From positions 1 to 64,000 of the forward strand of contig NZ_QPJM01000018.1 of the NCBI RefSeq assembly GCF_003337575.1: a DNA stretch of 64,000 nt, written 5' to 3'. Source of the DNA: Phyllobacterium bourgognense. Its GTDB lineage: Bacteria; Pseudomonadota; Alphaproteobacteria; Rhizobiales; Rhizobiaceae. Shown piece after piece: positions 1 through 64,000 of this stretch (positions are counted from its first letter, which is position 1; each line of letters starts with the position of its first letter). Below the pieces are notes generated by a model. The model did no database searches, was not told the DNA's origin, and saw nothing but the letters and a program-made list of their open reading frames with translations. A program made the position numbers and the translations under genes.

Positions 1-141
1 GCCGTCCTTCCCCACTTTCGAACGGCTCCGGAAGCAGCTCCCCATGGAAAGGACGGGCATAGGATAGCTCAGGTTCGGGGAGCGTGGATAAGTGGCCACG
101 ATTATTTTGGTCTGGAGGTTGATCGGGTGCCTTGAAGGCTG

Positions 142-356
142 GTGATTTGCCGGATGGCAATGCTGCTGTGCGTGGTTCGACAAGCTCACCATGAGGGAGT
201 TGGGTGGGTTGCAGGGAGCCCAGATAGAAACAGCAACGTTCCTATCGCGACGCCCCCGGTATCGTGCAACCCACATACCTCCCTCATGGTGAGCCTCATC
301 CTGAGCTTGTCGAAGGGCGAACCACGCACAGCAGCAATGCCATTCGGCAAATGAGG
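142..356. repeat. Large inverted-repeat intergenic element, copy a
   Basis: The left arm (about 144-200) and right arm (about 290-356) are complementary over some 55 bases, including the blocks GTGCGTGGTTCGACAAGCTC and CACCATGAGGGAG; the right arm carries an extra CATCCTGAGCTTGTCGAAGG-like duplication. About 90 bases separate the arms. A second copy with the same arms but an unrelated centre lies at 45033-45187. It looks like a REP/RIME-type non-coding element. The short open frames over it are by-products of the palindrome. Confidence 0.85.
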
Positions 357-373
357 TAGTCACCAACCTTGCG

Positions 374-426
374 GGAAAAAAAGAATTTTCCCGGATTTGA
401 TCCCTTGCCAAATCCGGGGAAAATCC
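374..426 (-). terminator. Rho-independent terminator of the peroxiredoxin gene
   Basis: Read on the minus strand, a stem of about 16 bp (TTTTCCCCGGATTTG pairing with CAAATCCGGGAAAA) with a 9-base loop is followed by a run of T residues. It lies about 60 bases past the peroxiredoxin stop codon. Confidence 0.8.
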
Positions 427-483
427 AAGTGAGGGATTGTTTCAGCGTGCCAAAACTTATCCCCATCCCAATATGAGTTTGCC

Positions 484-969
484 CTATAGCTGACCTAGAA
501 TGGTAGCTGCGCTCGAGGTGACGGCCTGACCCGGGGACTCTTCGATATTGAGCTGCTTCACCACGCCGTCTTCGACCAGCATTGAATATCGCTTGGAGCG
601 TATTCCCATATTGCCAGCACCAAGATCGACATCGAGACCGACGGCCTTGGTGAAAGTAGCATTGCCGTCCGAGAGGTACTGAATCTTGCCCTCGCCGTTG
701 GTTGCCTTGGCCCAAGCGCCCATGACATGCGGATCATTGACGGCTACCACGACAATTGCATCGATACCCTTTGCCAGAATGGCATCTCTGTTTTCAAGAT
801 AACCTGGCAGATGGTTCATGCTGCAGGTCGGCGTGAATGCGCCAGGGACAGCGAAGAGAACAACCCTCTTGCCCTTGAACAGCGCGTCGGAGCGGACTTC
901 ACTGACGCCCTCATCCGATTTCGTCTTGAATACAGCGTCCGGCAAACGCTCGCCCACCTTGATCGTCAT
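484..969 (-). CDS. Peroxiredoxin, Prx5/AhpE-like (161 aa)
   Basis: Thiol peroxidase of the Prx5 subfamily, expected to reduce hydrogen and alkyl peroxides in the cytosol using glutathione- or thioredoxin-type donors. The signature PGAFTPTCS puts the peroxidatic cysteine at about residue 49, followed by NHLPGY as in bacterial glutaredoxin-dependent Prx5 proteins. The frame is open further upstream, but the ATG at 969 is preceded by an AGGGAG ribosome site and gives the usual family length. Transcription probably ends at the hairpin at 374-426. The upstream gene on the same strand is a DsbD-alpha-like periplasmic protein, giving a small redox pair. Confidence 0.93.
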   Translation of the reverse strand: MTIKVGERLPDAVFKTKSDEGVSEVRSDALFKGKRVVLFAVPGAFTPTCSMNHLPGYLENRDAILAKGIDAIVVVAVNDPHVMGAWAKATNGEGKIQYLSDGNATFTKAVGLDVDLGAGNMGIRSKRYSMLVEDGVVKQLNIEESPGQAVTSSAATILGQL

Positions 970-1048
970 GAATAGCTCCCTGTGAGATGATGATATGAGA
1001 CCTTCCGCAGATAGGGTGCGCACTTGCAAAAGTCGAGAATTTTGATCG

Positions 1049-1846
1049 TTATTCCTGAACGTCAACCGTTCCGGACACAGCCTTGGCCCCTTGAACCAGC
1101 GTGTAGTTGAGGGGCGGCGTCTTTTTGTCCTTTCCGGAAATGATCCGCACGGAAAAAACAGCACTATTCGCCTGCCGGTCCTTCAGTTTCGACATGCCGA
1201 ATGTAACGGCTCCATCGCCCGCGACGAAAATGTCGGTGTTTGCATCATCGGCAGGAAGGTCGACGGTTACTCTCACATGATCATCTTTGCGTATCGCGCT
1301 GCGCGCGCCGAATGTCGCTGACGCTTCGCCCGGCAGCTGTTCGAAGGCCGCATCTACAAGCGTTTTCGTCAACGCGTCGGTCCGTTTGGTGCTGTCGACG
1401 CTAAAATCAAACTCCGCTTTGACAGGGATGCAGATCGTCTCGCAAATCCCTAGAAAAGCATGGCCCTTCAGATGGGCGGGCTTGGCAGGATCGGTGAGCG
1501 TGAGCGTGAGCGGCAAGGAGACCGGTTTCTTGTATCCTGCCCAGTGGGTATTGCCGTCGTCGAAGCGATGCGGCGTTGGAAACGAAAGCGCATAGCTTTT
1601 GATGTTGGTGCTTTCGGTGAGATCGAGTTCTGGTGGCACACCCGCATCACCGGGTTCTCGCCAATAGGTTTTCCAGCCCGGATCAAGATTAATTTCTATC
1701 GCTCCGCGGATCTCGGGCGATGGCTGGACAGGATTGTCGATAACGAGCCTGACGTTGCCGCCTGGCGTCTTCGTCCATTCGGAATTTGCATACGCCGGAG
1801 CGGTAAACGCAATCACGGCCGCAAAAAAGAGCAGTTCTATTTTCAT
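1049..1846 (-). CDS. Periplasmic DsbD N-terminal-domain protein, stand-alone (265 aa)
   Basis: Matches the N-terminal (alpha) domain of the DsbD thiol:disulfide interchange protein: a signal peptide of about 20 residues ending APAYA, then an immunoglobulin-like domain with the [13 protein letters not shown] motif and the paired cysteines of CETIC. In full DsbD this domain passes electrons from the membrane domain to periplasmic partners. Here neither the membrane domain nor the C-terminal thioredoxin domain is attached or next door. The frame continues 20 codons upstream; the ATG at 1846 was chosen because it starts the signal peptide directly. The partner is unknown; cytochrome c maturation or general periplasmic thiol reduction are possibilities. 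Confidence 0.82.
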
Positions 1847-2020
1847 TTTTGGAGCTTTACAGGCCTTTTGGGCACTATCAAGGATGTCACTGATTTTGCG
1901 GATCATTTCTGTGTGAGAAGTAATCCCGCAATGTGTGCGCGGCTGACGGATTTAAGTATCATTTACAATTCGTTACCCAAAGCCGTTGTCATTTACAGAA
2001 TCCTTGGTACCTTTATTCTC

Positions 2021-2623
2021 ATGGAGATTTTCAGAGACGCCAACAAAGAGACCGGATTTCTGAATGGACAGTTCCTTCTCGCCATGCCGGGAATGGACGA
2101 CAGCCGGTTTGCGCGTTCGGTCATCTATGTTTGTGCGCACTCTGAAAAGGGCGCTATGGGCCTTATCATCAACCGTGTCCAGGACATGGAATTTTCAGAT
2201 ATCCTTGTTCAACTGGGCGTTCTCGATGAGCAACAGGCCATCATGATGCCTGAACGGACGCGCGATTTTCTGGTGCGCAATGGGGGACCGGTCGAAATGC
2301 GGCGAGGCTTTGTCCTGCATTCCGATGACTATCTCACCGATTCAACCATGCCAGTCGCAGAAGAAATTTGCCTGACGGGAACTGTGGATATATTGCGTGC
2401 CATCTCCGGTGGCCGCGGACCGCGCAAAGCCTTGATGACGCTGGGTTATTCCGGTTGGGCTTCGGGTCAACTCGAGACCGAGATCGCCAACAACGGCTGG
2501 CTCACTTGCAAAGCGTCGCAGGAGCTCCTGTTCGATACGGATATCGACAGCAAGTACGATCGAATTCTCGCCTATATGGGCGTTGATCCGTCACGGCTGG
2601 CCACTGTCGCCGGTCACGCCTAA
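2021..2623 (+). CDS. YqgE/AlgH family protein (200 aa)
   Basis: A member of the YqgE/AlgH (DUF179) family, conserved in proteobacteria and without an agreed biochemical role. It shows the family hallmarks [10 protein letters not shown] near residue 17, [19 protein letters not shown] and the C-terminal [12 protein letters not shown] segment. The frame runs upstream through the divergent DsbD-like gene, but only the ATG at 2021 gives the normal length of about 200 residues. No clear ribosome site is seen. Its TAA stop overlaps the left arm of the palindromic repeat that follows. Confidence 0.9.
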
Positions 2624-2767
2624 TACTACAGTTGCATTCTTCGTGATGCCGGGCTGCAAAGGCAGATTTTCTGCGCTTCGGTGCTCACGTACCCAAACGT
2701 ACGCTCCGCTTCGATCCTCGAAAATCGACCTTTTCGCCTCGGCCTGACGAATTTGCAACTGCAGTAT
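2623..2767. repeat. Palindromic intergenic element, family R1, copy 1
   Basis: The outer arms ATACTACAGTTGCA (from 2623) and TGCAACTGCAGTAT (ending 2767) are complementary. The centre carries the family core: GTGCTCACGTAC, a short spacer, GTACGC, then CTCGAAAA. The element begins on the last base of the yqgE stop codon and fills most of the gap to the convergent cyclic-di-GMP gene, so its hairpin may serve as a 3' end for both. Other copies: 9148, 16720, 24036, 46082 and 56916. Confidence 0.85.
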
Positions 2768-2805
2768 CTGAGCTAGTTCAGCCCGAAGGCAACCTGATGT
2801 GATTT

Positions 2806-5685
2806 CTACGACGCTTTCGACTGCTGGAACTGCTCGCGCAGCAGTTTTGTAGCGACGTCCAGTGTAAGCGGCGGGCTGAACATGAAGCTCTGCGCATACT
2901 CGCAGCCCATCTGGCGGAGCTGCAGCGCATCGCTTTCGTTCTCGATGCCTTCCGTCACAACAGACAATCCAAGATCATGCGCCATGCTGATCATGGAACG
3001 AAGGAGTGTCACCTTCTGCGGCTGATCCGCCTTCAGGAACGACCGGTCGATCTTGATCATGTCGAACGGGAAAGAGGTCAGATAGGACAGCGAAGAATAC
3101 CCGGTGCCGAAATCATCGAGCGATACACCGACGCCCATCGCCTTGATGCTGGAAAGCACATAGTTGGAGCGTTCCGGGTTCTCCATCATCAGGGATTCGG
3201 TGAGTTCCAGTTTCAGGCTCGCCGGCTCGATCTGGGTTTGCAGGAGCACCGACCGCACGTCGTCGATCAAATCTTGCCGGATCAGTTGGCTGCTGGAAAT
3301 ATTGACCGAAACAAAGAGAGGCGAAGCACCAAGATTGCGCTGCCAGTTGACGAGGTCTTCCGCCGCCTTCTGCATTGCGAAAAGGCCGAGCTGCACGATA
3401 AGGCCGGAGCTTTCGGCAATCGGAATGAACTCCGACGGCGGAATGGAGCCACGGCGGGGGTGATCCCAGCGCATCAGGGCTTCGAACCCGGCAATGCTGT
3501 TGTCTTCCAGGCGCATGATCGGCTGGTAAGCCATGTGAATTTCGCGACGTTCGAGAGCGCGGCGCAGATCGGATTCCAATTGAAGCCGGTCACTCCCCAC
3601 TGCACGGAAGGCCGGGCGGAACGGCTCTATGCGATCACCACCGAACCGCTTGGCCTGGAACATGGCGAGCTCGGCGTCCTTGACCAGGTCTTCCGGCGAG
3701 GCGGCGCTGCCGCTCGTCCAGGTAATCAGGCCAAGCGATGCAGTCAGCACGATCTCTCGTTTGGAAAAGGCAATCGGCGCCCGGATGGCCTGTTTCACCG
3801 CTTCGGCGAATGCGGCAATTTTGGCGGGCTCGCTCTCAGAGACGAGAATGAGGCCAAATTGATCGCCGGCCAGACGGCTGAGCGTATCCTGCGGCCGCAG
3901 AAGACGGTGCAGACGGCGCGAAATCGTCAGCAGGAATGTATCACCTGCAGACATGCCAAGTCCGTCATTGACCTGCTTGAACCGGTCAATGTCGATGATG
4001 AACACTGTAGGACGGATTCTGCTCTCGGTTTGGGCCATGGTGATGACGGAGCCCAAGCGGTCCAGGAAGAGTTCGCGATTCGGCAGGCCTGTCAGATTAT
4101 CGTGCACAGCGTCATGCAGCAGGCGTTCTTCTGCCTTTTTCTGCTCGGTGACATCGATAAGTGTGCCGACACACCGGACAATCTCACCATCGGAACCGAT
4201 AACAGGACGAGCCTTCAGCGAGTACCAGTAGTAGTGGCCGTCATTGGCACGCAGGCGGAATGTTTGCGAAATGCGGCCGCGCCTGTTCTCAAGAATAACG
4301 TCCAGGGTCGTGCGGAAGCGATCGCGGTCGTCCGCATGCAGGCTCGGCAACCAATTGCGCACGGCGCCATGCAGAGAACTCGCCGAGGCTCCAAGGAAAT
4401 TGGTGAGATCAGGCGTGGTAACGACGCGATCACGCGGTACATCCCAATCCCAGACGATATCGCCGGAGCCTATAATGGCGAGCGCTTGCCGCTCCACGTC
4501 GGAGAACAGGCCCTGTTGCAGCGCGCCGCCGGAAAATGCGTGCTGCATGACGGTGAAGCCGATGAGGAGAACGATAAGAACGAGGCCGCCTGCAAGGGCC
4601 GGCTGAATGATATCATTGGCCAGAATTCCCGATACGGTGAGCCAGCTGCCCATCAACCAGACCAGCAGGAGGATCCATGTCGGTATCAACATGATCGCGC
4701 GATCATAACTTCGGAAGGAGAAGAAGCCGATCAGCACGATGCCGGAAATAATGGTCAGGGCGAAGGAGAAGCGGGCAATACCGGCCGCGATCGGCGGGTC
4801 GAAAATCGCGACGCCTGAGACAATGCCGAGGCCGAGAATCCATGTCAGTGCGCCATAACTGAAATTGTCATGCCATCGGTTGAGATTGAGATAGGTGAAA
4901 AGGAAGATTACGAGCGTCGCCGCAAGCGCCACCTCGGTGCCCGCTCGCCACATCTGTTCATTGCCAGGCGTTATCTCTATCAGCTTGTTCCAGAACCCGA
5001 AATCGACACAGATGTAGGCCAGTACCGCCCATGCGAGGGCGGCTGTTGCAGGAAAAAGCGACGTTCCCTTGACGACAAACAGAATGGTCAAGAACAACGC
5101 GAGCAAGCCAGCAATTCCGAGAAGAATGCCGCGGTAAAGCGTATAGGAATTGACCGTGTCCTTGTAAGCATTCGGCTCCCAAACGTAAACCTGAGGCAGG
5201 TTGGGTGATGCCAGTTCGGCAACAAGCGTGATCACGGCCCCGGGATTGAGCGTAATCAGGAAAATATCGGCATCCTCGCTGGCTTGCCGGTCCAGCGCGA
5301 ATCCCTCGCTCGGCGTAATGGATGCGATGCGAGTCGAGCCGAGATCGGGCCAAATGAAACCTGATCCGACAAGGCGGAAGTGCGGCGCGACGATCAGTCG
5401 GTCGATCTGCTCGTCCGTCGGGTTGGCAAGGGAAAAGGCTGCCCAGTCACCGGTAGACCGCTTGTCGTTGGCCTGCACCTCGATGCGGCGAACGATACCG
5501 TCGGTGCCCGGCGCGGTGGAAATCTGGAAAGTCTCGCCTTGGTTCCGGTACACTTCAACGGCTTTTGACAGGTCGAGCGCTGTGCTTTCCTTCGTGATCT
5601 TGATTGTCTCGAACGCGTTCGCGCCCGACTGCATCGATATCAACAAAATGACGAGCGCAAAAACCCGCGATAAGCTTTTCAGCAT
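2806..5685 (-). CDS. 7TM sensor with PAS, degenerate GGDEF and EAL domains (959 aa)
   Basis: Predicted cyclic-di-GMP signalling protein in the inner membrane. A signal-like N-terminus (residues 1-26) is followed by a periplasmic 7TMR-DISM-like region, about seven hydrophobic segments (roughly 185-395), a PAS domain (about 420-535), a GGDEF domain (about 545-700) and an EAL domain (about 715-950). The cyclase signature reads AGDQF instead of GGDEF, so synthesis is probably lost. The EAL motifs look intact (FEALMRW, ELTES, DDFGTG, IKIDRSF, TEGIE), so it is more likely a phosphodiesterase, perhaps with the degenerate GGDEF acting as a GTP sensor. The start at 5685 was preferred over 5739 because it begins the signal sequence and has GGCGAG upstream. 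Confidence 0.9.
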   Translation of the reverse strand: MLKSLSRVFALVILLISMQSGANAFETIKITKESTALDLSKAVEVYRNQGETFQISTAPGTDGIVRRIEVQANDKRSTGDWAAFSLANPTDEQIDRLIVAPHFRLVGSGFIWPDLGSTRIASITPSEGFALDRQASEDADIFLITLNPGAVITLVAELASPNLPQVYVWEPNAYKDTVNSYTLYRGILLGIAGLLALFLTILFVVKGTSLFPATAALAWAVLAYICVDFGFWNKLIEITPGNEQMWRAGTEVALAATLVIFLFTYLNLNRWHDNFSYGALTWILGLGIVSGVAIFDPPIAAGIARFSFALTIISGIVLIGFFSFRSYDRAIMLIPTWILLLVWLMGSWLTVSGILANDIIQPALAGGLVLIVLLIGFTVMQHAFSGGALQQGLFSDVERQALAIIGSGDIVWDWDVPRDRVVTTPDLTNFLGASASSLHGAVRNWLPSLHADDRDRFRTTLDVILENRRGRISQTFRLRANDGHYYWYSLKARPVIGSDGEIVRCVGTLIDVTEQKKAEERLLHDAVHDNLTGLPNRELFLDRLGSVITMAQTESRIRPTVFIIDIDRFKQVNDGLGMSAGDTFLLTISRRLHRLLRPQDTLSRLAGDQFGLILVSESEPAKIAAFAEAVKQAIRAPIAFSKREIVLTASLGLITWTSGSAASPEDLVKDAELAMFQAKRFGGDRIEPFRPAFRAVGSDRLQLESDLRRALERREIHMAYQPIMRLEDNSIAGFEALMRWDHPRRGSIPPSEFIPIAESSGLIVQLGLFAMQKAAEDLVNWQRNLGASPLFVSVNISSSQLIRQDLIDDVRSVLLQTQIEPASLKLELTESLMMENPERSNYVLSSIKAMGVGVSLDDFGTGYSSLSYLTSFPFDMIKIDRSFLKADQPQKVTLLRSMISMAHDLGLSVVTEGIENESDALQLRQMGCEYAQSFMFSPPLTLDVATKLLREQFQQSKAS

Positions 5686-5725
5686 TCGTCTCGCCAATGA
5701 TACCACCGATACAACCTTTATTTCA

Positions 5726-6307
5726 CTAGCGCCGTACATCGCCTTCGATCATCGAGAAGAGCAGATGATCTTGCCACATACCATTTATCTTTAAGTAGGA
5801 GCGTAGCAGTCCTTCCCTCTGAAATCCGGCTTTTTCGAGAAGCCGGATCGATCTTTCATTGCTTGGAATACAGGCCGCTTCCAGCCGGTGCAACCTTACC
5901 TTGGTAAAAGCATAGGGAATAAGCAGGCCCAGTGCTTCATGCATGAAGCCTTGGCCGGCAAATGGCTCGCCGATCCAGTAACCGATCATACCATTCTGCC
6001 CTACACCGCGGCGGATATTGCCGAGCGTAATGCCTCCAAGCAGGCGCGAATCCTTGTTGCGGAAAAGAAAGAAAGGATGCGCCGTTCCGGCCGCCGCCTC
6101 TTCGTCATAGTGACGAATTCGGTGGCGAAAGGCTCCACGTTCCAGATCGTCAGCCGCCCAGAGAGGTTCCCACGGCGTGAGGAACTCGCGGCTCTGCGCG
6201 CGAAGTGTGGACCACGCACGGTAATCGGAAAGTTGCGGCGGACGCAAATAGAGCCGCTCGCCCTGCAGGGGCGGCGCGGCGCTTTTCAGGAAGGGCAGGG
6301 CGATCAT
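5726..6307 (-). CDS. GNAT N-acetyltransferase, RimJ-like (193 aa)
   Basis: GNAT-fold acetyltransferase of the RimJ/RimL type, which transfers acetyl from acetyl-CoA to protein N-termini or small amines. Visible features are the GERLYLRPP start of the fold, IGYWIGEPFAGQGFMHEA (acetyl-CoA binding loop) and the C-terminal SIRLLEKAGFQREG segment. The ATG at 6307 keeps the gene clear of the upstream protease gene; an earlier ATG at 6385 would overlap it by 56 bases. It sits 22 bases after the M16 protease and 40 bases before the cyclic-di-GMP gene, so the three could be co-transcribed. The substrate cannot be told from sequence. Confidence 0.88.
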   Translation of the reverse strand: MIALPFLKSAAPPLQGERLYLRPPQLSDYRAWSTLRAQSREFLTPWEPLWAADDLERGAFRHRIRHYDEEAAAGTAHPFFLFRNKDSRLLGGITLGNIRRGVGQNGMIGYWIGEPFAGQGFMHEALGLLIPYAFTKVRLHRLEAACIPSNERSIRLLEKAGFQREGLLRSYLKINGMWQDHLLFSMIEGDVRR

Positions 6308-6329
6308 GGCCTTCGAGGCTCTCTGGCCG

Positions 6330-7625
6330 TCAGACCGCGATTTTTCGGGGACTTGCTGTTGCAGAAGTGAGCCCCTGGCGGACATCGGCGAATTTCATCA
6401 GCGAACCAACCGGACCGACGGCGGCAATCGTCGGCGTCGTATCGAGGAAGAGGCGGCCTGCGAGGTCCGTCAGGCGCTCGGTCGTAATTTTCGATAGACG
6501 CTCGACCAGTTCTTCGGTCGAGACTGCGTGCCCGTAGAGCAGCATCTGCCGTGCAATCTGTCCAGCCCTGCTCGCGGCACTTTCGTGTGACATCAGCAGA
6601 CTGGCACGATATTGCGCCCGCGCACGATTCAGCTCTTCCTGGCTGATGTTTCGGGCAGCTTCATGCAGCTCATTGATGATGACCGGGACGAGCTTCTTAA
6701 GGTGGTTGCGTCCGGTTGCGGCGTGAATTCCAAAAATGCCGGTATCGGAAAAACCCCAGTGGAAGGCATAGACAGAATAACACAGCCCGCGTTTCTCACG
6801 CACTTCCTGGAAAAGACGGGAGGACATCCCGCCGCCGAGGATCATTGCCAGCAATTGCGAAGCGTAAAAATCGCGAACGTGATAGGCACGTCCCTCGAAG
6901 CCGATGACGACCTGTGCGTCCATCAAGTCACGTTGTTCGCGGAAATCACCGCCGACATAGTGCGACAGATCCGGTTCCGGTGCCGTTGATTTGGCACGGA
7001 AGGAACCGAGACGCTTCTCGACTTCGCGTACGAATTCATCGTGCTTCACACCGCCAGCGGCGACGACAACCATGCGCTCGGCGCTGTATTGTTCGTCCAT
7101 GTAGCGGCGAAGATCGGCGGAAGAAAAGGATTGCACGGTTTCCGGCGTTCCAAGGATTGTCCGGCCGATCGTCTGGTCTTGAAACGCTGCTTCCGTGAAG
7201 CGGTCAAAGACAACGTCGTCAGGCGTGTCGTGAGCTGCCCCAATTTCCTGCATGACCACATTTTTTTCGCGCTCGAGCTCCTCAGCGTCGAACTTCGAAC
7301 CAGTCATGATATCGGTGAGGATATCGATTGCCAGAGGCATGTCGTCTCGCAGTACGCGCGCATAATACGATGTTGTTTCGACACTGGTAGCCGCGTTGAT
7401 CTCGCCGCCAACATCTTCAATGTCGGCTGCAATTTTCCAGGCAGAACGGTTTTCAGTTCCCTTGAAAGCCATGTGTTCAAGAAGATGAGCAATGCCGTGC
7501 TGATGGTTGGCCTCATTCCTCGACCCCGCCTTGACCCAGATGCCAAGCGCTACACTCTCCACATGCGGCATTGTCTCTGTCGCAATCGTCAAACCGTTGG
7601 AGAGGCGACTGATTTCAACGCCCAT
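6330..7625 (-). CDS. M16 family zinc metalloprotease (431 aa)
   Basis: Pitrilysin-type peptidase resembling mitochondrial processing peptidase beta, common beside thrC in alphaproteobacteria. The zinc motif HLLEH lies at residues 47-51, with the downstream glutamate region EREKNVVMQEI. The second half holds the inactive paired domain (GGGMSSRLFQEVREKRGLCY). Length and architecture are normal for single-chain bacterial members. The ATG directly follows the thrC TGA (TGAATG), so translation is probably coupled. The natural substrate is unknown. Confidence 0.93.
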   Translation of the reverse strand: MGVEISRLSNGLTIATETMPHVESVALGIWVKAGSRNEANHQHGIAHLLEHMAFKGTENRSAWKIAADIEDVGGEINAATSVETTSYYARVLRDDMPLAIDILTDIMTGSKFDAEELEREKNVVMQEIGAAHDTPDDVVFDRFTEAAFQDQTIGRTILGTPETVQSFSSADLRRYMDEQYSAERMVVVAAGGVKHDEFVREVEKRLGSFRAKSTAPEPDLSHYVGGDFREQRDLMDAQVVIGFEGRAYHVRDFYASQLLAMILGGGMSSRLFQEVREKRGLCYSVYAFHWGFSDTGIFGIHAATGRNHLKKLVPVIINELHEAARNISQEELNRARAQYRASLLMSHESAASRAGQIARQMLLYGHAVSTEELVERLSKITTERLTDLAGRLFLDTTPTIAAVGPVGSLMKFADVRQGLTSATASPRKIAV

Positions 7626-9032
7626 TCAATGCTCCTTACCCGCCGCTCTTGAATGTCGGCTCACATACTCTTCCACACTTTTAAGGTCGTTGGGAAGTAC
7701 CGTGTACTGTTCTTTTCGTTGCATGAGGTCACCGAGCCAGAGCGGAAGGTGTGGATGAATGCCGCTCGCTGCCTCGACGGCATCAGGAAATTTCGCCGGA
7801 TGAGCAGTGGCAAGTACAACGCTTGGCGTTTCGCTCCCCGCCTTCTCCCGCGCAACTTTCAGTCCGATGGCCGAATGCGGATCAAGAAGATAACCGGACT
7901 GCTTCAGCACATTTGCGATTGCCTCGGCCGTTTCAGCCTTGTTAGAGCGCCCTGCAGCGAACTCGCCGCGGATTGCGGCAAGTACAGTGTTGGCAATCGT
8001 GAAGCTGCCTGATTGTTTTAACCCCCCCATCAATCGGCGCACCGCGGCGGCATCCCGACCGTGTGCTTCAAAGAGCAGGCGCTCGAAATTGGAAGAAACC
8101 TGTATGTCCATGGAAGGCGATGTCGTGTGGAGCACGCTCCGGGTTTCATAAATTCCCGTTTCGATCGTGCGGGTCAAAATATCGTTATCGTTGGTCGCAA
8201 TGATAAGTTGGTCAATTGGAAGGCCCATGCGTTTCGCAACATAGCCTGCAAAAATATCGCCGAAATTGCCAGTGGGAACGGTGAAGGATACCGGGCGCTC
8301 CGGGCTTCCGAGTGAAACGGCAGCAGTGAAATAATAGACGATCTGCGGCATGATCCGCGCCCAGTTGATCGAATTAACCCCCGACAGAGAAAGGGAATCA
8401 CGGAAGGCCAAATCGTTGAACATACCTTTGACCAGAGACTGGCAATCATCGAAATTCCCTTCAACGGCCAGCGCGTGGACATTCGATGCCGCCGATGTCG
8501 TCATCTGCCGCTGCTGAACTGGCGAAACGCGGTTGTGCGGAAACAGGATGAAGATATCCGTGCGATCCCGATTGGCAAATGCCTCGATGGCTGCACCGCC
8601 CGTATCACCGGAAGTTGCTCCAACGATGGTGGCACGCTCGTTACGCTTGGTCAGGATGTAATCCATCAGTCGCGCCAGCAGCTGCATCGCCACATCCTTG
8701 AAGGCGAGGGTTGGTCCATGGAAAAGCTCGAGAACAAACTCGTTGTTCCGGGTCTGCACCAACGGGCAGACGGCTTCGTGCCGAAACGTACCATAAGCTT
8801 CATGCACCATCTTCTCGAAATCAGCCTGGTCTATGTCGCCGGCGATAAAAGGCGTCAGCACCTGAATGGCGACTTCGGCATAGGTTTTGCCGCGCAGCGA
8901 GCGGATTTCGCTTGCGGAAAACTGTGGAAATTGCTCCGGAAGATAGAGCCCGCCATCACGGGCAAGACCGGACAAAAGCGCATCGGAAAAGCCCAAAACC
9001 GGCGCTTCTCCCCGGGTACTCACATATTTCAT
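7626..9032 (-). CDS. Threonine synthase (468 aa)
   Basis: PLP enzyme converting O-phospho-L-homoserine to L-threonine, the last step of threonine synthesis. The N-terminus MKYVSTRGEAP and the lysine motif PTLAFKDVAMQLL are typical of the longer (class I) bacterial form, followed by the phosphate-binding GATSGDTGGAA loop. The ATG at 9032 was chosen over 9083 because it follows an AGAGGCG ribosome site and matches the family N-terminus. It heads a probable operon with the M16 protease and the acetyltransferase. Confidence 0.96.
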   Translation of the reverse strand: MKYVSTRGEAPVLGFSDALLSGLARDGGLYLPEQFPQFSASEIRSLRGKTYAEVAIQVLTPFIAGDIDQADFEKMVHEAYGTFRHEAVCPLVQTRNNEFVLELFHGPTLAFKDVAMQLLARLMDYILTKRNERATIVGATSGDTGGAAIEAFANRDRTDIFILFPHNRVSPVQQRQMTTSAASNVHALAVEGNFDDCQSLVKGMFNDLAFRDSLSLSGVNSINWARIMPQIVYYFTAAVSLGSPERPVSFTVPTGNFGDIFAGYVAKRMGLPIDQLIIATNDNDILTRTIETGIYETRSVLHTTSPSMDIQVSSNFERLLFEAHGRDAAAVRRLMGGLKQSGSFTIANTVLAAIRGEFAAGRSNKAETAEAIANVLKQSGYLLDPHSAIGLKVAREKAGSETPSVVLATAHPAKFPDAVEAASGIHPHLPLWLGDLMQRKEQYTVLPNDLKSVEEYVSRHSRAAGKEH

Positions 9033-9147
9033 CTCGGTCGCCTCTTGTGTTTTGCCCAATAGTGCTGTCGCTGCCCTTGTCAAAAAAAGGCTGCAATGCC
9101 CGGTCGCATTATTTCCTTACCGTTGGTATAGAACACGCTCGTTCGTC

Positions 9148-9292
9148 AGAGCCCAACCGCAAATCCGTCATGGAAGGGCTGCAAATGACGGTTTTCTGTG
9201 CTCCGATGCTCACGTACAAAACGTACGTTCTGCTTCGGTACTCGAAAACCACCATTTTCGCCGCTTCCTGACGAATTTTCGTTTGGCCTCTT
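9148..9292. repeat. Palindromic intergenic element, family R1, copy 2
   Basis: The left arm AGAGCCCAACCGCAAATCCG and the right arm (about 9266-9292, reading towards TTTGGCCTCT) are complementary with a few mismatches. The core has GCTCACGTAC, AAA, CGTACGTTCTGC and ACTCGAAAACC. It lies in the divergent gap between thrC and the lipoprotein gene, unlike other copies that sit at 3' ends. Confidence 0.83.
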
Positions 9293-9322
9293 AAGGTTCG
9301 TTCGTCAAGGAGAGTTCTGTTC

Positions 9323-9937
9323 ATGAAGTCAGAAGCACCCAAATCTCTGCCCTTCTATCAACTTTGCACACCGGTTTGTGCAATGATTTTTGCTATAGGT
9401 CTTGCAGGATGCTCTACCAGCGGCAGCAACAGCGATGACCCGAATAGTGAGAAGTCGCTTGCCACCGCGGAAGCGCAAAAACGCATAACAGCGTCCGAAT
9501 TGACAGCGTTCTGCCCCACCGTGACGATCCGCGAAGGCACCTCGGTCCTGACGAACTATGGAAAATCAGACAAGACGCCTGAGAACCTGATCTATCAAGC
9601 TTCAATCTCGAACCAGACGCGGTCGTGCCAGTCAAGCGACGGTACCATGACCATGAATGTAGCCGTTTCCGGCAAGGTCGTACCCGGTCCGAAATTCACA
9701 CCTGGCACAATCACAGTGCCTATCCGCGTCGCCGTCATTCAGGGAACAAATGTGCTGTACTCGACGCTGCACAAACAGGCGATCCCGGCTTCAGATGGGA
9801 GTGCTGCCACACAGTTCGTTTTCAACGATCCCAGTGTAAGTTTCCCAAAGCCAACCGCACAGAACATTCAGGTCTTTATTGGCTTCGACGAAGGGCCTGC
9901 AAGCGCGGCTTCAAAATCAAAGCCGAAAACACAGTGA
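9323..9937 (+). CDS. Predicted outer-membrane lipoprotein of unknown function (204 aa)
   Basis: I do not recognise the family. The N-terminus is a lipoprotein signal with lipobox LAGC (Cys at about residue 31), followed by a Ser/Asn/Asp-rich linker. The mature part of about 170 residues is mostly beta-type sequence with two further cysteines (FCPTVTIREG and RSCQSSDG). A strong AAGGAG ribosome site precedes the ATG, and a strong terminator follows the stop within a few bases, so it is probably a single-gene transcript. Confidence 0.8.
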   Translation: MKSEAPKSLPFYQLCTPVCAMIFAIGLAGCSTSGSNSDDPNSEKSLATAEAQKRITASELTAFCPTVTIREGTSVLTNYGKSDKTPENLIYQASISNQTRSCQSSDGTMTMNVAVSGKVVPGPKFTPGTITVPIRVAVIQGTNVLYSTLHKQAIPASDGSAATQFVFNDPSVSFPKPTAQNIQVFIGFDEGPASAASKSKPKTQ

Positions 9938-9968
9938 ATAAAGGCTGGCCCGGCGCCAGCCTTTATTT
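9938..9968. terminator. Bidirectional rho-independent terminator
   Basis: Perfect stem AATAAAGGCTGG / CCAGCCTTTATT with a 7-base loop, ending in TTTATTTAAA. It lies between the lipoprotein stop (9937) and the stop of the convergent HAD gene (9972), so it can serve both strands. Confidence 0.9.
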
Positions 9969-9971
9969 AAA

Positions 9972-11984
<2,013 letters not shown>

Positions 11985-12005
11985 GTCAGCGTTTCCGGCT
12001 GAAAC

Positions 12006-12617
12006 TCAGACGTTGATGCCCAGATTCTTCAGATCGGCCTTGAGCGTTTCAGGATCGATGAACTGCACCGATTGCCAACCTGCGGCCCTGGCACCGGCAA
12101 CATTCTTGGCGCTGTCATCGATGAAGAGTGTGGACGACGGGTCAAGGTCAAAGGTTGCGACATGGTGATCGTAGATCGCCTTGTCGGGCTTGATCAGGCC
12201 GACATCGCCGGAAATCGTAACGCCGCGGCTTTCGGTCAGGAACGGGTATCGTTCCCAAGCCTCGCGCAACGTGTCCGAGGCGAAATTGGTAAGCATGGTC
12301 ACATCGTGACCGTCTGCGATCAGCTTACGCATAATCTCGACGCTGCCATCGATCGAATGCGGAACCATCATGTGCCAGTTCTGGCGGAACGCGCGGATGT
12401 GCTGCTCGCGGTCGGGAAAATCGGCGATCAATAGAGCCTCAGCCTCTGGCCATTTCCGTCCACGATCCTGCTCGACATTCCACTCGTGCGTGCAGACATT
12501 GTCGAAGAACCATTTGCGCTCAGTGGCATCGGGAATGACATCCAGGAAGGCGGCATGCGGGTCATAATGAATAAGAACCATGCCAATGTCGAAAACGATA
12601 TGCTTGACCTGTGTCAT
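12006..12617 (-). CDS. HAD-superfamily hydrolase (203 aa)
   Basis: HAD-IA type phosphatase or dehalogenase: motif I VFDIGMVLIHYD, then a WNVEQDRGR cap region, motif II MLTNFAS, motif III GLIKPDKAIYDH and motif IV LFIDDSAKNVAGAR. The ATG at 12617 has AAGGAG upstream, and the gene follows mutY with only one base between stop and start, so the two are probably co-transcribed. The substrate is unknown. Confidence 0.88.
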   Translation of the reverse strand: MTQVKHIVFDIGMVLIHYDPHAAFLDVIPDATERKWFFDNVCTHEWNVEQDRGRKWPEAEALLIADFPDREQHIRAFRQNWHMMVPHSIDGSVEIMRKLIADGHDVTMLTNFASDTLREAWERYPFLTESRGVTISGDVGLIKPDKAIYDHHVATFDLDPSSTLFIDDSAKNVAGARAAGWQSVQFIDPETLKADLKNLGINV

Positions 12618-12618
12618 T

Positions 12619-13689
12619 CTAATTTCTTCTCCTTGCAAACGCATCTGGAACGGCGGCAGCAATGGCCTTTTTCATGACGGTGGGCAAGGCTTCGCCTCCC
12701 AATTTATCGACCTTGACCCACCAACCGCCAGCCACAATGTCTTTCTCTACGTCATGGGCTTTGTAGATTTTAAGACGCAATTCGAAATGCGTAAAAACAT
12801 GGGTAATGTTGCCGGTGGCGACCCAGTTTGCGGGAAAGGGGGCTGCATCCAATTCGGTTTCCCCATCTAGGCGTGCCGTCCATGATGTCGTTGGAACTTC
12901 CGCCATTCCGCCAAGCAATCCCGTCTCTGCACGGCTACGTAAATATAGCTCATCATTCGAAATAGCGACGAAGGCAGCTCCAACGCGAACAGGCTTCTCT
13001 TTCTTGGGCGCTTTCACGGGAAAGAATTCCGGATCGGTGGTTTTCAACGCCTGGCAATTGTCGTTGAGCGGGCAAATGACGCAAGCCGGTCGCCGAGGGG
13101 TACAGATCGTCGCTCCGAGATCCATCATTGCCTGCGCAAAATCCCCCGATCTTTCATCAGGTGTAAGCGCCTGCATGCGCGAGCGAATTTCCGGCTTGGC
13201 GAGCGGCAGGGGGGTAGCGAGGGCATAGAGCCGCGTGATGACGCGCTCCACATTCCCGTCGACAACGGCCATGGGCAGATCGAACGCGATCGAGGCGATC
13301 GCGGCCGCTGTATAATCGCCGATACCGGGCAGCGATTTCAAGCTGGCGAGATCGGACGGGAAATGCCCGCCATATTCTGCACAGATGATATCGGCACACT
13401 TCTTCAGGTTTCGCGCGCGCGAATAATAACCAAGACCAGCCCAGGCACGCAAAACATCGTCCTGGCTCGCGGCGGCCAAGTCCACCACTGTCGGCCATTT
13501 TTCTATGAAAACGCGGAAATAGGATTTGACGGCTTCAACCGTCGTTTGTTGCAGCATGATTTCGGAAAGCCAGATCCGATAGGGATCGGCAGTGATGCCT
13601 GCGAGACGCTCGCGCGGCGAAATGCGCCATGGTAGAGTTCGATGATGGGAATCATACCATAGCAACAGGCGGGTGGTTATTGGTTGCAT
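12619..13689 (-). CDS. A/G-specific adenine glycosylase MutY (356 aa)
   Basis: DNA repair glycosylase that removes adenine mispaired with 8-oxoguanine. Visible are the SEIMLQQT motif, the helix-hairpin-helix LPGIGDYTAAAIAS followed by the catalytic Asp in AVVDGNVERV, the four-cysteine iron-sulfur loop (CTPRRPACVICPLNDNC) and a C-terminal NUDIX-like 8-oxoG recognition domain. The ATG at 13689 follows TTTGGA; a TTG nine bases upstream is the alternative. Confidence 0.95.
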   Translation of the reverse strand: MQPITTRLLLWYDSHHRTLPWRISPRERLAGITADPYRIWLSEIMLQQTTVEAVKSYFRVFIEKWPTVVDLAAASQDDVLRAWAGLGYYSRARNLKKCADIICAEYGGHFPSDLASLKSLPGIGDYTAAAIASIAFDLPMAVVDGNVERVITRLYALATPLPLAKPEIRSRMQALTPDERSGDFAQAMMDLGATICTPRRPACVICPLNDNCQALKTTDPEFFPVKAPKKEKPVRVGAAFVAISNDELYLRSRAETGLLGGMAEVPTTSWTARLDGETELDAAPFPANWVATGNITHVFTHFELRLKIYKAHDVEKDIVAGGWWVKVDKLGGEALPTVMKKAIAAAVPDAFARRRN

Positions 13690-13775
13690 CAATTCCAAAC
13701 TGCGCTACACGAAGCCTTGACGGTTCTTATAAAAACGGTTGCAAGCATGAATTTCATAATCATTCGGAACCTTAA

Positions 13776-15119
13776 ATGCTTCCAGATCAATTAGCCAAAG
13801 CGTTGATGCTCCCTACAAGGGGGCATTTCATCGGAATCGATCGCAACAATCGTCTCTTCACATTTGTGTTTGCGCTGTTTCCCGGTCTGCTGGCAAGCGG
13901 AACTTCCGTGACCCTAGTCTGTGCCTTTTTATGGGCGATCGTTTCACTCGCTGCAAAACGTTTTCGGTTCGAGATGAGCAGAACCGACAAGATCGTGGGC
14001 TGGTGTCTGACCTTCTACGTTTTCGTGACCATACTTTCAGTGGTCGTGCATCCCGATGCGTCGAAGGGGATTCCCTTCATCTTCAAGATGATTCCCTTCC
14101 TCGCAATCTGGGCTGTGCTGCCGCGACTTCGAGCGAGCCTTCCCGGTCGTCTTGTGCCCTTTTTGATCACCGGTGCTGGCATCGGCATGATCGGTTCGCT
14201 CATATTCAGCATCGTCCAGATTTCCTTTCTGTCGCCTCGCGCCGAAGGGGGCGCCGGGAATGCTGCGGTATTCGGACTGTTTACGGTGTTGTTTGGCAGC
14301 ATTTCACTGCTCAATGCGCATTCAGACAGCAGGACCGAGCGATTTATTGCAATCGCTGGTTTTGCATGTGGTCTTGTCTGTGCATTTCTCTCCGGCACGC
14401 GTTCGGCCTGGCTGGTCATGCCTGTAAACTTTGCCGTTCTGTATTGGTACTTGCGAGGACAAACCCTGCCGACAATCACCAATGTCGTGAAGGTCGTTGG
14501 AGCCGTCACAATCGTTGCGATCATCGCCATTGCGGCGATGAAGGTGACGGAGCGGTATCATGCGCTCGAAAGCGATATCGTGCAGCTGGATCGCCAGCCA
14601 GACAGTATCAATTCGCTCAATGCGCGACTGATGCTGTGGTCGGCCGCCAAGCGCGCTTTGCTGGCATCGCCATTGATCGGCTATGGTCCGCAAAATCGCA
14701 TGTCGCGGGTCAACGAGATCTTGAATTTGCCTCCTGACAAGAAAATGTCTTTTACGCACGTACACAACGGCTTTTTGAATGCCGCTGTCGACGGCGGTGT
14801 ATTGGGTGTGCTGGCGGTGCTCGGGCTTCTTGCTGCTCCGATAATCGCGGCGCGCAAGAAGGTGCCCGGGCCGGGCCGGGATCTTGCAATCGCTATTTCC
14901 CTATTGCTGGTGAGCAGTTATGTGATTACGGGCATGCTGGGTATCATGTTCGGTCACGACGCGACGGACGCGGTTTTCATTTACCTGACGATGATGATCT
15001 GTTGGATATCCGGAACCTCGCCCTATCTGTCGATACCGCAGTTGGCCGCGCATGCCGAAGCCGACGAGCTTACCTTGAGTGAGTTCGACCAAAAGCTCGC
15101 CATGGCGAAGATCGATTAG
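13776..15119 (+). CDS. O-antigen ligase / polymerase-like membrane protein (447 aa)
   Basis: Polytopic membrane protein with about 11-12 hydrophobic segments and the Wzy_C/WaaL signature region: a GTRSAWLV motif at about residue 207 and, in the large periplasmic loop, HVHNGFLNAAVDGG at about residues 328-341. Such proteins join polysaccharide to lipid A-core or polymerise repeat units. The following gene, a UDP-sugar epimerase, begins 18 bases later, supporting a surface-polysaccharide operon. Ligase versus polymerase cannot be decided from sequence. Confidence 0.85.
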   Translation: MLPDQLAKALMLPTRGHFIGIDRNNRLFTFVFALFPGLLASGTSVTLVCAFLWAIVSLAAKRFRFEMSRTDKIVGWCLTFYVFVTILSVVVHPDASKGIPFIFKMIPFLAIWAVLPRLRASLPGRLVPFLITGAGIGMIGSLIFSIVQISFLSPRAEGGAGNAAVFGLFTVLFGSISLLNAHSDSRTERFIAIAGFACGLVCAFLSGTRSAWLVMPVNFAVLYWYLRGQTLPTITNVVKVVGAVTIVAIIAIAAMKVTERYHALESDIVQLDRQPDSINSLNARLMLWSAAKRALLASPLIGYGPQNRMSRVNEILNLPPDKKMSFTHVHNGFLNAAVDGGVLGVLAVLGLLAAPIIAARKKVPGPGRDLAIAISLLLVSSYVITGMLGIMFGHDATDAVFIYLTMMICWISGTSPYLSIPQLAAHAEADELTLSEFDQKLAMAKID

Positions 15120-15137
15120 AATGATGTTGGGTAATTT

Positions 15138-16112
15138 ATGAAGGCCATCGTTACTGGAGCAGCTGGTTTTATCGGATTTCACGTTGCGCGACGGCTCGCC
15201 AGCGAAGGCTTTGACATTATCGCGATCGACAATCTCAACGACTATTATCCAGTAGCGCTCAAGGAAGCCCGGCTCTCCGCGCTGGATGGTCTTTCCAATA
15301 TCCGTTTTGTCCGTGGTAACATAGCCGATCCCCAAGGGCTTTCCGCTGCGATCGGCGATGATACGGATGCCGACATCATAGTGCATCTCGCAGCGCAGGC
15401 CGGCGTACGCTACTCGGTCGAAAACCCGGCGGCCTATGTCGATGCCAACGTACATGGCCAGGTGACGATATTCGAGCAGGCGTTGAAAATGCCGAAACGG
15501 CCCCCCGTGGTTTATGCGAGTTCCTCATCGGTCTACGGCGCAAATACCAAAGTGCCTTTCTCGGAAAACGATCCCGTCGATCATCCCGTTTCGGTCTATG
15601 CTGCGACCAAGCGCTCGGCTGAGCTTCTTGCCCACTCCTATGGGCACGTGCACAAGATTGTTTCGACAGGTCTGCGCTTTTTCACTGTCTATGGCCCCTA
15701 TGGTCGCCCTGACATGGCCCCCTGGCTTTTTACGGATGCGATTTTGCAAGGCAAGCCGATCAAGGTTTACAATCACGGCCACATGCAGCGCGATTTCACG
15801 TTCATTGATGACATCGTCAGCGGTGTTTATGGCGCCGTAAATCGCATTCTCTCCCATCCCGAAGGAACGGCACCAGTCTATAATCTCGGCAACAACAAGC
15901 CGGTCGCCTTGATGCGTTTTATCGAAATCATCGAAAATGCCTGTGGTCGAGAGGCGATCAAACAATTTGAGCCGATGCCCCCCGCTGATGTTAAATGTAC
16001 ATATGCGGACATCGACCTTGCATCACGGGACCTCGGTTTTTCGCCCGCTACCACGCTGGAACAAGGTATTCCTTTGTTCGTTGAATGGTTCCGCGGCTAT
16101 AATGGCCGCTGA
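15138..16112 (+). CDS. NAD-dependent UDP-sugar epimerase, probably UDP-glucuronate 4-epimerase (324 aa)
   Basis: Extended short-chain dehydrogenase. GAAGFIGFHVARRL is the NAD-binding loop at residues 7-20, NLNDYYPVALKEARL matches UDP-glucuronate epimerases, YAATK holds the catalytic Tyr and Lys, and TVYGPYGRPDMAP matches the substrate loop. It would make UDP-galacturonate for lipopolysaccharide or capsule, as LpsL does in Sinorhizobium. Its position behind a ligase-like gene fits that role. The exact sugar specificity is inferred. Confidence 0.88.
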   Translation: MKAIVTGAAGFIGFHVARRLASEGFDIIAIDNLNDYYPVALKEARLSALDGLSNIRFVRGNIADPQGLSAAIGDDTDADIIVHLAAQAGVRYSVENPAAYVDANVHGQVTIFEQALKMPKRPPVVYASSSSVYGANTKVPFSENDPVDHPVSVYAATKRSAELLAHSYGHVHKIVSTGLRFFTVYGPYGRPDMAPWLFTDAILQGKPIKVYNHGHMQRDFTFIDDIVSGVYGAVNRILSHPEGTAPVYNLGNNKPVALMRFIEIIENACGREAIKQFEPMPPADVKCTYADIDLASRDLGFSPATTLEQGIPLFVEWFRGYNGR

Positions 16113-16141
16113 GACTCCTCTGAAACAGGTGCGATAGGCCA

Positions 16142-16642
16142 ATGAGCGATGATCGCAGAAAAAAAGGCTTTCGCCCACTTGCCGACCCAGCTGCAGGAAT
16201 TCTTGATCCTGTGTTGCGCAAGCGCGCGGGGATAACGATCGAACTTGTTCAGGCCTGGGAAGAGATTGTCGGACCGGCCGTCGGCGCGCAATCGAGACCG
16301 CTCAAACTTCTTTGGCCGCGCCGGGCACATGAGAATGATCCGTTCCAGCCGGCAACGTTAGTGGTCGCATGTCAAGGTTTTACGGCCATGCGAATTCAAC
16401 ACGAAACGGGCGAAATCATCAGCCGCGTCAATGCATTTCTGGGCTTTGCAGCTGTCGGCAGGATCAAGATCGAACAGAAGCCTGTCGAGCAGCCGGTTGC
16501 CAAACGCCGGACCTTGCCGCCAGTGGACGCGGCAACAGCCGACAAGATCAGCCGCTCCGTCGAGCCGATCGAGGATGATGGTCTACGCGAGGCGCTGCAA
16601 CGGCTGGGACAGAGTATTCATGCCGACAAGATGAAACGATAA
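16142..16642 (+). CDS. DUF721/DciA-like protein (166 aa)
   Basis: The N-terminal 115 residues match the DUF721 family, related to DciA, which loads the replicative helicase in bacteria lacking DnaC or DnaI. Features are an N-terminal basic stretch, the helix with AGITIELVQAWEEIVGPAVG, and a beta segment with LVVACQGFTAMRIQHE. The C-terminal tail is variable and charged. It begins 29 bases after the epimerase gene and may share its transcript. The helicase-loading role is inferred from the family. Confidence 0.8.
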   Translation: MSDDRRKKGFRPLADPAAGILDPVLRKRAGITIELVQAWEEIVGPAVGAQSRPLKLLWPRRAHENDPFQPATLVVACQGFTAMRIQHETGEIISRVNAFLGFAAVGRIKIEQKPVEQPVAKRRTLPPVDAATADKISRSVEPIEDDGLREALQRLGQSIHADKMKR

Positions 16643-16719
16643 TTCTAATAGTGTGAATTCATTGATGTCGCATCACGAAAAATTCAAAGACAGAACGTAT
16701 ACCGTGCCTTAAAGAAACA

Positions 16720-16862
16720 AGGGGCTGTTGGTATTCACGCTCTGACGGCCTGCGAATGGCGTTTTTCTGCGCTCCGGTGCTCACGTACCTTAAAGTACGC
16801 TTCGCTCCGGTGCTCGAAACCACCATTTTCGTCGCTTCAGAGCATGAATTTCAACAGCCCCT
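16720..16862. repeat. Palindromic intergenic element, family R1, copy 3
   Basis: The arms AGGGGCTGTTGGTATTCACG and its near-complement, ending TTTCAACAGCCCCT, close the element almost perfectly. The core reads GCTCACGTACC, TTA, AAGTACGCTTCG and GTGCTCGAAACC. It lies between the DciA-like gene and dsbA. Confidence 0.88.
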
Positions 16863-16922
16863 GGGCCACTAACGAGTCAAAGACTTGTAATTGCATAACC
16901 AACACCGGAGACAGGTGATCTT

Positions 16923-17621
16923 ATGACTGAATTGCTGACACGCAGAAAAATTCTGACGCTCGCCGCTGTTTCCACGGCCGCCATCGCTTTGGCCGCTGGC
17001 ACGGAGGCTTGGGCACAAGACGCTACTCCTGTCCCGAATGCATCCGATGTAAAGGTTCCGCCTGCGGCAGGGACAGTCGATGAGGCGAAGCTGCTTGCGC
17101 CCGGCACCTTGAAAGATATCGTGATGGGCAAGGCCGAAGCGCCTGTGACGATCGTTGAATACGCATCGATGACGTGCCCGCACTGCGCGCATTTCGCAAC
17201 GACAACCCTGCCCACGATCAAGGAAAAATATATTGATACGGGCAAGGCCAAGCTCATCCTGCGCGAATTCCCGTTTGACCCACGCGCGGCGGCCGCCTTC
17301 ATGTTGGCACGTTGTGCTCCTGAAGAGCGCTACTACCCGCTGGTTGAAGTTCTATTCAAACAGCAGGAACAGTGGGCAGGTGCGGCAAATGCAGAAGAAC
17401 CTTTGCTGCAAATCTCCAAATTGGCCGGTTTTACACAGGAGTCCTTCAAGGCGTGCTTGACGAACCAAAAACTTCTGGATGATGTGAATGCTGTGCGTGA
17501 GCGCGGAGCCAATGAATTTGGAGTGAATGCTACTCCAACATTCTTCATCAATGGCAGCAGATACTCGGGAGCCCTTTCGGTTGACGAAATGTCAGCGATT
17601 ATTGACGGACTGCTTAAGTAA
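16923..17621 (+). CDS. DsbA-family thiol-disulfide oxidoreductase (232 aa)
   Basis: Periplasmic thioredoxin-fold protein with a signal containing twin arginines (TRRKIL) and a hydrophobic stretch ending AWAQD. The active site CPHC lies in EYASMTCPHCAHF (about residues 83-86) and the cis-proline motif is NATPTFFING. Such DsbA/Com1-like proteins oxidise or isomerise disulfides in exported proteins. An AGGTG ribosome site precedes the ATG. Gene order dsbA-smc is common in Rhizobiales. Whether export is by Tat or Sec is not certain. Confidence 0.9.
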   Translation: MTELLTRRKILTLAAVSTAAIALAAGTEAWAQDATPVPNASDVKVPPAAGTVDEAKLLAPGTLKDIVMGKAEAPVTIVEYASMTCPHCAHFATTTLPTIKEKYIDTGKAKLILREFPFDPRAAAAFMLARCAPEERYYPLVEVLFKQQEQWAGAANAEEPLLQISKLAGFTQESFKACLTNQKLLDDVNAVRERGANEFGVNATPTFFINGSRYSGALSVDEMSAIIDGLLK

Positions 17622-17705
17622 CCGCCACCCGGTTTTCGGCGGATGCTTCGTTGCGTCCGCCGTCCAATCTCTTGCATGTGCGGTGTTTGTCGGAAAGGGC
17701 ATCTG

Positions 17706-20700
17706 ATGCGCTTTACCAAGCTCCGCCTGCTCGGCTTCAAATCATTCGTAGAACCTGCAGAATTCGTCATTGAAAGTGGCTTGACCGGCGTCGTCGGTCC
17801 CAATGGCTGCGGCAAGTCCAATCTCGTTGAAGCGCTGCGCTGGGTGATGGGCGAAAGCTCGTACAAGAACATGCGCGCCTCCGGCATGGACGATGTAATC
17901 TTTTCCGGATCGGGGACACGGCCGTCACGCAATACGGCGGAAGTGACGCTCTTCCTCGACAATCAGGATCGCAGTGCGCCGTCCGCATTCAACAATGCCG
18001 ACGAGCTCCAGGTTTCGAGGCGCATAGAGCGCGAGGCCGGCTCGGTCTATCGCATCAACGGCAAGGATGCGCGCGCCAAGGACGTGCAATTGCTGTTTGC
18101 CGATCAATCGACAGGCGCACGTTCGCCTTCGATGGTCGGGCAGGGCCGTATCGGTGAGCTTATCCAGGCGAAACCCCAGGCACGCCGGGCCTTGCTGGAA
18201 GAGGCCGCTGGGATCTCCGGCCTGCATACCCGTCGCCATGAGGCTGAACTGCGTCTACGGGCAGCGGAACAGAACCTTGAGCGGCTCGAGGATGTCGTCG
18301 GTGAGCTTGAAACGCAGATCGAAAGTCTGAAGCGGCAGTCGCGTCAGGCAAATCGCTTTAAAAGCCTGTCCGCCGATATACGCCGGTCGGAAGCCATTCT
18401 TCTGCATCTGAAGTGGTCCGTTGCCAAGGCGCAGGAAGGCGAGGCGCAATCGGCGCTCTCGGTGGCGACGGTTAGCGTCGGCGATCAGGCACAAAAGCAG
18501 ATGAACGCCGCCAAGGAACAGGCGATCGGCGCACATAAATTGCCTGATTTGCGCGATGCAGAAGCCAAGGCAGCGGCGATATTACAGCGTCTGACCATCG
18601 CGCGGTCGCAGCTCAATGAGGAAGCCGAGCGGATGCAGGCGCGCCAGAACGAACTGGAAAAGCGCCTCGTTCAGTTCACTGCCGATATTGCTCGCGAGGA
18701 GCAGATGGTGCGCGACAACGCCGATGTGCTGGCACGTCTCGACACGGAGGAGCGGTCACTCAACGAAGAAAATGCTAATGCTGGCGAACGCGAGATCGAA
18801 ACGCGTGCAGAATTCGAGCGCGCCGATGCCAAGCTGAAAGAAAGCGAAGCAGCACTAGCTAAAGTTACTGCCGAGCGCGCAGAAGCCTCGGCCGAACGTG
18901 CGCAGGTCGAGCGGAACCTGCGCGAGAGTGCCGAGCGGCGCGAGCGCCTCATGCGTCAGATGAGCGATGTGGAGCGCGACTTGTCTGCAGTCGCAGCCCA
19001 GATCGGCGCGTTGGCCGATCCTGTCGAGAAACAAGGTCAGGTGGAAACCGCCGAAGCCGCACTCGAGCACGCCGAAGAATCTGCACTCACTGCCGAAGCA
19101 GCTGTGGAAACCGCGCGTCGGCGGGAGGCCGAACTTCGCCAACCCCTGCAGGAAGCGCGCAGCAATCTGGGTCGTATAGAGACGGAAGCGAATACGCTCG
19201 CCAAGATGATCAACCTTGGCGGGTCAGACCTTTTTCCCGCGGTCGTGGAGGCGCTGAAAGTCGAGAAGGGTTATGAAATAGCTCTTGGAGCTGCCTTGGG
19301 TGAGGATCTTGACGCACCCACGGACAAAAGCGCTCCGGTCTTCTGGGGTGAAGTAGACGGTTCGGGGGACCCGGCAATGCCGGCAGGTCTTCAATCCCTG
19401 GCGGAATTTGTCCGGGCTCCGCGCCAACTGGCGCGCCGTCTTGCCCAGATCGGTATTGTCACTGAAGCCGACGGAATGCGGCTACAGTCTGCGCTGAAGC
19501 CCGGTCAGCGGCTGGTCAGCCGTGACGGCGCGTTGTGGCGCTGGGATGGCTATACGGCGAGCGCCGATGCACCGACGCCGGCCGCGCAGCGCCTTGCCCA
19601 GAAGAATCGTTTGGCGGAACTCGATCTTGAAGTTGTTGAGGCAACGAAAATCCTGCGTGCTGCGGAAGCCGGAATAGTCGCTGCCGAAGCAGCCGTACGG
19701 CAATCCGTCGAAACGGAGCGAACTGCACGTGATCAATTGCGTGGCATGCAACGCTCCGTCACCGATGCGCGCGAAGGCTTGGCTGCCGCCGAACGTGCCG
19801 CGGGGCAATTGTCCAGCCGCCGCGCCGCTCTCGAAGAGGGCAGGGCGCGCCTTGCCGAAAACCTGGAGGAAACCCAGGAGCAATTCCTGGAGGCGGAAAC
19901 CCGGCTGTCGAGTGCTGCCGATCTTGATGAAGTCAACATCCGGCTCGCCAATTTGACGAGCGAAGTGACGCTTGACCGCGCTGCACTGGCGGAAGCCCGC
20001 GCGATTCATGATGGTCTGCGCCGAGAAGGCGAAAATCGTATGCGTCGCCTCGAAGCGATTGGTCACGAACGCAAGAGCTGGGTCAACCGCGCTGATAATG
20101 CCGACCGGCAGATCACGTCACTTTACGAACGCCGCCTCGAAGCAGAGCGCGAGGCGGAAAACCTCGCTGACGCGCCCGACGAACTTGCCGAGCGCAATAG
20201 GACATTGCTCTCACAATTGTCCGAAGCAGAGGCATTGCGTAAGGATGCAGCCGACAAGCTTGCCATTGCAGAAAACAGGCAACGGGAACTCGACCAGCTT
20301 GCAACCGATGCCATTCAGGCTTTGGCTACAGCGCGCGAGGGCAGGGCACGCGCCGAGGAACGGCTCGCTGCCGCGCAAGAGCGCCGTAAGGATGCCGAAA
20401 CCCGCATTGCCGAGGCGCTGCATTGTGCGCCGCATGAGGTGATGAAGCTGACCGGGCTCGGCCCAGATGATCCACTGCCGGATGTAGATGCAACGGAGCG
20501 CAATCTGGAGCGTCTCAAGATCGAGCGCGAACGCCTCGGGGCGGTCAACCTGCGGGCTGAGGAAGAACAAGACGAACTTTCCGCGCGGCTTGAGACGATC
20601 GTCAGCGAGCGTGAAGATATCATCGAGGCGGTGAAGAAACTGCGGCAGGCGATCCAGAGTTTGAACCGGGAGGGGCGCGAACGGCTCTTGGCCGCGTTCG

Positions 20701-21161
20701 AAGTGGTCAACGTCCAGTTTCAACGCTTGTTCACACACCTCTTCGGTGGCGGCACGGCAGAGCTGCAATTGATCGAGTCCGACGATCCGCTGGAAGCGGG
20801 CCTCGAAATCCTTGCCCGCCCGCCCGGCAAGAAGCCGCAGACGATGACGCTCCTGTCAGGCGGCGAACAGGCGTTGACCGCAATGGCTTTGATATTTGCG
20901 GTGTTCCTCACAAATCCCGCACCGATCTGCGTTCTCGATGAAGTGGACGCGCCACTCGACGATCATAATGTCGAGCGTTTCTGCAATTTGATGGATGAAA
21001 TGGCAGCGTCCACCGATACGCGGTTTGTCGTCATCACCCACAATCCCATCACCATGGCACGGATGAACCGGCTCTTCGGCGTGACTATGGCCGAACAGGG
21101 CGTGAGCCAGCTGGTCTCCGTCGATCTCCAGACCGCCGAGCAGCTGCGTGAGGCAAGCTGA
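17706..21161 (+). CDS. Chromosome segregation ATPase SMC (1151 aa)
   Basis: Structural maintenance of chromosomes protein, which with ScpA and ScpB forms the condensin that aligns chromosome arms. Walker A GPNGCGKSN is at residues 31-39, long coiled coils run at about 165-500 and 660-960, a hinge region lies around 510-640 (GYEIALGAALGEDL), the signature LSGGEQALTA is near 1050 and Walker B CVLDEVDAPLDD near 1080. Full family length. The ATG at 17706 directly starts the ATPase head; the open frame upstream adds 21 unrelated codons. Confidence 0.96.
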   Translation: MRFTKLRLLGFKSFVEPAEFVIESGLTGVVGPNGCGKSNLVEALRWVMGESSYKNMRASGMDDVIFSGSGTRPSRNTAEVTLFLDNQDRSAPSAFNNADELQVSRRIEREAGSVYRINGKDARAKDVQLLFADQSTGARSPSMVGQGRIGELIQAKPQARRALLEEAAGISGLHTRRHEAELRLRAAEQNLERLEDVVGELETQIESLKRQSRQANRFKSLSADIRRSEAILLHLKWSVAKAQEGEAQSALSVATVSVGDQAQKQMNAAKEQAIGAHKLPDLRDAEAKAAAILQRLTIARSQLNEEAERMQARQNELEKRLVQFTADIAREEQMVRDNADVLARLDTEERSLNEENANAGEREIETRAEFERADAKLKESEAALAKVTAERAEASAERAQVERNLRESAERRERLMRQMSDVERDLSAVAAQIGALADPVEKQGQVETAEAALEHAEESALTAEAAVETARRREAELRQPLQEARSNLGRIETEANTLAKMINLGGSDLFPAVVEALKVEKGYEIALGAALGEDLDAPTDKSAPVFWGEVDGSGDPAMPAGLQSLAEFVRAPRQLARRLAQIGIVTEADGMRLQSALKPGQRLVSRDGALWRWDGYTASADAPTPAAQRLAQKNRLAELDLEVVEATKILRAAEAGIVAAEAAVRQSVETERTARDQLRGMQRSVTDAREGLAAAERAAGQLSSRRAALEEGRARLAENLEETQEQFLEAETRLSSAADLDEVNIRLANLTSEVTLDRAALAEARAIHDGLRREGENRMRRLEAIGHERKSWVNRADNADRQITSLYERRLEAEREAENLADAPDELAERNRTLLSQLSEAEALRKDAADKLAIAENRQRELDQLATDAIQALATAREGRARAEERLAAAQERRKDAETRIAEALHCAPHEVMKLTGLGPDDPLPDVDATERNLERLKIERERLGAVNLRAEEEQDELSARLETIVSEREDIIEAVKKLRQAIQSLNREGRERLLAAFEVVNVQFQRLFTHLFGGGTAELQLIESDDPLEAGLEILARPPGKKPQTMTLLSGGEQALTAMALIFAVFLTNPAPICVLDEVDAPLDDHNVERFCNLMDEMAASTDTRFVVITHNPITMARMNRLFGVTMAEQGVSQLVSVDLQTAEQLREAS

Positions 21162-21308
21162 CCGATCCGTAAATGACGAAGGATTTCAAAGCTTAATGCG
21201 GATTTACTCTGCTAATCGATTTGAATGCTGCGATGCAGCATTTTTTGATGGTGCTTGACGAATTGATCGCGTAGACCTCTCTTGTGTTTCAGCGGCAGGG
21301 AGGCTGCA

Positions 21309-23978
21309 ATGGTGAAATGGGTCTACACATTCGGTGACGGTAAGGCGGAGGGATCCGCCGGTGATCGCAATCTGTTGGGTGGAAAAGGCGCAAATCTTGC
21401 CGAGATGTGCTCGCTCGGCTTGCCGGTTCCACCGGGATTCACCATCACGACAGACGTTTGCAGCTGGTACTATGACAATGGCCGCAAATATCCGGACACG
21501 CTCGAAACGGATGTAAAGAAGTCCCTCTCTCACATTGCTGCGATTACGGGCCGCAATTTTGGCGACACAGAAAAGCCGCTGCTGGTCTCCGTGCGCTCCG
21601 GAGCTCGTGCGTCGATGCCGGGTATGATGGATACGGTGCTCAACCTTGGCCTCAACGACGAGACAGTGGAGGCGATTGCCCGCGAGACCGGCGATGATCG
21701 GTTTGCCTATGACAGTTATCGCCGCTTCATCCAGATGTATTCTGACGTCGTCATGGGCCTCGATCATTCGGTTTTCGAAGAGATTCTTGAAGACACCAAG
21801 GCCAACCTTGGCCATGAGGTCGACACCGCACTGACAGCCGACGACTGGAAGAATGTCATTGCCTTGTACAAGGCGAAGATCGAGGAAGAGCTTGATGAGC
21901 CCTTCCCGCAGGATCCGGAAAAGCAGCTGTGGGGGGCGATTGGCGCTGTATTTTCCAGCTGGATGAATGCCCGCGCGATCACCTATCGGCGGCTTCACAA
22001 CATTCCGGAGAGCTGGGGCACGGCGGTCAGCGTCCAGGCGATGGTGTTCGGCAATATGGGCGATCGCTCGGCGACCGGGGTTGCCTTCACCCGCAATCCA
22101 TCCACTGGCGAGAAGAAGCTCTATGGCGAGTTCCTGGTCAACGCGCAAGGCGAAGACGTCGTTGCCGGTATTCGCACACCGCAGAACATCACCGAAGACG
22201 CACGCATTGCTGCGGGATCCGACAAGCCCTCGCTGGAGAAGATAATGCCTGCGGCCTTTGCCGAATTTTGTGCAGTATCGGAACGGCTCGAGAAGCATTA
22301 CACCGACATGCAGGATCTCGAGTTCACCATCGAGAACGGCAAACTATGGATGCTGCAGACGCGGTCCGGCAAGCGTACCGCCAAGGCAGCATTGAAGATT
22401 GCAGTGGAAATGGCAGAAGAAGGCCTGATCTCGCGCGAGGAAGCAGTTCTGCGCATCGATCCCGCTTCGCTTGACCAATTGCTGCACCCGACCATCGATC
22501 CGGGTGCAGAGCGCAATATCATCGGAACAGGCCTTCCGGCATCTCCGGGCGCTGCCACAGGCGAAATCGTATTCTCGTCGGAAGACGCCGAGCAGCTGAA
22601 GGCCGAGGGGCGCAAAGCGATTCTGGTTCGTATCGAGACAAGTCCTGAAGACATCCACGGAATGCATGCCGCCGAAGCGATCTTGACCACGCGCGGCGGC
22701 ATGACCAGCCACGCGGCAGTGGTCGCACGGGGCATGGGTAAACCCTGCGTGTCGGGTGCTGGCTCGCTGCGCGTCGATTATCGCAACGAGACCCTGCTCG
22801 CCATGGGTGTCGTTTTGAAGAAGGGCGATATCATCACCATCGATGGCGGCACCGGCCAGGTGCTCAAGGGCGCAGTGCCCATGCGGCAGCCGGAACTTTC
22901 GGGAGACTTCGGCAGGATCATGGAATGGGCCGACAAGACGCGGCGGATGAAGGTGCGCGCCAACGCGGAAACGCCTGTCGATGCCCGTACGGCTCGCTCA
23001 TTTGGCGCTGAAGGCATTGGCTTGTGTCGCACCGAGCATATGTTTTTCGAAGGCGAACGCATCGTCGCCATGCGCGAAATGATCCTGGCCGATAACGAAA
23101 AAGGCCGCCGTGCTGCGCTCGACAAATTGCTCCCTATGCAGCGGTCCGATTTCGTGGAACTGTTTGAAATCATGCATGGTCTGCCGGTCACAATTCGTCT
23201 CCTTGACCCGCCGCTGCACGAATTCCTGCCGAAAACCGAGGAAGAAATCGCCGAAGTTGCTGCTGCCATGAATGTCGACGCCGAAAAGCTGCGTGAACGA
23301 ACTGATAGCCTGCACGAAACCAACCCGATGCTTGGCCACCGCGGCTGCCGCCTTGCCATTTCCTATCCGGAAATCGCGGAAATGCAGGCGCGGGCGATTT
23401 TCGAAGCTGCTGTGGAAGCGGCGAAATCGACAGGCGCCCCTGTAGAGCCAGAAATCATGGTGCCGCTCGTCGGACTGCGAGCCGAACTCGATTTCGTCAA
23501 GGCGCGAATAGATGCGGTTGCTGCCGATGTGATGAAAGAGGCTGACATCAAGATCAACTATCTGGTCGGAACAATGATCGAGCTGCCGCGTGCCGCCATC
23601 CGAGCCCACTCGATTGCCGAAGTTGCCGAGTTTTTCTCGTTTGGAACCAACGACTTGACCCAGACGACATTCGGCATCTCGCGCGATGACGCCTCATCCT
23701 TCCTGATGAGCTATCAGGTGAAGGGAATCATCGAGCAGGATCCGTTCGTAACGATCGACATTGACGGCGTTGGCGAACTGGTACGGATCGGTGCTGACAA
23801 GGGCAGGGCGGCGCGGCCCGGAATCAAGCTTGGCATATGCGGCGAACACGGCGGCGATCCAGCGTCCATCCACTTCTGCGAGGAAGTCGGGCTCCACTAT
23901 GTTTCCTGCTCGCCGTTCCGCGTTCCGATCGCCCGGCTTGCCGCAGCGCAGGCCTCGGCAAAGGCGAAGAATGCCTGA
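21309..23978 (+). CDS. Pyruvate, phosphate dikinase (889 aa)
   Basis: Interconverts pyruvate, ATP and phosphate with PEP, AMP and pyrophosphate. The N-terminal ATP-grasp domain opens with LLGGKGANLAEM, the swivelling phosphohistidine domain has TTRGGMTSHAAVVARGMG (catalytic His at about 468), and the C-terminal PEP/pyruvate barrel has GICGEHGGDP with its catalytic Cys at about 845. Length is normal. The ATG at 21309 follows an AGGGAGG ribosome site. In Rhizobiales this enzyme can work beside PEP carboxykinase in gluconeogenesis. Confidence 0.96.
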   Translation: MVKWVYTFGDGKAEGSAGDRNLLGGKGANLAEMCSLGLPVPPGFTITTDVCSWYYDNGRKYPDTLETDVKKSLSHIAAITGRNFGDTEKPLLVSVRSGARASMPGMMDTVLNLGLNDETVEAIARETGDDRFAYDSYRRFIQMYSDVVMGLDHSVFEEILEDTKANLGHEVDTALTADDWKNVIALYKAKIEEELDEPFPQDPEKQLWGAIGAVFSSWMNARAITYRRLHNIPESWGTAVSVQAMVFGNMGDRSATGVAFTRNPSTGEKKLYGEFLVNAQGEDVVAGIRTPQNITEDARIAAGSDKPSLEKIMPAAFAEFCAVSERLEKHYTDMQDLEFTIENGKLWMLQTRSGKRTAKAALKIAVEMAEEGLISREEAVLRIDPASLDQLLHPTIDPGAERNIIGTGLPASPGAATGEIVFSSEDAEQLKAEGRKAILVRIETSPEDIHGMHAAEAILTTRGGMTSHAAVVARGMGKPCVSGAGSLRVDYRNETLLAMGVVLKKGDIITIDGGTGQVLKGAVPMRQPELSGDFGRIMEWADKTRRMKVRANAETPVDARTARSFGAEGIGLCRTEHMFFEGERIVAMREMILADNEKGRRAALDKLLPMQRSDFVELFEIMHGLPVTIRLLDPPLHEFLPKTEEEIAEVAAAMNVDAEKLRERTDSLHETNPMLGHRGCRLAISYPEIAEMQARAIFEAAVEAAKSTGAPVEPEIMVPLVGLRAELDFVKARIDAVAADVMKEADIKINYLVGTMIELPRAAIRAHSIAEVAEFFSFGTNDLTQTTFGISRDDASSFLMSYQVKGIIEQDPFVTIDIDGVGELVRIGADKGRAARPGIKLGICGEHGGDPASIHFCEEVGLHYVSCSPFRVPIARLAAAQASAKAKNA

Positions 23979-24035
23979 ACCACGTCTGCCATAAATATGC
24001 TTGGTTTAGCGCGCCCTGTCCGCGCGAAATTCCTC

Positions 24036-24179
24036 AGAGCCCAAATGCAAACTCGACAAGAAGGGCTGCAAATGGCGTTTTTCTGTGCTCCGAGGCTCAC
24101 GTACCAAATGTACGCTGCGCTTCGGTGCTCGAAAACCACCATTTTCGCCGCCTCTTGACGAGTTTTCCTTTTGGGCTCT
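24036..24179. repeat. Palindromic intergenic element, family R1, copy 4
   Basis: The left arm AGAGCCCAAATGCAAACTCG and the right arm CGAGTTTTCCTTTTGGGCTC are complementary with few mismatches. The core has GGCTCACGTACC, AAA, TGTACGCTGCGC and GTGCTCGAAAACC. It ends six bases before the ATG of the polysaccharide deacetylase, so the arm could sequester or replace the normal leader of that gene. Confidence 0.87.
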
Positions 24180-24185
24180 CAACAT

Positions 24186-24947
24186 ATGGCGAAAATCGTG
24201 CGCTCAACGTCTGCAATCATCGCTGCAACTGTTCTCTGCGCCTCCGTCGTCACGGCGCCAGCCAAGGAACATCCTCACTTTATAGAACCCAAGCTGTTCA
24301 TCACCAGAGGCGGCGATGCAACGCCGCAAGTCGCCTTGACGCTGGATGCCTGTTCCGGACAGACAGATCAGCGCATCCTCAATGCGTTGGTTGACAACCA
24401 TATCCCGGCGACAATCTTTGTCACCGGCCGCTGGCTCAAGCACAATGCCCCTTCACTAGCGATCATGAAAGCGCATCCAGACCTGTTTGAACTGGAAAAT
24501 CATGGGCTTAATCATATCCCGGCCATCGACAACCAACCCAGGATGTTCGGCCTGAAGACGGCAGGATCTCTGCCTGCTATCCGCACGGAGATTGAAGGCG
24601 GTGCGAATGCGATGACTGCGGCGACACTGACGAAGCCGGCCTGGTATCGCGACGCGACGGCACGCTACAGCGACGATGCGATAACACTTATCCATCAGAT
24701 GGGGTATCGGGTGGCCGGTTATTCCCTGAATGCCGACATAGGAGCGTCATTGCTGGCCGGGCAGGTTGAGAAGCGCATCACGGCCGCCAAGGATGGCGAC
24801 GTGATCATCGCCCATGTGAACCAGCCGACGCGAGCAGCAGGCGAGGGAGTCGTCAAAGGTATTCTCGCGCTCAAGCAAAAGGGCTTCCATTTTGTGCGCC
24901 TCGAGGACGTTGAGGAGAGCGAGCAGCCAACAAGGCCAGGTGTCTAA
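24186..24947 (+). CDS. Secreted polysaccharide deacetylase family protein (253 aa)
   Basis: NodB-homology domain protein with an N-terminal signal (about residues 1-25, ending VVTAPAKE). The catalytic base region appears as LTLDACSGQTD and the metal-binding histidines in ENHGLNH, as in the divergent polysaccharide-deacetylase subgroup. The C-terminal ALKQKGFHFVRLEDV is also typical. The likely substrate is an N- or O-acetylated glycan in the periplasm. No ribosome site is visible because repeat copy 4 reaches almost to the ATG. Confidence 0.83.
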   Translation: MAKIVRSTSAIIAATVLCASVVTAPAKEHPHFIEPKLFITRGGDATPQVALTLDACSGQTDQRILNALVDNHIPATIFVTGRWLKHNAPSLAIMKAHPDLFELENHGLNHIPAIDNQPRMFGLKTAGSLPAIRTEIEGGANAMTAATLTKPAWYRDATARYSDDAITLIHQMGYRVAGYSLNADIGASLLAGQVEKRITAAKDGDVIIAHVNQPTRAAGEGVVKGILALKQKGFHFVRLEDVEESEQPTRPGV

Positions 24948-25304
24948 CGGCTCGTTCCATTTTATACGACTATCAAAATATATAGACTTTGGGATAATTG
25001 ACAGGCTTGTCCGTATTGTGTTCGGTGCGGAACGCTGATCGAGCGATACCTTGGGAGGGGTTCATCCGCATGAAGATATAGAAATTCATATGATTTTTGC
25101 GGATACATCCGCGCAGTTCATTTTTTAGCGAACCATTTTTAAAAGACAGAACCACACCAGAGCTGGATCAAATATTTGATGCGCAATTGTGCCGAGGTGG
25201 CCAACCGCGCAACGGCGCAGCACGTTCGGACGTAGCTGCGCATCTCATTGATTTTCCGTCGAAATGTCTGGTTTTGCCTCACCTTGATTTGAGGAGGAAT
25301 TATC
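24948..25304. other. Intergenic region, 357 bases, leader of the GH31 gene
   Basis: No convincing open frame or RNA gene is seen. The first 130 bases are AT-rich. The last 20 bases hold a strong GAGGAGGAAT ribosome site for the TTG start of the downstream gene. No promoter can be assigned with confidence. Confidence 0.5.
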
Positions 25305-28172
25305 TTGAACCGCATTCAAATTTCCATACTGAGCTTGATGTTATTGCCGGGTCTGGCCGGCTGCAACGATACGAAACCGGATGCGGCCCAGGCCAACAGC
25401 AGTACCTTTGCCGGCCTGCCAGGACCAAAGGGCGAGCCCGGAGACAAGGGGCAAGCCGGCGACAAAGGCGAGGCCGGAGAGAAGGGCGACGCGGGCGCAA
25501 ACGGGGAAAAGGGCGAAGTTGGCGGTAAGGGTCTGGCCGGAGACAAAGGTGAGGCCGGGGACAAGAGCACAGTGGGCGAAGTTGGGGAGAAGGGGCTGGC
25601 CGGGGACAAGGGCACAGCGGGCGAAGTTGGCGAGAAGGGGCTGGTCGGAGACAAGGGCGCGGTTGGAGACAAGGGTGCGGCCGGCGACAAAGGATCGGTC
25701 GGAGACAAGGGCGCGGTTGGAGACAAAGGGGCAGTTGGAGACAAGGGTGCCGTCCAACCTGAAGGTCAACTGATAAAGGACGGCACTATCACACCAAAGC
25801 AGGGCGGTTTCGATGTGCAAATTCAAAAGGATGTGCTTGAGGTACGTGCAGTGACCGCCAACGCGTTTCGGGTTCATTATTTGCCGGATGGAAAGGGCAC
25901 GGAGAAAACTCGGGTAATTGACCCCGGCTTTAAACCCGATGCCGTCTACGAGTTGAAGGACTCAACGCTTCCGGCGGGGAAAGACCTTGTTCTGGGACAA
26001 TACACCGCCCGCTGGAATCCTTCGGACTTGACAGTCTCGGTTCTTAACGCTGTGGGCGCGAAAGTGATGACGATCAGTGTTGACGAGCTCAGGATCGGCA
26101 ACGTCATCGTGGAGCACAATGCAAATGATCCCCGTTACGGTATCAATGGTAGTGCCGAGTATGAGAAACCCGCCGGCCTATTTCGCAACTGGGAAGAAGG
26201 CCTGAATTCCGGCGCGCAGGGACATGCGGGTGCACCTTTTGTCTGGAGCACGGCAGGCCATGGCGTTCTTGTCGATACGATGGGTTCCGCCAGCAGGAAG
26301 ATCGATCTGCGCGACAACAAGAACATCGCATTCCTTGGCACCTCAAAGACCGATGTCGATGCCTATTTTATTCTGGGCCGTCCGCCTGAGTTGTTCGGTG
26401 CACTTGCCAAGATAAGCGGACGTTCACCGCTGTTTCCAAAATGGGCCATGGGCTTCACCAACAGCCAATGGGGCGCGGACACCCCATGGGATGGAAACGA
26501 CTATAGCAAAGGCCTGACTGAACCCAAACTTCGTAATATCATTGAGCAATATCGCAAAGAACGTATACCGCTCGACGCAATGACATTTGACCTGGACTGG
26601 ATGTACTGGGCCAATGCCAATTATCCTTATAGCCAGTTTACCTGGAACCTGGAGAAATTTCCGGGCATGGCGCCGAATGCTGCAGATAAAGACAAGCTGA
26701 AGCCGTGGCTTGATAAGCAGGGTATCAAGCTGACCACGATCCTGAAGCCGCGGATCCCCGTGGCATCCAACGAAGGTGCTTATGCACTGAGCCGTAATTT
26801 CTGGATGCCCAATACGAAAGAAGAAGAGGATTATTTCTTAAAGACTACAAAGATGCGGCACCTGAATTTTGCCAAGCCAGAGGTTCTCAACTGGTATTTT
26901 CACCATCTTAGAGGTGCTCTCGATTCCGGTATTTCAGGCTGGTGGAACGACGAGTTCGATTCGAGCAATGCCACAGATGACGGTAATGAAACCGAAGGTT
27001 TCGATATGCAACGCGCGGTCTATGAATGGCAGCGCAGCTACGCACCCGAAAAACGCGTCTGGTCCATCAACCGTAACTTCTATCTGGGCGCCCAACGTTA
27101 CGCTTATGGGCTCTGGTCGGGCGATATTAACAATGGCTTTGACGTCATGGCTGATCAGCGCAAGAAAATGCTGAGTGCAATAAACGCCGGTGCGATGCAA
27201 TGGACCATGGATACGGGTGGCTTTCGAGATCGGACAGAGAATGGGGTCAAGATCGGAACCCAATATGAGGATTATGCCCGCTGGATGCAATTTGCCATTT
27301 TTACGCCGATCTTTCGCGTCCATGGTGACAACGGGATACAACGCCAGCCTTGGTACTACGCGCCACCTGGCAAAGCAACGGCCGAGGATGCGATCGACGC
27401 AATCAAGCTCCGCTATAAGTTGATACCCTATATTTACAGCTATGAACATCAGCGCAACAAGACCGGCCTCGGCATTGTCCGTCCATTGATTTTCGATTGG
27501 CCTGAAGACAAGAACGTTGCCAACAACGTCGATAGCTGGCTGTTCGGGGAGTGGTTGATGGTTTCTCCGGTGGTTCAACAGGAACAGAAAGAGAAATGGA
27601 TTTATTTCCCTCAGGGCAGCTGGCTCGACTGGCGGTGGGGAGGCGTTCACGAAGGTGGTAAAGGCGAAAACTACGGTCTTAACAATGGCTTGTCCGATGT
27701 TCCGCTGTTCATCCGCCAGGGTGCGATTATCCCGATGATGAGTGAAGACGTGCAATATGTCGGAGAAAAGCCATTGACGGAATTGGACGTCGAAGTATTT
27801 CCGGACACGAAACGCACCTCATTCGAGTATTACGACGATGACGGTAAAACCTATGATTATGAAAAGGGCATGTATTTCCTGCAAGAATTGTCGGTGCAGA
27901 GGACTGATAAAACGGTTCTATTCGAAACAGCTACACCAAAGGGTAGTTTTGCGCCAAAGCTCGAACACTATACTGTGAAAATTCATGGCCCTCATGCCAC
28001 AAGTGTCGAGTTGAACGGCGTGAAGCTCAATCAGATTCCGAACGTCGCCGGTCTAAAGACCGCCGGTGAAGGCTGGTATTCTGGCCAAGATGCAGGCCAT
28101 GGCAATATAGACGTGACGTACGTCCGGATCAAAGCCAAGGAAAAGCAAAGTGTTACGCTGACCACCAAGTGA
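25305..28172 (+). CDS. Lipoprotein with collagen-like stalk and GH31 glycosidase domain (955 aa)
   Basis: A predicted surface-anchored alpha-glycosidase. Residues 1-20 are a lipoprotein signal with lipobox LAGC. Residues 37 to about 150 are roughly 37 uninterrupted-style Gly-X-Y triplets, mostly GDK, GAV and GEK. The rest is glycoside hydrolase family 31: a beta-rich N-domain, a barrel with PLFPKWAMGFTNSQWG, the nucleophile region WWNDEFD (about 546-552), the acid/base motif LWSGDI (about 602-607) and a C-terminal beta domain. The start is TTG with a strong GAGGAGG site. Family 31 members act on alpha-glucosides or alpha-xylosides; the substrate is unknown here. The collagen-like segment probably lifts the enzyme off the membrane. 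I know of no standard GH31 protein with this stalk. Confidence 0.88.
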   Translation: MNRIQISILSLMLLPGLAGCNDTKPDAAQANSSTFAGLPGPKGEPGDKGQAGDKGEAGEKGDAGANGEKGEVGGKGLAGDKGEAGDKSTVGEVGEKGLAGDKGTAGEVGEKGLVGDKGAVGDKGAAGDKGSVGDKGAVGDKGAVGDKGAVQPEGQLIKDGTITPKQGGFDVQIQKDVLEVRAVTANAFRVHYLPDGKGTEKTRVIDPGFKPDAVYELKDSTLPAGKDLVLGQYTARWNPSDLTVSVLNAVGAKVMTISVDELRIGNVIVEHNANDPRYGINGSAEYEKPAGLFRNWEEGLNSGAQGHAGAPFVWSTAGHGVLVDTMGSASRKIDLRDNKNIAFLGTSKTDVDAYFILGRPPELFGALAKISGRSPLFPKWAMGFTNSQWGADTPWDGNDYSKGLTEPKLRNIIEQYRKERIPLDAMTFDLDWMYWANANYPYSQFTWNLEKFPGMAPNAADKDKLKPWLDKQGIKLTTILKPRIPVASNEGAYALSRNFWMPNTKEEEDYFLKTTKMRHLNFAKPEVLNWYFHHLRGALDSGISGWWNDEFDSSNATDDGNETEGFDMQRAVYEWQRSYAPEKRVWSINRNFYLGAQRYAYGLWSGDINNGFDVMADQRKKMLSAINAGAMQWTMDTGGFRDRTENGVKIGTQYEDYARWMQFAIFTPIFRVHGDNGIQRQPWYYAPPGKATAEDAIDAIKLRYKLIPYIYSYEHQRNKTGLGIVRPLIFDWPEDKNVANNVDSWLFGEWLMVSPVVQQEQKEKWIYFPQGSWLDWRWGGVHEGGKGENYGLNNGLSDVPLFIRQGAIIPMMSEDVQYVGEKPLTELDVEVFPDTKRTSFEYYDDDGKTYDYEKGMYFLQELSVQRTDKTVLFETATPKGSFAPKLEHYTVKIHGPHATSVELNGVKLNQIPNVAGLKTAGEGWYSGQDAGHGNIDVTYVRIKAKEKQSVTLTTK

Positions 28173-28178
28173 CAAAGA

Positions 28179-28211
28179 CATGAAGGGGCAGTTTCTGACT
28201 GCCCTTTCATG
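28179..28211. terminator. Bidirectional terminator
   Basis: Stem CATGAAGGGGCAGT / ACTGCCCTTTCATG with a short loop, seven bases after the GH31 stop and 18 bases from the stop of the convergent aminotransferase. Confidence 0.8.
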
Positions 28212-28228
28212 GCTTGACGAACTGAAAA

Positions 28229-29623
28229 TTATTGGGCGCGCAGCCCGTTCTTCGATACGTAAGCCTCGGTGTCGGCCAAGGCCAATTCAAAGCGATTGAA
28301 GAGTTCGTTGAGCTCGTCCCCGGTGATGACCATCGGCGGGCAGAAGGCGATCGTGTCGCCCAGAGCGCGAAGTATGGCGCCATGTCCTTCAAGGAACTTC
28401 GCAAGATTTGAACCGACGCCGTGCGCGGGATCGAAGGGGCGCTTCGTGTTCTTGTCAGCAACCATCTCCACCGCTCCAACAAGTCCGCAGGAACGAACTT
28501 CACCGACGAGAGGATGGTCTTTGATCTTGGCAAGGCGAGCTTCAAAAGTCGGGGTCAAGCCGCGAACATACTCGACAATATTGCGGCGTTGGTAAATCTC
28601 TATTGCCTTTACGCCAAGCGCGCAGCCGACCGGATGACCGCCATAAGTAAAGCCATGGCCGAATGTTCCGAGCTGGGCGCTGTGGTCGACATAGGCCTGG
28701 TAGATGTCCTCCGGGACGAGCACGGCTCCGAGCGGCGCATAGGCTGCGGTCAACTGTTTGGCGGCTGAAATCGTCGTCGGGGTCATGCCGACGCTCTGGC
28801 TGCCCCACCAGTTGCCGGTCCGGCCGAAACCATTGATGACTTCGTCGGCGATGATGAGAATGTCGTGCTCGCGCAAGATCGGTTCAATGGCGGCGAAGTA
28901 GCCCGCAGGTGGAACGATGACGCCGCCGGCACCCATGACAGGTTCGGCGATAAAGGCGGCGATGGTCTCGGGTCCCTCCCGTTCGATCATATCTTTCAAT
29001 GACTTGGCAAGACGAGCCACAAATTCGGCTTCGCTTTCGCCCTCCTGACCGAAGCGATAGTAATGCGGGCAATCCGTATGCAGCACGCGGTCCACGGGCA
29101 GGTCCCACCCCTTGTGGTTTCCGGGCAGGCCGGTCAAGGATGCGGCCATTACGGTCACTCCATGATAGGCCTTGACGCGGGAGATGATCTTCTTCTTTTC
29201 AGGCCGGCCAAGGGCATTGTTATAGTACCATGCAAGCTTGACCTGCGTGTCGTTGGCCTCGGAACCGGACGACGTGTAGAACACTTTCGAGATTGGTACA
29301 GGAGCGATTTCCTTAAGCTTTTCAGCAAGTTCGGTAGCAGGCTCCATACCCTTGCCACCGAAGAGATGGTAATAGGGCAGGGTGCGCATCTGTTCATTGG
29401 CCGCCTCGATCATCTCTTCGTCGCCGAAGCCGAGACCCGCACACCACAGGCCCGACATGCCCTCGATATATTCCTTGCCCTGCGTATCGTAGAGGTAGAC
29501 GCCCTTGCCGTGCCCCATGACCAGCGGCCCGGTTTCTGCAAGCTTGTGGAGGGGAGTATAGGGGTGCAAAACCGCGTTGATATCGCGCTGCTGGACATTG
29601 GTAAGGGGATGGCCATTCGCCAT
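28229..29623 (-). CDS. Class III aminotransferase, omega-amino acid:pyruvate type (464 aa)
   Basis: PLP-dependent fold type I aminotransferase. GSEANDTQVKLAWYYNNALG is the cofactor phosphate region, AYHGVTVMAASLTG follows, the PLP aspartate lies in ILIIADEVINGFGRTG, and the Schiff-base lysine in TISAAKQLTAAYAPLGA. It belongs to the group covering beta-alanine, putrescine and taurine:pyruvate aminotransferases; the exact donor cannot be told. A GGAG ribosome site precedes the ATG. No transporter or dehydrogenase partner lies next to it. Confidence 0.9.
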   Translation of the reverse strand: MANGHPLTNVQQRDINAVLHPYTPLHKLAETGPLVMGHGKGVYLYDTQGKEYIEGMSGLWCAGLGFGDEEMIEAANEQMRTLPYYHLFGGKGMEPATELAEKLKEIAPVPISKVFYTSSGSEANDTQVKLAWYYNNALGRPEKKKIISRVKAYHGVTVMAASLTGLPGNHKGWDLPVDRVLHTDCPHYYRFGQEGESEAEFVARLAKSLKDMIEREGPETIAAFIAEPVMGAGGVIVPPAGYFAAIEPILREHDILIIADEVINGFGRTGNWWGSQSVGMTPTTISAAKQLTAAYAPLGAVLVPEDIYQAYVDHSAQLGTFGHGFTYGGHPVGCALGVKAIEIYQRRNIVEYVRGLTPTFEARLAKIKDHPLVGEVRSCGLVGAVEMVADKNTKRPFDPAHGVGSNLAKFLEGHGAILRALGDTIAFCPPMVITGDELNELFNRFELALADTEAYVSKNGLRAQ

Positions 29624-29848
29624 TTGATAACTCCGGCTTTGAAAGATTTGTGACCTTAGCCAGACTCGTTTGAAAGTGCAAAGCGCGACGCGCCAAAAGA
29701 GCTACTTGCAACCTTGCTAACCAAAATTTCAACTCAGGGTGCATAAAAGCATCCCGGAATCGACTATTCTTGCATGGGAATCGCCAGATCTTGTGCCATT
29801 TTCGCGTATTGTTGCGGAAAAACCTTGCCGGAATAGAAGAGCGCCGTT

Positions 29849-30211
29849 CTAAGTTCGAAAACGTTTGAGGAGAGCGGCAAATTCCATCCCGAGTTTGCTC
29901 TGCGGTGCGGTCTCGGGTTGATCGGTGGTCACAGTTAAACTTGTCCCGTCGTTACCGAGCATAACGAACACCGTCTGGTCGGTCGTCCCGTCCGACACGG
30001 AGATGGCGGCGATCCGTTGCTGATCGCTGTTTTCAGGTGCTCTGATATTGAAGATGACTTCGCCATTGACGAGGTCGGCTGCCTTCTGCAGCGCTCCCTC
30101 AAAACCGTCGGCGACAATGTCCTGGGCACCGAGCGCAAGCTCGATTTCCACAACTTCAAGCGAAACCGCTTTGCCAGCCTCAGGCATATTGTCAGGCCTC
30201 GTTATCTTCAT
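29849..30211 (-). CDS. Hypothetical protein (120 aa)
   Basis: Small acidic protein without a signal peptide or membrane segment and not recognised. The body alternates predicted strands and helices, with EVVEIELALGAQDIVADGFE in the middle and a basic C-terminal helix KLGMEFAALLKRFRT. No ribosome site is evident before the ATG. The gene stands alone, divergent from the first phospholipase gene. Amino-acid use and an open frame without repeats support coding, but modestly. Confidence 0.55.
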   Translation of the reverse strand: MKITRPDNMPEAGKAVSLEVVEIELALGAQDIVADGFEGALQKAADLVNGEVIFNIRAPENSDQQRIAAISVSDGTTDQTVFVMLGNDGTSLTVTTDQPETAPQSKLGMEFAALLKRFRT

Positions 30212-30494
30212 ATTTGAAATGCGGTTTGCATTCCGCCCTCTGTTTTCCCGAAACGATTGTCCAAATCAGGACGGTGATCATGTCAGCACTGTGACACCCG
30301 ATCCACTCATAAAGTGTAAACGACTTAAATGCAGGCGAGGGTTGAACGCCGACGCGTCCTACCGATTGTCATCCAGATTTCATGCAATCCCGATATTGGA
30401 ACTGGAGGCACGAATTTTGCCGACAATGTATTTGAATATTCTCATTTAAATAAATTCAATAAAATCAACGGTTTGATATTTTAGGAATGTTTTC

Positions 30495-33400
30495 ATGGAA
30501 AGACGCGATTTCATCAAGATGCTGGCTTTTGCCGGCACCAGCGCTACTGCCTATGCCGCCTGCTCGACCTATATGCGTGAGGCATTGGCGCAATCCACCA
30601 CCATCGATGATTTGTTGAATACAGCTACGCATTGTCCGGGCGGCTCGCTCGAGGATGTCGAGCATGTCATTTTCCTGATGCAGGAAAACCGCTCCTTCGA
30701 TCATTATTACGGCACCTTGCGCGGGGTGCGCGGCTTTGGCGATCCGCGGCCGCTGCGGCTGAAGAGTGACGAACCCGTGTTCAATCAGCCAAGGGCACCG
30801 CTCCTTTCGTCATTCAGCTATTCGTTCAACAACGTCAGCTGGGAAATGATCGAAGCTTTCATTGCACCATTCGAGCCGGCAGAGGTCAAGCGGGTCCTCA
30901 AGGAGAAGATTGTTATGATGTTCCCGACGGCAGCGCCGACGGTGACACCGTTGATTGATACCATGCCCGACGGTTTCCTCCTGCGTGTGCTGCGCAGCAA
31001 CTGGGATAGCCTCCTGCCGCCAGAGATGGCCGGCAAGACCATTCCGGAGCTGCTGGAGCAGCTGAAAGCTGGCCTGGTGGCTTTCAGGCCTGATGATGTC
31101 GATCCGACGTTCGCCCAGATGGTGAAGAATGGAGTTATGTCTCTGTTCGACAACAAGGAGGTGATGAGCCTGGTCGGAAAGGCCCTCCCGAAGGGCGGTT
31201 TCTTCACCCCCGATATGCTCAAGGGGGTAATTGAAGGGATGCCGGCGCAAGGCATGGTTGCAGCCCTTGCGAATCTTGTCGCCTCTCTGATCAAGATCGA
31301 TGAATTGAAGGCCTCCTGGCCCAATGCGGTTGCGATCTTGCCTTCGCTTGGCAAGGGCCTGCCAAATCTGGCGGAGCTGTTCTACTGGTTGCAGGGACTG
31401 TCGAAGCAATTCGCGGCGTCACCGGTCGTTGGCATGTTGCCGCAAGACTCCGCACCCCTCCTTTCCCTGCTGCCTGCCGACATCACCAAATATATTCCCG
31501 AGGACATCAAGGCCGAGTATCCGAAGCTTGTTGCCTTGCTAAAAGGCAAGGGGCACATCAAGCCGTTCCAGGTGCAGCGCGGTACCGATTCAGCCGGTGA
31601 ATACAAATCATTCGGGCTGCCGCATGCCTATGACGATCAGCGTGATGCTATCAATCGTGGCTGGAATGATCACTGGATGCTGACAAAAGGCGAGGAGGCG
31701 ATGGCGCATCTCGATGTCGCCAAGGACCTTTCATTCTACCACAAGCTTGTGGACGCCTTCACCATTTGCGACGAATATCATTGTTCTTCCCACACGGGGA
31801 CGGACTCCAATCGCGCCCATTTTTACTCGGGCACGGCAAATGGCTGGACCAACAATGTGTTTTTCAGCGGCGGCAAAACCCTGCCCGACTGGAAAACCTA
31901 TCCGGAGCTATTGCAGAGCCTGGGTGTAAGCTGGAAATGCTATCAGGATGGCCTGGGAGACGACATATATTTTGGCAATTTTGGCGACAATCTGCTGGAG
32001 GATTTCAAGCAATATAAAGTTGCCGGCAGTGAAATCGCCAAGCGTGCGCTGACCGTCAACACGATATTGCGCATCGATGCCGATGTCCCCTCGCAACTGG
32101 AAAAGGATATCGCTGAGGGTACGCTGCCCGCCGTTTCCTGGATCGCCGCGCCCCAGGCCTTCTGCGAACATCCAAGCGGTATCTCGCCGCATTTCGGCGA
32201 ATATTACGTTAACCAGATATTGAAAGCTCTCGCGGCCAATCCGGAAGTGTGGAAGAAAACCGTCTTTATCATCAATTACGATGAAAATGACGGTTTCTTC
32301 GATCATGTGCCGCCGCCTTTGCCGCCGCTGCCTTCGGTAAAGGACGTTGGCAAGGTCTCCGATGGCATCGAGATTTCAGCGGAGGGCTTCAATGCAGAAC
32401 ATGCGGCGAAACTGGTGCAGGACCTTGTCACACCGGCGTATGCACGTTATCCGGCCGCGCCCAGGGATCAATTGACCATGGGTCTCGGTTGCCGTGTGCC
32501 TTGCCTTATCATATCGCCATGGACTGTCGGCGGGCGAGTCTGCTCCGAACTCTTCGACCATACCTCGACATTGCGCTTCCTCGACACGTGGCTTGCGGCC
32601 ACGGGAAAGCAACCGTCCGGCTCGACGTTCGAGAACATCTCATCCTGGCGTAGAGCCATTTGTGGCGACATGACCAGCGCTTTTGATTTTACCCGCAAGC
32701 TCGACGCTGTCGCCAGCGCGGGCAAGACCAGGATCGATGCGGCGGTTGCGGCGGCAAAGTCGGTTCCGGCTTACCGGACCAAGGCCGATCAAGCGGCCCT
32801 GATGAAGGCTCTGCCAACGTATAAGGGGAAGGGAACCGATATCGCCGCCGACCTTGCCAAGGAGACACGGCTGAAGCAGGATCGGACGCAGGTAGAGCTT
32901 CTGCCGCTTGGTTATGATTTCAATGTGTTTGGGTCAGTCGTCGAAAAAGCTGGCAAACCCGACAGGCTGCAACTGACCTTCAAGAACAGGGGCAGCATTG
33001 GCGTTGCGCTCAACGTCTATTCCTATCATGCCTATGACAAGGATCGTGGAGCCTGGTTCTACGCGCTGGAAAAGACGGGCAAGGATGGCAAGCCTGTGGA
33101 AGTCGTTGACGCATATGATCTCATCGCACGCGGCGGCAAGTATGAATTCGCCGTGCATGCCCCGAATGGCTATCTGAGTGAGTTCCGGGGCGACACGAAC
33201 CGGACGGAGCAGCGGCTTCCGGAGGTGATCGATATACGCTCGACTGACGGCGGCGCGACGGTCGAGTTCGTGTTCGACAAGTGGCCGACAGCCAATGGCA
33301 GCATAAAGGCAGTCTCTGCCTATACCGGGCAGACAACTCATTTAAGCAGTGGCTTAGTCAAACTTGCTTTGCCAACCGGGAATGGTTGGTACGATGTGTC

Positions 33401-33566
33401 TTTTATCGACAGCAACAACGCTATCGTGGCGTCGGCGGAAACGACCACCGGCTATCTGCGGCGCTATGCCGGGCATCTCGAAAACGGCAAGCTCAGCAAG
33501 ACCGACCCTGCCATCGGCAGGAAATACGATGTGACAAAACGGATTTACGATTGGGCGGGTGCTTAG
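30495..33566 (+). CDS. Tat-exported phospholipase C-like phosphoesterase with large insertion (1023 aa)
   Basis: Alkaline-phosphatase-superfamily phosphoesterase of the phosphocholine-specific phospholipase C / acid phosphatase AcpA group. The Tat signal RRDFIKM is at residues 3-9, the metal and nucleophile region EHVIFLMQENRSFDHYYGTL at about 56-75, later motifs are YDENDGFFDHVPPP and the DHTSTLRFLDTWL helix, and two DUF756-type C-terminal domains follow. Residues about 101-355 are an extra, mostly helical segment absent from the sister protein at 34243. Its calcium or zinc ligands otherwise look intact. It probably hydrolyses phospholipid or phosphodiester in the periplasm or outside. An AGGAAT ribosome site precedes the ATG. 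Confidence 0.9.
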   Translation: MERRDFIKMLAFAGTSATAYAACSTYMREALAQSTTIDDLLNTATHCPGGSLEDVEHVIFLMQENRSFDHYYGTLRGVRGFGDPRPLRLKSDEPVFNQPRAPLLSSFSYSFNNVSWEMIEAFIAPFEPAEVKRVLKEKIVMMFPTAAPTVTPLIDTMPDGFLLRVLRSNWDSLLPPEMAGKTIPELLEQLKAGLVAFRPDDVDPTFAQMVKNGVMSLFDNKEVMSLVGKALPKGGFFTPDMLKGVIEGMPAQGMVAALANLVASLIKIDELKASWPNAVAILPSLGKGLPNLAELFYWLQGLSKQFAASPVVGMLPQDSAPLLSLLPADITKYIPEDIKAEYPKLVALLKGKGHIKPFQVQRGTDSAGEYKSFGLPHAYDDQRDAINRGWNDHWMLTKGEEAMAHLDVAKDLSFYHKLVDAFTICDEYHCSSHTGTDSNRAHFYSGTANGWTNNVFFSGGKTLPDWKTYPELLQSLGVSWKCYQDGLGDDIYFGNFGDNLLEDFKQYKVAGSEIAKRALTVNTILRIDADVPSQLEKDIAEGTLPAVSWIAAPQAFCEHPSGISPHFGEYYVNQILKALAANPEVWKKTVFIINYDENDGFFDHVPPPLPPLPSVKDVGKVSDGIEISAEGFNAEHAAKLVQDLVTPAYARYPAAPRDQLTMGLGCRVPCLIISPWTVGGRVCSELFDHTSTLRFLDTWLAATGKQPSGSTFENISSWRRAICGDMTSAFDFTRKLDAVASAGKTRIDAAVAAAKSVPAYRTKADQAALMKALPTYKGKGTDIAADLAKETRLKQDRTQVELLPLGYDFNVFGSVVEKAGKPDRLQLTFKNRGSIGVALNVYSYHAYDKDRGAWFYALEKTGKDGKPVEVVDAYDLIARGGKYEFAVHAPNGYLSEFRGDTNRTEQRLPEVIDIRSTDGGATVEFVFDKWPTANGSIKAVSAYTGQTTHLSSGLVKLALPTGNGWYDVSFIDSNNAIVASAETTTGYLRRYAGHLENGKLSKTDPAIGRKYDVTKRIYDWAGA

Positions 33567-33628
33567 CCCGAAATCCGGGTGCAAATATTGATTTTAAAAT
33601 TTACAACTTTTACTTTGGAGTATTCATT

Positions 33629-34153
33629 TTGAAAAAGAATCTATTGTTGGTATTTCCGTTGATCCTGCTTTCCGCATGTAATGGATCGGATTCGAATTCG
33701 GACAAGGTTGCCAAGTCGACTTTCGATGCGGTGACGGCGGAGCTCGAGCAGGCAAACAAAGCCAAAGACGAACTGACCAGGAAAAATCAGGAACTTGCCG
33801 GGCAACTCAGTACCGCTAACGTGACCATTGCCGGACTTACCGGCGAACGCGACGCCAGTTTGCAGAAAATCGCAGGTCTGAACACCAGCATCGAAGCCGA
33901 AAAGCAAAATTATCTGGCTTTGCAGGCAGATCATGATGCGTTGCAGATAAAACACCAGAATGCGCTAAGCACCGGCAAGATCGGACCTGACGGCAAGACC
34001 GGGTTTGAAGGCGAACTCGAGGCGAAGCTCGATGCACTGAAAATTTCCGGGGACAATCTGATCAAGATGACATCGGAGCGCGACGCTGCAATCTCCGATC
34101 GTGACCGGTTAAACGCGGCGCTGGCAAAGCTCGTCGCAAAAGTCTGCCAATAA
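33629..34153 (+). CDS. Coiled-coil lipoprotein with short collagen-like motif (174 aa)
   Basis: Starts at TTG, nine bases after GGAG. The signal KKNLLLVFPLILLSAC has lipobox LSAC. The mature protein is a charged heptad-rich coiled coil (about residues 28-120), a short Gly-X-Y stretch GKIGPDGKTGFEGE, then a second coiled segment ending KLVAKVCQ. It lies between the two phospholipase C-like genes, 62 bases after one and 89 before the other, on the same strand. I do not know a named family. A structural anchor or partner for the exported enzymes is possible but speculative. Confidence 0.78.
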   Translation: MKKNLLLVFPLILLSACNGSDSNSDKVAKSTFDAVTAELEQANKAKDELTRKNQELAGQLSTANVTIAGLTGERDASLQKIAGLNTSIEAEKQNYLALQADHDALQIKHQNALSTGKIGPDGKTGFEGELEAKLDALKISGDNLIKMTSERDAAISDRDRLNAALAKLVAKVCQ

Positions 34154-34242
34154 ACAGTTGGCTAGGGTCCAGGCGGCGCTCGTTTGGCCGCTTTGCCCTT
34201 TCACTCCAACATCCTTTGTTCAAAAAATTTCAGGTAGCCATT

Positions 34243-36564
34243 ATGGATAGACGTGATTTCATCAAGATGCTGGGCCTTGCCGGCACTAGTGCCGCCGCCT
34301 ACACCGCTTGCTCGGCCTATATGCAGGAGGCGCTGGCACAATCCACAACGATCGAGGACTTGCTGACCAGCGCTGCCGAGTGCCCGGGCGGTAAGCTTGC
34401 CGACATCGAGCATGTGGTGATCCTGATGCAGGAGAACCGTTCCTTCGACCATTATTTCGGGACGCTGCGCGGCGTGCGCGGGTTTGGTGACCCAAGGCCT
34501 TTGCGGTTACGTAACGGCAATCCGGTCTGGGAACAGTCGGATGGTGCAAGACCTTATCGGCTGCCCAAGCTGCAAGCCCATGAATCGGGCATCGACGGGG
34601 AAACGATCCCGGCCGATAGCGCGGGGAGCGTCTTCATGGCCGACCCGGCGCATGGATACGACACCGGCCTTTATGCCTGGAATGGCGGTTTGATGGATCA
34701 GTGGAAAGAATACAAGGACTACGTGTCTTTCGCTCACTATACTGAAGCTGATATTCCGCTTTATTTTAAACTGGCAAAAGCCTTCACGCTCTGCGATGCC
34801 TATTTCTGTTCGCATAACGGCGCGACGGATTCCAATCGCAGCTACTTTTGGAGCGGGACTTGCAATGGCCTGGCAGCCAATGCGTTCTTCAGCAGCAAAG
34901 TGGGGCCGAGGCCTGCATGGAAAACCTATCCGGAAAAGCTGGAAGACCTGAAAATCGACTGGAAATTTTATCAGGACGGTCTGACCTGGACGAATGATGC
35001 ATTTGCCGGAAATTATGGTGACAACACGCTCGAGTTTTTCAAGGAGTATGGAGACAAGACGACTGCACTTTACAAGAAAAACCAGAGCGTCAATTCGGTG
35101 TTGCGCACGGATGCCAACAAGCCGTCGCAGTTCGAACAGGACATTGTCGACGACAAATTGCCGGAAGTATCCTGGATCGTGCCGGCGGAAGCCTTCACCG
35201 AACATCCAAAATATCCACCGCATTTCGGCGAATATTATGTGCATGAGATTTTGCGGGCATTTGCCGCCAACAAGAAGGTCTGGCACAAGACTCTATTCCT
35301 GATCACCTATGATGAGAATGGCGGTTTCTTCGATCACGTACTGCCACCAGTTCCTCCGCTGAATTCGGGTCTAGGCCAGGTTTCACCCGGGATCAAAGTG
35401 ACTTCGCCAAGCGTGGCTCGCGATTTCAATTCCGAGCATCCGGACAAGGTCTCCGGTGACCCTGTGGAAGACGCGAAATACGAAAAAGTCAAACCGACAA
35501 TTCCGCTCGGGATGGGGTCGCGCGTACCGATGCTGGTCATCTCGCCGTGGAGTGCCGGCGGGCGGGTCAATTCGGAGACTTTCGACCATACGTCTGTCAT
35601 TCGCTTTCTCGACAAATGGCTGATAGCCCGTGGCAAGCAAGACGCTGCCACGCCGGCCTTTTCCACCATCTCCTCCTGGCGCCAGGCCATTGCCGGGGAT
35701 CTGACCAGTACGTTCGATTTCAGCCGGACGCGGACCGAAGGACTCGACAAACTCATCGCGCCCGGTGAAAAAGCGACGATCCTTACCGATGCCAATCGTA
35801 CAAGCGCAAGGGCGGCCAACCTGGCCTTTTTCACACCGGGGATTGCCGACGTTAAGGCTGACGCTTATGCGGGCAAGCCGATCGGCACCAAACAGGATAA
35901 AACACGCTGCGAAATCCTTCCCATTGGTTATGATTTTCAGGTGTGTTTCCGCTTCGGTACCCATGGTGATGGCAAGAAGCGCGTCGAATGGGTGATCCGC
36001 AATAGAGGGGCTCTCGGGGCGGCATTTTATGTTACCCCCTATTCGAGGACGGACGCGCCATCCTGGTACTACAGCGTCGAAGGTGTGAAGCCGGGCGGAA
36101 AGCCCATCGAAGTCATGGACTACGCCCAGATTGCAAATGGCGTCTACGAGCACGCCATTCATGGCCCCAACGGCTATCTGTTCGAGTTTTCCGGAGATTC
36201 GCTGGACGCGCAGCAAACGCAACTTCCGAACATCATCGAGATGAAGTCGGCCGATGACGGCAAGAAGCTGCAGATCGTCTTTGAGAAATGGCAAACGGCG
36301 AGCAGCAAGCTGAAACTGATCGATGCCTATTCGGGTACCGAACAGGTGATCGACAAGGCGAAGGAAGTCAGTGGAACAACCACTGTCGAGATCGCGACAA
36401 AGGATGGCTGGTACGATGTGGCCGTTGTCGACGGCGTCAACGCCAATAATTTTCTGCGCCGCTATGCCGGGCATCTGGAAAACGGCAAGATCAGCAAGAG
36501 CGATCCAGCTATTGGCCTGGAATACGATGCGAAGAAGCGGGCCTATATCGGTATGGTGGCGTAG
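34243..36564 (+). CDS. Tat-exported phosphocholine-type phospholipase C (773 aa)
   Basis: Paralogue of the protein at 30495 with ordinary family length. Tat signal RRDFIKMLGLAG, phosphoesterase motifs EHVVILMQENRSFDHYFGTL, GGLMDQWKEY, ATDSNRSYFWSGTCNG and ITYDENGGFFDHV, then two C-terminal DUF756-like beta domains from about residue 560. Such enzymes split phosphatidylcholine or sphingomyelin to phosphocholine and diacylglycerol; phosphatidylcholine is a major lipid in Rhizobiales. The ATG at 34243 is the Tat-signal start; an upstream in-frame start adds only nine residues. It is probably in one transcript with the two preceding genes. Confidence 0.93.
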   Translation: MDRRDFIKMLGLAGTSAAAYTACSAYMQEALAQSTTIEDLLTSAAECPGGKLADIEHVVILMQENRSFDHYFGTLRGVRGFGDPRPLRLRNGNPVWEQSDGARPYRLPKLQAHESGIDGETIPADSAGSVFMADPAHGYDTGLYAWNGGLMDQWKEYKDYVSFAHYTEADIPLYFKLAKAFTLCDAYFCSHNGATDSNRSYFWSGTCNGLAANAFFSSKVGPRPAWKTYPEKLEDLKIDWKFYQDGLTWTNDAFAGNYGDNTLEFFKEYGDKTTALYKKNQSVNSVLRTDANKPSQFEQDIVDDKLPEVSWIVPAEAFTEHPKYPPHFGEYYVHEILRAFAANKKVWHKTLFLITYDENGGFFDHVLPPVPPLNSGLGQVSPGIKVTSPSVARDFNSEHPDKVSGDPVEDAKYEKVKPTIPLGMGSRVPMLVISPWSAGGRVNSETFDHTSVIRFLDKWLIARGKQDAATPAFSTISSWRQAIAGDLTSTFDFSRTRTEGLDKLIAPGEKATILTDANRTSARAANLAFFTPGIADVKADAYAGKPIGTKQDKTRCEILPIGYDFQVCFRFGTHGDGKKRVEWVIRNRGALGAAFYVTPYSRTDAPSWYYSVEGVKPGGKPIEVMDYAQIANGVYEHAIHGPNGYLFEFSGDSLDAQQTQLPNIIEMKSADDGKKLQIVFEKWQTASSKLKLIDAYSGTEQVIDKAKEVSGTTTVEIATKDGWYDVAVVDGVNANNFLRRYAGHLENGKISKSDPAIGLEYDAKKRAYIGMVA

Positions 36565-36692
36565 GAAGTTCGGAACGACTGCAGGTGTGTGGTGCGCTTG
36601 TCGGACCACGCACCGCACGCCGGGAGTCAAATGCTTGTCTCCGCGTGAAATTGCGATTAGCTGTGGCGCAGTCACCAGCAATCAGGAATCTC

Positions 36693-37490
36693 ATGCGACC
36701 GCATATTCGACGCCGCCGATCGATTTCCGCCAGATGGTCGGTACGCATTGCGTTTCTTGGCCTCATTCTGTTTGTTCTTTCGGGACTTGGCCATCGGTTC
36801 GAACGTATAGAAACGCCGGAGTTTCTCTGGCTGCTCGCCATTGTTGCCGGCCTCGCGCTGCTGGCTCTGTTGCTCAGTCTTAAGGGTTTCACCAGCGTCT
36901 GGCGCCGGGGCGATATGGGCTTTCCCAGTGCCTTCTGGGGTATGGTGATCGCGTTTGTGGTGCTGGCGCCCTTTGCCACGACGCTCTATCAGGCGTTGAT
37001 GCTGCCGAGGATCTACGACATTTCGACCGATATCACCGATCCGCCCGAACTGTTTGCGGCCGGGCAAAGGACCGAGCGTATGAACCCTGTCGTGAATGAC
37101 GAGGACAGCCGCGCGCTTCAATCCAGCGCCTACCCGCAGGTGACAGGCCGTCGCTATGATGGCTCGCCTGATCGTATTCTGACCGCAATCAACAAGGTCA
37201 TTGCTGCCAATGGCTGGACGGTTGTTGCCCAAAAAGGCGAGCCGGGCGTTGATGAGGAAATCCTGCTCGAAGTTGTGGCGCGAACCTTTTTGCTTGGGTT
37301 CACCAGCGATGCGGTTATCCGGCTTTCCGATGAGGGCGAGACCACCTATGTCGATATGCGCTCGGTTTCGCGCTACGGCATCCATGATCTTGGCGAGAAT
37401 GCCGACCGAATCATTGCCTTCATGACCGCTCTCGATGCCGAAGTGCAGAGCGCCCAGCCGGAAGAGGAAACGACCGAACCGGCGCAGTAG
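36693..37490 (+). CDS. DUF1499 family membrane protein (265 aa)
   Basis: Three predicted membrane segments in the first 115 residues (IAFLGLILFVLSGLGHRF, LLAIVAGLALLALLLSLKG, WGMVIAFVVLAPFATTLY), then a soluble DUF1499 domain with IYDISTDITDPPEL and RVV-like strands to the end (ISRYGIHDLGENADRI region). The function of DUF1499 is unknown; the N-terminal membrane module is common in alphaproteobacteria. The ATG at 36693 follows AGGAATCTC. It is read in the same direction as the phospholipase genes but after a 128-base gap that contains a solo repeat arm. Confidence 0.85.
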   Translation: MRPHIRRRRSISARWSVRIAFLGLILFVLSGLGHRFERIETPEFLWLLAIVAGLALLALLLSLKGFTSVWRRGDMGFPSAFWGMVIAFVVLAPFATTLYQALMLPRIYDISTDITDPPELFAAGQRTERMNPVVNDEDSRALQSSAYPQVTGRRYDGSPDRILTAINKVIAANGWTVVAQKGEPGVDEEILLEVVARTFLLGFTSDAVIRLSDEGETTYVDMRSVSRYGIHDLGENADRIIAFMTALDAEVQSAQPEEETTEPAQ

Positions 37491-37506
37491 GTGCTTCACC
37501 GCTGCC

Positions 37507-37692
37507 CTTTTCTCTCCCCTTGTGGGAGAGAAAGCGATTTCAGCATCTTAGCTTCTTTAGCTAAGTGCTAGAAATCGCCAGAGAGGGGATTTGCCTCACT
37601 CAACTACCCCCTCTCTTGGATTTTCTAAGGATTTAGCGAAGAGGCTAAATCCAAGAAAATCCTTTCTCCTCCACAAAGGGGGAGATAAGCGG
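37507..37692. repeat. Compound palindromic element with nested hairpins
   Basis: The outer arms TCTCTCCCCTTGTGGGAGAG and the complement near 37668-37690 close the element. Inside are two long hairpins: 37531-37577 (GCGATTTC ... GAAATCGC, with TTAGCT/AGCTAA nested) and 37613-37662 (GGATTTTCT ... AGAAAATCC, with GGATTTAGC/GCTAAATCC nested), plus a GAGGGG/CCCCCTC pairing between them. It sits between convergent genes and may also terminate both. A different family from R1 and R2. Confidence 0.82.
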
Positions 37693-37723
37693 CATAGACC
37701 ATTGGTGCTGTTACTGGGTACTT

Positions 37724-38626
37724 TCACGCCCAATAAACGCCGTCGATCGCCGGGTTGCCTGCGGTCTGCACGAGGCCTCGCGCAACGAGATCTTCAAGGT
37801 GGGCGAGTATGGACAGGGCCGCGGCGCCGTGCAGGCGCGGATCGGTCTCGCGGTAGATCACCTTGACCATGGCAGGAATGGTGCGGTCTCCGGCGCGTAC
37901 CCGTTCCAGAATTGCGCGCTCGCGCATTTTCCTGTGCGCTTTCAGGCCGCGCATGAAGGTTTTCGGCTTGGTGACAGGACCGCCATGGCCAGGAAAGTAG
38001 ACGCGATCATGCCGTGCGAGCAGCCGGTCGAGGGACGCCATATAATCGGACATCGAGCCATCGGGCGGCGCGACGATGGACGTTGCCCAGGCCATGACGT
38101 GATCTGCGGAAAACAGGATATCCGTACCTTCGAGCGCGAAGACGACGTGGTTTGCCGTGTGGCCGGGGGTATGGATGCTTCGAAGCGCCCAGCCATCGCC
38201 CTCGATGATCGAATCGTCTGGTGCCATGATGTCCGGCATAAACTCCGTGTCGCCGCTCGCATCGAGAAAGTTGATCTCTCCCGTGTGCAACGGGCGGGAG
38301 GGGCGGTGCGGTCCTTCTGCCACCAGCATTGCGCCGAGTTCATCCTTCAACACGCTTGCCAGGGGCGAATGATCGCGGTGGGTGTGGCTGACGAAAATAT
38401 GGCTGACCGGGCGCCCGGCTATGGCGCGCAGGAGCGTCGCCTTGTGCTCTTCGTCGATGGGACCAGGATCGATCAGCGCCAGGGTATCTTTGCCGATCAG
38501 GTAGGAGTTCGTGCCGTGAAAGGTAAAGGGGCTCGGATTGTTGACGGTGATACGCTGTATATTCGGCGCAATATCGATGGCCTCGCCATAATGCGGCGCA
38601 AATACCTTGTCGAAAACGAGGTTCAT
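37724..38626 (-). CDS. MBL-fold metallo-hydrolase (300 aa)
   Basis: Metallo-beta-lactamase-fold hydrolase. The zinc motif SHTHRDHSP is at about residue 100, with further ligands in HTPGHTANHV and FPGHGGP. The C-terminal winged-helix-like part resembles the LACTB2/RNase Z-related hydrolases. Substrate unknown; thioester hydrolases and endoribonucleases are both known in this branch. The start at 38626 (MNLVFDKVF) was preferred over 38692 because the upstream codons are not conserved-looking; no strong ribosome site supports either. Confidence 0.85.
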   Translation of the reverse strand: MNLVFDKVFAPHYGEAIDIAPNIQRITVNNPSPFTFHGTNSYLIGKDTLALIDPGPIDEEHKATLLRAIAGRPVSHIFVSHTHRDHSPLASVLKDELGAMLVAEGPHRPSRPLHTGEINFLDASGDTEFMPDIMAPDDSIIEGDGWALRSIHTPGHTANHVVFALEGTDILFSADHVMAWATSIVAPPDGSMSDYMASLDRLLARHDRVYFPGHGGPVTKPKTFMRGLKAHRKMRERAILERVRAGDRTIPAMVKVIYRETDPRLHGAAALSILAHLEDLVARGLVQTAGNPAIDGVYWA

Positions 38627-38760
38627 TGATCGGGATTTACCTTTTGTGCGGCTTTCGACGTATTGCAGTGCGGCATGATCCTCAATATACATTTTTCATG
38701 AAATGGTGAAAGCTTGAGGCGTGAATTTCTAGGGTTCACGACCTTCCGGAGGATACGAAC

Positions 38761-39348
38761 ATGATTGCTGCCCAAACTCGTTCTCTTGCCGAGACGTTCC
38801 AGCCGGAAGGCCAGCTCGCCAAAGCCGTGTGGTTTGTTTCGCTCGCTCTCGTCGGCACTGCGTTGATGACGCTTGCCGCCAAGACCAAGGTCGACATGGT
38901 CTTTGTCAACGTCACGATGCAGACGTTTGCGGTGTTCGCGATCTCGGCGGCTTATGGTTCGCGGCTCGCGGTTGCGACGATGGCGCTTTACCTGCTCGAG
39001 GGTGCGCTCGGCATGCCGGTATTCACCGGAACACCGGAGAAGGGCATCGGGCTCGCCTATATGGTCGGACCGACAGGCGGCTATCTCCTGTCGTATATCG
39101 CTGCCGCCTGGATCGTTGGTCGTGCGGCCGACAACGGCTTTACCCGCAATCCGATTGTCCTTGGCCTCGCCATGCTCGCCGCTGAAGTGGTTATCCTCGG
39201 CATGGGCTTCCTGTGGATGGCCTATCTCTTCGGCTTCGAAAAGGCGCTCGCCTATGGCGTCGGTGTTTTCATCGTGGGCGATATGCTGAAGCTTGCATTG
39301 GCTGCCGCGATCGTTCCGGCCGTTGGATCTTTGCTCAAGCGCCGGTGA
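38761..39348 (+). CDS. Biotin transporter BioY (195 aa)
   Basis: Substrate-binding S component of a biotin importer of the ECF type, in the inner membrane. Six hydrophobic segments are visible with the family motifs YLLEGALGMPVF and GIGLAYMVGPTGGYL. A CCGGAGG ribosome site precedes the ATG. BioM and BioN are not beside it, so it may act alone or use distant energising subunits, both known for BioY. I looked for a BioR operator upstream and did not find the TTAT-N2-ATAA pattern. Confidence 0.94.
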   Translation: MIAAQTRSLAETFQPEGQLAKAVWFVSLALVGTALMTLAAKTKVDMVFVNVTMQTFAVFAISAAYGSRLAVATMALYLLEGALGMPVFTGTPEKGIGLAYMVGPTGGYLLSYIAAAWIVGRAADNGFTRNPIVLGLAMLAAEVVILGMGFLWMAYLFGFEKALAYGVGVFIVGDMLKLALAAAIVPAVGSLLKRR

Positions 39349-39401
39349 TACCGGCGCCCCAGTTCGCTGTTTTCATTATGTGTTTTTTGTAATTTCCTGT
39401 T

Positions 39402-39647
39402 TTGATCGGTGTCATATTGGATATTCCGACTAGCGTTCAAAATGAGCGAACGAAGCTGACTGCTACTTGGCTGAATGGGGCATCTGTTGCACTTTATGCC
39501 GTTGGAGGATTGGCGCCGTTAACGTCCAGTATTTATAATGAAAAGGCCCCGACTGCGTTGATCGCAGCGGGGGCGAGTATTTGTATTATGGCGGCCATTG
39601 CACTACATTGGATAGCAAGACAGACGCTGAAAGGGTTAAAACCGTGA
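39402..39647 (+). CDS. Small membrane protein, first of a coupled pair (81 aa)
   Basis: Unrecognised. Soluble N-terminus VQNERTKLTATWLNGASVAL, then two hydrophobic segments (about 27-45 and 50-68) and a basic C-terminus RQTLKGLKP. No ATG starts this frame: TTG at 39402 or at 39417 are candidates. Its TGA overlaps the GTG of the next small gene (GTGA), a mark of translational coupling and good support that both are real. Confidence 0.65.
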   Translation: MIGVILDIPTSVQNERTKLTATWLNGASVALYAVGGLAPLTSSIYNEKAPTALIAAGASICIMAAIALHWIARQTLKGLKP

Positions 39648-39769
39648 CATTGGAACAGTTTATGCTCTTTATGATAATGCCAGTAGGCGGGCTCCTGATG
39701 GGTGCCTTTGCGTTGTTTATTACGCGCAAGGATCGCTCGGATAATAATAAGCCGCGCCACTCCCACTGA
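39644..39769 (+). CDS. Small single-pass membrane protein, second of a coupled pair (41 aa)
   Basis: GTG start preceded by AAAGGG. One hydrophobic segment (FMLFMIMPVGGLLMGAFALF) followed by a basic tail RKDRSDNNKPRHSH. It overlaps the preceding small membrane gene by four bases and lies 12 bases before puuE. Function unknown; it may be cotranscribed with purine catabolism genes. Confidence 0.6.
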   Translation: MTLEQFMLFMIMPVGGLLMGAFALFITRKDRSDNNKPRHSH

Positions 39770-39781
39770 TAAGTACGTTCC

Positions 39782-40696
39782 TTGGCAGACTATCCCCGCA
39801 ATCTCATTGGCTATGGCCGCAATCCGCCTGATCCGAAATGGCCGGGTGGCGCGAAACTCGCCGTGCAGTTCGTTGTCAACTACGAAGAGGGCGCAGAAAG
39901 CTCGATCCTCGACGATGATGCGGCATCCGAATGCCTGCTTTCGGAGATCGTCGGGGCGCAACCTTGGCCGGGCCAGCGCAATCTCAACATGGAATCGATC
40001 TATGAATACGGGTCACGCGCCGGCTTCTGGCGGCTGTGGCGCATGTTCACGCGCCGCAATTTGCCCGTGACAGTCTACGGTGTGACCCTCGCCATGGCGC
40101 GCAATCCGGAAGCGGTTGCAGCCATGAGAGAGGCTGATTGGGAGATCGCCAGCCATGGCCTGCGCTGGCTTGAATACAAGGATTTCCCCGAAGAGCTCGA
40201 GCGCCAGCATATTCACGAGGCTGTGCGCCTGCATACGGAAATCACCGGCTCCCGGCCGCTCGGGATCTATCAGGGCAAGCCTTCCGACAACACGCTGAAG
40301 ATTGTCATGGAGGAGGGCGGGTTCGTCTATTCCGCCGACAGTTACGCCGATGAACTGCCTTACTGGGTGCAAGGTCCGAAGGGACCGCACCTGATCGTGC
40401 CCTATACGCTCGACGCCAATGACATGCGCTTTGCAACGCCGCAGGGGTTCAACTCCGGCGATCAGTTCTTCAGCTATCTGAAAGATACATTCGATTGCCT
40501 GCTACGAGAGGGTAAGGATGGCGCGCCAAAGATGATGTCGGTCGGTTTGCATTGCCGGCTGGTAGGGCGTCCGGGACGGGCGGCGGCGCTGGAACGGTTT
40601 CTCGACTACATCCAGCACCACGAGGACGTGTGGATCACGCGGCGCATAGACATCGCCAACCATTGGCACGAACACCATCATCTGAGCCGTGCATGA
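39782..40696 (+). CDS. Allantoinase PuuE, polysaccharide-deacetylase type (304 aa)
   Basis: Metal-independent allantoinase of the PuuE family, which opens the allantoin ring to allantoate. Signatures are [20 protein letters not shown] at the N-terminus, [18 protein letters not shown] and the C-terminal [16 protein letters not shown]. The start is TTG (Met-Ala-Asp-Tyr). It overlaps the following ureidoglycolate lyase by ATGA and opens a same-strand run of purine-degradation genes. Confidence 0.93.
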
Positions 40697-41199
40697 AAAC
40701 CATCATTCTTGACGTCCAGCCGCTGACCAAGCCAGCGTTTGCGCGGTTCGGTGATGTGATCGAGACGGAGGGCGCGGAATTGCGCCTGATCAATGATGGC
40801 ACGACTGAGCGCTACCACGATCTCGCCAATGTCGACGTAACAGGCGAGGGCGCGCGGGTGCTGGTCAATATCTTCCGGGGCAAGCCCTTTGCGCTGCCTG
40901 TCGATATCAGCATGCTGGAACGTCATCCGCTTGGCACCCAGGCATTCATGCCGCTGCAGAACCGGCCGTTTCTGGCTGTGGTGGCTGAGGACGACGGCGG
41001 TAAGCCGGGAATACCTGTCACCTTTCTGTGCCAGGGCAGTCAGGGCGTCAACTACGCCCGCAACGCCTGGCATCATCCACTGATCTCACTGGAAGAAACG
41101 TCGGATTTTCTCGTCGTCGATCGTGGCGGCGAGGGCAATAATCTTGAGGAGTTCTTCTTTGAAGATGTGGTCTACAGGATTGAAAAGCTTGCCGTTTGA
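40693..41199 (+). CDS. Ureidoglycolate lyase (168 aa)
   Basis: Cupin-fold enzyme that splits ureidoglycolate to glyoxylate and urea, a late step of purine use. Matches the family in [26 protein letters not shown] and the C-terminal [11 protein letters not shown]. The start codon overlaps the puuE stop (ATGA), so the two are translationally coupled. Confidence 0.92.
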
Positions 41200-41257
41200 G
41201 TGAGCTGGCAAGTGGTTTCCCCTTGACGGGTGCGCATAGCCGGTTGAAGCTGGCAAC

Positions 41258-42715
41258 ATGTCACAAACGATACGTTTTTTTCTGAATGGTCAAAAGCAGG
41301 AGGCCTCGGTCCGGCCGGATACGACAGTACTGGACTGGCTGCGCAGCGGGCCGCGGCTGACCGGCACCAAGGAGGGCTGTGCGGAGGGCGATTGTGGGGC
41401 CTGCTCGGTGCTGATCGGCGACCCTTGGTTCGACGACGCTCACCACGAGGGGGCCGTGCACTACCAGGCGGCCAACAGCTGCATCCTTGCCATGGGCCAG
41501 GTCGATGGCCGCGCTGTGGTCACGGTCGAGGGTTTGAAGACGGAACAGCTGCACCCGGTACAAGCGGCGATGGCGGAAAACGGTTCGTCCCAGTGCGGCT
41601 TCTGCACGCCGGGCATCGTGATTTCCTTAACCGGCCTTGCAGCGCAAAGAAGCGCTGCGGGAGCCGGTCTTGCGGCTTGCAAGACGGAAGTCACGGATTC
41701 CGATATCCACGATGCACTGGCGGGCAATCTGTGCCGTTGTACCGGCTACCGGCCGATCGTCGAGGCCGCGCGCAAGGTTGGCAAGGCGACGATTGCGGGC
41801 CCGCACGTCGCCGCCTTTGCCAAGATCGAACCACGCACGACGATTTCGGCAGCCGGTTCGACATTCCATCAGCCGCAGTCGTTGAATGATTTGCTGCAGC
41901 TGCGCAAGGAGAAGCCCGACGCGATATTGCTTGGCGGTGGCACCGATCTTGGCGTCGCGCTGGCGGATTATCACACTGACTGGAACGAGGTGATTTCGCT
42001 TGCCCGTGTGCGCGAACTGCGTGCCATTCGCGAGACCGAAGATCATTTGAGCTTTGGCGCGGCAGTAACGTGGGAAGAGATTCTCGCCGGTATTATCGAG
42101 TATTATCCCTCTTTCGCGACTTTGATCCGCCGTTTCGGTTCGACCCAGATACGCTCCATGGGAACCGTCGGCGGTAATATCGGCACTGCAAGCCCGATCG
42201 GCGACGGCCCGCCGGCGTTGATTGCGCTCGGAGCCGAGATTGAACTTGCATCCTTGAGCGGGCATCGTTTTCTGGCGCTCGAAGATTTCTTCCTCGACTA
42301 TCGCAAGACGGAGCTGCGTGCCGACGAGGTGATTGCTTCGGTGTCGATCCCGAAGCCCGTGGAGGGCCAGGAGTTCCGCGTCTACAAGATCTCCAAGCGC
42401 TACGATCAGGATATCTCGACTGTCTGTGCAGCGTTTTCCATTGTCCGCGAAGAAGGTCAGGTTCGCAGTGCTCGCATCGCATTCGGCGGCATGGCGGCAA
42501 CGCCGCAGCGCGCGCCGAAGGCTGAACAAGCACTAGTCGGTAGTGTATTTGACCATAGAGCTGTAGAAGCATGCGCCACTGCGATTACCGCGCAGTTTAA
42601 ACCGCTGAGCGATTGGCGCGGCAGTGCCGAATATCGGTTGCAGGTTGCCGCGAACCTCGCCGAACGATTCTGGCGCGATGTTGCTGGCGAGACGGTGGAG
42701 GTTATGGCCCTATGA
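41258..42715 (+). CDS. Xanthine dehydrogenase small subunit XdhA (485 aa)
   Basis: Carries the electron-transfer cofactors of xanthine dehydrogenase. The first [2Fe-2S] domain has CAEGDCGAC (Cys41, 46, 49), the second QCGFCTPG and NLCRCTGYRP, and residues about 190-480 are the FAD-binding and CO_deh_flav_C domains with LLGGGTDLG and SMGTVGGNIGTASPIGD. Overlaps xdhB by ATGA. Confidence 0.96.
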   Translation: MSQTIRFFLNGQKQEASVRPDTTVLDWLRSGPRLTGTKEGCAEGDCGACSVLIGDPWFDDAHHEGAVHYQAANSCILAMGQVDGRAVVTVEGLKTEQLHPVQAAMAENGSSQCGFCTPGIVISLTGLAAQRSAAGAGLAACKTEVTDSDIHDALAGNLCRCTGYRPIVEAARKVGKATIAGPHVAAFAKIEPRTTISAAGSTFHQPQSLNDLLQLRKEKPDAILLGGGTDLGVALADYHTDWNEVISLARVRELRAIRETEDHLSFGAAVTWEEILAGIIEYYPSFATLIRRFGSTQIRSMGTVGGNIGTASPIGDGPPALIALGAEIELASLSGHRFLALEDFFLDYRKTELRADEVIASVSIPKPVEGQEFRVYKISKRYDQDISTVCAAFSIVREEGQVRSARIAFGGMAATPQRAPKAEQALVGSVFDHRAVEACATAITAQFKPLSDWRGSAEYRLQVAANLAERFWRDVAGETVEVMAL

Positions 42716-45030
42716 ATATCGACGCCAAGATCGTCCAGCGCAGCATTATCGGAAAAGGCATCGCGCATGATTCCGCCGCGCGCCATGTGGCGGGCGAGGC
42801 GAACTACATCGACGATATGCCGGAGCTACCTGGCACATTGCATGCGGCCTTCGTCCTTTCGCCGGTGGCGCACGGCAAGCTGAACGGCTTTGACGCCTCC
42901 GAAGCGCTGGCGATAGATGGTGTTGCTGGTGTCTGGGCCGCGAAGGATGTACCCGGTCACAATGAAGTCGGGCCAATACTTCACGGCGAGACGCTTTTTG
43001 CCGAAGATATTGTCGATCACGAAGGACGGGTGATAGCGGTCGTTGCCGCCAGGGATTTCGAAACGGCATATCGCGCCGCCAAAAAGGTGAAGCTCGATAT
43101 CGAGACGCTCGAGCCCGTGCTGGATATCGAAGAGGCGCACCGGCGAAAAAGCTACGTTCTGCCGCCGCAGGAGGTCGTCGAGGGCGATGTCGAAACTGCT
43201 CTTGCAGGCGCGCCGCATGTCATTTCCGGCAAGCTGCACATGGGCGGGCAGGATCATTTCTACCTCGAAACCCATATCGCCTATGCCATCCCCGGCGAGA
43301 ACGGTGAAATGCTGGTGCATTCTTCGACCCAGCACCCGACCGAGGTGCAACATCACGTTGCCGGCATTCTCGGCGTACACGCCAACGCTGTGGAGTGTCA
43401 GGTGCGCCGCATGGGCGGCGGATTTGGCGGCAAGGAAAGTCAGCCGACGATCATTGCCGGGGCTGCGGCACTGGTTGCGGCCAAGACCGGCAAACCTTGC
43501 AAGATGCGGCTGAAACGCCGCGATGACATGGTAGCGACCGGAAAGCGCCACGATTACATCGCCAACTGGAAGGCCGGTGTCGATAGCAGGGGCCGCATTC
43601 TCGGTCTCGATGTCGAATATCTGGCGCGGGCGGGCAACCTGCCGGATCTGACAGGACCGGTGATAACTCGCACGCTGACCCATACGGACAATTCCTATTT
43701 TATTCCGAATGCGCGCTTTATCGGCCACGCATGCAAGACCAATACCGTATCAAACACGGCGTTTCGCGGCTTTGGCGGTCCGCAGGGAATTATCACCATC
43801 GAGGCCGTTATCGATACGGTCGCCCGCGAATTGAAGCTTGACCCCAATGCGGTACGGGCGGTCAATTATTATGGCGACGAGACCGGCGACATGACGCCCT
43901 ATGGCCAGCGGGTCGAGGACAATCGTCTGGTCGAGGTGACGGATGCGGTGCTTGGCTCCGCCGAGTGGGACTATCGCCGCGCTGAAATCGACGCGCACAA
44001 TGCTGCCAATCCTGTTATCCGGCGCGGGCTGGCGATGATGCCGATCAAATTCGGCATTTCGTTCAATCTGACCTCGCTCAATCAAGCGGGCGCGCTGGTC
44101 CATGTTTACCTGGATGGGTCGATCTTCCTCAATCATGGCGGCACCGAAATGGGGCAGGGCCTGTTTGTGAAGGTCGCGCAGGTGGTGGCGGAGGTGTTTC
44201 AGGTCGAGCTCGACATGGTTCGCATTTCGTCCACCGCGACAGGCAAGGTGCCGAATACCAGTGCGACTGCGGCTTCTACCGGCTCGGACCTCAACGGCAT
44301 GGCGGCGTTCAAGGCCGCGATGGCCATCAAAGCGCGCATGACACGCGTGGCTGCGGAACATTTCGACGTCGAAGAAGATGTGATCATCTATCGCGAAGGC
44401 CGCGTCCACGCAGATAATCGCTCGGTATCCTTCGGTGAACTGGCGAAAATGGCCTGGGCCAAGCGCATCCAGCTCTCGGAAGCCGGACACTATGCGACGC
44501 CGAAGATTCATTGGGACGGCAAGACGATGAAAGGCCGGCCTTTCTTCTATTTCAGCTATGGCGCTGCCGTGGCGGAAGTTGCTGTCGACACGCTTACGGG
44601 CGAAACGCGTTGCCTGCGCGCCGATATCCTGCAGGATGTCGGCTCGCCGCTCAATCCTGCCATTGACCTTGGCCAGATCGAGGGCGCTTTCGTGCAGGGT
44701 ATGGGCTGGGTAACGTGCGAAGAATTGTGGTGGGACAAAGCAGGCAAGCTGCGGACTGTCGGGCCATCGACCTACAAGATACCCGGATCGCGCGACGTAC
44801 CGCCTGAGTTCAATGTGCGCATTCTCGACAATATGCCCAACAGGGAAGAAACAGTGTTTCGCTCCAAAGCGATCGGTGAGCCGCCATTGATGCTTGGCAT
44901 ATCGGTGTGGCTGGCCATTCGCGATGCAATCGCTTCGATCCGTGGCGGGGTGCCGCAGCTCGATGCGCCTGCGACCCCGGAGGCAGTTTTGCGGGCTGTG
45001 CGGCATGCAGAGGCAGTGATTGGCGTATGA
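42712..45030 (+). CDS. Xanthine dehydrogenase molybdenum subunit XdhB (772 aa)
   Basis: Binds molybdopterin cytosine or guanine dinucleotide and oxidises hypoxanthine and xanthine to urate. Typical segments are GQDHFYLETH, RMGGGFGGKESQ, FRGFGGPQG, HGGTEMGQGL and the C-terminal FRSKAIGEPPLMLG with the catalytic glutamate. Start overlaps xdhA stop. The maturation factor XdhC, usually next, is not here; the following bases are repeat element copy b. Confidence 0.96.
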   Translation: MNIDAKIVQRSIIGKGIAHDSAARHVAGEANYIDDMPELPGTLHAAFVLSPVAHGKLNGFDASEALAIDGVAGVWAAKDVPGHNEVGPILHGETLFAEDIVDHEGRVIAVVAARDFETAYRAAKKVKLDIETLEPVLDIEEAHRRKSYVLPPQEVVEGDVETALAGAPHVISGKLHMGGQDHFYLETHIAYAIPGENGEMLVHSSTQHPTEVQHHVAGILGVHANAVECQVRRMGGGFGGKESQPTIIAGAAALVAAKTGKPCKMRLKRRDDMVATGKRHDYIANWKAGVDSRGRILGLDVEYLARAGNLPDLTGPVITRTLTHTDNSYFIPNARFIGHACKTNTVSNTAFRGFGGPQGIITIEAVIDTVARELKLDPNAVRAVNYYGDETGDMTPYGQRVEDNRLVEVTDAVLGSAEWDYRRAEIDAHNAANPVIRRGLAMMPIKFGISFNLTSLNQAGALVHVYLDGSIFLNHGGTEMGQGLFVKVAQVVAEVFQVELDMVRISSTATGKVPNTSATAASTGSDLNGMAAFKAAMAIKARMTRVAAEHFDVEEDVIIYREGRVHADNRSVSFGELAKMAWAKRIQLSEAGHYATPKIHWDGKTMKGRPFFYFSYGAAVAEVAVDTLTGETRCLRADILQDVGSPLNPAIDLGQIEGAFVQGMGWVTCEELWWDKAGKLRTVGPSTYKIPGSRDVPPEFNVRILDNMPNREETVFRSKAIGEPPLMLGISVWLAIRDAIASIRGGVPQLDAPATPEAVLRAVRHAEAVIGV

Positions 45031-45032
45031 TC

Positions 45033-45187
45033 GATAGCAATGCTGCCGTGCGTGGTTCGACAAGCTCACCATGAGGGAGGTAGAGTGCTGCAACGACAAT
45101 CGCCTACATCGCAGAATTTCGTTACCTGCAAACAACCCGCCTCCCTCATGGTGAGCTTGTCGAACCACGCACAGCAGCATTGCTATC
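45033..45187. repeat. Large inverted-repeat intergenic element, copy b
   Basis: Arms of about 40 bases: GATAGCAATGCTGCCGTGCG at the left, continuing through GGTTCGACAAGCTCACCATG, and its complement at the right ending GCAGCATTGCTATC. About 70 unrelated bases lie between. The left arm starts two bases after the xdhB stop. Arms match the copy at 142-356, centre does not. Confidence 0.88.
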
Positions 45188-45206
45188 TTGTTATATTGGA
45201 ACATCG

Positions 45207-45719
45207 ATGCAGCATATGACATTAGACAAACTCAACTCCCTCGATGCCGCGGATTTCGTTGCAGCGCTGGGCGGCATATTCGAGCACTCGCCTTGGGTTC
45301 CGGAGACTGTCGCGAAGTTACGGCCTTTTGCCGGCACCGAGGACCTGCACGCAGCGATGGTCAATGCCGTGAACGCCTCGGGGCAGGTGGCGCAACTCGG
45401 ACTGATACGGGCACATCCCAGTCTCGCGGGTAAGGCGGCGCGGCAGGGAAATCTGACAGCGGAATCGACGAGCGAGCAGAAGGGCGCCGGTCTCGACCGG
45501 TTGACGAACGCTGAGTTCGAAGAGTTTCATCGGCTGAACAACGCGTATCAGAGCCGTTTCGGCTTCCCGTTTATTCTTGCGGTTCGAGGTCATGACAAGC
45601 ATTCTATCATGGCGGCGTTCCGCCAACGCCTGAACCATAACTCCGGAGAAGAGGTAACCGAAGCGCTGCGGCAGATCGCTTTGATCGCACGCTTTCGTCT
45701 CGACGATTTATTTGCATGA
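45207..45719 (+). CDS. 2-oxo-4-hydroxy-4-carboxy-5-ureidoimidazoline decarboxylase (170 aa)
   Basis: Converts OHCU to S-allantoin after urate oxidation. Family motifs: [15 protein letters not shown] with the catalytic His, [43 protein letters not shown]. The start at 45207 was chosen because it follows TTGGA; a second ATG three codons later is possible. Followed after ten bases by uraH. Confidence 0.93.
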
Positions 45720-45729
45720 GGAGCTTTTG

Positions 45730-46083
45730 ATGGGAAAGTTATCCACGCATGTGCTCGATACGGCAGCGGGAAAGCCGGCCGCCGGAATGGCGTTGACCCT
45801 GCACCGGATCGATGAAACCGGCCGTCATTTGCTCAAGACTGCGGTTACGAATGCGGATGGCAGGACAGATGCGCTGCTGCTATCGCCGGATGAGATGGTG
45901 GCTGGTCAGTATGAGTTGACGTTCTTCATCGAGGACTATTTCAAGACATCGCAGATTGCCCGTGACGAGCCTCCGTTCCTTGACGATATTCCTCTCCGGT
46001 TTTCGATAGCGAATGCCGATGGCAATTATCATGTGCCTCTGTTGGTAACGCCGTGGGGGTATTCGACCTACAGAGGCAGTTGA
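45730..46083 (+). CDS. 5-hydroxyisourate hydrolase (117 aa)
   Basis: Transthyretin-like enzyme hydrolysing 5-hydroxyisourate to OHCU, the step before UraD. N-terminal [19 protein letters not shown] and the C-terminal tetrapeptide YRGS are diagnostic. GAGGAG ribosome site before the ATG. Its stop codon runs directly into palindromic element R1 copy 5. Confidence 0.95.
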
Positions 46084-46226
46084 GAGAGCCTTGATAGCTT
46101 CACCCTGATGGACATCTGATGCGATTTTCTGTGCTTCCGGTGCTCATGGACCCAAAAGTCCACTGCGCTCCGGTTCTCGAAAACCACACCAGCTGCCTCA
46201 TCAGGCTGAATTCTCAAGGCTCTCTC
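46082..46226. repeat. Palindromic intergenic element, family R1, copy 5
   Basis: Outer arms GAGAGAGCCTTGATAGCTTC and its near-complement ending CAAGGCTCTCTC. The centre uses the variant pairing TGGAC/GTCCA in place of CGTAC/GTACG. The element starts within the uraH stop codon and ends one base before the stop codon of the convergent DUF2793 gene, exactly filling the gap. Confidence 0.9.
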
Positions 46227-47426
46227 TCACCCGTAAACGCCGATCACGCTGAAGCTACGAGCTTCATCGCTCTTGACGTAGACGAGGTTGGATGCGGATG
46301 CAGGAGACAGATCCCTGCAGGCCACGGTGATATTCCCGGTGTTGCCTGCATCGAGTAGAAGGCCGTCTTGCCGGAATACGCTACCCAGAAGTTTCTGCAT
46401 CAGCGGCGAGACATCAACCGCGATGAGGCCGGTAAGCGGATCGCCAAGCTGGATCGTATCGCCCGCAGACCATAGCTTGATGTCGTCGGCGTTCCTCACT
46501 TGCAGCTGATTCGCTGCAGTATCCCATTTGGCGAAGACCGGTTGCGCCGGTGTTTTGGTTACATTCCAGATGCGAACCATCGACAGGCCGCGCATGGCGG
46601 CGCCGAAGAATTCGCCGGCGGTATTGCTGGTGAAAGTCACGATATCAGCGCTGATCGAAGCCAGTTTGGCGGTCTTCAGGGCTTGGGTGCGAACCCCCAG
46701 CGACTGGAAAATCATCGTGCCGTTGTCGCTTGGCGGGAGGAAAATCAGACTGGACTGCTTCTTGCTGGTGGCCGAATGAGCGACGCCTGAGGGAAAACGG
46801 GCCATCCCTGTGGCGCCATCGACGACCATGGCGTCTTGCCATTGATTGCCGTCGGAGCTGGTCTTGATATGAAAATCACGACCCCACATTGTGCCCATCT
46901 CGGCCCGGCCCTGATAATTGGACTGGAAAAGCAACGAAGCGGCATGGTCGTCATCCGCCTTGTTTATTTTCAGCTGATGCCCGCCACCAATATGATCGAA
47001 CAGCGAGGCGGGGCTTTTTAACGCCAGCCGATTGTTCTCGTCAGCGACCGTGTTGATACCGACGGAATCCACAGGGTTGGTTCCGCTCGTTACCCTGCTC
47101 CAGGAATTGCGATTGAAAACGACGAAGGTTTGCTCTTCTGCAACCCAGGCATGCCAGCCCTCCTGCGGCTGGAAGAACGCCCAGGCGTCATCCTGCCACG
47201 CGGCGATCTGGTCCGTCTTCCCCGCCCATGGCACGACGGCCTCGGACGCGACGATGTAACGGTCTCCTTCCGAGGGCTCAGGCGGGGCATTTTTCAGTTT
47301 GTGGCTCATCACCGAGAGCTGCACCAGTGCATCGAGCGCCCGGATAGCCTCGTTGTGGGTGACATGCTTTTGCGCCTGCGACGGCGCTATATAGGGTAAT
47401 TTGAGGTTTGTCGTCGTCTGGTCCAT
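46227..47426 (-). CDS. DUF2793 phage-type protein (399 aa)
   Basis: N-terminal DUF2793 domain (about residues 1-115: LPYIAPSQAQKHVTHNEAIR, then DRYIVASEA and WHAWVAEEQTFVVFNRNSW), found in tail-associated proteins of phages and gene transfer agents of alphaproteobacteria. The rest is a mixed beta region that I cannot name. AGGACA ribosome site before the ATG. No other phage gene is near, so this is an orphan or domesticated remnant; it is intact. Confidence 0.85.
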   Translation of the reverse strand: MDQTTTNLKLPYIAPSQAQKHVTHNEAIRALDALVQLSVMSHKLKNAPPEPSEGDRYIVASEAVVPWAGKTDQIAAWQDDAWAFFQPQEGWHAWVAEEQTFVVFNRNSWSRVTSGTNPVDSVGINTVADENNRLALKSPASLFDHIGGGHQLKINKADDDHAASLLFQSNYQGRAEMGTMWGRDFHIKTSSDGNQWQDAMVVDGATGMARFPSGVAHSATSKKQSSLIFLPPSDNGTMIFQSLGVRTQALKTAKLASISADIVTFTSNTAGEFFGAAMRGLSMVRIWNVTKTPAQPVFAKWDTAANQLQVRNADDIKLWSAGDTIQLGDPLTGLIAVDVSPLMQKLLGSVFRQDGLLLDAGNTGNITVACRDLSPASASNLVYVKSDEARSFSVIGVYG

Positions 47427-47578
47427 CTGGCTGTCCTTTCAGCAATCGATCAAGACCAACGACTCTAAAGCCGCCTCACAGGTGGTGGATAAACAGCCAG
47501 CGAGGAAACGCCTGTTAGAAATGATAGTTGGTGACAAATACAAGGGAACTCCCATATAACTCTATAAGGAGTGTTTTG

Positions 47579-48109
47579 ATGGGTTTAACAGCGTTCAAGC
47601 AGGAATTTGAAGGATTTGCCGCGGAGTTGCCGACTTCTCCGAACTTAGTCGCGCGCCCTCTGATAAATGATCCGAACCCCATGAGTGACTTCAATGAAGC
47701 ACTCAAGCTTTATCAGAGACAGGTCTCTATTTGGTACTCGAATCTCCTGATCTCGCTTGAAAAGCTCAAAAGTCTCTTCGATAAGGCTTCCGAAGACGAA
47801 ACCGGCAATTCAACGAATTTTTTAATAGATGAAGCAATCCCTCAAGTTACCGCGCGGCTGGATCAGATTGCTAAGTCCTTACAAACCAACATTGATTTGG
47901 TACCTACCTTGGCTGTATCTGATTTGGCCAAAGAAATTGGAAAGCGCGGTCAAGCCGCAATGAGTGTGCAGCTCGAACTTATATACGACGTCAAATCGAA
48001 GATTGATTCCGTTGTCGAGGAATATCATCCCGATAATAAACCAGTGGGTGATGTGCTCAAATCAATCGATGATTTTGATGCTTGGTTTGACCGGATTGCC
48101 GCTCAATAA
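47579..48109 (+). CDS. Helical protein paired with a RelE-like toxin, possible antitoxin (176 aa)
   Basis: Unrecognised and almost wholly alpha-helical, with coiled segments around 55-75 (WYSNLLISLEKLKSLFDKA) and 95-160. No ribbon-helix-helix, AbrB, Phd or HTH motif is visible, and it is about twice the size of usual type II antitoxins. AAGGAG ribosome site seven bases before the ATG. The TAA overlaps the ATG of the downstream RelE-like gene (TAATG). Local AT content is higher than in the neighbours, which fits recent acquisition. The antitoxin role is inferred only from position and coupling. Confidence 0.72.
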   Translation: MGLTAFKQEFEGFAAELPTSPNLVARPLINDPNPMSDFNEALKLYQRQVSIWYSNLLISLEKLKSLFDKASEDETGNSTNFLIDEAIPQVTARLDQIAKSLQTNIDLVPTLAVSDLAKEIGKRGQAAMSVQLELIYDVKSKIDSVVEEYHPDNKPVGDVLKSIDDFDAWFDRIAAQ

Positions 48110-48384
48110 TGATCGAGCTGGACTATACAACCCGCTTCAAGAAATCGCTCTCAAAATTGTCTTCTGATCAACAACTGCTGGTCAGGAATGCACTGAAGCT
48201 TTTCGTAGGTGAACCTCATCATCAGGATCTTGATTTCAAGAAACGCAGCGGTTCGAAATATTACACTATCCGAGCTGATATTCGGCTGCGCATAGCGATG
48301 ACCAAGGTCGGTGATCGGTTCTATCTGCTGGAACTAACGGGGAACCACGACGACATCAACTCGCTAGATAGGCAAAAAAGATAG
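48109..48384 (+). CDS. RelE/ParE-like toxin (91 aa)
   Basis: Small basic protein matching the RelE/ParE superfamily: N-terminal helices YTTRFKKSLSKLSSDQQLLV, then the four-strand core with DFKKRSGSKYYTIRADIRLRI and FYLLELTGNHDDI. The Lys/Arg residues before and in the sheet fit ribosome-dependent mRNA interferases, though a catalytic tail residue cannot be fixed. Start overlaps the upstream stop. Confidence 0.78.
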   Translation: MIELDYTTRFKKSLSKLSSDQQLLVRNALKLFVGEPHHQDLDFKKRSGSKYYTIRADIRLRIAMTKVGDRFYLLELTGNHDDINSLDRQKR

Positions 48385-48515
48385 CAACCAGAAGCAGGGG
48401 ACACTGCCGAAACCGGCATTGCATTTATAACGCCCTATGTTACTGGTCTTGCGTTTATATCAGGTGCGATACACACCGAACCAGCAGGTCTTTATTCTCC
48501 GAGCACTGAGGATTA

Positions 48516-50384
48516 ATGAAATTGGAAATCTTTCGGCAAAGCGTCTCGATGATGCCGCGTCGTTACAAGCAGATACTCCTTGTCATTTTTGACATGGTGA
48601 CGCTGACTTTCGCTATTTGGCTCAGCTATTTGCTGAGATTCGGTGAGTTTTTTATCCCGAACAGCGAGCAAGCCTTGTTGATGGTCGCTGCGCCGCTTAT
48701 CGGCCTGCCGGTGTTCGTGCGTTTCGGGTTGTACCGCTCTGTCATCCGCTACCTTCCTGACAAGGCAATCTGGACGATGATTCAGGCCGTGACGATCTCC
48801 GTCATTCTCTGGGTCTGCCTCGCCTTCCTTACGTTGATGACCGGCGCCGAAGGCGTGCCTCGCGCCATACCGTTTCTCTATTGGGTGCTCAGCATCGGTC
48901 TCATCTGCGGCAGCCGTTTTGCCGCAAAATGGCTTTTATGGAGCCCTCTACGTGAAAAGCTGCTGGCGCGGCAGTGTCTCATATTCGGCGCGGGCGATGC
49001 CGGCCGCCAATTGGCAAACGCCTTGAGGTCGCAGAACGAAGTCTTCGTCGCGGGTTTTGTCGATGATGACAAGGGCCTGCATGGCATGGATATTCTTGGC
49101 ATCCGCGTTTACCCGACATCGCAGCTCGAAACGCTGATCGACAATTTCGGCATCAACGAGTTGATCGTGACGACCTCCGCCCTGAGCGGTATCCAGCGCC
49201 GCCGTCTGATCGGCAGGTTGAAATCGCTCGATGTAAAGGTGCGAATTCTTCCGGCGATTTCGGATTTGACTGCAGGAAAATACCTGATCAGCCATCTGCG
49301 CGACATCGACATCGACGATCTGCTCGGCCGCTCGCCGGTACCGGCTGATCCGGCACTGCTCGACAAAACCGTGGAAGACCGCGCCATTCTTGTGACCGGA
49401 GCCGGCGGATCGATCGGGTCGGAGCTTTGCCGCACGATCGTCAAGCTGGCGCCGGCGAAGCTGGTAATTTTCGATGTCAATGAGCACAGTATCTATCAAC
49501 TCCATCGCGAGCTTGCTGCGGTCAGCGACTGCCTGATCATCCCGGTGCTCGGTTCGATCGCCGATGCACCGTTGATCAGAACCGTGCTTGCAGCGCACAA
49601 GATCGAGAACGTTTATCATTGTGCCGCCTACAAGCATGTGCCGCTGGTGGAGGAAAATGTTGTCGAGGGCGCGCGAAACAATGTCGTCGGCACGGACGTG
49701 CTGGCCGCATTGTCTCGCGAGGCAGGGGTCAGAAATTTCGTCCTCATTTCGTCCGACAAAGCCGTGCGGCCATCCAATGTCATGGGCGCGACCAAGCGCT
49801 GGGCCGAGCTTATCGTACGCTATCATGGCGATGAGGCGAGCAGACAGGGGAGCGGGCAGATATTCGCTTCGGTTCGCTTCGGCAATGTGATCGGTTCCAG
49901 CGGTTCGGTCGTGCCGCTGTTTCGCGAGCAAATTGCTCATGGCGGTCCGCTGACGGTCACCCATGACGACATGACCCGTTATTTCATGTCGGTGCGCGAA
50001 GCTGCGGAACTGATCATTCAGGCGGGAGCGCTTTCCGAGGGAGGGGATATTCTGCTGCTCGAAATGGGCGAAGCCGTACGCATCCGCGATCTAGCGGAAA
50101 ACATGATTCTGCTTGCCGGCCTTTCAATCAAGGACACCCTCCATCCCGAGGGTGATATCGAAATCGTCACCGTCGGTATACGCGATGGCGAGAAACTGCA
50201 TGAAGAGCTGTTCTACGATCCGACTGGCGTATCACCAACGAACCATTCCAAAATCCTGCGCGCCAAGCGCGGCGCCAATTCCGTGAACCATTTGCCCGAA
50301 GCGATTACGGAGTTGCGGCAACTGATCGAAAAGCAGGACGCCGATGCTGTGCGCAAGCTGCTCTTCGAGTACGCAACCTCCTAG
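48516..50384 (+). CDS. Membrane-anchored nucleotide-sugar epimerase/dehydratase, CapD/WbpM-like (622 aa)
   Basis: Four or five N-terminal membrane segments (residues 20-140), a CoA-binding-like Rossmann region (about 145-270), then the SDR catalytic domain with VTGAGGSIGSELC (about 290-302) and SSDKAVRPSNVMGATKR. In this family Tyr is replaced by Met in the catalytic triad, as in WbpM and FlaA1-type 4,6-dehydratases. It makes UDP-4-keto-6-deoxy-hexosamines for surface polysaccharide. GAGGATT ribosome site before the ATG. Convergent with a lipid-linked glycan initiating transferase, a sensible partner. Confidence 0.92.
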   Translation: MKLEIFRQSVSMMPRRYKQILLVIFDMVTLTFAIWLSYLLRFGEFFIPNSEQALLMVAAPLIGLPVFVRFGLYRSVIRYLPDKAIWTMIQAVTISVILWVCLAFLTLMTGAEGVPRAIPFLYWVLSIGLICGSRFAAKWLLWSPLREKLLARQCLIFGAGDAGRQLANALRSQNEVFVAGFVDDDKGLHGMDILGIRVYPTSQLETLIDNFGINELIVTTSALSGIQRRRLIGRLKSLDVKVRILPAISDLTAGKYLISHLRDIDIDDLLGRSPVPADPALLDKTVEDRAILVTGAGGSIGSELCRTIVKLAPAKLVIFDVNEHSIYQLHRELAAVSDCLIIPVLGSIADAPLIRTVLAAHKIENVYHCAAYKHVPLVEENVVEGARNNVVGTDVLAALSREAGVRNFVLISSDKAVRPSNVMGATKRWAELIVRYHGDEASRQGSGQIFASVRFGNVIGSSGSVVPLFREQIAHGGPLTVTHDDMTRYFMSVREAAELIIQAGALSEGGDILLLEMGEAVRIRDLAENMILLAGLSIKDTLHPEGDIEIVTVGIRDGEKLHEELFYDPTGVSPTNHSKILRAKRGANSVNHLPEAITELRQLIEKQDADAVRKLLFEYATS

Positions 50385-50387
50385 ATC

Positions 50388-51395
50388 CTAGCGCAATTTG
50401 GCTCGAAACCGGAGCAAGACGAACCCGACACCCATCAGCGCCACGAGAATACCTGCAGCGCGAAACAGATCGTGTTGTGCCGCTGCAACGGCGCAGGCTC
50501 CAAGTATCACATTGAGCACGCCAACGCTGATGATGATACTCCAGACCGACCAGCCGGAACGTTTCGCCACCTGGTAGGCGTGCTTGGAATGCGCGGCGAA
50601 AATGTTGTCGCCAGCCGCCAGCCGCATTAGCAGCGTCGATGTTGCGTCGCCGATGAAAAACAGCGGCAGAATCAGCCCGGCCCAGATCGACAGATCATGG
50701 CCAAGCCGAAAGAAGGCAAGCCCGCTGAGCAAGCCGATGGGCAAGCTGCCGGAATCACCGAGAAACACGCTCGCCTTCGGCCGGTTGAAGACGGCAAAGC
50801 CTAATAGCCCTCCCGCAATCGAAGCGGCAAGGCTGCCGGTCCCGAGCATGGCAAGTCCGAAGACCGCAAACACGGCAAGCAGGGCGAGGGGAATGCCGAG
50901 GCCTGAGACGACCATCAGGTCGAGGCCGTCCATGAAATTGGTCAGATTAATGAAATAGACGAGGGCGAGAACGAGAAGGCCACGTTCCACAAGGAAAGGC
51001 ATGAGTTCCGGCAGCAGGCGAAAGTCTGCCCCGAGCCCATGGACTGCAATCGCCGAGGCTGCGACTTGCGATGCCAGCCGGATTGTCTCGGGCAAATGAT
51101 GGCGGTCATCGAGGAAACCGATAATCCAGAGCAGAGTTGCCGCAAGACTTGTGGCGTTAAGGAACTGCTGGTCAAGGCCGGACGCAGGGCCGAATATCCA
51201 CAGCGAAACAATGATGACCGGAACGATTGCGAGGCCGCCCAATTGACGGGCCGCCTGCGTATGATTGGAGCGCTCGGTCATCGCCGCGCCGAGGAAATCC
51301 GCAGGAAGCGCCCGCATTATGATCGCCAACAAGACGGCACTTGCGACGGCAGCGGCAAGAAAAGAAGCGATGATGGCAGTCAATGATGATTCCAC
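50388..51395 (-). CDS. Undecaprenyl-phosphate sugar-phosphate transferase, WecA/WbpL-like (335 aa)
   Basis: Polytopic glycosyltransferase family 4 protein (MraY/WecA superfamily) that starts lipid-linked glycan synthesis. Conserved cytoplasmic motifs: GFLDDRHHL, NFMDGLD, FLGDSGSLPIG and HSKHAYQ. About ten membrane segments. The start is GTG at 51395 with no clear ribosome site. Stops three bases from the convergent CapD-like gene. Confidence 0.9.
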   Translation of the reverse strand: MESSLTAIIASFLAAAVASAVLLAIIMRALPADFLGAAMTERSNHTQAARQLGGLAIVPVIIVSLWIFGPASGLDQQFLNATSLAATLLWIIGFLDDRHHLPETIRLASQVAASAIAVHGLGADFRLLPELMPFLVERGLLVLALVYFINLTNFMDGLDLMVVSGLGIPLALLAVFAVFGLAMLGTGSLAASIAGGLLGFAVFNRPKASVFLGDSGSLPIGLLSGLAFFRLGHDLSIWAGLILPLFFIGDATSTLLMRLAAGDNIFAAHSKHAYQVAKRSGWSVWSIIISVGVLNVILGACAVAAAQHDLFRAAGILVALMGVGFVLLRFRAKLR

Positions 51396-51429
51396 TACTT
51401 ATATGACTCTGGAGTGGTCACTTAGCACT

Positions 51430-51457
51430 CTTGGAAAATCCTTGAGAAGTGCTATAT
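51430..51457 (+). promoter_or_regulatory. Sigma-70-type promoter of structured RNA copy A
   Basis: CTTGGA, 16 bases, CTATAT, close to the alphaproteobacterial consensus CTTGAC / CTATAT. The same boxes at the same spacing precede RNA copy B at 61172-61199. Predicted start near 51464. Confidence 0.65.
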
Positions 51458-51463
51458 TCTCAC

Positions 51464-51700
51464 TTGGATAGGAGGCAGGCCGAAGCCCACCTCCCAATCC
51501 TAGTTTAGCGCGAATGAGACCCGAACCGTGAGTGTCCAGCTCGTTCGGGTCTTTCGCACTTCTAGGGTGATGCGCAGCGGTAGAAACCACATTCGCTTCA
51601 CTCCAAGTTTTGACAGCATATTGGCCGTATGCCTCAGCCAGGGAGGCCCATCCCCCTGATTGCACCGGCTGGCACGGTGCTGCTGCTTCGCCGTCAAAAC
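51464..51700 (+). ncRNA. Candidate structured RNA, copy A
   Basis: At least five hairpins can be drawn and each has a counterpart in copy B with changed but still paired stems. H1 51467-51500 (GGAGG/CCTCC). H2 51510-51557 (GACCCGAAC/GTTCGGGTC, 16-base loop CGTGAGTGTCCAGCTC). A 29-base block at 51564-51592 differs from copy B at two positions only and folds with the next bases. H3 51616-51632 (GCATA/TATGC, loop with GGCC). H4 51639-51658 (CAGGG/CCCTG, loop AGGCCCATC). H5 51662-51680 (GCACCG/CGGTGC, loop GCTGGCA). The 3' end is uncertain. I recognise no known family. A small peptide starting at the ATG at 51570 is an alternative but is not preserved in copy B. Confidence 0.68.
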
Positions 51701-51904
51701 GCAATAGTGCTCCAGCCTAGCGATATGCATTTCTGAACAGAACCCCGACTTAGGTCCAATGCCCTGTCCTGGCTTTGGTTATGGAAAACGCGGAAACAAT
51801 TGCGGAAAGGTACAAACTCTCCAATCATTCACGTTGCGCAAGCTGGAACCAGAGGTTATAAGGCCGCGCTGTCACGCCGAATATTCCCACCAGCGTTGAC
51901 ATTT

Positions 51905-51979
51905 TGGGGCGTAGCCAAGTGGTAAGGCAGCGGTTTTTGGTACCGCCATTCGGAGGTTCGAACCCTCCCGCCCCAGCCA
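51905..51979 (+). tRNA. tRNA-Gln (TTG)
   Basis: Acceptor TGGGGCG pairs with CGCCCCA, D-arm AGCCAAGTGGTAAGGCA, anticodon stem GCGGT/ACCGC with loop TTTTGGT giving anticodon TTG, T-arm GGAGGTTCGAACCCTCC, and encoded GCCA end. Confidence 0.97.
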
Positions 51980-52061
51980 GTCATTTCATGACAAGACCTG
52001 TTCCTTTCCGGCTAATCATTGCTATAGATCATTGGCAAAAGACTATTGAGAGGAAACAGAT

Positions 52062-52991
52062 ATGGCACGTCGCATCGCGGTCGTTGGTAGCAACATGACC
52101 GATCTCGTCACATCGATCATCCGCATGCCGGCGCCAGGAGAAACTTTGGAAGCACCGGCATTCTCGATGGGATTTGGCGGCAAGGGCGCCAATCAGGCCG
52201 TCGCTGCCGCAAGGCTTGGTGCCGATGTGATGATGGTCACCAAGGTTGGCGACGACGTTTTCGGTCAAAGCACCATCGACAACCTCAAGAGCAACGGCAT
52301 CGATGTGTCGCATGTTGGGACCGTTACGGGCAAATCCAGCGGCGTTGCGCCGATCTTTGTCGATGAAAGCGGCGAGAACTCGATCTTTATCATCAAGGGC
52401 GCGAACAATGATCTGAAGCCCTCCGATATCGATGCGGCTGCAGAAGATTTGAAGCGGTGCGACCTCATTCTGATGCAATTGGAAGTGCCGCTCGAGACGG
52501 TCTATTATACGATTGCCTTCGCTGATCGGCATGGCATCGAAACGATCCTCAATCCGGCACCCGCTGCGCCTGATCTTGATCCGAAACAGGTCACCAAGGC
52601 AACCTTCGTGGTTCCCAACGAAACCGAACTGGCGCTGCTGACTGGCATGCCTACCGGGACAGACGCCGAGATTGAAACGGCAGCGCGTTCCTTGATCGAC
52701 AAGGGTATCCGCACGGTCATCGTCACTCTCGGCTCACGCGGCGCGCGCTTGATCACAGCAAGTTCCTCGACATTGATCGAGCCTCTCAAGGTCAAGCCGA
52801 AAGACACGACAGGCGCTGGCGATGCTTTCATTGGCAGTTTCGCCCGCTACTACGTTGAGGGTCGGGAGCTCGAGGCTTCGCTCAGGAAAGCGGCGCTCTA
52901 TGCCGCCGACTCGATTACCCGCCAAGGCACGCAGAAGTCCTATGCGACGGCCGAAGAATTCAACCAATTTCTGCACAATCGCGCGAAATAA
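52062..52991 (+). CDS. Ribokinase (309 aa)
   Basis: PfkB-family sugar kinase phosphorylating D-ribose at O5. The substrate motif GGKGANQAVAAARLG is at about residues 39-53, and DTTGAGDAFIGSFA near the C-terminus holds the anion hole and catalytic Asp. AGAGGAAAC ribosome site before the ATG. Followed after 21 bases by an RbsD/FucU-type mutarotase, so the pair probably handles ribose or a related pentose; no transporter is in the window. Confidence 0.93.
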   Translation: MARRIAVVGSNMTDLVTSIIRMPAPGETLEAPAFSMGFGGKGANQAVAAARLGADVMMVTKVGDDVFGQSTIDNLKSNGIDVSHVGTVTGKSSGVAPIFVDESGENSIFIIKGANNDLKPSDIDAAAEDLKRCDLILMQLEVPLETVYYTIAFADRHGIETILNPAPAAPDLDPKQVTKATFVVPNETELALLTGMPTGTDAEIETAARSLIDKGIRTVIVTLGSRGARLITASSSTLIEPLKVKPKDTTGAGDAFIGSFARYYVEGRELEASLRKAALYAADSITRQGTQKSYATAEEFNQFLHNRAK

Positions 52992-53012
52992 TCAGACATA
53001 TCGGGAGGAAAC

Positions 53013-53471
53013 ATGCTCAAGAATCTGGATCCATTGCTGAATGCGGATGTGCTCTACGCGCTGAGAGCTATGGGCCATGGCGATCGGCTGGTCATATGCG
53101 ATACGAATTTTCCGGGGGATTCCATTGCGCGCCAGACACGGCTCGGCCGGCTGTTGCGTATTGACGCTGTGACCGCGCCGAGAGCCGCGCGTGCCATTCT
53201 CTCGGTCATGCCGCTCGACACGTTCATCGACGACGCCGCCGCGCGCATGGAAATCGTTGGCAGTCCCGACGAAATCCCGGATGTGCAAGTGGAAATGCAG
53301 GCCGAGATCGACGCCGCGGAAGGCAAGCATTGGCCGATGGTCTCCATCGACCGGATGGACTTCTATGAACATGCCAAGAATGCCTATTGCGTTATCGCGA
53401 CTGGCGAGCGGCGGTTTTATGGGTGTTTTATCCTGACGAAGGGCGTGATCCCACCGGAAGAGGTTCGATAA
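53013..53471 (+). CDS. RbsD/FucU family sugar mutarotase (152 aa)
   Basis: Interconverts pyranose or anomeric sugar forms. Matches the family in NADVLYALRAMGHGDRLVICD and the C-terminal RRFYGCFILTKGVI; the size and the first motif are closer to FucU than to short RbsD. The GGGAGG ribosome site is strong. Its pairing with ribokinase suggests it feeds ribose to the kinase, though fucose-like sugars are possible. Confidence 0.9.
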   Translation: MLKNLDPLLNADVLYALRAMGHGDRLVICDTNFPGDSIARQTRLGRLLRIDAVTAPRAARAILSVMPLDTFIDDAAARMEIVGSPDEIPDVQVEMQAEIDAAEGKHWPMVSIDRMDFYEHAKNAYCVIATGERRFYGCFILTKGVIPPEEVR

Positions 53472-53790
53472 TCCACCCCTGACGTGCATCAGGCTGAATT
53501 CTCAATAGGTCTTCCAACGTCGCCCCAAAAATCCCGGATCAATTTTCCACGGATTGCATGTTTTAAAAAAGCTGGACTCCGGCGTTGCGCTGCTATGGAA
53601 TCGCATTCTGATAAAATGTCGTTCACGGCAATAAATTGGCGCGGATTTCGCATCCCTTGTGAAACCATCCTTTCCTTAAATATCGCCGTTCCACTATGTT
53701 GCCGCGAGCAATGGCGATATTGATACGCCGCGTGATTCAGTTGATATTCGTTGCGCCTGATGCTGGCAGCGAGAGTGGATAGTAATTTTC
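53472..53790. other. Intergenic region, 319 bases, with a repeat relic
   Basis: No gene seen. Bases 53489-53507 (CATCAGGCTGAATTCTCAA) are identical to part of the right arm of R1 copy 5 (46199-46217), without core or left arm, so they look like a remnant. The rest is the cysD leader; no operator could be named. Confidence 0.55.
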
Positions 53791-54696
53791 ATGACCAAGA
53801 ACCTGACGCATCTCCAGCGTCTTGAAGCCGAAGCAATCCATATTTTTCGTGAGGTCGCGGCGACATTCTCCAATCCCGTGATGCTTTATTCGATCGGCAA
53901 GGATTCGTCCGTCATGCTGCATCTGGCGATGAAGGCCTTCTATCCGGCCAAGCCGCCATTTCCATTCCTCCACGTCGATAGCACGTGGAAATTCAAGGAG
54001 ATGATCGCATTTCGTGATTCAGAAGCTCAGCGACTTGGCTTCGATCTTCTCGTGCACAGCAATCAGGAAGGCATCGAGCAGGGCATCGGTCCCTTCACGC
54101 ATGGTTCCAACACACATACCCACATTATGAAAACCGTCGCACTGCGGCAGGCACTCGACAAATACGGGTTCGATGCGGCCTTTGGTGGCGCACGCCGTGA
54201 CGAGGAAAAGTCTCGTGCCAAGGAGCGGATTTTCTCGTTCCGCAATGCGCAGCATTCCTGGGACCCGAAGAACCAGCGGCCGGAAATGTGGAAGATCTAC
54301 AATACCCGCGTCGCCAAGGGTGAATCCATCCGCGTGTTTCCGATCTCCAACTGGACGGAGCTCGATATCTGGCAATATATCATGCAGGAGGATATTCCGA
54401 TCGTTCCGCTGTACTTTGCCGCGAGGCGTCCGGTCGTCGAGCGTGACGGCACGCTGATCATGCGCGATGATGAACGCATGCAACTGCTTCCCGGCGAAGT
54501 GCTGCAGCAGAAAATGGTGCGGTTCCGCACGCTTGGCTGCTATCCTCTTACGGGGGCTGTTGAGTCCGATGCGGCAACGCTGCCAGAAATCGTCAGCGAA
54601 ATGCTCGTCTCGCGCACCTCCGAGCGGCAGGGGCGCATGATCGACAAGGACGAAGCGGGCTCCATGGAGAAGAAGAAGCGTGAGGGCTATTTCTGA
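53791..54696 (+). CDS. Sulfate adenylyltransferase subunit 2, CysD (301 aa)
   Basis: ATP sulfurylase catalytic subunit, making adenylyl sulfate from sulfate and ATP together with the CysN GTPase. PP-loop [14 protein letters not shown] at about residues 35-48, [17 protein letters not shown] and [15 protein letters not shown] are diagnostic. It starts the sulfate activation run cysD-cysNC-cysQ. Confidence 0.97.
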
Positions 54697-54702
54697 TGGC
54701 CA

Positions 54703-54971
54703 GAGCGAGATGAAGTCATATTGCGCACGTTCTGTTTCCCGGCTGGGGAGGCAATCCACGCGGAAGGTGGCGAGGCCGATGTGGTTCATCGGACGAAGCC
54801 ACCCGACAAAGTGGTTGGCCGCCAGCCGGAAACCCGAAGGGCCGGGTGAATTTGTTCCAATTCCTTCGGACTTTGGCATCGTCCGTTGGAAAAACATCGG
54901 CCTCGCCAAATCCCTTGACCTTGAAACCAATTCTCTCCGGCAGAACGGTGCAATATGACCTCATCTCGCTC
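54703..54971. repeat. Long inverted-repeat element between cysD and cysN
   Basis: The left arm GAGCGAGATGAAGTCATATT (54703 on) pairs with AATATGACCTCATCTCGCTC (ending 54971) with one mismatch, and complementarity continues inward with interruptions: GTTCTG/CAGAAC and GGCGAGGCCGATG/CATCGGCCTCGCC. About 269 bases in all. It is unlike the R1 and R2 families. The right arm contains the ATG assigned to cysN. Confidence 0.82.
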
Positions 54972-56916
54972 TCAGCTAGGACAGATCAAGATTTCGCCTG
55001 CAGCTTCAGCCGCCGAGGAAATCAACGCCTATATGGCCGAACAAGAGAAGAAATCGCTGCTGCGGTTTCTCACTTGCGGCTCAGTCGATGACGGCAAATC
55101 CACACTCATCGGACGTCTGCTCTACGACACCAAGCTGATCTTCGAGGACCAGCTGGCAGCGCTGACCAAGGATAGCCGCAAGCACGGCACCAATGGCGAA
55201 GATATCGATTTCGCCCTGTTGGTCGACGGGTTGGAAGCTGAACGCGAGCAGGGCATCACCATCGACGTCGCCTACCGCTTCTTCTCGACGCCGAAACGCA
55301 AGTTCATCGTCGCCGATACGCCCGGCCATGAACAATACACACGCAACATGGCGACCGGCGCTTCGACTGCGGACCTTGCAATCGTGCTGGTCGATGCGCG
55401 GCAGGGCATCCTGCGCCAGACGCGGCGTCACAGCTTCATCGCGTCTCTGCTTGGCATTCGCAACATCATTCTTGCCGTCAACAAGATCGATCTCGTGGAC
55501 TATTCGCAGGATGTCTTTGACAAGATTGTCGCGGATTATCAGGAGTTTGCGAGCAAACTCGGATTCAAGACAATACAGGCCATCCCGCTTTCGGCGCGCT
55601 TTGGCGACAATGTCATCGGTCCATCCGCAAACCTTCCCTGGTACAAGGGACCGGCGCTGTTGCAGCATCTGGAGAACGTGCCGTTGGAAAGCACCGATGA
55701 CGCACGTCCGTTCCGCTTTCCGGTTCAGTTCGTCAACCGGCCCAACCTCGACTTCCGCGGTTTTTCCGGCACCATTGCCTCGGGCAGCGTTGCGCCGGGC
55801 GACGAAGTCGTCGTCGCCAAATCCGGCAAGTCCTCGCGGGTCAAGCGTATCGTCACTTGGGACGGCGACCTCAAGTCTGCCGGCGAGGGCGAAGCGGTCA
55901 CGATCGTTCTCGATGACGAGATCGAGGTTTCGCGCGGCAATATGCTGGTCGCGCCCGAAGCACGGCCTGACGTCGCGGACCAGTTCGCTGCCAACGTCGT
56001 GTGGTTCGCCGATCATGCGCTGATCCCGGGGCGATCCTACATCCTGCGGACGGAGACAGATCAGGTCACTGCGACGATCACCGATCTCAAATATCGAATC
56101 GATATCAATAGTTTCGCGCAGGAGGCAGCTAAATCGCTTGACCTGAATGAAGTCGGCGTCGTCAATATCTCGACGCAGGAGCCAATTGCCTTCGACCCCT
56201 ATAAGTCGAACCGTTCGACGGGCTCCTTCATCCTGATCGACCGCCTGACCAATGCGACGGTCGGCGCCGGCATGATCGACTTTGCGCTGCGCCGTGCTTC
56301 CAATGTGCACTGGCAGGCGCTCGACGTCGACAAGGCATCGCGCGCCGCCCAAAAAGACCAGAAACCCGCAGTCGTGTGGTTCACTGGTCTATCGGGTTCC
56401 GGCAAATCGACGATCGCTAATCTGGTCGAGAAGCGCCTGTCGTCGCTCGGCAAGCACACCTATATTCTCGATGGTGATAATGTCCGTCATGGTCTCAATC
56501 GCGATCTTGGCTTTACCGAAGAAGACCGTGTCGAGAACATCCGCCGTGTCGGCGAGGTGGCCAAGCTGATGGCAGACGCTGGGTTGATCGTGCTGGTATC
56601 GTTCATTTCGCCGTTCGTTTCCGAGCGCCGCATGGTGCGCGAACTGCTGGATGATGGTGAATTTCTCGAGATCTTTGTCGATACGCCGTTCGAGGAGTGC
56701 GCGAAGCGTGACCCCAAGGGATTGTATGCCAAGGCACTGCGCGGCGAGATCAAGAACTTCACCGGCGTAGACTCGCCCTATGAAGCGCCGGAGCATCCGG
56801 AACTGCATTTGAAGACAGTTGGCCGGACGACGGAAGAACTTGCTTCCGAGGTCGAAAAGCTTCTTGTAGAGCACGGCATTATCTTTAATTACGATCAGAG
56901 TTCGTGGTCGATCTAG
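54955..56916 (+). CDS. Bifunctional sulfate adenylyltransferase subunit 1 / APS kinase CysNC (653 aa)
   Basis: Fusion as in rhizobial NodQ and CysNC. The N-terminal GTPase drives ATP sulfurylase: G1 GSVDDGKST (residues 42-50), [20 protein letters not shown], then EF-Tu-like beta domains to about 440. The C-terminal adenylylsulfate kinase (about 465-650) has GLSGSGKST and makes PAPS. The ATG at 54955 lies inside the repeat arm; ATG at 55033 ([12 protein letters not shown]) is an alternative if the first residues are not used. Confidence 0.95.
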
Positions 56917-57057
56917 GCCATGTTGATATTCACGCCATGCCGGCCTGCAAACGGCGTTTTTCTGCGCTCCGGTGCTCATGGACTTCAAGTCCACTGCGCT
57001 CCGGTGCTCGAACACCACCGTTTTCGGTGCGGCATGATCGTGAATATCAACATGGCC
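56916..57057. repeat. Palindromic intergenic element, family R1, copy 6
   Basis: Arms GGCCATGTTGATATTCACG and CGTGAATATCAACATGGCC are perfectly complementary. The centre has the TGGAC/GTCCA variant (CTCATGGACTTCAAGTCCAC). It begins on the last base of the cysNC stop codon and ends 26 bases before cysQ. Confidence 0.92.
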
Positions 57058-57083
57058 GTGGGCAGCAGCCCAGAGGGGAAGGC

Positions 57084-57884
57084 ATGAACGCCGTAAACTA
57101 TCCTGCTCTGCTTCAGGTGTTCGAATCTACAGCGATTGCCGCCGGGCGCGAAATTCTGCGCATTTACATAGAAGGCTGCGATGTCGCGTTGAAAGACGAC
57201 AATTCGCCGGTCACGGCGGCAGACCGCGCGGCGGAAGCGATCATCCTGGAGGCGCTGCGCCAGACAACGCCCGACATTCCGATCGTGGCGGAGGAAGAGA
57301 TTTCCGGCGGGCATGTGCCCGGCGATCTCGGCAACCGTTTTTATCTGGTTGATCCGCTCGATGGCACGCGCGAGTTCGTCAATCGCAATGGTGATTTCAC
57401 TGTAAACATCGCCCTGATAGAAGACGGCGCTCCGGTGCTGGGCATCGTCTATGCTCCGGTACGCGGGTGGCTGTTCACCGGCGGCCCGGACGGCGCGCAG
57501 GAAGTGACCGTCGATTCCGCCGGAAGCGTGACCACGCGCAACAGCATTTCCTGCCGGACTGCGCCGAAGGAAATGATTGCCGTCGCCAGCCGCTCGCATC
57601 GTACGCCGGAAACCGACGAGTACCTGAAAGGCTTCGCCATCGCCGACTGCGTCTCGGTTGGCTCATCGATCAAGTTCGGGTTGTTGGCGCGGGGCGAGGC
57701 GGACATCTATCCGCGGCTCAGCCGGACGATGGAATGGGACACGGCGGCAGGCGATGCGGTTCTGCGCGCCGCGGGCGGTATCACGCTTACGCTTGACGGC
57801 AAGCCGCTGACCTATGGCCGCCGCAATCAGGCCAATGATGCGGACTTCGCCAATCCAAGCTTCGTGGCGCGGGGCAGGTTCTAG
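57084..57884 (+). CDS. 3'(2'),5'-bisphosphate nucleotidase CysQ (266 aa)
   Basis: Inositol-monophosphatase-fold phosphatase that removes the 3' phosphate of PAP, the by-product of PAPS use. Metal-binding motifs: DNSPVTAADRAAE, AEEEISGG, DPLDGTREFVNRNGDFTVNIAL and EWDTAAGDAVLRAAGG. AGAGGGGAA ribosome site. Same direction as cysNC and completes the sulfate activation set. Confidence 0.95.
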   Translation: MNAVNYPALLQVFESTAIAAGREILRIYIEGCDVALKDDNSPVTAADRAAEAIILEALRQTTPDIPIVAEEEISGGHVPGDLGNRFYLVDPLDGTREFVNRNGDFTVNIALIEDGAPVLGIVYAPVRGWLFTGGPDGAQEVTVDSAGSVTTRNSISCRTAPKEMIAVASRSHRTPETDEYLKGFAIADCVSVGSSIKFGLLARGEADIYPRLSRTMEWDTAAGDAVLRAAGGITLTLDGKPLTYGRRNQANDADFANPSFVARGRF

Positions 57885-58894
57885 CCCGACCGCTTGCGTA
57901 ACAGCAGCGTCACCACGAAGAACGCCCCGACGGAGCTGGTAACGATGCCGATCGGCAGTTCCTGCGGCGCGAGCAGAAGCCGTGCGGCAAGGTCGCTCAG
58001 GAGGATCAACGTTGCGCCGAGCACTGCGCAGGTGAGGATCAGGCCCGCATGAAGCTGACCTGCAAAACGCCGTGCGATATGCGGAATCATCAAACCGACA
58101 AAACCGATGACGCCTGCGACCGAAACGAAGATCGCCGTTGAAAATGCGCAGACGATGAAGACTGTGTTGCGTGTACGGTTGACGCGGACGCCCAAGCTTT
58201 CCGCCGTATTTTCGCCGGCGAGAAACGCATCGAGGTTGCGGTGGTTATAGAGCGCGTGGATCAGGATTGCGGTGAGGCCCAGCAATGCCAGCGGCAGGTT
58301 TTCCCAGCGTGCGAGGCCGAGCCCTCCAAGTGTCCAGAACAGGACGGAATGGGCGGCGCGCTGATCGCCGGAAAACACCATGTAGTTGGTGAGTGCGGCA
58401 AACAGGAACGAGACGGCAAGACCCGCAAGGATCATGCGTTCCGGCCCCTGACCCTGTACGCGCCGTACAAGCAATAGCACAATGATCGCAGCGAGCATGC
58501 CGCCGCAAAACGCAGCGATCGGCAGCGTCCAGATGCCGAAGCGGTCCCCGAAAATGCTGATCACCGAAACCGCACCGGCTGCCGCACCCGACGATAGCCC
58601 GAACAGGAAGGGGTCTGCGAGATCGTTTCGCGTCACCGTCTGCAACATCGCGCCGACAATGCCGAGTCCGGCGCCGACGCAGATGGCCAGTATGACGCGC
58701 GGCAGGCGCAGATCGACGACAATGCGCTCGATTGGTATCGTGGTGTCTAGATCGCTGAGACCCGCCGCATGGGCGAAGGCATTCAGAACATCCCTCACGG
58801 GTATGACAGTCGAGCCGTAGGCGATGGATAGCAGAGCGAGGGCGATGACCAGCATCACCCCTGCCACGAGCGAAATGCGTTGTCGGGCTTGCAC
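57881..58894 (-). CDS. FecCD/BtuC-type ABC permease, probably for cobalamin (337 aa)
   Basis: Inner-membrane permease with about ten segments of the FecCD family. Conserved pieces: LRLPRVILAICVGAGLGIVGA, DPFLFGLSSGAAAGA, GVIGFVGLMIPHIARR (the ATPase contact) and ELPIGIVTSSVGAFFFV-like end. The start is GTG directly after the binding-protein TGA. Cobalamin is inferred from the riboswitch upstream of the operon; siderophore permeases look alike. Confidence 0.88.
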   Translation of the reverse strand: MQARQRISLVAGVMLVIALALLSIAYGSTVIPVRDVLNAFAHAAGLSDLDTTIPIERIVVDLRLPRVILAICVGAGLGIVGAMLQTVTRNDLADPFLFGLSSGAAAGAVSVISIFGDRFGIWTLPIAAFCGGMLAAIIVLLLVRRVQGQGPERMILAGLAVSFLFAALTNYMVFSGDQRAAHSVLFWTLGGLGLARWENLPLALLGLTAILIHALYNHRNLDAFLAGENTAESLGVRVNRTRNTVFIVCAFSTAIFVSVAGVIGFVGLMIPHIARRFAGQLHAGLILTCAVLGATLILLSDLAARLLLAPQELPIGIVTSSVGAFFVVTLLLRKRSG

Positions 58895-59842
58895 TCAGAA
58901 AGCTTCCGGATGCATGGCTTTGGCGATCTTGCCGATCGCTTCGATGTTGGCCGGACCGGGGGTGAGCTCGGCATAGCGCAGTGCCACGAAACGCTCATTC
59001 ATCACCGCATCGGTTTCCTTCATCGCTGGATGCGCTTTGAGGAAGTCGAGCAGCTTTTGATAGCCTGCACCATCCTGATAATCGAGCAGGATGAGGAATT
59101 GCGGGTTGCGCGCCGCGACGGTTTCCCATGACGTCGTGCCCCAACTCGTCTCCATGTCGGACATGATGTTGGTACCGCCGGCCTCGCTGATGAGTGCCGT
59201 CGGCATTGCGAACTTGCCCGCAGTAAAGGGCTTGTCCTCGCCGGAATCATAAAGGAAAACACGGGTTTCGCCGCTGTTGCTGATTCTCTTCTTGATCTCC
59301 GCAAGCTGTGTCTTCCAGCCGGCAACCAATGCCTCGGCCTGCTGCTCCTTGCCAAAAATCTTGCCGAGTTTTGTTATGTCACGATAGAGCAGATCCATCG
59401 AGGCGGCGGGGCGATTCTTGTCGAGGTGGACGCAGCTCTCGGTCAAGACGAAGGTTTTGATGCCGTAGGGCGCAAGCGTATCCGGCGTCACGTCACCGCC
59501 GGGTTTCATCCCATAGTACCAGCCGGCAAAGAAGAAATCGGGGTTGGCGGCGACGAGGTTTTCCACCGTCGGTTCCTTGGAAGCGAGTTCCGGGATTTGA
59601 CCAAGCTGCTTCTTGAAGGCGTCATCCACCTTGTACCAGCCAGTGATGCCGGTCACACCGACCATTGAGGATTGCAGGTCGAGTGCGAAGGCCATTTCAC
59701 TCATATTAAGATCCTGGACCACGGCTCGTTTTGGCGCGGCATCGAAAGTCAACGGCTTGCCGCAACTGTCGACAGTAACCGGGAATGCGAAAGCGGGCGT
59801 CGAGACTACGGTCAGTGCGAGGGCAAGAATTGTCTTTTTCAT
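58895..59842 (-). CDS. ABC transporter periplasmic binding protein, BtuF-like (315 aa)
   Basis: Signal peptide of about 20 residues ending TPAFAFP, then a type III (FecB/BtuF) binding fold: DSCGKPLTFDAAPKRAVVQD, PTVENLVAANPDFFFAGW, a long inter-lobe helix and a second lobe with NIMSDMETSWGTTSWETV. ATG at 59842 follows GGAGC; a TTG just before it could add one Met. Ligand inferred from the riboswitch as cobalamin or a corrinoid. Confidence 0.87.
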   Translation of the reverse strand: MKKTILALALTVVSTPAFAFPVTVDSCGKPLTFDAAPKRAVVQDLNMSEMAFALDLQSSMVGVTGITGWYKVDDAFKKQLGQIPELASKEPTVENLVAANPDFFFAGWYYGMKPGGDVTPDTLAPYGIKTFVLTESCVHLDKNRPAASMDLLYRDITKLGKIFGKEQQAEALVAGWKTQLAEIKKRISNSGETRVFLYDSGEDKPFTAGKFAMPTALISEAGGTNIMSDMETSWGTTSWETVAARNPQFLILLDYQDGAGYQKLLDFLKAHPAMKETDAVMNERFVALRYAELTPGPANIEAIGKIAKAMHPEAF

Positions 59843-60647
59843 CAAATGCTCCGTGCGTGGGGTTGACTGATGGCGATGGTTCTGGCGTCTCGAACACCAT
59901 GAGGTCGCGGTTTTGCGATGGGTGGCGCAAGCGCAAAACGTCTAGATTGAAGACGTCGCCGACAACCCGAGGCGTCAGCGTTTCATCGGGGGTGCCGGTG
60001 GCGACTACCCGGGCGTTGTGCATGACCGCGACATGCGTGGCAAAGGGCGCGACCAAAGGCAGGTCGTGCAGGACCGCGATTGTCGTTAGGTCAAGTCCGG
60101 CGACCAGTGACAGCAACTCGCTGCGCGCCCTGGGGTCGAGATGGTTGGTTGGTTCATCAAGGAATAACACAGCCGGTTGTTGGGCAATGGCCCGCGCCAA
60201 CTGTACGCGCTGACGCTCGCCGCCCGACAGCGATCCGATGGCTCGGCGCGAAAACTGAGCAATCTTCGCGCGATGCAGGGCTTCAACCACGATCTCGCGT
60301 TCCCGTACCTTGGTAAAGGCGCCAACATGCGGAATACGGCCGAGAGAGACATAATCTTCGACGGAAAGCTGGAGCTCCGGCGTGTCGGTCTGGCCGACAA
60401 AGGCAAACTGCCGGGCACGCTCAAGCGGCGTCAAATGGCTGACGCTCTTGTCATTGAGGGTGATATTGCCGCAGGCTGGTTGGAGAAGACCTGCCAGCAT
60501 GCGTAACAAGGTCGACTTGCCGGCACCGTTCGGTCCGATGATCGCCAGGCGTGCACCGCATTCGATCGTCAAGGATGCCTTGTCGACCAGGGTCTCGCCG
60601 GCGATGCGATAAGTCACGGCGTCTGCGTTGAGCACGGTATGACTCAT
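59706..60647 (-). CDS. ABC transporter ATPase, BtuD/FecE-like (313 aa)
   Basis: Energises the importer. Walker A GPNGAGKST at residues 38-46, signature SLSGGERQRVQLARA, Walker B AVLFLDEPTNHLD, switch His in VLHDLPL. The family normally ends near residue 260; here the frame runs about 45 codons into the start of the btuF-like gene, an overlap of 137 bases in another frame. That tail is not family-like, so either a stop was lost or the read has a frame error near 59850-59900. The ATG at 60647 is the start of the conserved domain; an upstream ATG is out of keeping with the family. Confidence 0.86.
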   Translation of the reverse strand: MSHTVLNADAVTYRIAGETLVDKASLTIECGARLAIIGPNGAGKSTLLRMLAGLLQPACGNITLNDKSVSHLTPLERARQFAFVGQTDTPELQLSVEDYVSLGRIPHVGAFTKVREREIVVEALHRAKIAQFSRRAIGSLSGGERQRVQLARAIAQQPAVLFLDEPTNHLDPRARSELLSLVAGLDLTTIAVLHDLPLVAPFATHVAVMHNARVVATGTPDETLTPRVVGDVFNLDVLRLRHPSQNRDLMVFETPEPSPSVNPTHGAFDEKDNSCPRTDRSLDARFRIPGYCRQLRQAVDFRCRAKTSRGPGS

Positions 60648-60705
60648 GAGCGAAGTTCTCCGGATGTTGAAATGCGGCAAAAGCCGCAGCGCACAACACC
60701 TCCAT

Positions 60706-60730
60706 TACGTAACGTTATAACGTATGTAAA
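60706..60730. promoter_or_regulatory. Palindromic operator-like site in the transporter leader
   Basis: ACGTTATAACGT is a perfect 12-base palindrome (60712-60723) inside a wider imperfect one from TTAC to GTAA. It lies between the cobalamin riboswitch and the ATPase start. The shape recalls Zur-type boxes with a GTTATAAC core, but the regulator is a guess. Confidence 0.4.
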
Positions 60731-60924
60731 GAGTGGCGATGCGACGATGGCAAGAACTGGCCTGATGCGGGAGAAAATCTTTGGGGTGCTCATTCCCGTC
60801 CATCTGCTGGCGACGGGATCAGGGAACGGACAATGTAGCCATCAGACACGGACCCGCGAAGGGGACCGTTGCAGCGGGAAACATCGCATCGCTCCCGGCA
60901 CACCCCGTCCGGTTCGAATTTCAG

Positions 60925-61100
60925 TATTGATGGCAGGTCTCCTGGCTCGCGGGTCTCGGTTTGGCCCGGCCTTCCCGGTTTTCACCAGTGGCGCTATCGA
61001 GCCTCACTCACCGCTTACAGTTGCGGGGGCAGCCACGGTCTCGGTCCCTTTTGGGTACGCCTCACCGTGTTCCCTTTTCATCTCCAGCGTTGTCTTGCCG
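60925..61100 (-). ncRNA. Cobalamin riboswitch
   Basis: On the minus strand the canonical order is present: an upstream GGGAACACGGTGAGG region, GCTGCCCCCGCAACTGTAAG, then GCCACTGG, GGGAAGGCCGGG and the B12 box GCCAGGAGACCTGCC (complement of 60932-60946). It precedes the BtuCDF-like operon read in the same direction and should repress it when adenosylcobalamin is bound. About 280 bases separate it from the first start codon, so control may be by termination rather than at the ribosome site. Confidence 0.95.
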
Positions 61101-61171
61101 GAGAAACCATCACAATAACCAGTAGAGGAAAGAACGTTCGAAGGGAACCTCTTTCGCTGAAACACATAGAG

Positions 61172-61199
61172 CTTGGAAAAAAGTCGAGAAATGCTATGT
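61172..61199 (+). promoter_or_regulatory. Sigma-70-type promoter of structured RNA copy B
   Basis: CTTGGA, 16 bases, CTATGT; same layout as for copy A. Predicted start near 61206. It points away from the cobalamin riboswitch. Confidence 0.6.
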
Positions 61200-61205
61200 T
61201 TGGGA

Positions 61206-61445
61206 AGGGAGTGGAAGGCAAGCTTTCGCCTGCCTTCCGTTTTCCTGGTTTTATTGAAAGTGGACCCGGACCGTTATTGACCAACTCGTCCGGGTCTTTT
61301 TCAATTCCAGGGTGATACGCAGTGGTAGAAACCACATAGCGTCACCTCCTGTCTTGCGAGCAAGGCCCTTGCTCTAGCTCGGAGAGGCCTATCATCTCCG
61401 ATACACCGGCTGGCTCGGTGTTCTCTGCTTCACTCACAAAACTCG
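61206..61445 (+). ncRNA. Candidate structured RNA, copy B
   Basis: Homologue of the RNA at 51464. H1 61213-61238 (GGAAGGCA/TGCCTTCC). H2 61254-61304 (GACCCGGAC/GTCCGGGTC with outer TTGAA/TTCAA, loop CGTTATTGACCAACTC). Conserved block 61309-61337, whose GGTGA/TCACC and GTGGT/ACCAC pairings are clear. H3 61358-61374 (GAGCAAG/CTTGCTC). H4 61379-61401 (TCGGAGA/TCTCCGA, loop with GGCCTATC). H5 61403-61421 (ACACCG/CGGTGT, loop GCTGGCT). The 3' end is not defined. It lies between the riboswitch leader and the transglutaminase-like gene; I see no conserved reading frame. Confidence 0.68.
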
Positions 61446-61651
61446 ACGAAGGTGCCTGTGATCGACCTTGGCGGCAACGGATGCAGGGTTGCATTCGTCA
61501 GGTCGCGACGGCGTTCCAAGTTGTGTGGCCAAGCCCGTTTATGCGGCAACGGTCTGATGTGCTAAAATAATTGGCAGGGACATTTAACAAAGGCGTAGAG
61601 TAGGCTACGGTTCTTCGGGGATAAGCATTTCAGAAAAAAATTTGAGGCGAC

Positions 61652-64000
61652 ATGGCAATTCACGCAGCAGTCTATCATCTGACCCATTACAAATATGACC
61701 GCCCGATCATGCTCGGGCCGCAAGTGATCCGCCTGCAACCTGCGCCTCATTCCCGGACCAAAGTTCTGAGTCATTCGCTGAAGGTCAGTCCGGCCAACCA
61801 TTTCGTCAATCTGCAGCAGGACCCGTACGGCAATTTCCTGGCGCGCTTCGTTTTCCCGGAGCCGGTGACGGAGCTGAAGATCGAAGTCGATCTCATCGCC
61901 GACATGACAGTCTACAATCCCTTCGACTTTTTTGTCGAACCCGTCGCCGAGACCTGGCCCTTTGCCTATCCCGACGACATAAAGGACGATTTGTCGATCT
62001 ATCTGAAGCCCGAGCCGATCGGCCCGTTGCTCTCGAATTTTCTTGCGACGGTCGATCGTGCTCCGACAAACACCGTGAATTTCGTCGTGGATCTCAATGC
62101 GCGTATCCAGCGCGAAGTTGGCTATGTCATTCGAATGGAGACCGGTGTGCAGGAGCCGGAAGTGACTCTGGACGTGCGTACAGGCTCCTGCCGTGATTCG
62201 AGCTGGTTGCTGGTGCAGGCGTTACGCCATCTTGGTCTCGCGGCGCGGTTTGTTTCCGGTTATCTGATCCAGTTGAAGCCCGATCTTGTTTCGCTGGACG
62301 GGCCCGCCGGCACGGCGGAGGATTTCACCGATCTTCATGCCTGGTGCGAGGTCTATCTGCCGGGTGCTGGATGGGTCGGCCTTGATCCGACATCGGGTCT
62401 GTTGACTGGGGAGAGCCACGTGCCGCTGGCTGCCACCCCGCACTACCGCAATGCGGCGCCGATTTCCGGCATGGCGGAACCCGCGAATGTCGAATTCGGC
62501 TTCGATATGCGTGTTACACGCGTCTCCGAACACCCGCGCATCACCAAACCATTCTCCGATGAATCCTGGACAGCGCTGGATGCACTCGGTGAAAAGGTGG
62601 ACGCGTTTCTCAAAGAGCGCGATGTGCGCCTGACCATGGGCGGCGAGCCGACATTCGTATCGATCGACGATTTCGAATCCGGAGAGTGGAATACCGATGC
62701 TGTCGGCCCAACCAAACGCGAAAAGGCAGACAAGCTTATCCGCCGCCTGCGCGAGCGTTTCGCTCCGGGCGGGTTCCTGCATTACGGGCAGGGGAAGTGG
62801 TATCCCGGCGAGAGCCTTCCGCGCTGGACGTTCTCCCTCTACTGGCGCAAGGACGGCAAACCGATCTGGATCAATCCGGATCTGATTGCAGCCGAGAACA
62901 GCGTGGCAAAGATCAAACCGGACGATGCGGGCAAACTTCTGACCGGCATGGCCGAGGTGCTCGGCGTCGAGAACGAGATGGTCACGCCTGCCTACGAAGA
63001 CCCGGCCGAATGGATCGTCAAGGAAGGCAATCTGCCCGCCAACGTTGATCCCTCCAATTCCAAGCTCAAGGATCCGGAAGAGCGCAGCCGCATGGCACGC
63101 GTCTTCGAACGCGGACTGACGGAACCGACAGGTTTCGTGCTCCCCGTGCAGCGCTGGAACAGCCAGGCTGCCGCCGGTCCGCGCTGGCGCAGCGAGAAAT
63201 GGACGACCCGTCGTGGCAAGCTTTTTCTGGTGCCGGGTGATTCGCCTGTTGGCTATCGCCTGCCGCTCGGTTCCTTGCCGCATGTTCCCCCATCCGAATA
63301 CCCGTTTATCGTGCCCGTAGACCCATCTGTCGAGCGGGGTCCTTTGCCGGATTCGGTTGCTGAGCCTGGAGGCGCGGTACGGGATGCGCCGCAGACCGTG
63401 GCCTCGTTCACTGCGGCCGAGGGCACCCAGCAGGAGCGTGTCGAACAGGAGCTCGGTGAAATCGGCGGCGCGGTGCGCACGGCCATTTCGGTTGAACCGC
63501 GCAATGGCCGATTAAGCGTTTTCATGCCGCCGGTGGAGGCGCTGGAAGACTATCTCGAACTTGTTGGCGCGGCTGAAGCTGCAGCGGCAAGGTTGGGGAT
63601 ACCCGTCCATATCGAGGGTTATGGCCCGCCACAGGACCCTCGCATCAATGTCATTCGTGTTGCGCCAGATCCCGGTGTCATCGAGGTGAATATTCACCCG
63701 GCGTCGAACTGGCGCGAATGCGTCGACATAACGACCGCGATTTATGAAGAGGCGCGGCAGACGCGGCTTGGAGCCGACAAATTCATGATCGACGGTCGCC
63801 ATACTGGTACAGGCGGCGGCAATCACGTGGTGGTCGGTGGCGAGACACCGAACAACAGTCCCTTCCTGCGCCGACCTGATCTGTTGAAGAGCCTGGTCTT
63901 GCACTGGCAGCGCCATCCTTCACTTTCCTATCTGTTCTCGGGGATGTTTATCGGGCCGACCAGCCAGGCGCCGCGTTTCGATGAAGCGCGTCACGACAGC
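61652..64000 (+). CDS. Transglutaminase-like / DUF2126 protein, truncated by the window end (783 aa seen)
   Basis: The N-terminal region (1-85) is the bacterial transglutaminase-like N-terminal domain ([20 protein letters not shown]). The papain-like core has Cys180 in [10 protein letters not shown], His229 in DLHAWCEV and Asp245 in GLDPTSG, a complete triad. From about residue 300 the sequence is DUF2126 ([31 protein letters not shown]). Full-length relatives are about 1100 residues, so roughly the last third is outside the window. GAGGCGA precedes the ATG. The family often lies with circularly permuted ATP-grasp and alpha-E proteins; peptide or amide-bond chemistry is suspected, substrate unknown. 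Confidence 0.92.

Follow-up and report, generated by a model that had tools for sequence, protein, structure and literature searches.

Two matching loci in the window, the whole 64,000-nt stretch of Phyllobacterium bourgognense DNA that was analysed, raise the question of what they encode and on which strand. Copy A lies at 51430-51700 and copy B at 61172-61445, and a first-pass annotation had taken both for a structured non-coding RNA read from the plus strand. The shared features that it listed are all present at both loci, namely CTTGGAAA...CTAT(A/G)TT boxes at equal spacing, a 29-base block that matches apart from two differences, and a shared order of hairpins, and the paired stem changes between the two loci proved real on re-inspection.

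The loci had also been described as a structured RNA that was not recognised, and a scan of both window copies against Rfam 15 bore this out, with no family at the gathering cut-off. The sub-threshold match to BASRCII26 (24 or 16.4 bits vs a gathering score of 218) is essentially one hairpin. For seven relatives, Rfam placed no family at the element, and the one match (E up to 1) lies elsewhere. A tmRNA or tRNA identity was rejected, as the tRNA/tmRNA scan gave tRNA-Gln at 51905-51979, off the element, as its sole match. A bacterial Y RNA acting with Ro60 was also rejected, a TROVE protein being found in 0 of 19 Phyllobacterium genomes. The window does carry a cobalamin riboswitch (133.5 bits, 60915-61126, minus strand), which lies near copy B and shares its strand with an ABC transporter cluster (FecCD and periplasmic-binding domains).

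Covariation and loop-loop pairing strongly support the first proposal that an RNA fold is under selection, in this case one whose loops interact. The covariance model R1 (21 sequences, 233 positions, 61 pairs) was built from plus-strand sequence, so the alignments lean towards the given pairs, and they were checked with the structure-blind alignments A2, A3, and A9. Across 125 distinct copies, 88.3% of paired cells were filled by pairs, compared with 76.6% after shuffling and at most 48.1% with partners slid by 1-3 columns. The covariation also holds with these added homologues, since 61 of 71 pairs had changed on both sides, against 44.7 by shuffling. In a structure-blind alignment of 21 copies, two-sided changes were observed in 30 of 72 pairs vs 12.3 by shuffling; four of five measures agree there, the exception being further pair types, which were not above the shuffles (175/500).

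The architecture comprises two four-way domains, with P0 around P1, P2, and P3, and P4 around P5, P6, and P7. P0 (helix 1) was 92.7% paired over the 125 copies and had two-sided changes in 6/6 pairs. Two loop-loop contacts outside R1 also covary. The P5-P6 contact reads GGCC:GGCC in 75/125 copies and GGCT:AGCC in 35/125, so two of the loops originally called fixed in fact covary. The P2-P7 contact reads CCAG:CTGG, with variants such as CCAA:TTGG, CAAG:CTTG, and TCCAG:CTGGA; 90.3% of its cells are paired, and one pair is unpaired in 48 copies on the plus strand. Conservation of P2 and P3 is partly codon constraint, because both helices overlap an open reading frame described below.

Compensatory changes alone cannot give the strand, and a general lesson of this locus is that a "non-coding" structured RNA may be a tiny gene read backwards. 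Wobble pairs offer one way to decide, because RNA tolerates G.U but not A.C, and the plus reading shows an excess of A.C (501 A.C vs 187 G.U in 125 copies, and 177 vs 87 in 45 representatives), which assigns the wobble pairs to the minus strand. Minimum free energy was lower on the minus strand in 115/125 copies and consensus-structure energy in 105/125. Mean z-scores were -6.81 (minus) vs -4.84 (plus), with minus better in 29/32 cases (25 shuffles each), and RNAalifold energy was lower on minus in 4/4 alignments, although narrowly in A9 (-49.6 vs -46.8). For the window copies themselves, the minus and plus folds have energies of -108.7 vs -95.9 kcal/mol in copy B and -120.6 vs -100.1 kcal/mol in copy A. 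Measured against 200 dinucleotide shuffles, the plus-strand fold gave z of -5.0 (copy B) and -4.4 (copy A), while the minus-strand fold gave z of -7.35 and -7.18 for the two window copies. Read on the minus strand, the P1 loop is a GNRA tetraloop in 87/125 copies (GAAA is the commonest, and GCGA, GAGA, GCAA, GGAA, and GUAA also occur) and UUCG in 5/125. The one dissenting helix is the top of P2, which favours plus (G.U 25, A.C 2). Wobble counts, fold energies, RNAalifold, and tetraloops thus run against the plus-strand RNA first proposed, and there is strong evidence that the structure belongs to the minus strand.

Nor is the element purely non-coding, since an mRNA that encodes a conserved protein of ~29 residues, with its own Shine-Dalgarno sequence, can be read on the minus strand. 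The minus-strand alignment shows GGAGGTGA, then ATG-TGG, and then an open frame. A strict script, which required a Shine-Dalgarno-like site, a start, 24-45 residues, an open frame 0 and, in effect, a basic motif, recovered the ORF from 160 of the 195 distinct copies. Its length is 28-30 residues in 156/160 (28 or 29 in 147 and 30 in nine), the Shine-Dalgarno matches at 6/6 positions in 126, and the start is ATG in 151. The alternative frames are closed over the first 27 codons in 159/160 (+1) and 127/160 (+2). Among the 35 copies that miss the script rule, a related ORF could be seen by eye in ~15, such as MSLRRWKLEVSLAKDADRWIMTVRISFVI in locus L095, and the remainder are frame-broken (L289), cut (L162), or without an ORF. 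Residues P5, R16, W19, and R24 are kept in 92-97% of distinct 27-31-mers, and the consensus of 23 chosen peptides is MWxxPxSITLxxKKTRTxWxxxxRVxFxx. Changes by codon position number 10325/6846/13933, with an omega-like ratio of 0.32 over 1823 close, non-independent pairs, and the ORF is under purifying selection. A protein gene on the minus strand is therefore almost certain. The first-pass annotation had named a match to a known protein-coding family as an outcome that would count against it, and this is in part what was found, because the minus strand carries a conserved ORF and Shine-Dalgarno. The peptide itself resembles no catalogued family: scans of the 23 peptides gave nothing significant in Pfam (best E 0.048 in one member; DUF2909 at 0.066 in two), PHROGs (best E 0.086 in one), or NCBIfam (best E 0.021 in one).

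In the order of the proposed mRNA, copy B on the minus strand begins upstream with the conserved element CAACCCTGCATCCGTTGC (61474-61491), the proposed -35 region of the mRNA promoter, whose -10 is weak by eye. The 5' UTR domain follows at 61353-61439, where stem P4 closes around hairpins P7, P6, and P5, and the P5 loop (61364-61367) and P6 loop (61386-61389) are GGCC each and complementary to one another. The Shine-Dalgarno GGAGGTGA is at 61342-61349 (coordinates counted from the upstream sequence) and is paired in the predicted fold. The ORF occupies 61251-61337 (ATG 61337, stop 61251) and encodes MWFLPLRITLELKKTRTSWSITVRVHFQ. Hairpin P3 (61312-61345) spans the Shine-Dalgarno and start codon, while P2 (61244-61311) lies mainly within the ORF, and its loop (61281-61285) could pair with the P7 loop (61409-61414). 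P1 (61212-61238), with a GAAA tetraloop, is 3' of the stop codon, and P0 (61208-61349) joins 61346-61349, within the Shine-Dalgarno, to 61208-61211 in the 3' UTR. On the plus strand, the facing promoter (61172-61200) is the predicted start of a ~95-nt antisense RNA ending near P2.

Copy A follows the same plan on the minus strand. Covariation and the predicted fold place its 5' UTR domain P4-P7 at 51608-51699; the Shine-Dalgarno GGAG is at 51601-51604 (again counted from the upstream sequence), and the ORF at 51500-51592 (ATG 51592, stop 51500) encodes MWFLPLRITLEVRKTRTSWTLTVRVSFALN. P3 is predicted at 51567-51601, P2, mainly within the ORF, at 51499-51566, and P1, with a UUCG tetraloop, at 51471-51494. 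The conserved boxes of the facing, antisense promoter are at 51430-51458 on the plus strand. No upstream CAACCCTG element was seen beside copy A.

The plus-strand promoter boxes of the first description are thus conserved, but they lie on the 3' side of the gene and point into it, which would yield an antisense RNA. Over 125 copies, this promoter has a mean score of 10.4 of 13 vs 7.3 when shuffled, and its spacer is 16 or 17 in 114/125. A sigma-70 consensus scan flagged the plus promoter of copy A only, and not that of copy B. In 105/125 copies, the strong stem of P2 is followed on plus by 4-6 T within eight bases, and we read the plus G.U bias at the top of P2 as a candidate antisense terminator, although the terminator scan of the window copies did not flag it. 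Four 3'-truncated copies retain the stretch from the plus promoter through P2; the truncated copies in L028 and L044 continue 3' into an inverted repeat built on CCTCATGGTGAGCCCCGTCGAACC.

On the minus side, a CAACCCTGCRTTCGTTGC-like promoter element was observed in 65/106 Phyllobacterium copies, with a -10-like AT stretch ~20 bases on and the P4 stem 31-54 bases past its TTG. The downstream inverted repeat CAAC..GTTG was considered as a 3' hairpin and reads instead as part of this minus-strand promoter. Within the window's own genome, 6/8 sites of the element adjoin copies, and 5/11 copies are without it within one mismatch. Conservation is wider for the plus promoter than for the minus one, which was not traced in the plasmid and phage copies.

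Taken as a mechanism, minus-strand transcription would start just before stem P4 and produce, in order, the 5' UTR domain (P4 around P7, P6, and P5, including a kissing contact between the P5 and P6 loops), a strong Shine-Dalgarno, the ORF, and a 3' hairpin. The Shine-Dalgarno is paired by P0, with the 3' UTR, and by P3 (prediction plus covariation), and both would shut it in the full-length mRNA, which for this reason should be silent. P2, the ORF hairpin, would be tied to the 5' UTR through the second loop-loop contact. From the far end, the plus promoter may drive a short antisense RNA across the 3' UTR and the last part of the ORF (P1 and P2), and the silent folded mRNA might be opened for translation by processing or by loss of the antisense RNA. 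Control by such a plus-strand antisense RNA is, in our view, probable, while the chances that the peptide is a toxin, as a putative function, are about even. We infer both transcripts, processing, translation, and toxicity from the arrangement described here.

A gene for a cationic protein of ~29 residues on the minus strand, with a facing promoter and an mRNA predicted to close on itself, most resembles a type I toxin-antitoxin locus with a new peptide family, and by analogy we lean slightly towards this reading. Type I toxin ORFs are expected to have fewer than 60 residues, in line with the lengths given above, and an mRNA structure that hides the Shine-Dalgarno is found here in the predicted fold and the covariation. 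Known type I loci occur as tandem and dispersed copies and are carried on plasmids and phages, habits that the element fits with its own tandem and dispersed copies and its plasmid and phage carriage. Counting against the type I reading, some Phyllobacterium genomes hold 10 or more syntenic copies, which is unusual for an addiction module.

Among known systems, AapA/IsoA of Helicobacter encodes a ~30-residue protein in several copies in each genome, hides its Shine-Dalgarno by long-range pairing, and has a facing antisense promoter, and the element shares each of these: the protein size, the multiple copies, the hidden Shine-Dalgarno, and the facing promoter. It differs in the four-way domain of its 5' UTR, which has two loop-loop contacts, its occurrence in Hyphomicrobiales, and a toxicity that is only putative here; the AapA peptide family is one that we take to be distinct from the present microprotein. 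Ibs/Sib of E. coli are multi-copy microprotein genes with antisense RNAs, as are Ldr/Rdl of E. coli according to the available part of PMC8167048, and the element is similar in being a multi-copy microprotein gene with a putative antisense RNA. It is linked to neither pair by any Rfam or protein-family match. In Hok/Sok, as described in that part of PMC8167048, 5'-3' pairing keeps the full-length mRNA silent, which is what is predicted here, and chromosomal and plasmid copies are likewise found. In contrast to Hok/Sok, no mok-like overlapping frame was noticed here by inspection, the putative antisense covers the 3' UTR and ORF end, and the peptide is not a clear membrane helix.

Outside the toxin-antitoxin systems, the Sinorhizobium sRNAs SmelA075/SmelA099 are multi-copy, with hairpin modules presumed to block ribosome-binding sites (PMC3927594, as far as its available text goes). 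The element resembles them in being multi-copy in Rhizobiales and in having a CCTCC run on the plus strand; unlike theirs, the run here is the complement of the element's own Shine-Dalgarno. The Rhizobiales-1 motif (Weinberg 2010) is represented in PMC2864571 by a table row without an Rfam accession. No earlier description of the element was found in the open-access literature searched, in which Rhizobiales-1 figures through that table row only, and a word search of the text available for PMC11109978 gave no rhizobial term.

The own genome holds 11 copies by BLASTN and R1, one of them broken, and a twelfth listed match is an opposite-strand shadow. They are spread over contigs C1 (five), C3 (one), C6 (one), C17 (two, one broken), and C18 (the two of the window). 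With R1, matches were found in 20/20 Phyllobacterium genomes (2-18 each, opposite-strand shadows included), 28/121 genomes and 25/109 genera of a family sample, 18/297 genomes of an order sample, and, under strict filters, 1/190 genomes of a class sample, which is the own genome; the own genome is also counted in the family and order samples. Strict filters were applied whenever more than 40 genomes were searched, so these prevalence counts are lower bounds. BLASTN with copy B gave matches confined to the genus (19/39 genomes), so R1 reaches further. A pattern scan of named genomes returned 47 stretches, of which 43 were confirmed by R1 (all except L119, L121, L122, and L157), in Phyllobacterium, Rhizobium, Sinorhizobium, Pararhizobium, Mesorhizobium, Pseudaminobacter, Aureimonas, Methylobacterium, Chthonobacter, and uncultured Rhizobiales.

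The element was also observed on 32-38 plasmid records, the number varying with the DNA query and including Roseibium plasmids, in 10 records of Rhizobium phages (~115-122 kb, one record being a duplicate), and on four IMG/VR contigs of ~15 kb; a second viral pattern scan found nothing. A tblastn search with one peptide matched 14 phage and 43 plasmid records (E up to 1), among them plasmids of Agrobacterium and Shinella and a phage of Ochrobactrum. The tblastn matches listed have no annotated feature, and almost all of the listed DNA matches have none either, one falling under "hypothetical protein". The gene is thus present in 20/20 Phyllobacterium genomes, rhizobia, Methylobacterium, plasmids, and phages, and is almost wholly unannotated at the matches listed.

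The main rival to the type I reading keeps the same minus-strand microprotein gene and self-closing mRNA and takes the peptide to be something other than a toxin, such as a regulatory, phage-exclusion, or establishment (anti-defence) protein common to chromosomes, plasmids, and phages. We regard it as a serious possibility that falls short of an even chance. The peptide has a mean GRAVY of 0.11 and a mean net charge of +4.9, so it is cationic and of low hydrophobicity, unlike the hydrophobic membrane helix that is typical, though not universal, in type I toxins. On plasmids, its neighbours include DUF3846 ("psiB"), DUF932, DUF736, and ParB-like proteins, methyltransferases, and a Fic protein, in lists drawn from incomplete plasmid gene tables. 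DUF3846 occurs once in 6/10 plasmids, each time 1.3-2.2 kb away from the element, and these six are not independent because five are Sinorhizobium; DUF932 has three matches in two plasmids, two of them within 0.6 kb of the element. The available text of PMC11541004 names psiB and methyltransferases in plasmid leading regions, and a word search of it gives no DUF name; the plasmid neighbour genes appear to resemble the leading regions described in that text.

Rhizobium phages retain the element, which also fits a peptide other than a toxin, as do the chromosomal copies, where 80 Phyllobacterium loci fall into 14 neighbourhood groups common to several species (L163 without an R1 match). Against this non-toxin reading, a facing promoter and a Shine-Dalgarno locked by the 3' UTR are features that characterise genes for type I toxins, and a shared neighbour protein was sought in Phyllobacterium and none was common to more than 4 of the 14 groups. 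Seven protein clusters recur in at least two groups, one of them (ABC-transporter-like by eye) in four and six in two. The gene just past P4 is co-directional with the microprotein gene in 13/13 annotated plasmids and 5/6 phage records, and it ends at most 17 bases from the element in 5/13 and 4/6, respectively; these counts leave out two plasmids and one phage contig without annotation and a GTA-like contig.

A stand-alone structured non-coding RNA on the plus strand, as first proposed, could draw on the conserved plus promoter, the covariation, and the G.U bias at the top of P2, but the strand tests and the conserved minus-strand ORF make it very improbable. Two more specific plus-strand roles were rejected. 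As a leader or riboswitch, it would have a downstream gene that is opposite in 35/105 Phyllobacterium copies and 13/13 annotated plasmids, and as an anti-Shine-Dalgarno sRNA, it would act through a CCTCC run that is the complement of the microprotein's own Shine-Dalgarno.

That the element is a single-stranded DNA promoter or entry element of plasmid leading regions, like Frpo/ssi in the available text of PMC11541004, is hardly credible. It shares with these a conserved fold among establishment-type gene clusters, and its plasmid neighbours are of the leading-region type, with the gene on the 3' side (plus reading) opposite in 13/13 annotated plasmids; unlike them, it encodes a protein, with a conserved ORF and Shine-Dalgarno, and it is found on chromosomes and phages as well, while the wobble bias and GNRA loops are in keeping with RNA. 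A mobile repeat or transposon-like sequence, suggested by the multiple copies, the plasmids and phages, and some broken copies, is just as hard to sustain against the identity of dispersed copies (~63-77% for the eight full-length ones of the own genome outside the window vs 78-96% for 16 tandem pairs in the genus), the neighbourhood groups shared between species, and one compared locus that shows replacement rather than clean insertion.

Returning to the microprotein gene, we also offer a more specific proposal, which is tentative and on the whole doubtful: it may represent a new Hyphomicrobiales family that is not a classic membrane toxin, is found on chromosomes, plasmid establishment regions, and phages, and is translated only when its two-pseudoknot mRNA opens. 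The microprotein could be a chromosomal phage- or plasmid-exclusion factor carried in turn by mobile elements, or an establishment or counter-defence peptide. If the locus is a type I toxin-antitoxin system, it would offer a natural model for studying how RNA controls toxins in bacteria associated with plants, one in which the opening of the mRNA is testable per base pair. Should the peptide prove not to be a toxin, its carriage by phages and in establishment-type regions of plasmids would suggest that it takes part in host conflicts with mobile elements.

Several individual loci had features of their own. Tandem copies, two each, were observed in L278, L279, and L281, and in L106 (7600-8229) two tandem copies lie between the terminase and portal genes of a GTA-like cluster. 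An Ancylobacter plasmid (L285, 2162-2398 and 3498-3731) carries two copies separated by 1.1 kb, with a methyltransferase gene and a ParB-like gene nearby. In L190 (4594-4917), L195 (4529-4853), L183, and L184, the element contains ~40-90 extra bases. In Rhizobium phage B1VFA (L105, 8000-10491), genes for nicotinamide phosphoribosyltransferase and of the NadM type lie ~2-3 kb away from the element and are possibly an NAD-restoring counter-defence, and RHph_X66 also has a nicotinamide phosphoribosyltransferase gene near the element. Finally, the window itself has two ORFs at 47528-48384 on the plus strand, one of 193 and one of 91 residues, for which Pfam gave no match, and the relative G008 has a third copy of the element at the matching site, which looks like a replaced copy.
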